27,489 nucleotides of DNA, taken from a virus. Location: positions 1 through 27,489 of the IMG/VR virus record IMGVR_UViG_3300048033_000488; one strand, given 5' to 3'. Position numbers and translations under genes: made by a program. This document shows positions 1 to 27,489 of this stretch, one piece after another; positions within the stretch are counted from its first letter, which is position 1; the number at the start of each line of letters is the position of its first letter. The notes under the pieces were generated by a model that was not told where the DNA came from, searched no databases, and worked only from the letters and a program-made list of their open reading frames with translations.

Positions 1-74
1 CGTATGCTATACAACTTACCATCCTTGTAAGCACTCGGTATCATTACTAATGATGCATCCTTATATAGACTCAT
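1..74 (-). CDS. Start of a structural protein, cut by the window edge
   Basis: The ATG at 74-72 overlaps the stop of the upstream gene (ATGA), and the frame stays open to the window edge. The visible N-terminus reads MSLYKDASLVMIPS, then YKDGKLYS. I recognise this kind of opening from Bacteroidetes phage structural proteins, usually large virion surface or tail-associated proteins. That is a memory of the family, not a search result. Only about 25 residues can be seen, so no domain can be assigned. Its place after portal, connector and the 102-residue gene fits a virion protein. Confidence 0.55.
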   Translation of the reverse strand, partial: MSLYKDASLVMIPSAYKDGKLYSI

Positions 75-379
75 ATCAATTCGTTTAATTCATTTATTGT
101 ACAGGTTCTCGCTTCTGTATCACCTCCTGCTAATTCTACCCTCGCATCATACAAGTCAAACAATTGTCTGCCCAAGTCCGCTTGTGGGAAGCGTCTCAAT
201 GACTTACTTACACATTCAAAGGCTTCCATTGTTGCTCCATCCTCTAATGCTCTGCTTTGGAATTGAGCAGGGTCAAGGATGTAGAACATAGCACTACCCC
301 ATCCGATTGTATTAGTGAAAGCATCTCCGCTACCCCACCAAGTTGAGCCATATATTGACCCGTATCCTTTCTCACCCAT
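71..379 (-). CDS. Small phage virion-associated protein, 102 aa
   Basis: Encodes 102 residues. The N-terminus is rich in Gly, Trp and Tyr (GYGSIYGSTWWGSG, then NTIGWGS), followed by a helical, charged C-terminal half. Short proteins opening with YG..YWG..NTIGWG motifs are common next to portal and connector genes in Bacteroidetes phages. Their exact role is not known to me. It lies just after the head-tail connector and overlaps the next gene by 4 nt. A neck or minor virion role is plausible from position only. Confidence 0.6.
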   Translation of the reverse strand: MGEKGYGSIYGSTWWGSGDAFTNTIGWGSAMFYILDPAQFQSRALEDGATMEAFECVSKSLRRFPQADLGRQLFDLYDARVELAGGDTEARTCTINELNELI

Positions 380-431
380 TTTTCTTATTCTTTTTCATGA
401 GGTACTTCTTTAACTTTTGGATGTTTTCCAT
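372..431 (-). CDS. Possible 19-residue Lys-rich peptide
   Basis: A short frame from the ATG at 431 encodes 19 residues, MENIQKLKKYLMKKNKKNG. It ends in ATGGGTGA, so its stop overlaps the start of the 102-residue gene at 379. The same overlap style joins real genes elsewhere in this window. It fills the gap after the connector gene. It may be a translated coupling peptide or only a leader; length alone cannot decide. Confidence 0.3.
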   Translation of the reverse strand: MENIQKLKKYLMKKNKKNG

Positions 432-454
432 CTTAGGCTTATAAGTCTGCTTTA

Positions 455-955
455 CTATAAAACCCATCCGTTAAAGTTTTGATTCTTGCTTGGGTACATA
501 TCATCATTACTACTGGTGTTGTACTCAGGGTACAAACTATTGTAGAATGCCATGTGGTCTACAAACCTTCTGGAATAATGCTCCGCAATATCACGCTCTT
601 TCTGCACAAGGTAATCTAAATCCTCCTTAGTAACGCTGGTGCCGTTCTCAGCACCCTTAGTATAAATGCCTCCATTTGCCACTTTAAAGTGTATGTAAGG
701 CAATATCTCTATCGCAGCATAGTGTACCACCATATCCTGAATATAACCAGTAAAAAGGCTAAGGTAATTACCAGAAAGACTAGCAGATTCAATATCTGCT
801 GATATCTTATTAAACAGCTTTGTTCCTAGTATATTTTGTATGTGTATGTCCTGTGCAATTTTAATAAATTGAACCATTTGGTCTCTATCAACATTGCCGT
901 TAATGCCTGTGCGCTTAATTACATCAGCAGGGCTAACGAATAATACTTGTGCCAT
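455..955 (-). CDS. Head-tail connector-like protein
   Basis: 166 residues, mostly helical. The pattern fits small head-tail connector (adaptor) proteins of Bacteroidetes phages, with an I.NILGTKLFNKI segment near 39-51, a hydrophobic helical stretch around 68-90, and an AEHYSRRF..HM helix near 123-134. Connectors of this type sit below the portal ring and form the DNA channel to the tail. The start overlaps the portal stop by one base (955), so the two are translationally coupled. The family call is from pattern and position; the fold cannot be verified here. Confidence 0.65.
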   Translation of the reverse strand: MAQVLFVSPADVIKRTGINGNVDRDQMVQFIKIAQDIHIQNILGTKLFNKISADIESASLSGNYLSLFTGYIQDMVVHYAAIEILPYIHFKVANGGIYTKGAENGTSVTKEDLDYLVQKERDIAEHYSRRFVDHMAFYNSLYPEYNTSSNDDMYPSKNQNFNGWVL

Positions 956-2727
956 TATATACCGCTTTGAATATCCTTACTGGAAGGAGGGTTAATAAAT
1001 CCTTTGTTCTTCATATTGCTAGGCGTAACAGCAACCTTAGGGTCGTTAGCCTCTGGTCTAAAACCTTTGCCCCTAGCCTTTGTAGTGCTAATGGTTTGTG
1101 CATTAGGTGAGGTAACATCTGGCTTAACACCACCCTTACTCATGTAGGTTCTGCGTATCCACTTATGCTTACATCTAGCACCACCCTTATAAAGCCATAT
1201 TGAGTAGGTATCGGCACCTGAAGGGCCGAAGCCTTGATTTACTGCTTGGTTATCCATACGGATAATATCCTCCTTGCGGTAAAGCTTACCTGCACCCATC
1301 ATTTTACTGCAAAACTCACGCTGTGGGTTATTGCTTCCTGAATACTTGTAACGCACTAAAAATTTAGTACCCTCTACATTCTCCCCATCCTGCTCACTCT
1401 TAGCATTAGGGCGTGCAGTGCCAGTTGAGGCAAAGCCCATCATTTTATCTAACGCTTCCTCCTGCTCATAATCAACATCACGCTCATCAACAAGCTCCCA
1501 CTCCTCAAGGTTCTCATCCTCGCCAAGTGCAATAAGGTCATCAGCAATACTATCATATCCCTCAGGCATTTCACTGGACATCTTAACCCCAGTTTCCTCC
1601 TCAATTACCTCAGCATCTGTAACCTCCTCTGTATCCGTAAATTCAATAGGGGTTAGTGTTTTGAAGTATAGGTTTAAGGATACATTGTTAAAGCCTAGTA
1701 TCTTATCAATTGCATCAATCACCTGCTCCTGCTTAGGGCGGATAACGCTATTATCAAACAAGGTAAATGCCGTTTTAATCTCATCAGCATTATTACCTAA
1801 CCCTGTTTGGTCTTTAACACCAAATAACATAGGGCTGGTAATGCGGTGGCCTACCAATACCTTTTGCTGGCTCTCACGGCTCAGGAATTCATATTGTGCT
1901 GATGCCTCGCTTAACTGGACTGGCTCAATGCTAGCTGCGCTGTCGCTGCTATCGTTGAAGGCCAATATAAACTTACCTGCACTGCTGCTGCCTGACCACT
2001 TTTGTTTTATCTGTGATTCAATAATATCACGCTCCTCCTCTGGTGGTACGCCATTATTAAAGTTCACAATCATAGAAGGCGCTAGGCCGTTCTTAATGTT
2101 GTTGATGTGGTAGTTAGCTATCTCACCCTCTAGCTCAGCATATGGCAAAGCACCTTGATAATCAACAGGGCTGTAATAATAGCTACCACTGCGATATGGT
2201 CTAAAGTAAAGTATCTCAACTTTATCTCCTTGAGCACCAAAGCCAAAGGCTGGGATGCGTTCAACACCTTTCTTACTGCGTACCTCACTCCAATCATAAG
2301 CATAATAATAAGCCTCTACCTCTCCCTCTGCGTTGCACTTCTCAGCACGCAAAGTCTCTACAGGCATATGGTATACCTCAACAATCTTGCTTTTATCCTT
2401 GTTATAAATAACTTGGAAAGCACCATTGCCCAGCATATAGTAATCGTTGATTACCTTCTTTAACTCGCTGTCCTTAATAAGCTTCTTAAGCTGTAAATAC
2501 CCCTGAGGGTTTTTAGCGCTATCTGTAGCATCAATGCCCTTGCCAAACACCATATCAATAACACCAGAAATAACAGCGTTATTGGTTGGGCTACCATTGT
2601 AACGGCTTATCAAATAATTAAAGTAATCATTGTCCTCACCATACTCTACCCAGCCTTTGCGAGCATTCTCACTTACTACTGGTGATGTGTAGCTTGACAG
2701 CTGCACAAACTTAAAATTATTCGCCAT
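955..2727 (-). CDS. Portal protein with an extra C-terminal domain
   Basis: 590 residues. The first roughly 370 look like a portal: MLGNGAFQVIYNK, then VEVYHMPVETLRAEK, LPYAELEGEIANYHINNIKNG and a VGHRITSPMLFG stretch, all typical of phage portal cores. The portal is the twelve-subunit ring through which TerL pumps DNA. After an acidic linker (about 370-445) comes a separate region at about 452-528, with LVRYKYSG, REFCSKMM, LYRKEDI, TYSIWLYKGG and C..KW, then a low-complexity Lys/Pro tail. I know similar segments in Bacteroidetes phage virion proteins, but not their function. It overlaps the 118-residue gene by 11 nt at its start. Confidence 0.8.
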   Translation of the reverse strand: MANNFKFVQLSSYTSPVVSENARKGWVEYGEDNDYFNYLISRYNGSPTNNAVISGVIDMVFGKGIDATDSAKNPQGYLQLKKLIKDSELKKVINDYYMLGNGAFQVIYNKDKSKIVEVYHMPVETLRAEKCNAEGEVEAYYYAYDWSEVRSKKGVERIPAFGFGAQGDKVEILYFRPYRSGSYYYSPVDYQGALPYAELEGEIANYHINNIKNGLAPSMIVNFNNGVPPEEERDIIESQIKQKWSGSSSAGKFILAFNDSSDSAASIEPVQLSEASAQYEFLSRESQQKVLVGHRITSPMLFGVKDQTGLGNNADEIKTAFTLFDNSVIRPKQEQVIDAIDKILGFNNVSLNLYFKTLTPIEFTDTEEVTDAEVIEEETGVKMSSEMPEGYDSIADDLIALGEDENLEEWELVDERDVDYEQEEALDKMMGFASTGTARPNAKSEQDGENVEGTKFLVRYKYSGSNNPQREFCSKMMGAGKLYRKEDIIRMDNQAVNQGFGPSGADTYSIWLYKGGARCKHKWIRRTYMSKGGVKPDVTSPNAQTISTTKARGKGFRPEANDPKVAVTPSNMKNKGFINPPSSKDIQSGI

Positions 2728-3073
2728 ATACTATAAATTCATTATCCATTGTGCGGTCTGTAGTAGTTAGCTTAGGTTGGTATGTGCCTACTACTGCACC
2801 TGCTGGCATAATATACATTTTATCCTGAGATAGTAACTTAACCTTACCTGCTTCCCAAAGCTTTACCACATAAAAGCTTTCAGCCGACAAGTTACTCACA
2901 TCATACGAGAAAGTCAATACCTTCCTGAAATCATCATAGGTTCCACTGACAGCCGCATCATACGCGGTCTTGCGCTCATCCTCCGATACAACTTGTAGTT
3001 CAAAAGACTCTGTAGTAAAGTCCCTTAAAAACATCTTAATAGTTGCCGTTGTATTTTCTTCTACAATTATCAT
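2717..3073 (-). CDS. Small beta-rich virion-region protein, 118 aa
   Basis: 118 residues with alternating beta-strand patterns (TIKMFLRDF, VLTFSYDVSN, SFYVVKLWE) and no membrane segment. It sits between the major tail protein and the portal and overlaps the portal start by 11 nt. I have seen similar small proteins beside portal genes of Bacteroidetes phages, but I do not recognise a function. A head decoration, neck or fibre-like role is possible. The start at 3073 follows the A/T-rich leader GGGTTTTATAATTATATG. That leader type also precedes 16922 and, with variation, 12392. Confidence 0.55.
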   Translation of the reverse strand: MIIVEENTTATIKMFLRDFTTESFELQVVSEDERKTAYDAAVSGTYDDFRKVLTFSYDVSNLSAESFYVVKLWEAGKVKLLSQDKMYIMPAGAVVGTYQPKLTTTDRTMDNEFIVYGE

Positions 3074-3128
3074 ATAATTATAAAACCCATTTCAATAACA
3101 ATGGTTATATTTGCACTTCATTGCTCTC

Positions 3129-3145
3129 GCAGGTGAAACTCCTGC
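3129..3145. other. Short perfect hairpin in the gap before the 118-aa gene
   Basis: GCAGG and CCTGC form a 5-bp stem around a 7-nt loop. On the minus strand it lies between the U-run of the terminator at 3146-3181 and an AGAGCAATG leader that opens a 9-codon frame (3121-3092). It could be a processing or mRNA 5'-end structure. No regulator is evident. Confidence 0.3.
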
Positions 3146-3181
3146 AAAAAAGAAAAGCCCTTCCAGTTATGGAGGGGCTTT
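3146..3181 (-). terminator. Rho-independent terminator after the major tail gene
   Basis: On the minus strand the transcript forms a stem from AAGCCCC.TCC and GGA.GGGCTT around a short ATAACT loop, followed by CTTTTCTTTTTT. It lies 25 nt past the stop of the major tail protein gene. The + strand has a weaker T-run (TTTCTTAATT), so the minus direction is favoured. Confidence 0.75.
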
Positions 3182-3205
3182 CTTAATTAAGGGCTAAACT
3201 ATTGT

Positions 3206-3730
3206 TTAGATATCGCTGATATTACTAGCATCTGCAGTAATCGTAGCATCAACAAAGTTTGCTGGTATTTTCTCCTGAGCAGTAAAGGTTAGGGTGTAAC
3301 CTGAAAGGTCTCCCATAGCCGCTCCAGTAACGATAGTACCACCTGTTACCTCTGAGCCGTACTCTAGGCCCATCATAAACTTATTTCCGTTGTTATCCTC
3401 TACCACTACATGTGGGCGAGCATAAGCAAGCAACTTCACCTCTTGGTGTGTTTGCTTAGACATTTTCTTGAAAGTCAAGTTAAGTGTCTGCTCAACGAAT
3501 GTTGTTCCATTCTCACGACTGCTGTTAATTGCCTGCTCAAAGCTAGAGTTTCCTTTTACTTCAAACTTGAACCAACTAGGCGTTCCGCCAATGGTATCAA
3601 TCACATCCGTATCTGTTCCATCGTAGGTGATAGCACCTAGCGAGTCAAAGTCTGCAAAGTATACAGCGGTGATACCACCAACTACATCCTTACAGGGTTC
3701 TGTTCTTCCTTTTGTTAAAGCACAAGCCAT
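3206..3730 (-). CDS. Major tail (tube) protein
   Basis: 174 residues. It opens with MACALTKGRTEPCKDVVGG and ITAVYFADF, a start I recognise from major tail proteins of Bacteroidetes siphophages. It continues as a beta-rich protein with FVEQTLNLTFKKM, then AYARPHVVVEDNNGN and YTLTFTAQEKIPA. That suits a tail-tube subunit, which polymerises around the tape measure. The gene stands alone between two terminators (3744-3778 before, 3146-3181 after), as expected for a highly expressed structural gene. The family call rests on memory of the pattern. Confidence 0.8.
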   Translation of the reverse strand: MACALTKGRTEPCKDVVGGITAVYFADFDSLGAITYDGTDTDVIDTIGGTPSWFKFEVKGNSSFEQAINSSRENGTTFVEQTLNLTFKKMSKQTHQEVKLLAYARPHVVVEDNNGNKFMMGLEYGSEVTGGTIVTGAAMGDLSGYTLTFTAQEKIPANFVDATITADASNISDI

Positions 3731-3743
3731 ATTCTATAAGTAT

Positions 3744-3778
3744 AAAAAAAGGGCAGACAAGCACTAGCCTACCTGCCC
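3744..3778 (-). terminator. Rho-independent terminator after the major capsid gene
   Basis: On the minus strand GGGCAG and CTGCCC pair, with an inner AGGC/GCTT stem, followed directly by seven U. It separates the capsid gene from the major tail gene. The + strand also has a short CTTTT after the stem, so partial two-way action is possible. Confidence 0.8.
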
Positions 3779-3801
3779 CTTTAAGTTAATCAATCTACTT
3801 C

Positions 3802-4728
3802 TTATGCGTAGTAAACGATGTCAGCACCGATACCAATCTGCACACCTGCAGTGTAGCGCATAACTACACGAACATTCTTGCTTCCATCAAGGTCAGCCAT
3901 GTCCAAAATCTTGACTTCATTAGAGTCAGCTAACAAACCTGTACCAAAGAACAAGTTAGATTTTTGAGCAGCTACCATAGTGTTGTCAGCCATACCTGAA
4001 GCAACAAAGATTTTAACGCCATCAAACGCTAGGTCTTGGTTGTTGAACCAAGTAGTACCCTCGTTACGAACACCATTAGCACCTAGACCTGAAGCACCAA
4101 ATCCACCAAGAGCACGAACATAAGCACGAGCAACATTGCTTGCAACATAGATGTATAAGTCCTCTTTTCCGTATACTGAAGTTGGGATAGCATCAACTAC
4201 TTTACCCATCTCAGTGATAACATTAGCAGCAGTAACAGAAGTACCTGTAACATCTACTACATCGCCATCAGCAGCCAATAAAGCACCAAAGCCATTGAAC
4301 TCACCTGCGTTAGCAGTAGCACCTGTCCAGATAGTTTGCTCAGTTTTCTGTGCAACCTTAGCAGCAACATGACCAATCAAGAAATCAGCAAAGTTACTTG
4401 GTAACTCATCAAATGCAGAGTAGCCCATTGAGATTGCTTCCCAGTCGCTTGCAAAGTCAGACTTACACAATTCAAGGTTCACTTGAAATTCCTCAGGCTG
4501 AAGAATTTTCTCAGCCAATGTGATTGTTGAAGTATCAGAGAAATCACAAGTTGCATCCTTTACGATAGCATCTGTGCTCAAGGTTTTCATGACCTCTTTG
4601 AACTTAACATTAGGTTTGATAGTAATACCGCCACCCTCAATAGTGTCGGCACTCAATAATGCAGCAGAAATATATTTCCCTGCAAATTCACCAGCATATG
4701 TGGTAGTAATTGAAGTGGTTGTAGCCAT
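3802..4728 (-). CDS. Major capsid protein
   Basis: 308 residues, rich in Ala, Thr and Val, with few Cys. It looks like the HK97-fold capsid proteins of Bacteroidetes phages: a scaffold gene lies just upstream, IKPNVKFKEVMKTLST and LQPEEFQVNLELCKSDF come near the start, FLIGHVAAKVAQKTEQTIWTG in the middle, and VRVVMRYTAGVQIGIGADIVYY at the C-terminus. It forms the icosahedral head shell. It follows the scaffold gene by 19 nt and is followed by a strong terminator. There is no cleavable N-terminal delta domain in this chain; scaffolding appears to be the separate gene at 4748-5365. Confidence 0.85.
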   Translation of the reverse strand: MATTTSITTTYAGEFAGKYISAALLSADTIEGGGITIKPNVKFKEVMKTLSTDAIVKDATCDFSDTSTITLAEKILQPEEFQVNLELCKSDFASDWEAISMGYSAFDELPSNFADFLIGHVAAKVAQKTEQTIWTGATANAGEFNGFGALLAADGDVVDVTGTSVTAANVITEMGKVVDAIPTSVYGKEDLYIYVASNVARAYVRALGGFGASGLGANGVRNEGTTWFNNQDLAFDGVKIFVASGMADNTMVAAQKSNLFFGTGLLADSNEVKILDMADLDGSKNVRVVMRYTAGVQIGIGADIVYYA

Positions 4729-4747
4729 TTTTTCTTCTTTATTTAAA

Positions 4748-5365
4748 TTAGGATAATTTACTCATTACACGAGCCAAAGCATCTTGTCTACCCTTATTGG
4801 CAAACTTGTGCATCTCTGGCTTTTTCTCAACTGGAGCAGCAGCAACTTTCTTAGCAGCAGGTACCTCATCAGCACTCATCTCTACTTGCTCCTCAACTAC
4901 TTCTTCAGTAGCTTCCTCAGCGTTCATTTCAACTGGCTCCTCAGTAGCCATTTCCTCCTGTGGCATCATGCCTGCTATCATACCTTTAAGTTCATCAATA
5001 GCAGCACCGAATTCCTCTTTAGTTACATAAGCCATTTCTTCCTCAGCTTGCTCAACTTCTACCTCTTCCTCTGCAGCAGCTTCACGCACCTCAGCAATAA
5101 CGCCTTCCTCCTCAATAACCATAACACGGCCATCCTCAAGGTTATGCTCGCCTACAGGCGCAGCAACACGCTCCTCATCTTCCCCTACTAGGAAAACATT
5201 TTCACCAGCAACAAACTCCTCAGCCTCCAGTAAAGTACCATCAGCTAGGCGCATTGAAGCCATCTCAACTTTAACATCCTCTTGTACTTCCTGAACTTCA
5301 GGAGCGGCATCTTGACTAGGAGTCAAAGCCATTTCAATTTTCTTGAACACTTCTTGTAAATTCAT
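4748..5365 (-). CDS. Capsid scaffold-like acidic protein
   Basis: 205 residues, strongly acidic, with long Glu/Ala/Val repeats and few aromatics, so it is probably extended or coiled. A recognisable segment near 40-90 has LADGTLLEAEEF, AGENVFLVGEDE and DGRVMVIEEEGVI. I associate it with scaffold or capsid-assembly proteins placed between protease and capsid genes in Bacteroidetes phages. The C-terminus is basic (KFANKGRQDALARVMSKL), a common layout for a scaffold that binds capsid subunits. It is probably a substrate of the upstream protease. Confidence 0.7.
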   Translation of the reverse strand: MNLQEVFKKIEMALTPSQDAAPEVQEVQEDVKVEMASMRLADGTLLEAEEFVAGENVFLVGEDEERVAAPVGEHNLEDGRVMVIEEEGVIAEVREAAAEEEVEVEQAEEEMAYVTKEEFGAAIDELKGMIAGMMPQEEMATEEPVEMNAEEATEEVVEEQVEMSADEVPAAKKVAAAPVEKKPEMHKFANKGRQDALARVMSKLS

Positions 5366-5418
5366 TTGTTTTGAACTTTTCTAATTAAACAACTATTTAT
5401 AAACAATTTGGGTCATTT

Positions 5419-6381
5419 TCACAATTCCCCTAACTCTTTCAATTTACTTGCTGCCCAGCGTTTACCGCTTAGGCCGCCCCACAACATATAGCTTATGTAC
5501 CCACAGCTTTCCTTATCCCCATCATCATAATACTCCTGCGCTCTGCTCAGGTAACTATGCATCCTTTTTATGGTAGCTAACGATAGTGGCTCTTTCTGTG
5601 CTAACTGCTGTGCTCTAACTTTACCCACTTGAGTAGCGCACTTGTTGCCTTGCTTCTCGTTGAGGGCAATTCCCTTCTTTGCATTGTTAGAAACTGAATC
5701 AGGGTAATCTCTGTATGACTCAAGTTCAAGTTTCTTTCCTGAAGCATACCTTTTGTCTTGTTTAATACTGGCTTTGGTTATTCCCAATAAATAAAGCGCC
5801 ATGAGGTGTTCGCCTTCTTCTCTTTCAATTGCTGATAGTTCTGTGTTGATGCTTGAGGCATCAATTGACTCTCGCTGCATAAACCATCCTTCAATGCTGA
5901 ACCCTTTGACTCTACCTTCTTTGACATACTCCTCCCAAACATCATCGTTGTTAACCTTCATACTGACCATCCAAGTGCCTACAGGATATTCTAGGCCATA
6001 GGCCGCAGACTTATCCTTTTGGCTGTCCTCAACAATCCAGCTTTCAACTAATGTAAGCCCTGTAAGCTTTGCCTGATGCTCTAGTGTTGCGTTACCTTGT
6101 TTGCCATTGGTTAGGTACAACTCAGCTGCACGCTGGATAGTTTCTTTGGTAAAGAACACATAGTATTCCTCCTCACCATCTCTGCGGTATATAGGCTTTT
6201 CTGGAATCATAGCAGCGCCCATTAAAATCCGCTTCTCATTATCCACCTCCTTAAACTCAAACTTATAATCCTTGCTTAAAGTGATAAAGTCCTCCTCTAT
6301 TGCAGGGTGCTCAACAATGCTTATAGCATCTACACCATGCAGCATCTTTTCCTCATCTAATACTAACTCAAAAAACTTCAT
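5419..6381 (-). CDS. Prohead protease (XkdF-like) with C-terminal extension
   Basis: 320 residues. Residues about 1-170 match the XkdF-type phage protease pattern: GVDAISIVEHPAIEEDF, then GNATLEHQ (His102), LVESWIVED (113-119), PVGTWMVSMKV and VKGFSIEGWF (159-167). Such proteases cleave scaffold and capsid parts during head maturation. The gene stands directly before scaffold and capsid. From about 224 a separate region follows, with Asn-Asn-Ala, CATQVGKVRAQQL, IKRMHSYLSR and CGYISYMLWGG. I have seen it attached to phage structural proteins but know no function. It starts 2 nt after the tape measure stop. Confidence 0.75.
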   Translation of the reverse strand: MKFFELVLDEEKMLHGVDAISIVEHPAIEEDFITLSKDYKFEFKEVDNEKRILMGAAMIPEKPIYRRDGEEEYYVFFTKETIQRAAELYLTNGKQGNATLEHQAKLTGLTLVESWIVEDSQKDKSAAYGLEYPVGTWMVSMKVNNDDVWEEYVKEGRVKGFSIEGWFMQRESIDASSINTELSAIEREEGEHLMALYLLGITKASIKQDKRYASGKKLELESYRDYPDSVSNNAKKGIALNEKQGNKCATQVGKVRAQQLAQKEPLSLATIKRMHSYLSRAQEYYDDGDKESCGYISYMLWGGLSGKRWAASKLKELGEL

Positions 6382-6383
6382 AT

Positions 6384-8033
6384 CTATCCTATTGTAGCTG
6401 TTTCTTTAATCTTTCTGTCCATTTGCCCTGCAGTCTGTACATCTTGGCTTACTACATAAGCCCTTACAGGTGTCTTAGCTAGGCTGCTTGCTATTTGATT
6501 ACCCAAGTTAGGGCCATTGCTGTCAAATGTAGCACGAGGGGTAGTTGGTGTTGGTAGGCTTACAGAAGGCGCTCCGCTTGAACGGCCCACACTCCTACCG
6601 CCTATATTAACACCGCCACTGGAAGTATTGGGAACCTCTGTAGCGTATATGGCACGCACACTAGCTAAACCTGTTGCTATAACACCTGCTGCTGCAATTG
6701 GCCCTGCTATACCACCTTGTGCTAGGGCTTTTGTAGCACCTGTGTAGGTGTTTATAATTGCCTCTGCTGCGCTAAGGGCTTTACCTGCCTGTGTTTGTTC
6801 ACCTGCTAGCTTACCCAATGAGCCTAATGTACCTGCAACTGCTGAGGCAGTAGCTAACTGGACTGCTAGCTTTGCATCCTCCTTATCTTTAGTGGCCTTA
6901 ACCTCTGCATCATTGTACTTATTGTTGACCTTAGCTATCTCCTCATTTTTAAGGCGTGTTAACTCCACCTCATCAAAACCATATTGCTCGGCATTAGCTA
7001 TAAGCTGGCTGTACTTATCCTCAACAGCATTTAACTCGTTTACCTGAGCAGTATTCTGCTCCTCCAGTATTTTATCATACTGGGCAGATATTGTTTCTTG
7101 GTATTTAGCAGCTTCCTGAAGCAGTATCTCATCACGCTTGGCTATCTCAGCATTAAGCTTTTTTTGTGCCTCTGCATTTAACTCTGTAGCCTCCGTGTTA
7201 TCTCCTGTGCCCTCTGTAAATGCATTTAACCTAGTCTGTAAACTACGCAGCCTTCTGTTACGCTCACCCTCAAGGCGTATAACCTCTGCTTCTGCCTCTG
7301 CTTGGTCTCTAATGTCATCCCTTGAGGATTCACCAAGTGCTACACGCTCCCTAATTATCCTTGCACGCTCCTTAGCAATAGATATCTCATCATCTGCAAT
7401 TTCATTCTGTAGCCTTGCTGCCTCACGCAATGCATCAGCACGCTGTTCATTAGTTTTATTCTCATCCTCCGCTACTAAGCGCAATTCCTCAATGCTTGCT
7501 CTACGCTTTGCATTTACCTTAATAAGTTCAATTTGTCTATCCTCTAAAGCCTGCTGTGCTTTCTCTAAATCAATTGCTGCCTGAGCCTCGTTTTTCATCT
7601 CATCAACAATACCACTAAAGCTACCCTTGAGAATATCTAGGCCCTCACTAAAATCACCGCTAAGTATCTTAAACAAGCCCTCGCCAAAGGTTGATATTCT
7701 ATCTACAAGTACATCTACTACTGCACCAATGCCCTTAAAGGCTTGGCTAAGTTTATCGGCACCCCTTTGGGTTTTTGTAAAGTAAGATGTAAGCGCTGTG
7801 ATAGCTATAAGGAGCAGGCCTATACCAGTTGCTGCTACAGCAACCTTTAAAGACTTCATTGCTTTTATACCCTGCTTGATACCTTTGACACCATTCCTAA
7901 AGCCAGAAACCATGCCGCCAGTCATCTTATCTATGCGGCCTGCAACACCATCAATAGAGCCTTCAAGATTGTCTACATTCTTTTCAGCATCTTTGGTGTT
8001 TACATTAATCTTTATTTTCTTTTCAACTGCCAT
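6384..8033 (-). CDS. Tail tape measure protein
   Basis: 549 residues. It opens with basic IKINVNTKDAEKNVDNLE, the usual start of Bacteroidetes phage tape measures. A membrane-like segment lies at about 64-85, then a long charged alpha-helical coiled region from about 150 to 400, then an Ala/Gly-rich hydrophobic stretch from about 405 to 470. Tape measures set tail length and can enter the host envelope during DNA delivery. At 549 residues it predicts a fairly short tail by the usual one residue per about 1.5 angstrom rule. It overlaps the 47-residue gene at its start by 22 nt. Confidence 0.8.
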   Translation of the reverse strand: MAVEKKIKINVNTKDAEKNVDNLEGSIDGVAGRIDKMTGGMVSGFRNGVKGIKQGIKAMKSLKVAVAATGIGLLLIAITALTSYFTKTQRGADKLSQAFKGIGAVVDVLVDRISTFGEGLFKILSGDFSEGLDILKGSFSGIVDEMKNEAQAAIDLEKAQQALEDRQIELIKVNAKRRASIEELRLVAEDENKTNEQRADALREAARLQNEIADDEISIAKERARIIRERVALGESSRDDIRDQAEAEAEVIRLEGERNRRLRSLQTRLNAFTEGTGDNTEATELNAEAQKKLNAEIAKRDEILLQEAAKYQETISAQYDKILEEQNTAQVNELNAVEDKYSQLIANAEQYGFDEVELTRLKNEEIAKVNNKYNDAEVKATKDKEDAKLAVQLATASAVAGTLGSLGKLAGEQTQAGKALSAAEAIINTYTGATKALAQGGIAGPIAAAGVIATGLASVRAIYATEVPNTSSGGVNIGGRSVGRSSGAPSVSLPTPTTPRATFDSNGPNLGNQIASSLAKTPVRAYVVSQDVQTAGQMDRKIKETATIG

Positions 8034-8155
8034 AGTATCTGTCGCTTTGCTTCCTTCCAGTTGGTAATTATTTTATACTCGCCCTGTGCTACTCTTACCT
8101 CTGGTGAGTTTCCCTCTGCCTTAGGCAGTGTGTTAATTATAAAACCCAAGTCCAT
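8012..8155 (-). CDS. Small 47-aa protein between tail genes
   Basis: 47 residues, starting MDLGFIINTLPKAEG and ending in a basic stretch (WKEAKRQ, then WQLKRK). The start overlaps the stop of the 663-residue tail gene (TAATG at 8155). The end overlaps the tape measure start by 22 nt, so translation would be coupled on both sides. I do not recognise it. Tight packing in a conserved tail cluster supports a real gene, perhaps a minor tail factor. Confidence 0.6.
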   Translation of the reverse strand: MDLGFIINTLPKAEGNSPEVRVAQGEYKIITNWKEAKRQILWQLKRK

Positions 8156-10146
8156 TACACATCGTTTAAAAGCTCAAGTGTTGCCTCGTTTGTAGTAAGG
8201 TTGACTTTAGCTTGATTAATAATATACCTACGCCCTGCAATGTCTAGCTTATCATTTAGCCTAAGCATTGTTAAGACATTTGCTGGCAGCCTTGCTTTAA
8301 GGCTGTATACCCTACGGCTTGCATCGTATAAATCTGTGATATAATCTTCCCAGAATTGATTGTATAGGGTTTGTACAAAACTTTGCTCGTGGAAGGGGTC
8401 AACTTCAAGTCCATAGGTTAGCATCTGCGTTACACTTGCTGCAACTCTGTTGTTTATATTGGCACATAGATACACTTGGTTTGATGCTGTAGTTGTTTGC
8501 CCTGTCTCATCTACAAACCCAATAGGGTAGCTGGTAATGTTTAATGTAGCAGGCGAGTAAAATATAACAGGTGCCCCTATATAAGGGTCTCCCTCTTTAT
8601 CAATGCTTTTGCCTACCAAAAAGTTAGTAATGCCGTTGCTGTAATCATCTAGCTTCTGGTAGCGCATTATTTCAAATGCGTTTTGTGCGGTTAACTCACC
8701 GCCATCAAAAGTGAAGTCAGCCCTTATATCACCATATCCTAAACCACCATTTGTAAGCCTATGATTACGCATCTCATAAGTATCGCTTTCTTGGTATTTA
8801 AGGGATATGCGTTTATATAACTCTGGCTTAGTTACCTTAAGGCTTGTGGTATCTGCATACTGCGTTATATCGTAATTGGTGCCTAAGGCATACCAATCAT
8901 CAAGCGGCTCAACAATAAACTTACTTCTACTTGTAGGCTCAATTACTAGGTTGAACATCTTTACAAGTCCAGTAATAAAATCATACACCTTCTGCTCAGG
9001 CATTTGGTCTGCAACTATTACATCCGTTGTAAATGACTGCGAGGTACTGGTGGTGGCTGTAAATACATCGGCTGCGTTTTCCGATGGCCTGCCTGATATG
9101 TTACTAGCCGTAATTGTAATAGTCTCACCACCCCAATCTATAGGCGGTGAAAACCGCATCTGTATCTCATCGCCACCTTTTAGCCATGCGTTTAGATAGA
9201 CCTCTTGGTTTGTAACACTTCCTGAATGTTGGCGGCTCATTACATACTCGCCATTGATGTACCAATGCACTTGGTAATCGTTAGTAGATGTAATGCTGTA
9301 CTGCCAAATTAGTGATGTTATTATAGTGTTGTTTGTGTACAAATCTGTACTAGCATCAAACAAGCCAGTTGCTGAGGTGTAGTCTACCTTCTGTGCTGTA
9401 AAGCCATTCTCCTGCCCTTTAAACATATACCCCTCTCTGCGGTGGCACCACATAAACAAGTCTGTAAACTTGCTGTCGCTAAAAAAGGTGCTTGTAAAGG
9501 TTATGCCGTACTTAGCCTCTATTGCATCTATGATTTTAGATAGCTTTATTGCAGGCTTTAACTCATAATAATTTAAGCCGTGATTATCGTTTTGACTATG
9601 ATACGCTATATCTAGTGCGCTGTGGTCGTTAGGCGCTGAGTCATAATGCCAATCACCTACAGGTGATATTAGGGGATATATAATATTACCAGAGTTAAGG
9701 GGTGTTGTGCCCTCCATTGCCCCTCTAATTACACCACCCTCATAGGAGTGGTCATATGCTGATAAATCAAGGCTGGTTAACTCATCCTCACCAAATAAGT
9801 CTTTTAGGTTTACACCTGCACTAAAAAACACTGCCTCATAGCTTGTGGCCTTACCTTGCTCTAGGTTTACACCTAGCAGCTCTATGGTGCCCTCTCTAAA
9901 CAACTCCTTGTTTAAAAATAGGGTAGCATCTTGCCTTAGGCTGGCTTGAAAGCCGCCACTGATGTCAGCATTGTAATAGTGTTTAAAAGCCTTGTTGTTT
10001 GCTGCGCTTGCAGGTACACTAAAGTTCTGTGTAAAGTCAACAAACAGCTTACTAATATCCTTAATGTTCTGGATGTTTAGTGTTATGCTAATGTCCTCAT
10101 CTTTGTAGGTGTCTAGCCTATTTGAGCCAATGTATAACTCTATCAT
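8155..10146 (-). CDS. Large tail/baseplate protein, 663 aa
   Basis: 663 residues, beta-rich. It opens with MIELYIGSNRLDTYKDEDIS and contains FTQNFSVPASAANNKAF near 38-55. That motif is one I know from tail-associated proteins of Bacteroidetes phages. The C-terminus has KARLPANVLTMLRLNDKLDI and RRYIINQAKVNLTTNEATLELL, a pattern seen in baseplate hub proteins that thread the tail tip. It overlaps the 436-residue gene by 4 nt and lies beside the tape measure. A tail hub or tip role is inferred from position and pattern. Confidence 0.6.
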   Translation of the reverse strand: MIELYIGSNRLDTYKDEDISITLNIQNIKDISKLFVDFTQNFSVPASAANNKAFKHYYNADISGGFQASLRQDATLFLNKELFREGTIELLGVNLEQGKATSYEAVFFSAGVNLKDLFGEDELTSLDLSAYDHSYEGGVIRGAMEGTTPLNSGNIIYPLISPVGDWHYDSAPNDHSALDIAYHSQNDNHGLNYYELKPAIKLSKIIDAIEAKYGITFTSTFFSDSKFTDLFMWCHRREGYMFKGQENGFTAQKVDYTSATGLFDASTDLYTNNTIITSLIWQYSITSTNDYQVHWYINGEYVMSRQHSGSVTNQEVYLNAWLKGGDEIQMRFSPPIDWGGETITITASNISGRPSENAADVFTATTSTSQSFTTDVIVADQMPEQKVYDFITGLVKMFNLVIEPTSRSKFIVEPLDDWYALGTNYDITQYADTTSLKVTKPELYKRISLKYQESDTYEMRNHRLTNGGLGYGDIRADFTFDGGELTAQNAFEIMRYQKLDDYSNGITNFLVGKSIDKEGDPYIGAPVIFYSPATLNITSYPIGFVDETGQTTTASNQVYLCANINNRVAASVTQMLTYGLEVDPFHEQSFVQTLYNQFWEDYITDLYDASRRVYSLKARLPANVLTMLRLNDKLDIAGRRYIINQAKVNLTTNEATLELLNDV

Positions 10147-11453
10147 AGCATTGCGTTCTCAGGTGTTGCATACTCAACCTCTAGCGTATAATTGATAGTC
10201 TTATCATTAATATGCTTCTGCAGGGTAATGCTTTCTGTAAGTATGTTTACAGCCCTTTGGCTTTGGTCTATATCAAATGTGTTGCCGCTTCTGTAAGTCG
10301 TTCTGTCTATTACAGCCAATACATACTCACTCATCAACAGCTGTTCCATTACCTCACTAAAGCTTTCACTAACAAAGCCTGTGTTAAGTGTTAGCCTGTG
10401 TTGGGCCTTGTGGTTGTAGCTTCTAAGACCTCTTGCTTGGTTGCCCCATGTGTAACCACTAGCACCTGCACTACCAATAGCGCTCCTGTAAGTGTCCTTC
10501 TCTACATTTAGATTCGTTTCACTGCGCTTAAAGAATGTTACATTATCCCATGCGCCATAGCGGTTGACAAAGTACAAGCTAACAGGCTCATACTTAGCCT
10601 CACAGGTGTTATACACACGCATAGACTCAATAATAGTGTCATTTACATCCAGCAGTTGTATATCGTAGTATTTAGTCCTGTAGGGCGCTGTACCGCCATA
10701 CCCCTGAGCATCTTTAAAATTGCTTAGGTTAGCAGGGCCTGCTGGGAACAACATAACTCTTTCCTCAACACTTGTGCCGTATACATCAGCCTCTGTTACT
10801 TGGTACTCGTAGAATGTGCCATCATCATTAAGCACCTTTACAGCATCTAGACCAAAGTTGCAGCAGCTAAGTGCCTCAATAGTACCGCCATCGGCTAAAA
10901 CCCTGTCACGATAGCCGTAAATTATATCCAAGCCCTCTCCGTGCATGCCCAAGTATATAGGCATCATAAACGCATCAACATCTGCCGCATAGCGTTCGTA
11001 TTGCTGGAGTATTGGGCGTTGTATGTTTTTGTTAGCACCCTCTGTAAACTTACCATAGCCATAGGTTGCTATAAATACAGATGTACTTCCTGTATCTTGT
11101 CCTGCACCTAATGGTGCTGACTCAGTGTTAAACCAGTCAAGTGTATAATCTACCTGAACCCATAGCTGCGCATCAGGTGCGTTATCTACTATATTTTCCT
11201 GTGATAGTTTGCTTATGCGGTTGTTAAACTCTGCCTCTAATAAAGGCGCAATATCGGATGTAGGGTAGAAGTCAACAAATCCTGATGTTCTATCTATGGT
11301 GTACACAGGTGTCGCTGGCTTGGCGCTTTCCTCGCCAGTCCAAGCATAGATTTTTAACTCCATGCCATCTAGCCTATCTCTATTTGAGCCATCCCATGTG
11401 ATTAGTATTGGTGAGCGTGCGCCCACTAATCCTACTGGACTAATTACTGCCAT
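10143..11453 (-). CDS. Tail/baseplate protein, 436 aa
   Basis: 436 residues, mixed beta structure, opening with MAVISPVGLVGARSPILIT. Recognisable stretches include RDRLDGMELKIYAWTG, PVSLYFVNRYGAWDNVTF and ALSCCNFGLDAVKVL. The LYFVNRYGAWD phrase is one I associate with Bacteroidetes phage tail proteins that precede the large FTQNFSVP-type protein. Four bases overlap with that gene. A distal tail or baseplate part is likely. No enzymatic domain is visible. Confidence 0.55.
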   Translation of the reverse strand: MAVISPVGLVGARSPILITWDGSNRDRLDGMELKIYAWTGEESAKPATPVYTIDRTSGFVDFYPTSDIAPLLEAEFNNRISKLSQENIVDNAPDAQLWVQVDYTLDWFNTESAPLGAGQDTGSTSVFIATYGYGKFTEGANKNIQRPILQQYERYAADVDAFMMPIYLGMHGEGLDIIYGYRDRVLADGGTIEALSCCNFGLDAVKVLNDDGTFYEYQVTEADVYGTSVEERVMLFPAGPANLSNFKDAQGYGGTAPYRTKYYDIQLLDVNDTIIESMRVYNTCEAKYEPVSLYFVNRYGAWDNVTFFKRSETNLNVEKDTYRSAIGSAGASGYTWGNQARGLRSYNHKAQHRLTLNTGFVSESFSEVMEQLLMSEYVLAVIDRTTYRSGNTFDIDQSQRAVNILTESITLQKHINDKTINYTLEVEYATPENAML

Positions 11454-11937
11454 CTTTATACTTTTCGTTTAATTCATCTATTGAGTGTTCCAAAAACTCC
11501 TGCACATCTAAGGCGTATGCCTCAACTATCTCATTTGGTAGGTTTCTGTAACCTAAGTTAAAAGGCCTGCTGTAGAAGTAGCTAGGCTCAATGCCGTTTC
11601 TTCCAATACCACCTACTATGGCCCAAGCCGTTTGCTCGTAAGTCTGGAACTTACCCCTGTTGTCTCTAAATTGTATTCGCCTGTTTTGCACCCATTCTTT
11701 AATAGGTGAAAAGGGTGGGTTCTTACCTGCCTTGCGGCCCTTATCTACCCACTCACCATATTCCTCCATCAGGAAGTCAAAAGAAAAGCTATTAGGCATT
11801 GCCTTTACATTATACCCTAGTGAGTCGTATAGGCTTTTGGTAACATTCTTTTTCTTGCGTGTAAGGTTCTTTCTAGACTCCTTTACAAGGTACTTGCCAA
11901 ATTTAGTTAAGGCCTGCTGTGTGTTTTTATTCTGCAT
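11440..11937 (-). CDS. Neck / tail-completion protein (HK97 gp10-like pattern)
   Basis: 165 residues, basic N-terminal half (LVKESRKNLTRKKKNVTKSLYDSL). EYGEWVDKGRKAGKNPPFSPIKEW follows, a layout like HK97 gp10-type head-tail closure proteins, where an EYG..VE or VDKG motif is common. It overlaps both neighbours, by one base at 11937 and by 14 nt with the 436-residue gene. The family call is from pattern and from its place before the tail genes. Confidence 0.55.
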   Translation of the reverse strand: MQNKNTQQALTKFGKYLVKESRKNLTRKKKNVTKSLYDSLGYNVKAMPNSFSFDFLMEEYGEWVDKGRKAGKNPPFSPIKEWVQNRRIQFRDNRGKFQTYEQTAWAIVGGIGRNGIEPSYFYSRPFNLGYRNLPNEIVEAYALDVQEFLEHSIDELNEKYKDGSN

Positions 11938-12392
11938 TAGCAGATGTTATTAGGGTTTATAGTCTCTATCTCAAGAGTTACTTTCCACCCACACACATTA
12001 GCCTCCATATCCTCATCAAAAGGCTCAGCTACAGGGTCATTAGTTAACCTAAAGTAAGCATCGTAATCTGTGCCTCTACGGAAGGTGGCTAGGAACTCGC
12101 TTATAGTAGCTAGTGTCCTGTGATATATATCCTGCTTCATCATATTACCCTCAAATAAATCTTTTGGGCCTTTGCTGTAATCCACAACATCCATTACCAA
12201 TAAGTCAAACTCATAAGTAATTGTACGCTCCTCTAGCGTAGCTGTTCCAGTAATGAAATGCGCCATTGGGTACATATCCTGCTTCCTGAAATCCACATCA
12301 AAGATGTTGCCCCAGCTTACCTGATTTATTTGGTCGCTGGCATTAGCTGCTGTGTGCAGCGCCTCTGTAATTTGATAATATCCCTTCTTCAT
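11937..12392 (-). CDS. Tail-completion / terminator-like protein, 151 aa
   Basis: 151 residues. It begins KKGYYQITEAL, continues VDFRKQDMYPMAHFITGTATL and EFDLLVMDVVDYSKG, and ends ANVCGWKVTLEIETIN. The size, the alpha-beta pattern and the place before the gp10-like gene fit a tail terminator or joining protein. I recognise the RKQDMYPMAHF phrase from such Bacteroidetes phage genes. The start at 12392 follows the leader GGGTTTTTTAATTATATG. Confidence 0.5.
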   Translation of the reverse strand: MKKGYYQITEALHTAANASDQINQVSWGNIFDVDFRKQDMYPMAHFITGTATLEERTITYEFDLLVMDVVDYSKGPKDLFEGNMMKQDIYHRTLATISEFLATFRRGTDYDAYFRLTNDPVAEPFDEDMEANVCGWKVTLEIETINPNNIC

Positions 12393-12426
12393 ATAATTAA
12401 AAAACCCTATTGCATTAAATTAAGAT

Positions 12427-12454
12427 AAAAAAAGGAGGGCCACCACAGCCCTCC
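12427..12454 (-). terminator. Rho-independent terminator after the Cys-rich gene
   Basis: On the minus strand GGAGGGC and GCCCTCC pair in a perfect 7-bp stem with a 7-nt loop, followed by seven U. It ends the small-gene segment and separates it from the structural genes that begin at 12392. Confidence 0.85.
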
Positions 12455-12479
12455 CAACCAAACCAGTGTAGTAACCACA

Positions 12480-12647
12480 CTACACACCTAAAATACTTTC
12501 ATACTCATCATCACAGCTACAACTCTCTTTCTCGCAGTCATGGCAGCAGCTGCACACCCAATTATCATCACAATACTCATAACATATGCCGCACTGCTGT
12601 GCTTGGCCATTCTGGTAATCCATTAACTCTCTATCTAAGTAATCCAT
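12480..12647 (-). CDS. Cys-rich 55-aa protein, probable zinc binder
   Basis: 55 residues with nine cysteines (19, 22, 26, 32, 34, 35, 38, 43, 45), arranged as C..C...C, then C.CC..C and C.C, in a very acidic chain. This suggests one or two small zinc sites, although not a named finger type. The start overlaps the previous stop (TAATG at 12647-12649), so it is coupled to the 87-residue gene. A terminator follows. The function is unknown; a protein- or RNA-binding adaptor is a guess. Confidence 0.7.
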   Translation of the reverse strand: MDYLDRELMDYQNGQAQQCGICYEYCDDNWVCSCCHDCEKESCSCDDEYESILGV

Positions 12648-12910
12648 TACGCAGCTACACTTTTAATGTTATCAACTACATAATCATATAAGGCTACCCA
12701 AGCCAGTTGGCTTATATTTTCAATGGGGCCTAAATCATTATCCTGCCAATCCCAGTAGCGCAATGCGCCAATTATATCTAAGCAGTCTGTGTAGTACATA
12801 ACTGCATTATCTATCTCGTGGTGTATGTACTCCCACTTATCGCTAGGGTTGTCTGTTTTAAGGTTAGCCTCAAGTTCTTCTAAAAATGCGTATTCGTTAA
12901 ATGTGCTCAT
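12647..12910 (-). CDS. Hypothetical 87-aa phage protein
   Basis: 87 residues, acidic and helical, with HEIDNAVMYYTDCLDIIGAL in the centre. I recall similar short proteins in Bacteroidetes phage accessory segments, without a known role. The start is preceded by AAAAACTAGAGCA, a leader also seen at 19766 and, in part, at several other small genes. It is coupled to the downstream Cys-rich gene. Confidence 0.65.
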   Translation of the reverse strand: MSTFNEYAFLEELEANLKTDNPSDKWEYIHHEIDNAVMYYTDCLDIIGALRYWDWQDNDLGPIENISQLAWVALYDYVVDNIKSVAA

Positions 12911-12935
12911 TGCTCTAGTTTTTAGTGGTTATAGT

Positions 12936-12953
12936 GGGAGGGTTGCCCCTCCC
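12936..12953. other. Perfect 7-bp GC hairpin in the leader of the 87-aa gene
   Basis: GGGAGGG and CCCTCCC pair around a 4-nt loop (GCAA on the minus strand). The T-rich run follows it only on the + strand (TTTGTTATTTATT), so as a terminator it points the opposite way to the genes. On the minus strand it may be an mRNA processing or 5'-stabilising hairpin. Confidence 0.5.
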
Positions 12954-12964
12954 TTTGTTATTTA

Positions 12965-13282
12965 TTAAAATGCGTATCCCTTTTGCCTTTTATTGCTATT
13001 CGTTTTGTCAAACCAACTGCTAATAGTTAATTGCGGAATAGTAACCAATTCAAAGTTGTTTTCACCATCGTAATACTTTCTTTCAACCATGACAACATCT
13101 ACTATCTGCGACTTTGGAATCCATTCATCATCAATAAGGATTGCCTTTTCGGTAACCCTGCTTATAGTCCAAATACCCTCGGTCCAGCTTACACAACCTC
13201 CATCAAAAGTTACAAGGCTGAAATCGGTTAGGTCGTTTATTTCAGTGAATTGGACTGGTGTTAATACATTTGAATTTTTCAT
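12965..13282 (-). CDS. Hypothetical 105-aa phage protein
   Basis: 105 residues from the ATG at 13282. I chose this start over one 22 codons upstream because the A/G-rich leader AGAGAGAGAGAT directly precedes it and the upstream part would run through promoter-like sequence. The middle reads RVTEKAILIDDEWIPKSQI, a phrase seen in small phage proteins of unknown function. There is no membrane segment or catalytic motif. It lies alone between a promoter-like site and a hairpin. Confidence 0.6.
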   Translation of the reverse strand: MKNSNVLTPVQFTEINDLTDFSLVTFDGGCVSWTEGIWTISRVTEKAILIDDEWIPKSQIVDVVMVERKYYDGENNFELVTIPQLTISSWFDKTNSNKRQKGYAF

Positions 13283-13319
13283 ATCTCTCTCTCTTTTAGT
13301 GGTTATTGTTTCAACACTC

Positions 13320-13350
13320 CAAAGGAAAGAAAATTTAGTTATTGACAAAA
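13320..13350 (-). promoter_or_regulatory. Possible Bacteroidetes-type promoter for the 105-aa gene
   Basis: On the minus strand TTTTG is followed after 18 nt by TTCCTTTG, near the Bacteroidetes consensus (TTTG, then TAnnTTTG). The ATG lies 38 nt further on. The first base of the -7 element departs from consensus (TT instead of TA), so this is a weak call. Confidence 0.35.
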
Positions 13351-13355
13351 CTTTC

Positions 13356-13640
13356 TTAATAATTATTTTGATTTTTTTTTGAGATGGCCTTTTCTACCTC
13401 AAGTTTATCTATCTCAAACTCTAAGAATGTAAGGCACTGCCTCAGGGGCAGCGTTGTTATTTCATCAACCTTGAGTAGATTCCCTCCAGCGATTTGATAG
13501 ATAGCGCTATACCAGCCCCACTTCTTTGAGAAGTTTGTTTGGATGTCAAAGGTTGGTTCTTCATCTCCTGCTGGTTCTCCAAAGATTGTAGGGTAGCTAT
13601 CTGCAATTTGATTTCTAAACGATAAAAAAAAAGCAGGCAA
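13356..13640 (-). CDS. Frameshift extension of the chaperone-like gene
   Basis: This frame is open without an ATG. It starts to make sense only after the T9 run, where it reads LSFRNQIADSYPTIF, then SKKWGWYSAIYQIAGGNLLKV and LRQCLTFLEFEIDKLEVEK. I recognise the KWGWYSAIYQIAGG region as a conserved phage segment. A -1 shift after 164 frame-0 codons (slip ending at 13625) would add 89 residues, giving a 253-residue fusion. Homopolymer length error is the main alternative. Confidence 0.65.
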   Translation of the reverse strand: MPAFFLSFRNQIADSYPTIFGEPAGDEEPTFDIQTNFSKKWGWYSAIYQIAGGNLLKVDEITTLPLRQCLTFLEFEIDKLEVEKAISKKNQNNY

Positions 13641-14116
13641 CCTAAGAAAATGTCTGCCCCTAACTCCTGAAATGTTTGTCCTGTGTGCTTATCAGGGTCA
13701 TATACCTCTATGCTGTGCCTGCCGTACAGCTGCTTAGTAATAGGCCTGTACAATACACCTAATGCTTTTTCAGCATTCTTGTAAGGTTCCTTCAGGTAAC
13801 TTTCTAGGTCTATATACTCGCCTAGACTTATATCCTCTAGTTTTGGGTGGAAGCCATACTCTATACCTCTGTGCTTAAATGTTTTTACAAGTGCTGGTTT
13901 CTCGTTTAGCACTAAAGCTAATTGATTTTGCACCTCTAATAAATCTACCTTACGCATGCCTTGCTGTTGTGTAGGCGTTAGACCGCAGAAGTGGTACACA
14001 GCTAACTCATCGCTGTTCTCCTCGCCTACCATTAGCATAAACTTTTTATAGCGCTCCAGTGTAATGTCGCTTAGTGTTTCTGGTATGGTAATGTTAACGG
14101 ATTGTGTATCTCCCAT
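13457..14116 (-). CDS. Tail assembly chaperone-like protein, frame-0 product
   Basis: 219 residues in frame 0. The first 164 (VNITIPETLSDITLERYKKF, FKHRGIEYGFHPKLEDISLGE, VLYRPITK) look like a real conserved phage protein. After the T9 run at 13624-13632 the chain becomes low-complexity Gln/Ser-rich (LQSLENQQEMKNQP) and looks like out-of-frame sequence. In siphophages this gene slot commonly makes two proteins by frameshift, G and GT, which chaperone the tape measure. It overlaps the TerL gene by 23 nt. The chaperone role is inferred from this layout. Confidence 0.6.
   Translation of the reverse strand: MGDTQSVNITIPETLSDITLERYKKFMLMVGEENSDELAVYHFCGLTPTQQQGMRKVDLLEVQNQLALVLNEKPALVKTFKHRGIEYGFHPKLEDISLGEYIDLESYLKEPYKNAEKALGVLYRPITKQLYGRHSIEVYDPDKHTGQTFQELGADIFLGCLLFFYRLEIKLQIATLQSLENQQEMKNQPLTSKQTSQRSGAGIALSIKSLEGIYSRLMK
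13624..13632 (-). promoter_or_regulatory. T9 slippery run, probable -1 frameshift or slippage site
   Basis: Nine consecutive T on the minus strand. Frame-0 codons are CTT TTT TTT TAT. A slip by one gives TTT TTT TTA TCG and enters the frame with the conserved extension. Both tRNAs can re-pair after the slip. Slippage during transcription on this run would also produce the fusion. Confidence 0.6.
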
Positions 14117-15248
14117 AATTAGGCTTGCTTAGTTTATTCCACACCCCATAACGCAGGGCATCTATTGCGTGGTTGTATTTATCCTCTGGTTTATTAAGTA
14201 GGTTGCCATTCTTATCCTCAAGCCACTTATAGTTCTCCATCTCCTTAACTAGGTTGCTGCCATTTACATGCAGCTTATAGCGTTTAAGCATATCAATACC
14301 TGCATTAACACTATCGGCACCCTTAGCTGTAGGCTTTACATTGAAACCCATTCTGTGTAACTCCTCAATACTTTTAGGCTCACTACTATCAGCAAATACC
14401 TCATCATACCTGCCTACCTCAAATTTAGTAAACATCTGCGACAAATCCTGATTCGTTAGGTTGGTGCTGTATAGGACTTCCTGAAAGTATAAGTTATCAC
14501 CCCACTGGTAACAGGCAACTAATGCACTAGGGTCATTGGTAAAACCAAAGTCAAGGCCATAGGATAGAAACTTAGCTTGTGGTGGTAGTTGCTGGTAGGT
14601 ACTAAACTGGAATACCTGCGCTCGGTTTGTCCCTCGCTCACCTAACCCATACACACGCCAGTAATGCTCATCTGTTTGCTTAAGGCGTTCTATCTCTGCT
14701 ACAATGGTAGCATCTAGAAAGGGGTTGTCCTGATAAGTGGTTTGGTAAAAGTCTGCATCATCTCTTGGTATAACTCTATCGTATATCCAATGAAAGCTAT
14801 CACTAGGGTTATAGTCAAGTATTATCCTGCCGTTGGTACGGAATACTATTTGTTGCCAATCCTCAAAGGTCAACTCATTGGCCTCATTCAGGAATGCTAA
14901 GTCCCTTTTACGCCCCCTAATCTTTTGGGGTTGGTCTAAGCTAACAAACTCTACTAGGTTACCATTAAGCACATATTCACTATTGGACTTATTGTGTAAG
15001 TCCTCATTATACAACTCGTGCTGCTTAAGTATATCAAAAAAGTCCCTCATAACAGAGGAGCGCACAGCAGGGAATGTCTTGCGTGCTATAGTTATGGTTT
15101 GTCCAGTATACTTAGCGCAGTAATGGAATATAATCCACAGCAGTATATTGTATGTCTTACCAGAGCGTGTACCGCCCTGTTCAACTACAATCTTTTTATT
15201 ACTACGCTTAAGGTGGGTGTAAACCTTATTGACTCTAATCTTGGTCAT
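14094..15248 (-). CDS. terL: Terminase large subunit
   Basis: 384 residues. The N-terminal ATPase has a Walker A motif GGTRSGKT at 25-32 and a Walker B region DLAFLNEAN around 116-124. The C-terminal RNase H-like nuclease has Asp233 (GLDFGFTNDPSAL), Asp287 (FADSSEP) and Asp363 (HAIDALRYG). It docks on the portal, pumps DNA into the head and cuts the concatemer. All key residues are present and the length is in the lower usual range. It overlaps TerS by 14 nt and the chaperone-like gene by 23 nt. Confidence 0.95.
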   Translation of the reverse strand: MTKIRVNKVYTHLKRSNKKIVVEQGGTRSGKTYNILLWIIFHYCAKYTGQTITIARKTFPAVRSSVMRDFFDILKQHELYNEDLHNKSNSEYVLNGNLVEFVSLDQPQKIRGRKRDLAFLNEANELTFEDWQQIVFRTNGRIILDYNPSDSFHWIYDRVIPRDDADFYQTTYQDNPFLDATIVAEIERLKQTDEHYWRVYGLGERGTNRAQVFQFSTYQQLPPQAKFLSYGLDFGFTNDPSALVACYQWGDNLYFQEVLYSTNLTNQDLSQMFTKFEVGRYDEVFADSSEPKSIEELHRMGFNVKPTAKGADSVNAGIDMLKRYKLHVNGSNLVKEMENYKWLEDKNGNLLNKPEDKYNHAIDALRYGVWNKLSKPNYGRYTIR

Positions 15249-15576
15249 CTACCTCCTCAACCTCAAAGGTCTTTAGCCCCTCATGATGTATCTCTTGGCG
15301 CTCTACATAGCCCCTGCCCTTACCTTTTGTCTTCAGGTAGAAAATGGTGCTACTAGGGTTGCCACCCTTTATCTGTTTATGTAACTGGCTCTCTGCAAAA
15401 TCTAAAGCTACATTAGCTAAGTCAGCAACTCCTGCTTTATAAGCCTCATCCTCACGCATCCACCTGTAATGAGTCTCCCTGCTAATACCTACTGCCTTAC
15501 AGGCACTGGTAACTATACCTAAGCTTTGCTCAAGTGCATCTAGCATAGCCTTTTTTGTTATGTCATTATTTGCCAT
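15235..15576 (-). CDS. Terminase small subunit-like protein
   Basis: 113 residues. A helix-turn-helix lies near 18-45 (IVTSACKAVGISRETHYRWM), followed by a helical region and GRGYVERQEIHHEG. This is the layout of small terminase subunits that bind phage DNA and start packaging. It directly precedes and overlaps the large subunit. The start at 15576 lies in a short divergent region that also holds the + strand promoter of the tRNA-like gene. No Shine-Dalgarno site is visible; the leader is AGAGAAAAAACAA. Confidence 0.8.
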   Translation of the reverse strand: MANNDITKKAMLDALEQSLGIVTSACKAVGISRETHYRWMREDEAYKAGVADLANVALDFAESQLHKQIKGGNPSSTIFYLKTKGKGRGYVERQEIHHEGLKTFEVEEVDDQD

Positions 15577-15607
15577 TTGTTTTTTCTCTTAACTTGTCTT
15601 ATATTGT
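15576..15607 (+). promoter_or_regulatory. Bacteroidetes-type promoter for the tRNA-like gene
   Basis: TTTG at 15576-15579 is followed after 20 nt by TATATTGT at 15600-15607. The Bacteroidetes sigma consensus is TTTG, then TAnnTTTG about 20 nt later. Transcription would begin about 15611-15615, a few bases before the acceptor stem at 15618. The only feature on the + strand that it could serve is the tRNA-like gene. Element match and distance are read directly; promoter activity is inferred. Confidence 0.6.
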
Positions 15608-15617
15608 CATCAGTTAT

Positions 15618-15687
15618 GCGGTAGTAGTGTAATAGTAGCACATCTGGCATCCAGCCAGAAGGTGAGGTGCAAATCCATCCTACCGCT
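15618..15687 (+). tRNA. tRNA-Gly(UCC)-like gene with non-canonical features
   Basis: The 70-nt gene folds as a cloverleaf. The acceptor GCGGTAG/CTACCGC is perfect (15618-15624 with 15680-15686). The D-stem is GTGT/GCAC (15627-15630, 15638-15641) with loop AATAGTA. The anticodon stem TCTGG/CCAGA (15643-15647, 15655-15659) encloses loop CATCCAG, anticodon TCC at 15650-15652. The T-loop is TGCAAAT (15668-15674). GCGG at the 5' end and T at the discriminator (15687) are bacterial glycine features. Departures are A instead of G18, A instead of U33, TGC instead of TTC in the T-loop, only two clean T-stem pairs, and about 2 nt missing from the variable/T region. No CCA is encoded. It runs opposite to all protein genes and abuts the Mom-like stop codon. 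Confidence 0.8.
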
Positions 15688-16350
15688 CTAAGTAGCCCTC
15701 CTCTCTTGGAGGGTTATTTTTTCCCCCTTATACATACCAGCACCCCTAGCATCTATCTCGCTAAATGGTATCTCAGGTTTTGTAAGCACACAGGTTTTAT
15801 CTATTAAGTAGACATACTTCATTTGGTACCCCTCAAAGGGTTTCCATTTACGGAACTCACTGGACATCTTTAAGTGGTGTGCCTGTATTACATGCATAGC
15901 CTCTCCTGTATCAGGGTTTATCCTTAGTGCTGTGTTTTCTGCTATGCCTACAAGTTTAAATCCGCTTGCTCTATATATGGTGCCATCACCGCACTGCGTT
16001 CCATCTGCAAAGCTTATTACCCACTTTATGTGGGGTGCGTTCTTTTTTATAAGTCGTATGCTGATAGCTATACAACGGCTCTCGCTATACTTAGGCAGGT
16101 AATCATCAAAGGCCATTCTGTTGAGTTCTATAAACTCATTCCACCCTGTACCCTCTACTAGGTTTATTGTGCCCTTCTTATTTATGCTTGGCCCATAGCT
16201 TAACACTCCGTGTAGCTTCCCATCAAGAAAAGCCCCAAAGTGGAGCTTGCTGTTTGGCACTACCTTACCTGAGTAGTGGTGCTTCTTTACAAAGTCATTA
16301 GCCACCTTAGGTGGTATCACCTTAACCCTTATTTCTTTTGCTCTGCCCAT
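15688..16350 (-). CDS. mom: Mom-like DNA base modification protein (GNAT fold family)
   Basis: 220 residues. The pattern matches phage Mom-type adenine modification proteins: FVKKHHYSGKVVPNSKLHFG (20-39), then HGVLSYG, FIELNRMAFDD (73-83), ESRCIAISIRLIKKNAPHIKW, VISFADGTQCGDGTIYRASG (111-130). Phage Mu Mom converts adenine to N6-carbamoylmethyladenine and protects DNA from restriction. Mom is a GNAT-like fold, but I see no typical R/QxxGxG/A acetyl-CoA loop here. The start overlaps the ParB-like gene by 22 nt. The last codons contain, in antisense, the terminator of the + strand tRNA-like gene, whose final base abuts this stop. Confidence 0.75.
   Translation of the reverse strand: MGRAKEIRVKVIPPKVANDFVKKHHYSGKVVPNSKLHFGAFLDGKLHGVLSYGPSINKKGTINLVEGTGWNEFIELNRMAFDDYLPKYSESRCIAISIRLIKKNAPHIKWVISFADGTQCGDGTIYRASGFKLVGIAENTALRINPDTGEAMHVIQAHHLKMSSEFRKWKPFEGYQMKYVYLIDKTCVLTKPEIPFSEIDARGAGMYKGEKITLQERRAT
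15696..15722 (+). terminator. Terminator of the tRNA-like gene, inside the Mom-like gene
   Basis: On the + strand CCCTCC and GGAGGG form a perfect 6-bp stem with a TCTCTT loop, followed by TTATTTTTT. It starts 9 nt after the tRNA-like gene. It lies within the last codons of the Mom-like gene on the other strand, where the same bases encode ITLQERR. There is no U-run in the minus direction, so it acts only on the + strand. Confidence 0.75.
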
Positions 16351-16922
16351 TGGGATACTATTAAGTAAAGTGCGTTACCATTGCCATTCTCATTACCAAA
16401 GGTTTCTACATATTTGTACTCCTCTGTTTTCTTAATGTCATCAATAGCGTTTTTAATAATCACCTGCTGCTCATCTGCCATTGTAAATGTCATCTGCTGG
16501 AAGGGGCTTTTATCCCCATCAGGTAAATCAAAGCTTTCATCAAACTCATCAGGGCTTAAATCAAAGCCCCCTATATCTATACCCCAGTCCTGAAGCTGGT
16601 CTACATCCCATACATTAGCTAGCAAATCCCAATCCCACTCACCAAAGCTGCTGTTGTCCTTTATAATGAACTCCATCTCCTGCTCAGGTGTAAGGTTATC
16701 AGCAAACACCACTGGCACCTCTGTTAGGCCTGCAGCCTCACAAGCCTTAAGCCTCATGTTGCCGCCTAGCACTATCATATCCTTATTAACTACAATAGGG
16801 CGTAACTCTAGCATCTGTGGTAACTCTGTGATGCTCTTTACAAGTTTCTGGAACTTGCTATCCTTAATGACTCTTGGATTGTTTGGGTTTGGGCGTACCT
16901 GCCTGATATCTACTCTTTCCAT
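16329..16922 (-). CDS. ParB-like N-terminal domain protein
   Basis: 197 residues. The ParB/sulfiredoxin-like domain spans about 1-95: NPNNPRVIKD at 12-21, ELRPIVVNKDMIVLGGNMRL (39-58) with the GGNMR loop, and EVPVVFADNLTPEQEMEFIIKDN, then GEWDWDLL. An acidic C-terminal region follows. Phage proteins of this type often stand beside or are fused to DNA-modifying enzymes; here the partner is the Mom-like gene, overlapped by 22 nt. Some superfamily members bind NTPs or act as nucleases or kinases. Which of these applies cannot be told here. The leader is GGTTTTATAATTATGG. Confidence 0.8.
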   Translation of the reverse strand: MERVDIRQVRPNPNNPRVIKDSKFQKLVKSITELPQMLELRPIVVNKDMIVLGGNMRLKACEAAGLTEVPVVFADNLTPEQEMEFIIKDNSSFGEWDWDLLANVWDVDQLQDWGIDIGGFDLSPDEFDESFDLPDGDKSPFQQMTFTMADEQQVIIKNAIDDIKKTEEYKYVETFGNENGNGNALYLIVSQWAEQKK

Positions 16923-16933
16923 AATTATAAAAC

Positions 16934-17170
16934 CTACTTTTTTTGTTTTAATGCTTCCTCTCTAAATATATCACGAATAATCTTTTGATTCAAACGCCTT
17001 TGGCTCCTGTTAGGTGTTGTAGGCGCTTCTGGTAACTCTACAAACTTCCTTAAGAATGCCTGTTCATCTGCTGCCAACTGACCTCGTAAATGTACCTGCG
17101 TTAAGATACCAATCAGCATCTCAAGGTTGTTTCTGTTTACCAGAATTGTACTGCTTTTACTTTCCTCCAT
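16934..17170 (-). CDS. Hypothetical 78-aa basic helical protein
   Basis: 78 residues, helical, with NNLEMLIGILTQVHLRGQL and a basic C-terminal helix (NRSQRRLNQKIIRDIFREEA). It shares one base with the PD-(D/E)XK gene (stop/start at 17170) and lies 11 nt before the ParB-like gene, so it may be co-expressed with the modification genes. I do not recognise it. A DNA-binding accessory is possible from its charge only. Confidence 0.6.
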   Translation of the reverse strand: MEESKSSTILVNRNNLEMLIGILTQVHLRGQLAADEQAFLRKFVELPEAPTTPNRSQRRLNQKIIRDIFREEALKQKK

Positions 17171-17568
17171 TATAATAAGTCTTTAGATTTTATTAGTATT
17201 CCTACAGATGTATTGTTATCGCCTCCTGCAACACCTAGCCTGTAGTAATTTGTTTTACACAACTGCTTAAGGCGTGCAGTTGGTATTAGTATTGCGTGCA
17301 GCACATCGCTGCCATCAACATTAGTCATATCAGTTTTAAGGCGCTGGCCTTTTTCACTTGCTGCAATTAGAAACCAGTAGTCGGCCTGTGTTGTAGCCAA
17401 GCCACTTAGCTTACCCCTAGACTCATACTCTATGTAAAAGTTACCTGTGCGGTAACAGCCAAAATCAAACTTAACCTCAATTGTCTTACTGGAGAGTAGG
17501 TGGCCTAGCCACCCCTCACCTAATTGCCCTAAGGCTAAGTCGTATTTAAAGTCGTTATTGTAATCCAT
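17170..17568 (-). CDS. PD-(D/E)XK-like nuclease family protein, 132 aa
   Basis: 132 residues. A short chain with LGEGWLGHLLSSKTIEVKFD (Glu31-x-Lys33), then TGNFYIEYESRGKLSGLATT and ADYWFLI, near the end GGDNNTSVGILI. I recognise this as a widespread small phage family with the PD-(D/E)XK nuclease core, often suggested as a junction- or structure-specific endonuclease. The E-x-K motif and the ADYW strand are visible. Its start overlaps the stop of the 38-residue gene (TAATG). Confidence 0.65.
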   Translation of the reverse strand: MDYNNDFKYDLALGQLGEGWLGHLLSSKTIEVKFDFGCYRTGNFYIEYESRGKLSGLATTQADYWFLIAASEKGQRLKTDMTNVDGSDVLHAILIPTARLKQLCKTNYYRLGVAGGDNNTSVGILIKSKDLL

Positions 17569-17684
17569 TAGTCGGCCTCTATGCCGTTATCTTTTAAATC
17601 TCTTTGCATTAAGTCTAGCAACCTATCCTTCGCTAACTCATTCAGGACTTCCATCATTGCTAATAGCTTGTCTGTGTCTTTCAT
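17568..17684 (-). CDS. Small 38-aa helical protein
   Basis: 38 residues, MKDTDKLLAMMEVLNEL then a charged helix ending in GIEAD. It is probably one amphipathic helical hairpin. The stop and the next start share TAATG at 17568, which supports translation. The leader ACACCAAAGAGAG is A/G rich, and a dyad symmetry lies just upstream at 17704-17723. The function is unknown. Confidence 0.55.
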   Translation of the reverse strand: MKDTDKLLAMMEVLNELAKDRLLDLMQRDLKDNGIEAD

Positions 17685-17703
17685 CTCTCTTTGGTGTTAA
17701 ATG

Positions 17704-17723
17704 TGTCAAGCTATCGCCTGACA
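17704..17723. promoter_or_regulatory. 20-bp imperfect palindrome, possible operator
   Basis: On the + strand the site reads TGTCAAGCTATCGCCTGACA, with dyad symmetry TGTCArGC / GCyTGACA. It lies 20 nt before the start of the 38-residue gene. The same half-site TGTCAAGC occurs again at 17771. A dimeric repressor or the DnaA-like protein encoded nearby are candidates to bind it; neither is shown. Confidence 0.45.
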
Positions 17724-17770
17724 ATGTATTATTAAAGGTCAGTTTATACCCTTACTTGTATCATTAAAGG

Positions 17771-17800
17771 TGTCAAGCATCTTGTGCAGTTTACTTGACA
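17771..17800. repeat. Inverted repeat TGTCAAG...CTTGACA
   Basis: Perfect 7-bp arms TGTCAAG (17771-17777) and CTTGACA (17794-17800) are separated by 16 nt. They share the half-site with the palindrome at 17704-17723, making four related half-sites within 97 bp. The right arm lies inside the end of the 40-residue gene. It could be part of an operator or origin region. Confidence 0.4.
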
Positions 17801-17913
17801 TCGTTCTTTTCTAATTTCTCAAGCGTGTCCTTCAGTATCACATTCCAAGTAAACTTATCCTTGTCAGCGTTCCAAAGTTGCTCGTACATCTCAAGTAATA
17901 TCTCTCTGTTCAT
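17791..17913 (-). CDS. Small 40-aa protein
   Basis: 40 residues, MNREILLEMYEQLWNADKDK, then a TWNVILKDTLEKLEK helix. It is charged and amphipathic. The leader is AAATAAGGGTAAA. There is a gap of about 65 nt to the previous gene that holds only an 18-codon frame ending in ATGA at this start. I do not recognise it. It is probably real given the density of small genes here. Confidence 0.5.
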   Translation of the reverse strand: MNREILLEMYEQLWNADKDKFTWNVILKDTLEKLEKNDVK

Positions 17914-17977
17914 TTTACCCTTATTTTGTGTATCATATTGTACAATTCTACCCTTACTCTGTACATAGGGGTGAGCA

Positions 17978-18103
17978 TTATTCCTGTCGCTTTACCCATC
18001 TTACATACATCTTGGCTGCCCAAGCCTTTCTCTGTTGCTTATTCTTGTACACCTTCTTTAGTCTCGCATTTGCTATGCGTAAAAATTGGTTCATCTTGCT
18101 CAT
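17978..18103 (-). CDS. Small basic 41-aa protein
   Basis: 41 residues, very basic (MSKMNQFLRIANARLKKVYK then RKAWAAKMYVRWVKRQE), likely one or two amphipathic helices, suitable for nucleic-acid binding. The start overlaps the stop of the DnaA-like gene (ATGA at 18100-18103), so it is coupled to it. It could be a partner of that protein. There is no family match I can name. Confidence 0.55.
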   Translation of the reverse strand: MSKMNQFLRIANARLKKVYKNKQQRKAWAAKMYVRWVKRQE

Positions 18104-18633
18104 AATAAATTCTTTAATCTTAGACATTCTGTGTTTAATTCCTCAGCCCTCTTGGTTTGCTGCTTAAGGGCCTTGCTTACTGCAATATACTTTTTTTCTA
18201 AATCAGCATGCTGCTCACTAAATTTGCGCTGCTGGCGCTGTAGCTTCTTTTCCCATTCCTCCTCTAATCTATCTAAACTAGGGTTAACAATAGTGCTTCT
18301 AGCACGCATGGCTTTCTTTACCTCTACATCATACTCATCAACAATGTTAGCTATAGAATCGCTAATGCGCTCATAGCACATCCTGTACTTAGTATCGTAA
18401 GCGTAATTGCTCTCGTGTTGCTTCTTAGCGTGTATTATAGTAGCGTGATTCTTGTTTATTATCTGTCCTATGCGCTGCAGCGATAAGCTGGTTTGCTCTA
18501 TAACCGCTACACTAAATGCGTGTTTCCATATTACATTACCTCGCTGCCTATTATCTGTAATGCCTTCCTGCTCCTTTAGTTGCTTCCAAAGGCTTTGCAG
18601 CATCATCTGCTGGTCAATAACTACTATGTCCAT
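18100..18633 (-). CDS. DnaA domain IV-like DNA-binding protein with coiled-coil tail
   Basis: 177 residues. The region 31-71 (GNVIWKHAFSVAVIEQTSLS, LQRIGQIINKNHATIIHAKK) resembles domain IV of DnaA, whose signature is a helix-turn-helix followed by a DHSTV-type loop; here NHATIIHA occupies that place. DnaA domain IV binds 9-bp boxes at bacterial origins. The AAA+ domain is absent. Residues about 120-177 form a charged coiled coil, probably for dimer or partner contact. It could be a phage replication initiator or a regulator. It overlaps the HNH gene by 20 nt. Confidence 0.65.
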   Translation of the reverse strand: MDIVVIDQQMMLQSLWKQLKEQEGITDNRQRGNVIWKHAFSVAVIEQTSLSLQRIGQIINKNHATIIHAKKQHESNYAYDTKYRMCYERISDSIANIVDEYDVEVKKAMRARSTIVNPSLDRLEEEWEKKLQRQQRKFSEQHADLEKKYIAVSKALKQQTKRAEELNTECLRLKNLL

Positions 18634-18877
18634 CTATCTTATTCTTGTGTATTGTTTTAAGCCACTCTACCTTATTTGGTACATCACCATGAGACAGGTG
18701 GCAGGGCCGACATACGGCCATTAAGTTTTCTATTACATCTTTGCTGGCACTACCACCAGAACCTCTGTTCTCAATGTGGTGTATATCTACAGCCCTACTA
18801 CCACACACCTCGCAGGGTATAAAGTCATCAAGCACATAATTAAAGTGCTTCATATATACTTTTGTGTGCTTTTTCAC
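18614..18877 (-). CDS. HNH endonuclease
   Basis: 87 residues. Zinc-binding CxxC pairs occur at Cys22/Cys25 (PCEVCG) and Cys56/Cys59 (VCRPCH), and the ββα-metal motif at DIHHIENRG (31-39), NLMAVCRPCH (51-60). All residues of a small HNH nuclease are present. In phages this family can nick DNA in packaging, replication or as a free-standing homing-type enzyme. Here it is tucked between the RecE-like and DnaA-like genes, overlapping both (ATGA at 18877), so it looks like an integral part of the operon. Confidence 0.85.
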   Translation of the reverse strand: MKKHTKVYMKHFNYVLDDFIPCEVCGSRAVDIHHIENRGSGGSASKDVIENLMAVCRPCHLSHGDVPNKVEWLKTIHKNKIDGHSSY

Positions 18878-19647
18878 AACTCGCCTACTATCGTGTAAGT
18901 ATCTAAGTCTTGGCCCTTTATAAAAAAGTCTCTGTACAATGCAATGGCCCTGTTAAACTTAGCCTCACCCCTTTTGTAAAAGTCCTCACTAATTGTATAG
19001 ATGCCTACATCTGTACTGCTTTTGTCCAGTGCAATAAATGTAAAGTCTTTATAGCTAACCTTAAACAGGTTGCAGTAAATGTATGCTTGTAAATCATAGC
19101 CGTATTTATCTGCACTATACTTAAATGCCTTTAAATCTGTTGTTGTCTTAATATCAGCTATTCCAGTAGGTGTCTTTATATCTGCCTTACCTCTAAAAGG
19201 AAAGCCCCCTAACACATCTACCTGCGGCAACTCAAACTCACTGCCCTGCATATACTGCATCGCTAATTCGTTCCTGAAGAAAGCATCAGCCATACGCTCG
19301 CCTGCCTGCATATCCTTTCTAGTAATGCAAGTCTTAGGGTTATCTAACTGGGCCTCCTTAAAAGCCTTTGTGTTTTTACTAGCTACCTCTACCACCTCAA
19401 AAATATCATCAAACTTTTCAGGCTCCAGTATCATGGTGTGTATCACCCTGCCCATTAGCAGCGCTGGGCTGCTTTCCTCTTTGCCGTACTTCATTACATT
19501 GTGGTAAGTCTTTGGGCTATCAAGTAGCATTTTTAAACTGCTACTGCTGTGGGCCAACTTGTTTAGTGGGCCGTAATAAAAGCTGTCATCTACAGCTTTC
19601 TGGACTAACCAATCTCTATCGTAATCCGTTCCATCTAGCATCAACAT
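18874..19647 (-). CDS. RecE/Cas4-type PD-(D/E)XK exonuclease-like protein
   Basis: 257 residues. It has the layout of RecE C-terminal type nucleases: HSSSSLKMLLDSPKTYH (33-49), GRVIHTMILEPEKF (66-79), FRGKADIKTPTGIADIKTT with Asp156 and Asp165-x-Lys167, then YDLQAYIY (Gln187). These enzymes resect double-stranded ends for recombination. A partner annealase is not obvious in the window. An in-frame ATG two codons later (19641) is an equally good start. It overlaps both neighbours. Confidence 0.8.
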   Translation of the reverse strand: MLMLDGTDYDRDWLVQKAVDDSFYYGPLNKLAHSSSSLKMLLDSPKTYHNVMKYGKEESSPALLMGRVIHTMILEPEKFDDIFEVVEVASKNTKAFKEAQLDNPKTCITRKDMQAGERMADAFFRNELAMQYMQGSEFELPQVDVLGGFPFRGKADIKTPTGIADIKTTTDLKAFKYSADKYGYDLQAYIYCNLFKVSYKDFTFIALDKSSTDVGIYTISEDFYKRGEAKFNRAIALYRDFFIKGQDLDTYTIVGEL

Positions 19648-19766
19648 TGCACACAGGTTAAAATTTCCACTAACTCAAATACTGCTATCATAGCAACCAT
19701 CCCTAAAATTACCATAGTCTGCAAGAATGCTACTACCGCTACTTTGTTCCAATCAATCTTTTTCAT
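19641..19766 (-). CDS. Small membrane protein, 41 aa
   Basis: 41 residues. A basic start (MKKIDWNK) is followed by one hydrophobic helix of about 25 residues (VAVVAFLQTMVILGMVAMIAV), then ELVEILTCVQC. It should be inserted once in the inner membrane. The ATG overlaps the stop of the previous gene (ATGA) and its stop overlaps the RecE-like start. The function is unknown; a small host-takeover or membrane anchoring factor is a guess. Confidence 0.6.
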   Translation of the reverse strand: MKKIDWNKVAVVAFLQTMVILGMVAMIAVFELVEILTCVQC

Positions 19767-20071
19767 TGCTCTAGTTTTTCTGTTACTGCTAAAATAAAAT
19801 CATATGCCGCTGAGTGGCCACCTACATTCCAGCTGTACAGCCTTGTAGTGGTATACTCCTCATCATAAGTCTTCCAATCGTAAATAGTAAACACATTACC
19901 CTCGTAGGTGAACACCCACTCCTTTTGAACTTTGCCATCATCACTGGCCTCAGGGAAAGTTGGTTCCCCTAATACTTCTACAAGGCGGCTGTAAGTAAAG
20001 CCACCAATCTCTCCCTTTAGGCTTGAACCGCCTATAACTGCAAGGGCATCAGTTTCATTTAATAGTTTCAT
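19763..20071 (-). CDS. Hypothetical 102-aa phage protein
   Basis: 102 residues: ALAVIGGSSLKGEIGGFTYS, then LVEVLGEPTF, WVFTYEGNVFTIYDWKTYDE and SWNVGGHSAAYDFILAVTE. It is an alpha-beta protein with no catalytic motif. I recall similar short proteins with FTIYDWKTY phrases in many phages and mobile elements, with no assigned role. The leader AACAATGAGCA has the AGCA form shared by other small genes here. It is coupled downstream to the membrane peptide gene. Confidence 0.65.
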   Translation of the reverse strand: MKLLNETDALAVIGGSSLKGEIGGFTYSRLVEVLGEPTFPEASDDGKVQKEWVFTYEGNVFTIYDWKTYDEEYTTTRLYSWNVGGHSAAYDFILAVTEKLEQ

Positions 20072-20114
20072 TGCTCATTGTTTATGGTGCTAATATAAAC
20101 AATTTTGTAAATAA

Positions 20115-20237
20115 CTACTCCTCCTCCTCAAAAAACTTTTGATGCAGAAACTCCTCTACATTATCTAAACGCCTCTGTATCTGTCTGTTCTGGTTAAGGG
20201 CAAAGCCCAAGCCTATGCCAAATAGTATAAGTATCAT
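20115..20237 (-). CDS. Small membrane-anchored acidic protein, 40 aa
   Basis: 40 residues. The N-terminal hydrophobic segment MILILFGIGLGFAL is followed by a short coiled region NQNRQIQRRLDNVEEFLHQK and an acidic tail (FFEEEE). The ATG overlaps the stop of the nuclease-like gene (ATGA at 20234-20237). One membrane span with a cytoplasmic or periplasmic helix is expected. The function is not known. Confidence 0.55.
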   Translation of the reverse strand: MILILFGIGLGFALNQNRQIQRRLDNVEEFLHQKFFEEEE

Positions 20238-20764
20238 TCCTCTTTTATTTTATATGGTAGCACTTCAAATATCAAATCCTCAACATCGCTAAACTTTAAA
20301 TAAGTGAACACATCCTGCGCATTCCACCTGCCTAGCCATTTGTACAACCCATCCTCATAGGGTATGTAGTTTTTTCTAGTTACAACCTCAGGGCTATACA
20401 CCTCACACATATCTAAAGCACGCACCCTTAGGTGCTTCTTTCTAAATATATAAAAGGCATCTGGAAACTGGAAGGCTATATATTCAGCCTTGCTTTTTTT
20501 ACTGCACCAGCCATCACCACCCCATACATTCACAAACTCTAGGAGTATGTAGCCTGTGTGGTGCATCTTTTTAAGGCCCTTGACATCTACCTTCATATCG
20601 CCCCAATAGAAGTCAATGTGCTTCTTGTCATCAGCTAGGTTAGACTTAAGCGCACCTGTCAACTCTTTGAACAGCGCCTCACCTGTCTTACCCACATCAA
20701 CACACACAGCCGTGCGGCTTTCTGTTAACTTGCGTTTATCCTTTAGGTAGTTACGCAGTTGCAT
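20234..20764 (-). CDS. Possible PD-(D/E)XK-fold protein, 176 aa
   Basis: 176 residues. Around 50-63 it reads HIDFYWGDMKVDVKG: Asp51 and the Asp60-x-Lys62 pair match the spacing of PD-(D/E)XK nuclease cores. LLEFVNVWGGDGWCSKSK-like sequence and a strand AFYIFRKKHL follow. I infer a nuclease-related fold; the family is not one I can name with confidence. It overlaps the AT-hook gene by 14 nt and sits among recombination genes. Confidence 0.5.
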   Translation of the reverse strand: MQLRNYLKDKRKLTESRTAVCVDVGKTGEALFKELTGALKSNLADDKKHIDFYWGDMKVDVKGLKKMHHTGYILLEFVNVWGGDGWCSKKSKAEYIAFQFPDAFYIFRKKHLRVRALDMCEVYSPEVVTRKNYIPYEDGLYKWLGRWNAQDVFTYLKFSDVEDLIFEVLPYKIKEE

Positions 20765-21209
20765 CTAACAACTCTTGTAATTGGCGCATCCATTGTAACC
20801 ATATCTTAGGGCTGCAAGTGCAGGGGACATCAAACTTGTGATGAAACACTCTAGCGTGTATTTGCGCAATGCGCTCTCTTTCCTCGTGTTTAAGTGTGCT
20901 TTTACGCAGCACGCCACTGGACAAATAAGCTACCTCATCCTCCTCTAAGCACTCAGGAGTCCTGCTATACGGGAACAGCTTGTTAAGCTTTTCTTTTCTG
21001 GCATCACAACCACAATCCTCACCTACTACAGCTTTAACTACCTTCTTAATTCCTGTAGCTGTAGTTATCTGTTCAATAGTATCACCCAATCCCTTAGGCT
21101 TATTCTTGCTGCCTTTTGGGCGGCCCCTTTTTTTAGATTTGGTTGTAGTCTCCGTTGGAGTAGTCTTCCCAATCTTCCCTGAGTCTGTCGTGGATTCTTG
21201 CTTTGCCAT
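20751..21209 (-). CDS. AT-hook and Cys-motif protein, 152 aa
   Basis: 152 residues. After a Thr/Ser-rich start comes an AT-hook-like KKRGRPKGSKNKPKG (27-40, core RGRP), which binds the minor groove of A/T-rich DNA. GLGDTIEQITTATGIKKV and GEDCGCDARKEKLNKLFPYS follow, and later VPCTCSPKIW. The GEDCGCDxRKEKLNxLFPY block is one I know from many Bacteroidetes phages, of unknown role. The four or five Cys could bind a metal. It overlaps the sigma-like gene by 77 nt, far more than any other overlap here. Confidence 0.7.
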   Translation of the reverse strand: MAKQESTTDSGKIGKTTPTETTTKSKKRGRPKGSKNKPKGLGDTIEQITTATGIKKVVKAVVGEDCGCDARKEKLNKLFPYSRTPECLEEDEVAYLSSGVLRKSTLKHEERERIAQIHARVFHHKFDVPCTCSPKIWLQWMRQLQELLDATA

Positions 21210-21681
21210 TCTTTATAGTGTTCTTAATGCTTGTTAAACCTATACTTGTCTCTCTGTGTATTTTATTCATACTGGTGCCCTCCATATGTATTCTTATCAT
21301 CTTGGCATCATACCAATGAAAGTCATCCATCTCCTGCTCCATGTAATCTAGTAAGCGCTCCATTGCCTGTCTTTCTTCAGGTAACCCTGCCTCTTCCAGA
21401 AAGTCAAAGTCTAAATCATCAAGGCTAACTTTATTGACCTTGCGTTTGGCCCTTTGGTATTTAAGTGCTGTGTTGATACAGCTGCGGTACACATAAAAGA
21501 AATTGAGGCTGTCCTCCTCATCGTAAAAGTTTATCCTGCCCTCTGCCTCCATTTCAAGTAGGCGCAGGAAAACCATTTGTACTATATCGCCAGCTACGCT
21601 ATAACTGCCATCAGTATACTCTTTGATAAAGCCTGTTAGGCGTTTAAAGTTCTTCCTGTAAAACCTTTCTATCCTGCCCAT
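21133..21681 (-). CDS. Sigma-70 family-like transcription factor
   Basis: 182 residues. A region-2-like part lies at about 25-80 (AGDIVQMVFLRLLEME, then FFYVYRSCINTALKYQRAKR). A region-4-like helix-turn-helix lies at 124-165 (KMIRIHMEGTSMNKIHRETS, then SIKNTIKNGKARI). The two parts and the size resemble ECF-type sigma factors, a call often seen in Bacteroidetes phages. It would direct host RNA polymerase to phage promoters. The acidic linker VSLDDLDFDFLEEAGL between them is typical. The start overlaps the 47-residue gene by 13 nt. Confidence 0.7.
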   Translation of the reverse strand: MGRIERFYRKNFKRLTGFIKEYTDGSYSVAGDIVQMVFLRLLEMEAEGRINFYDEEDSLNFFYVYRSCINTALKYQRAKRKVNKVSLDDLDFDFLEEAGLPEERQAMERLLDYMEQEMDDFHWYDAKMIRIHMEGTSMNKIHRETSIGLTSIKNTIKNGKARIHDRLREDWEDYSNGDYNQI

Positions 21682-21812
21682 GTTATATTAATAACAAATA
21701 GGCCGCAGCATACCTGAAGTAGGTTAAGCCCATGCAACTCATCTGTAGGGTCATAGTAGGCGTAATTAACACCTAGTAGAACGCCAGTAATAGGGCTTAA
21801 CTCAATTTGCAT
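21669..21812 (-). CDS. Small 47-aa hydrophobic protein
   Basis: 47 residues, opening MQIELSPITGVLLGVNYAYY and continuing with LHGLNLLQVCCGLFVINITW. Short proteins beginning I..SPITG.LLGVNY are common in Bacteroidetes phages. The function is unknown to me. The stop overlaps the start of the sigma-like gene (ATGGGCAGGATAG), so the two are coupled. It may be peripheral to the membrane. Confidence 0.6.
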   Translation of the reverse strand: MQIELSPITGVLLGVNYAYYDPTDELHGLNLLQVCCGLFVINITWAG

Positions 21813-21866
21813 ATTATTTAGATTTAACTGCTTACAATATAACCACTTAGTTATGAAAATACAAGT

Positions 21867-22103
21867 CTACCTTTTGTAGGTGATTAGCCCTGCGTTATCC
21901 TTCTCAATTATTCTGGTAAAAGGAATGCGGTGTAGTTTACCTGTTGATGTGTTGCGCACTATGTAATAACTGCTGCCCACATCAATATCCGATTCCTCCC
22001 CATCTACTCTAGTTTGTAAATAAGCGTGTGTTTCTATACACACAAATTCCATTCCACTTACTACAAACCTTTGGCCGTTTAATATCCTGCGCTTAAAATT
22101 CAT
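21867..22103 (-). CDS. Hypothetical 78-aa beta-rich protein
   Basis: 78 residues, mostly beta strands (QRFVVSGMEFVCIETHAYLQ, then YYIVRNTSTGKLHRIPFTRI). No motif or membrane segment can be seen. The start overlaps the 104-residue gene by 11 nt (ATGAATTTTAA), the usual coupling in this window. I do not recognise it. A DNA-replication operon role is suggested only by position after the helicase. Confidence 0.6.
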   Translation of the reverse strand: MNFKRRILNGQRFVVSGMEFVCIETHAYLQTRVDGEESDIDVGSSYYIVRNTSTGKLHRIPFTRIIEKDNAGLITYKR

Positions 22104-22407
22104 CCATGTAATTTTCTAGCGCCTTGTTTAGGCGTGTGTTTTCCTTTTTTAAATCGTACAACTCCTGCTTTAATTTATCATTAGTAATACGAGCATCTAG
22201 TATCATTTTGTCCAGTGTAGTAAAGTAGTCTGTAATATGCCTATACACTGCACTGGTATCTGCACAAATATGGAAAACCTCCCACATCTGCTCTTGTGTC
22301 ATTGACTCCTTATCACTTAACTCATTACTTAGGTACTGGAGGGCTTTGTGTAACTCAGCCTCCTTTTCCATATAATACAACCTGTTACCCTCAAAATGGA
22401 GATTCAT
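22093..22407 (-). CDS. Hypothetical 104-aa coiled-coil protein
   Basis: 104 residues, helical. The second half (KMILDARITNDKLKQELYDL, then KKENTRLNKALENYM) is a clear coiled coil. The start overlaps the helicase stop by 17 nt; an alternative ATG 12 codons later (22371) would remove that overlap. Its position directly after the helicase suggests a replication accessory, such as a loader or adaptor, but no sequence motif proves this. Confidence 0.55.
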   Translation of the reverse strand: MNLHFEGNRLYYMEKEAELHKALQYLSNELSDKESMTQEQMWEVFHICADTSAVYRHITDYFTTLDKMILDARITNDKLKQELYDLKKENTRLNKALENYMDEF

Positions 22408-23314
22408 CTATTTGTCTGTCTTTAGTTACTAAATTTAAGCCATCTATTGTAAAGCCGCAATTGCCTGCTGTTGAGCCTAGCCTTACTGGAGCATCTAATG
22501 GTGTTGGCCTACCACCACTTTCTAACTCTTTTACCTTGCGCACATGAATGTCAGTGTACAGCCAATCTTGAGCGTGCTGAGTGTATCTATGAAGTACAAA
22601 GAACTCATCGGCCCTATTTACGAATTTACCACCTCCTTCAACATCGCTGGCCATTGGTGGCATAGTGTGCCCACTATACTCGTGGCTGCCCTTATGCACC
22701 TTTCTAAGCGCCTCTGTAGCAGGGTGTGTGTTTAGTATAGTAGTTACACCATATTCCTTACAGAACTTTCTTAGGTGGCTTGTTACCTCGTAATGGTAAT
22801 CGTGTGTGCTTATGCCTTTTAAATCTGCCTTTCGTATTGTAAGGCTATTGTAAGGGTCAATCATCATACCCTGAAACTCCCAAGCATCATAAACCTCAGC
22901 AGCAATGTCCAGTAACTCAAAAGCATTTACTATTAATTCGCTATCTATAAAAGCCCAGTGGCCCTCTACAAAGCTATGGTGCCGCCAGAAGGTTTGCTCA
23001 TCTATTTGGTTTATTGGCTTGCCTGCTAGAAACTCAATTAGTTTCCGCTGTAAGCTTTGCACCTCGTTTTCGCTGCTGTATATAAGCCAGCGTGTGCCGT
23101 TTTCTAAGGTGTGTAATAACTGCAGGTAAGTCATTGTGTGTGTCTTACCCACATTGGCATGTCCAGTAACTACCACAAAGTTCCCTTTCTTAAAGCGTAG
23201 GAAGTCATCTATTTCAGGAACCCCAAACCTAGAGGCCTCGCTAATCTTACCCTCTCTTGCTCTCTCTAAATAGCGTAGGGTTTGGTTGGATTTTATTATG
23301 TGCTTGTGTATCAT
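22391..23314 (-). CDS. DnaB-like RecA-fold replicative helicase domain
   Basis: 307 residues. The RecA-type ATPase has Walker A GHANVGKT at 51-58, a LIYSSENE segment near 77-84 with the catalytic-type Glu, Walker B GMMIDPYNS at 149-157, and TTILNTHPA near 191-199. It is the C-terminal domain of a DnaB/Twinkle-like helicase without the primase or N-terminal domain. It would unwind the fork as a ring. The C-terminus ends DESPF, like an SSB acidic tail. No primase is visible in the window. Confidence 0.85.
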   Translation of the reverse strand: MIHKHIIKSNQTLRYLERAREGKISEASRFGVPEIDDFLRFKKGNFVVVTGHANVGKTHTMTYLQLLHTLENGTRWLIYSSENEVQSLQRKLIEFLAGKPINQIDEQTFWRHHSFVEGHWAFIDSELIVNAFELLDIAAEVYDAWEFQGMMIDPYNSLTIRKADLKGISTHDYHYEVTSHLRKFCKEYGVTTILNTHPATEALRKVHKGSHEYSGHTMPPMASDVEGGGKFVNRADEFFVLHRYTQHAQDWLYTDIHVRKVKELESGGRPTPLDAPVRLGSTAGNCGFTIDGLNLVTKDRQIDESPF

Positions 23315-23348
23315 ATTTGTGAATGTAGGTATCTTTTTTTATTGGGTC

Positions 23349-23381
23349 AAAAAAAAGGGGCGGCTAAATAGCCAACCCCTT
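23349..23381 (-). terminator. Rho-independent terminator after ssb
   Basis: On the minus strand AGGGG..GGCT and AGCC.CCCCT pair around ATTT, followed by a run of T. It lies 22 nt past the ssb stop and before the helicase gene, dividing the early region into two transcription units or reducing helicase expression. Confidence 0.8.
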
Positions 23382-23402
23382 ACACATACTTAACACAAGT
23401 AA

Positions 23403-23918
23403 CTAGAATGGTAAGTCATCACCTACCTGCTCGCCATTGACTATGGCTTGTGCTGTTTCTATTTTTTCCTCTCGGCTGCTGAAATGCGTATTGTAGTTTG
23501 TTTCCTGCTTGGGCTGTTCCAGAACCCACTCCACAAACGCATCAGCAACCTTAAGTACATCTGTGCTTTTAGCACCCTTATCCTTAAGTAAATCAACTGC
23601 AGCTTTTAAGCACGACTGCTTAACAATCATTTTCTGCTTCTCATCATTATTACCTGAGTAATTGCTTTTAGAGTAGCCACCTCCTGAGTAGTTACCACCC
23701 CCTCCGTTATATACTGGCTTAATCTTATTGCCGTACTGGTTGCTAGTAATCTCATACTCTACCTCTGCACCTGCAACGAATTTATCTTGGTCGGCCTTAA
23801 CGCTGTTGTACTCACCGCTATCTCCGTTATCCATTGTTACAAAGAATTTGTAAAAGGTTTTGCCGTTAAATGAAAAGTCCCCCTTTGGAGACACTGATAC
23901 TACTTTTGCTGTTTTCAT
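23403..23918 (-). CDS. ssb: Single-stranded DNA-binding protein
   Basis: 171 residues from the ATG at 23918; a longer frame exists, but the ATGA overlap with the 45-residue gene fixes this start. An OB-like N-terminal region (TAKVVSVSPKGDFSFNGKTF) is followed by a Gly/Tyr/Asn-rich stretch (NGGGGNYSGGGY), a helical region and the acidic tail GDDLPF. The tail is the docking site of SSB proteins for helicases and nucleases. The central helical part is longer than in host SSBs. It coats single-stranded DNA during replication and recombination. Confidence 0.75.
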   Translation of the reverse strand: MKTAKVVSVSPKGDFSFNGKTFYKFFVTMDNGDSGEYNSVKADQDKFVAGAEVEYEITSNQYGNKIKPVYNGGGGNYSGGGYSKSNYSGNNDEKQKMIVKQSCLKAAVDLLKDKGAKSTDVLKVADAFVEWVLEQPKQETNYNTHFSSREEKIETAQAIVNGEQVGDDLPF

Positions 23919-24052
23919 AATGTTGATTGATTTTCTAAGTTTGCAATTTGAGCCTCTAGCATAGCTACTCGCTCTTTCATCCATTCGCTGCCAATGTTAT
24001 TGGCAAAGGTTTCTAAGTCATCTAGGACTTGGTAAATGTTTTCTGTATTCAT
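23915..24052 (-). CDS. Small 45-aa helical protein before ssb
   Basis: 45 residues, MNTENIYQVLDDLETFANNI, then a coiled stretch MKERVAMLEAQIANLENQ. The stop overlaps the ssb start (ATGA at 23915-23918). The leader is ACAAAAGCAATG, one of the AGCAATG group. A small coiled-coil partner is possible; there is no known family. Confidence 0.6.
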   Translation of the reverse strand: MNTENIYQVLDDLETFANNIGSEWMKERVAMLEAQIANLENQSTL

Positions 24053-24064
24053 TGCTTTTGTTTT

Positions 24065-24217
24065 TTAGTATTCCGATTCGTCTCTGCCCCTTGAAGTTAG
24101 CCTACATTCATAGTCCATTGTTCTTAAATACTTCATCCAGTTTTTAGCGTCTTGATAATCTAAGGTTTCAAAATCAATTAAACCCCCTAATACTACTTGG
24201 TAAACTTTGTCTTGCAT
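24065..24217 (-). CDS. Small 50-aa protein
   Basis: 50 residues: MQDKVYQVVLGGLIDFETLD, then DAKNWMKYLRTMDYECRL and a charged end. It is an alpha-beta miniature protein. The leader CCAAGAGCAATG belongs to the recurrent group. A hairpin with a short U-rich tail (24238-24257) lies just before it. I do not recognise it. Confidence 0.55.
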   Translation of the reverse strand: MQDKVYQVVLGGLIDFETLDYQDAKNWMKYLRTMDYECRLTSRGRDESEY

Positions 24218-24237
24218 TGCTCTTGGTATTTAAATAA

Positions 24238-24257
24238 GGGCGGCTGTTACACCGCCC
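24238..24257 (-). terminator. Hairpin between small genes, weak terminator or processing site
   Basis: GGGCGG and CCGCCC form a perfect 6-bp stem with an 8-nt loop. On the minus strand it is followed by TTATTTAAATACC, a weak U-tract. It lies between the 43- and 50-residue genes and resembles the hairpin before the 87-residue gene at 12936. Confidence 0.55.
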
Positions 24258-24269
24258 CTGTTGTTTGTT

Positions 24270-24401
24270 TTAACCTAAATGTTCTCTCATTTCTAGTTCC
24301 TCGTACAAGTATGTAATAGCTAAATTGTAATCACCTTTAGTATAAGCTAACATTTCTCTTACTGCTTGGTCTGTAAATGGGTGGTTGTTTGTTGTTTTCA
24401 T
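24270..24401 (-). CDS. Small 43-aa helical protein
   Basis: 43 residues: a short start MKTTNNHPFTDQAVREMLAY and a helix ending in EELEMREHLG. The pattern DQAVREMLAYTKGDYNLAI is helical with a turn. It carries the leader AAGAGCAATG and sits about 60 nt after the RusA gene with a TTCCTTTG promoter-like site between them. The function is unknown. Confidence 0.55.
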   Translation of the reverse strand: MKTTNNHPFTDQAVREMLAYTKGDYNLAITYLYEELEMREHLG

Positions 24402-24461
24402 TGCTCTTTGTTTTTGTTTAACAAGTCAAAGGAATAAAAAAAAGTAATTCTCCTACAAATT

Positions 24462-24821
24462 TTATTTAAAAATTTTACCCTCTATTACAATGACAGATGT
24501 GTCTTTGGGTAAATCGCTTGCTGGTTCTATACGCACAGCCTTAATGAACTTCTTATTGTCATCTTTAATTAAGCCTGCCTCTACCAGTGCATCCTGTGTG
24601 AATTTAACTGCCATAATGCAGTTGTCTAAATCATAGCGGTAATTAACCTTAGCAGTAATTACGCAATACTCAAACTTAAAGTCGTAATCCAGCTGCTGCA
24701 TAACCACCTCACGCCATTTGGTTTTTTCCTTACTACGGAATGTCCAGTGGGGTGAGGAGTAAAACTTATTGAGGCTAGGTATCTTACCTAAGTGTACCTC
24801 TATTTTAGTGTGGTCAGTCAT
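24462..24821 (-). CDS. rusA: RusA-like Holliday junction resolvase
   Basis: 119 residues from the ATG at 24821, which overlaps the stop of the upstream gene (ATGACTGA). LGKIPSLNKFYSSPHWTFRS opens the chain. The catalytic block YRYDLDNCIMAVKFTQDAL (Asp64, Asp66, Lys73) and GLIKDDNKKFI (Asp87, Asp88) match the acidic and lysine residues of RusA. The family cuts four-way junctions as a dimer, resolving replication and recombination intermediates before packaging. The length is usual for the family. Confidence 0.9.
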   Translation of the reverse strand: MTDHTKIEVHLGKIPSLNKFYSSPHWTFRSKEKTKWREVVMQQLDYDFKFEYCVITAKVNYRYDLDNCIMAVKFTQDALVEAGLIKDDNKKFIKAVRIEPASDLPKDTSVIVIEGKIFK

Positions 24822-24987
24822 GGTGTAGCCTATGTGCATACTCTGCATCTATCTTAGCTATCTCACCTATGTAAGCAAGTTCCTGAGCCTTTGCAGCATC
24901 ACGCTGCATCTCAGTGCTATCTGTACCTATATTCTGGAATAACATTGCCATCTTATGCAGTATGGCATCTATCTCTTTATTTCTCAT
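24814..24987 (-). CDS. Small 57-aa helical protein before rusA
   Basis: 57 residues from the ATG at 24987, which overlaps the previous stop (ATGAGAAATAA); an ATG four codons earlier is also possible. It is fully helical and acidic: MRNKEIDAILHKMAMLFQNI, then MQRDAAKAQELAYIGEIAKI and a His-rich end. It is coupled to rusA. I do not recognise the family. Confidence 0.6.
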   Translation of the reverse strand: MRNKEIDAILHKMAMLFQNIGTDSTEMQRDAAKAQELAYIGEIAKIDAEYAHRLHHD

Positions 24988-25126
24988 TGGGTTGTACATC
25001 TGCTTTTTTTAGTTCATATAATACCCCATCAAAGAGTAGGTTAACATGAAAGCCATCTACTGCCCAAGCGTGGTAGTTATCCTCGTTTAATAAGGCACTA
25101 AGTCTTTGAGCCTGTTTGAATGTCAT
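24977..25126 (-). CDS. Small 49-aa protein
   Basis: 49 residues from the ATG at 25126. The longer frame above it reads through the 55-residue gene in another frame and looks non-coding. It reads MTFKQAQRLSALLNEDNYHA, then DGFHVNLLFDGVLYELKK. It is an alpha-beta miniature protein, coupled to both neighbours by overlap (29 nt before, 11 nt after). The function is unknown. Confidence 0.5.
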   Translation of the reverse strand: MTFKQAQRLSALLNEDNYHAWAVDGFHVNLLFDGVLYELKKADVQPNEK

Positions 25127-25265
25127 AAGGGGTAGAGTAGTATTTGTTAAAGCCGTAATCACTAGGCTGCTCATCGTAAAACCCAAAGTGAGATAGGAAG
25201 TGGTTATGGTAATCATCATCAACCTCTTTCCTTTCTATAGCTAGGCTGTATTGTCTTCTAGTCAT
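25098..25265 (-). CDS. Small 55-aa protein rich in Tyr and His
   Basis: 55 residues from the ATG at 25265. A GTG six codons earlier is possible but has no better context. It reads MTRRQYSLAIERKEVDDDYH, with HFLSHFGFYDEQPSDYGFNK later. It is charged and has no membrane segment. The frame choice over the overlapping one is based on residue composition and overlap pattern only. Confidence 0.45.
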   Translation of the reverse strand: MTRRQYSLAIERKEVDDDYHNHFLSHFGFYDEQPSDYGFNKYYSTPYDIQTGSKT

Positions 25266-25299
25266 ATATCTTGTGTGTAACACAAGTAAATATATCTAT

Positions 25300-25722
25300 T
25301 TATTTTCTAATAAATAATCTAATAAGAGCGAAGGTCGCTAGAATAATTGAGAGTATCAACACCTTGTCAATAAGTTTGAATTCATTTTCCTTATACACCA
25401 CCTGCGGTACTTTAACCACCTGTGTTACTTGTATTGTATCTGGTAGACACTCAGCTGTTACCTGAATAGTATCGTGAATACGCATTAGCTGTACTCTAAC
25501 GCCATTTCTTTCTACTTCTATGGTATCATACTGGCTAAGCACTAAAGTGTCGTGTACGGCCTTAATTTCTGTTACCACTATTGTGTCCAGTTTTACCGCA
25601 ACCCGTTCTACTATCGTTGGGTCTTTTGCAACTGCACGCTTCAGGTGCCACTTCGCACCACAACCCTGAGTCAAAAAAAGCAGCCCTATTAGAACTGCTC
25701 TTGTTTTTACTACGCCCCACAT
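25300..25722 (-). CDS. Lipoprotein with C-terminal membrane segment, candidate one-piece spanin
   Basis: 140 residues. A signal peptide with a lipobox-like end LFLTQGC puts the lipid-carrying Cys at residue 21 (slightly degenerate box, more tolerated in Bacteroidetes). The periplasmic middle has five short repeats around DTI or DTL (45-50, 57-62, 65-70, 83-88, 94-99), so it is probably beta-rich. A single membrane span lies at about 119-137, ending in basic RLFIRK. Outer-membrane lipid at one end and an inner-membrane helix at the other is the layout of u-spanins, which fuse the two membranes at lysis. It lies in the lysis region. No other spanin is visible. Confidence 0.65.
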   Translation of the reverse strand: MWGVVKTRAVLIGLLFLTQGCGAKWHLKRAVAKDPTIVERVAVKLDTIVVTEIKAVHDTLVLSQYDTIEVERNGVRVQLMRIHDTIQVTAECLPDTIQVTQVVKVPQVVYKENEFKLIDKVLILSIILATFALIRLFIRK

Positions 25723-25820
25723 GCTTCACAATCTTCAGGGTTATCTATGTTGCAACTAGGTTGCTCCATATTCTGTAACTCATCTACAAAGTCCTCAAAG
25801 CTATCTCCGAAATCACCCAT
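25710..25820 (-). CDS. Small 36-aa acidic protein with Cys end
   Basis: 36 residues, very acidic: MGDFGDSFEDFVDELQNMEQ, then a short end with three Cys (PSC, EDCEACGA). The start overlaps the holin-like stop (ATGGGTGA) and the stop overlaps the start of the lipoprotein (ATGTGGGGCGTAG). The nested overlaps on both sides favour translation. No function can be given. Confidence 0.5.
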   Translation of the reverse strand: MGDFGDSFEDFVDELQNMEQPSCNIDNPEDCEACGA

Positions 25821-25980
25821 TCATTTTGTCTTTAGAAAAGAATAACACAAACGCTACGCCAAAGAAAGTTCCTGCCTCTGTGAGGCTCGCTTTCTCCATA
25901 GCCACTAATGTAATACCTGCTGCGAATAATACTGCACCTACTGCCGTAGTTTTCCAATTCTTTGTAACTCTGTCTATCAT
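25813..25980 (-). CDS. Small two-helix membrane protein, holin candidate
   Basis: 55 residues. A basic start (MIDRVTKNWK) is followed by a first hydrophobic helix at about 12-29 (TAVGAVLFAAGITLVAM), a short polar turn (EKASLTEAG), a second helix at about 37-50 (TFFGVAFVLFFS) and a basic end. Two-helix hairpins of this size next to endolysins are typical class II holins. The ATG overlaps the stop of the coiled-coil membrane gene (ATGA). Which of the three membrane genes is the true holin cannot be told. Confidence 0.6.
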   Translation of the reverse strand: MIDRVTKNWKTTAVGAVLFAAGITLVAMEKASLTEAGTFFGVAFVLFFSKDKMNG

Positions 25981-26258
25981 CCTCTTAGTCTATCATTTTC
26001 TTTTTTCAGGAAACCAACCTCTGTTCTCAGCGCATGAACCTCAGCCGTAAGTTCTAAGACCTTCGTATTGCTTTCCTCCAGTAACTGCTCCAATCTAGCA
26101 ACTCTGTTTTTAAGGTCATCACGATACTGAACACCATCACTATTCTGCACAGATTCCTTTTTATAGTCTGTTTTCAACTTCAGTCTAAACTCTAAGAACT
26201 TCCAAATACCAGCAGATGCAAGTATTGTGCCTATCGTGATTATTACCTGACTATCCAT
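25977..26258 (-). CDS. Membrane protein with coiled-coil tail, 93 aa
   Basis: 93 residues. An N-terminal membrane segment at about 5-23 (VIITIGTILASAGIWKFLEF) is followed by a long charged coiled coil at about 50-93 (RVARLEQLLEESNTKVLELT, then AEVHALRTEVGFLKKEN). One span with a helical rod also fits an i-spanin-like or holin-regulating protein. It overlaps the upstream membrane gene by 8 nt. It is probably part of the lysis set. Confidence 0.6.
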   Translation of the reverse strand: MDSQVIITIGTILASAGIWKFLEFRLKLKTDYKKESVQNSDGVQYRDDLKNRVARLEQLLEESNTKVLELTAEVHALRTEVGFLKKENDRLRG

Positions 26259-26622
26259 TTCTTGATATGTTTTCCCTTTGTACTCTTACCACATTCCAGC
26301 ACGCAAATACAAATATGATTATCCAACCTGTACGGCTCCCCTCCATTAACCCTACCATTGATAAGTTTATGATAGTAGCCAATGCAACTAAACAAGCCAA
26401 TTTAACAGCGTTTAGTCTACTTTTAAGGCTGCCGCTATACAATACAGCCCAAAGCTGGTATAGCCCAGCAAACAGGGCAATAAGTATAAGCCAGTAGTTA
26501 GGGCTTTCATACTCCATACATATGCTAAGTGGTAGGCACACTAAATGGCACATAGATATGAGAACCTCATTAGGCTCACTATCACTATATAAGAAAATAC
26601 TCCTTGCTCGCTTTAGCCCCAT
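26251..26622 (-). CDS. Membrane protein with several spans, 123 aa
   Basis: 123 residues with about three to four hydrophobic segments: around 21-36, 43-62 (YWLILIALFAGLYQLWAVLY), 70-92 (AVKLACLVALATIINLSMVG) and 99-113 (GWIIIFVFACWNVV). It overlaps the endolysin gene by 10 nt, so it is translated with it. Holin, antiholin or other lysis-related membrane protein are the options. The family is not recognised. Confidence 0.55.
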   Translation of the reverse strand: MGLKRARSIFLYSDSEPNEVLISMCHLVCLPLSICMEYESPNYWLILIALFAGLYQLWAVLYSGSLKSRLNAVKLACLVALATIINLSMVGLMEGSRTGWIIIFVFACWNVVRVQRENISRNG

Positions 26623-27074
26623 CGCTTATAGATTGTTTTGCCGTTTTGCTTAACACAACTTAAAACCTCTCCCCTGTTGTTAGAAGCCTTATAACTAACA
26701 TGAACCCAAGCAGGGTTCTCATCATCTCCAAACTCCCAAATAAGTTGGTCAAACTCAAGATTATCTTTAATGTAGTTGAATAACTGATGGTTTTCTAAAC
26801 CACCATACACATCTGCATCTAAGTCTAATGCCTGCCCTTTGCTGTGCTGACTTCCTGAAGCACCACCAATCAAATCATTCAGAGCCTTTGAGCGATAGCC
26901 ACTGGTGATGGCAATTGGTTTGCCAAAGTGAGAGCGCATAGGTTGAAAAACCTTTTGTGCAATAAGCATTAAACTGGACAAATGCTCACCGCTAGGCTTG
27001 TTATTAATCCCATGCTTAATAGCAGTAGCACTCTTTGTCGCTTCCCCTAATGTTAAGTTCTTACTCAGTCTCAT
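26613..27074 (-). CDS. M15-type peptidase endolysin
   Basis: 153 residues from the ATG at 27074. A longer in-frame extension of 37 residues (up to 27185) covers a different real gene in another frame, so this shorter start is preferred. The zinc-site motifs are SQHSKGQALDLD (His77, Asp84) and WVHVSY (His125), preceded by AITSGYRSKALNDLIGG, the M15A D-Ala-D-Ala carboxypeptidase-like layout. These enzymes cut the peptide bridges of peptidoglycan at lysis. The length is typical for phage M15 endolysins. Confidence 0.85.
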   Translation of the reverse strand: MRLSKNLTLGEATKSATAIKHGINNKPSGEHLSSLMLIAQKVFQPMRSHFGKPIAITSGYRSKALNDLIGGASGSQHSKGQALDLDADVYGGLENHQLFNYIKDNLEFDQLIWEFGDDENPAWVHVSYKASNNRGEVLSCVKQNGKTIYKRWG

Positions 27075-27204
27075 TCTTTGTGATGCTCCCAATGCCTTGA
27101 TTATAGTAATTGCCCTCACAGCATTCTCTAGAATACCGCTTACCATCTTTGCAAAGGCATCCCCTGCGTTTATCCTGAGGAACATTATATCTGTCCTTGC
27201 TCAT
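27061..27204 (-). CDS. Cys-rich 47-aa protein overlapping the endolysin
   Basis: 47 residues. It opens MSKDRYNVPQDKRR, then GCLCKDG.RYSRECCEG and NQGIGSI. The CxC, DG.YS..CC and QGIG pattern is a miniature family I know from Bacteroidetes phages, with unknown role. Four Cys could bind a metal. The ATG overlaps the previous stop (TAATG at 27204-27206). Its own stop lies 11 nt inside the endolysin frame (ATGAGACTGAGTAA). Much of it lies in sequence that otherwise reads as the false N-terminal extension of the peptidase. Confidence 0.7.
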   Translation of the reverse strand: MSKDRYNVPQDKRRGCLCKDGKRYSRECCEGNYYNQGIGSITKNETE

Positions 27205-27489
27205 TATACTAAGTCTTCCTCACTCGGTTCGGGGAAAAATTCAGGATGCAACTCCTTACACTTTTCAGTCCACTCACGAATAGCAGAAGATGAACCGAAG
27301 GTATGAATACCCATAGGCGCACACCATACCATAGCACTATCCCAAGCCTCAACAGGCTCTCCATCCCACAATACATCTATATGGTAGGTAGAAGATAGTA
27401 CAGGAGGGGTTAGTTCGTTTCCTTCTTCATCATAAGTTCCTGCTACCTCAACGAGGTTACCAAGATGCACGATAGCGTGGCTATGAGTC
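27204..27489 (-). CDS. Hypothetical phage protein, cut by the window edge
   Basis: The frame is open to the window edge. The first in-frame start inside is a GTG at 27470, but codons upstream remain open (reading HAIVHLGNLVEVAG), so the true start is outside. The visible 90-odd residues contain VHLGNLVEV, EGNELTPPVLSSTYHIDVLW and VWCAPMGIHTFGSS. I recall similar proteins after tail genes in Bacteroidetes phages but not their function. It is coupled by TAATG to the Cys-rich gene. Confidence 0.6.
   Translation of the reverse strand, partial: THSHAIVHLGNLVEVAGTYDEEGNELTPPVLSSTYHIDVLWDGEPVEAWDSAMVWCAPMGIHTFGSSSAIREWTEKCKELHPEFFPEPSEEDLV

Follow-up and report, generated by a model that had tools for sequence, protein, structure and literature searches.

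The window analysed here, a 27,489-nucleotide stretch of DNA from a virus, carries a reading frame at 15688..16350(−) that encodes Mom, a DNA-modification enzyme of 220 aa with a GNAT fold. Membership of the Mom family is given by PF25680 (162.8 bits, cut-off 27.1) and PHROG 1384; the protein also matches phage Mu Mom (PDB 8bv8, E 1.8e-23), to which it is homologous and whose fold it shares, an AlphaFold2 model (pLDDT 87.9) having 8bv8 as its top Foldseek match (E 5.5e-18). The start of mom is overlapped by a gene for a ParB-N-like protein (16329..16922, −), which matched PHROG 498 and 620 and scored just under the cut-off for PF02195 (26.2 against 26.3 bits); a ParB-N-like neighbour of Mom is likewise seen in Psychrobacter phage Y8A, locus L239 and the Dehalococcoides islands. 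Convergent with mom, at 15618..15687(+), lies a tRNA-Gly(UCC)-like RNA, preceded by a candidate Bacteroidota promoter (15576..15606, +; TTTG at 15576–15579, TATATTG at 15600–15606) and followed, 8 nt past its end, by an intrinsic terminator (15696..15723, +; hairpin CCCTCC-TCTCTT-GGAGGG, then TTATTTTTT). Elsewhere in the window, a sub-threshold Rfam match to EBv-sisRNA-1 at 24371–24456(−) (21.3 bits against 58) was taken as chance.

The RNA is genuine and has a tRNA-Gly(UCC)-like fold. It belongs to the Rfam tRNA family RF00005 (44.4 bits, gathering score 29, E 1.5e-6) and has a folding z-score of −4.6, with 0/200 shuffles equally stable; ARAGORN called no tRNA at this position. The acceptor stem pairs 15618–15624 with 15680–15686, leaving U73 (15687) as discriminator, and CCA is not encoded. 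The D-arm (15627..15641) has four pairs, with A (15634) at the position of G18 and G19 retained (15635). The anticodon arm (15643..15659) has six, the additional one being a C-G pair between positions 32 and 38, which the first-pass annotation had missed; owing to this pairing the open loop, AUCCA, is only 5 nt, and in it the anticodon UCC (15650–15652) follows an A at position 33. The T-arm (15664..15679) consists of a 4-bp stem, GAGG/CC(A)UC, in which the A at 15677 bulges out, and the loop UGCAAAU (15668–15674). Covariance analysis brings out three oddities in this fold: the sixth anticodon-stem pair, the bulged-A T-stem, and losses at G18, U33 or Psi55. The earlier readings of A at 18, A at 33 and TGC in the T-loop hold, as does that of a variable/T region about 2 nt short (8 nt separate anticodon stem and T-loop, against 10). 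With A33, A18, G55 and a bulged 4-bp T-stem, the RNA departs from a decoding tRNA-Gly and is probably unfit for normal protein synthesis; by contrast, the bacterial glycine-identity set, comprising U73, G1-C72, C2-G71, G3-C70, C35 and C36 (PMC9976931, Table 1), is complete in it.

Selection on this structure was assessed in an alignment of 26 distinct homologues over 21 pairs, with shuffled and slid alignments as controls. Standard pairs occupied 99.6% of cells, two-sided changes were found at 16/21 pairs, and the 141 compensatory cells were reached by 0/500 shuffles, the slid controls falling far below too. The D-arm pairs covary, the variable pairs include the unusual 32-38 (C-G in the window, U-A or A-U elsewhere), and the bulged T-stem shows compensatory changes at all four of its pairs with pairing 99% kept. 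The first-pass annotation had called this stem weak, which it is not, and its argument that a weak stem lowers EF-Tu binding loses that premise, although the bulge itself would probably also disturb EF-Tu binding. Its statement that the gene is not simply decaying was right: the stems do not decay, and compensatory changes at 16/21 pairs exclude a tRNA pseudogene. An alternative T-arm, taken from the minimum-energy fold of the single sequence (7 pairs, GCAA loop), was rejected, being only 59% paired on the alignment, a level not exceeding that of shuffles. Further copies turned up in 16 other contigs when viral contigs were searched for an exact 24-base match, and an RNA profile run against Mom loci recovered much more diverged relatives; a nucleotide search of a phage collection with the RNA and its flanks as query gave chance hits only. 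A covariance model of the family (R1), built with the window RNA included, scores that RNA at 94.7 bits.

The RNA is associated with Mom, whichever of the two is sought first. Four DNA patterns, each taken from a different RNA subtype, retrieved 83 RNA-bearing contigs, and a Mom-family protein was present in 79/83, mostly less than 100 nt from the RNA; the other four contigs end where Mom would be, so that 79/79 contigs of sufficient length carry it. Near-identical RNAs accompany Moms that are just 25–31% identical (L002, L180), which speaks against the simple descent of a single locus. In the opposite direction, the 26 homologues served to build a covariance model, a search method that favours RNAs resembling the model; by it, all of the closely related viral loci (80/80) had an RNA where mom stops (E < 1e-14), although viral loci and contigs are redundant. 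A second clade of Moms, sharing about 25% identity with the window Mom, had the RNA in 67/80 loci, or 67/77 testable ones, three of the 13 misses being truncated by contig ends. Contigs from bacterial genomes gave model matches in 18/26 Mom loci, of which 17/26 counted as beside Mom (at mom, shortly after it, or past a second tandem mom, up to about 1.3 kb); the match left out, near the Mom of Faecalibacterium (L134), lies 1.3 kb upstream and has no bulge. The RNA-bearing bacterial loci belong to Bacteroidota, Pseudomonadota, Actinomycetota, Acidobacteriota and Bacillota. Tandem mom pairs occur in several bacterial loci (L124, L126 and L129, and the genomes behind L127 and L123).

Not every Mom has the RNA nearby. 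On the Mom tree, RNA-bearing enzymes fall into two clades, separate and supported, and the label changes at least seven times; model searches of the loci of Mu and 17 other more distant Moms found no RNA nearby; hits in L105 and L110 were an ordinary tRNA-Trp and a tRNA cluster, respectively. Evenly sampled genomes (395 Bacteroidota, 391 Clostridia) showed chromosomal Mom to be rare, and in the Clostridia sample the RNA lay beside 1/4 strong non-query Moms, the other 3/4 being without it. The RNA is therefore not obligatory for Mom, and Moms with no RNA nearby, Mu-type and clostridial ones included, would have to draw on host Gly-tRNA or some other donor.

Orientation bears on how the RNA could be expressed, and on whether it is a gene in its own right. 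Among the 80 viral loci, 44 have the RNA opposite Mom's strand and 36 on the same strand. An RNA opposite Mom cannot ride on the mom transcript, and such RNAs usually carry their own TAnnT(T)TG box, which we take to be a Bacteroidota promoter element: the box was present in 35/41 distinct upstream regions where the RNA opposes Mom, compared with 9/67 where it shares Mom's strand. Phage tRNAs may mark attachment sites, and CCA is not encoded in the window, so the RNA could in principle be a pseudogene, the scar of an integration or no more than an element for mRNA processing at the end of mom; against this stand the compensatory cells, unmatched by any shuffle, the occurrence of the RNA on either strand relative to Mom and the promoter box of its own when opposite, and we regard such an origin as extremely improbable.

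What the family keeps is chiefly what a glycyl-tRNA synthetase (GlyRS) reads. Across 119 distinct RNAs, U73, G1-C72 and C2-G71 were present in 119/119, G3-C70 in 113/119 and C35C36 in 118/119, while pair 4-69 varied freely; to judge from the sequence set in PMC9976931, the RNAs of the family thus have the identity nucleotides expected of GlyRS substrates. What it loses concerns decoding, and here the counts of loop, T-loop and bulge are descriptive, as the search model may favour some decoding-loss features. The open loop within the six-pair anticodon stem was 5 nt in 65 RNAs, 6 nt in 45 and 4 nt in 8, a Watson-Crick 32-38 pair was seen in almost all of the 119, the T-loop began with TTC in only 68/119, and a one-base bulge interrupted the T-stem in 113/119 (A in 108, U in 5). 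After U73, 110/119 RNAs continue with C[A/T/C]A (CAA 60, CTA 29, CCA 21), a trailer, at 15688–15690 in the window, that is CCA-like with a loose middle base. Psychrobacter phage Y8A, described as tRNA-free (PMC10434257), has two tandem RNAs between mom and the terminase gene (L096:4662–4803), matched by neither ARAGORN nor Rfam, in which the D-arm is nearly absent and the bulged T-stem, UCC and U73-CCA (here encoded) are retained. The RNA at L342:1235–1304 also has an encoded CCA and an almost missing D-arm, and L131:4810–4983 holds two diverged tandem copies without the T-stem bulge, one with GATC in its anticodon loop, possibly a decaying pair.

Decoding loss is not uniform, since some family members retain G18, U33, TTC and a 7-nt loop, and it has to be asked whether this is an ordinary phage tRNA-Gly that supplements GGA decoding and is somewhat degenerate in this phage. 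Rfam scores the RNA as a tRNA, many homologues have the UCC anticodon, several retain G18, TTC and U33, and ARAGORN detects 55/147 family RNAs, 43/147 as tRNA-Gly. The first-pass annotation had held that an ordinary tRNA with errors in this copy would show homologues with G18, U33 and TTC restored; some do regain one or another of these, one at a time, yet they still lie beside Mom and have the bulged T-stem and the additional anticodon-stem pair, with no drift in their stems, and many homologues have 8-nt or 6-nt anticodon loops. A supplementary tRNA would moreover leave unexplained the constant presence of Mom beside it, whichever of the two is sought first, the lack of any other tRNA in 683 kb of RNA-Mom loci, the 53/119 RNAs whose open loop has 6 or 4 nt, the bulge in 113, the near-universal 32-38 pair and the D-arm lost in phage Y8A, and we consider it quite improbable. 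The acceptor identity set, U73 and a UCC/ACC/CCC anticodon are shared with canonical bacterial tRNA-Gly(UCC), and the tRNA-Gly of the Larkinella host too has GCG...CGC-U73; canonical tRNA-Gly, however, lacks the bulged T-stem and the 32-38 Watson-Crick pair, and the family model gave host tRNAs at most 49.6 bits, compared with 81.7 for the Mom-linked RNA in the same genome.

The annotation's suggestion that the RNA is a structured glycine tRNA used outside translation remains the best reading, and the Mom neighbour suggests the use. The product of Mu Mom from adenine in DNA is alpha-N-(deoxyribofuranosylpurin-6-yl)glycinamide (Swinton 1983, as cited in PMC4461284), for which an acyl-CoA such as glycyl-CoA was put forward earlier as donor (PMC7824862). 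That proposal is weakened by the CoA-binding GNAT motif (R/Q-x-x-G-x-G/A), whose glycines are mostly Ala or Ser in Mom. We consider it quite probable, judging by its conservation pattern and its pairing with Mom, that the RNA is a dedicated, host-charged glycyl-tRNA that does not serve the ribosome but supplies Mom with glycine for the hypermodification of DNA. Host GlyRS would charge it, as the retained glycine-identity nucleotides suggest, after CCA addition by the host; once charged, the RNA would be kept off EF-Tu and the ribosome by its altered anticodon loop, T-arm and D/T contact; and Mom would take the glycyl group from it to build glycinamide at the adenine N6 of phage DNA. The balance, dA + Gly-tRNA = glycinamide-dA + tRNA, is exact, as N6-glycyl-dA and the known product of Mom are isomers, and a single acyl transfer followed by an internal N-to-N rearrangement could suffice, with need of neither CoA nor redox chemistry. 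It is, in more general terms, fairly likely that Mom is a glycyl-tRNA:DNA transferase, fed in many phages by a private tRNA-Gly of their own that is kept out of translation.

Two other roles would also account for a Mom neighbour. The RNA might be a substrate of Mom (bound, or modified, for example at the bulged A), its guide or its regulator, rather than its donor: the bulge is A in 108/113 bulged T-stems and Mom acts on adenine N6, and since excess Mom is toxic (PMC4461284), control would help. Invariance of precisely the nucleotides read by GlyRS, at acceptor end and anticodon, is left unexplained by such a role, the bulge is U in 5 RNAs, and we think it unlikely. Alternatively, because anti-defence genes cluster in phages, the Mom link might reflect only a shared anti-defence role, with the RNA as a decoy against defences that attack tRNAs, such as anticodon nucleases or Gly-tRNA-acetylating toxins. 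One such toxin is TacT, a GNAT enzyme that acetylates Gly-tRNA and reads U73 and G71 (PMC9976931). A decoy, however, would not have to be adjacent to Mom alone, in either orientation, in several phyla and with both Mom clades; the anticodon loop of the RNA has been changed, not mimicked; no RNA was seen beside other anti-defence genes without Mom among the 79 testable contigs; and this role appears highly improbable.

For the donor role there is a cellular parallel. In Staphylococcus aureus, a non-proteinogenic tRNA-Gly is charged, spared from EF-Tu and feeds FemXAB in making the pentaglycine of peptidoglycan; like the phage RNA, it is altered at residues 18–19 and in the T-stem and serves a non-ribosomal transferase (PMC4052509). 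By these signs the phage RNA may be a non-proteinogenic tRNA-Gly of the same type, although it is phage-borne, lies beside its presumed enzyme, has a bulged T-stem, a 6-bp anticodon stem and odd loop sizes, and its putative acceptor is DNA. Phage Mu, in contrast to the window, has no tRNA-like RNA near mom. The literature search for a Mom-tRNA link, among open-licence papers, returned only the unexplained observation of McMurdie 2011 (PMC3146451), a tRNA-Gly-like locus with a 'DCC' anticodon and a 5-nt loop, embedded in mom in 16 modules of Dehalococcoides ssrA islands that carry ParB and Mom; no function was proposed for it. From its description it is very likely the same RNA family, although it lies inside mom rather than after it and was reported as a primer target, unlinked to Mom function. 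Nor was a precedent found, among open-licence papers, for an aminoacyl-tRNA partnering a DNA-modifying enzyme. The parts are of known kinds (tRNA, Mom, tRNAs diverted from translation), and the novelty is their combination.

Were the donor role true, Mom would be the first known case of an enzyme that passes an amino acid from tRNA to DNA, and the adaptor of translation would be joined to DNA modification and phage anti-restriction. The Mom product was described in 1983, and in the later sources consulted its donor is still discussed as an acyl-CoA (PMC7824862); the answer would then be encoded beside mom, offering a ready route to reconstitution of Mom in vitro, and an RNA family would be defined that tRNA finders mostly overlook.
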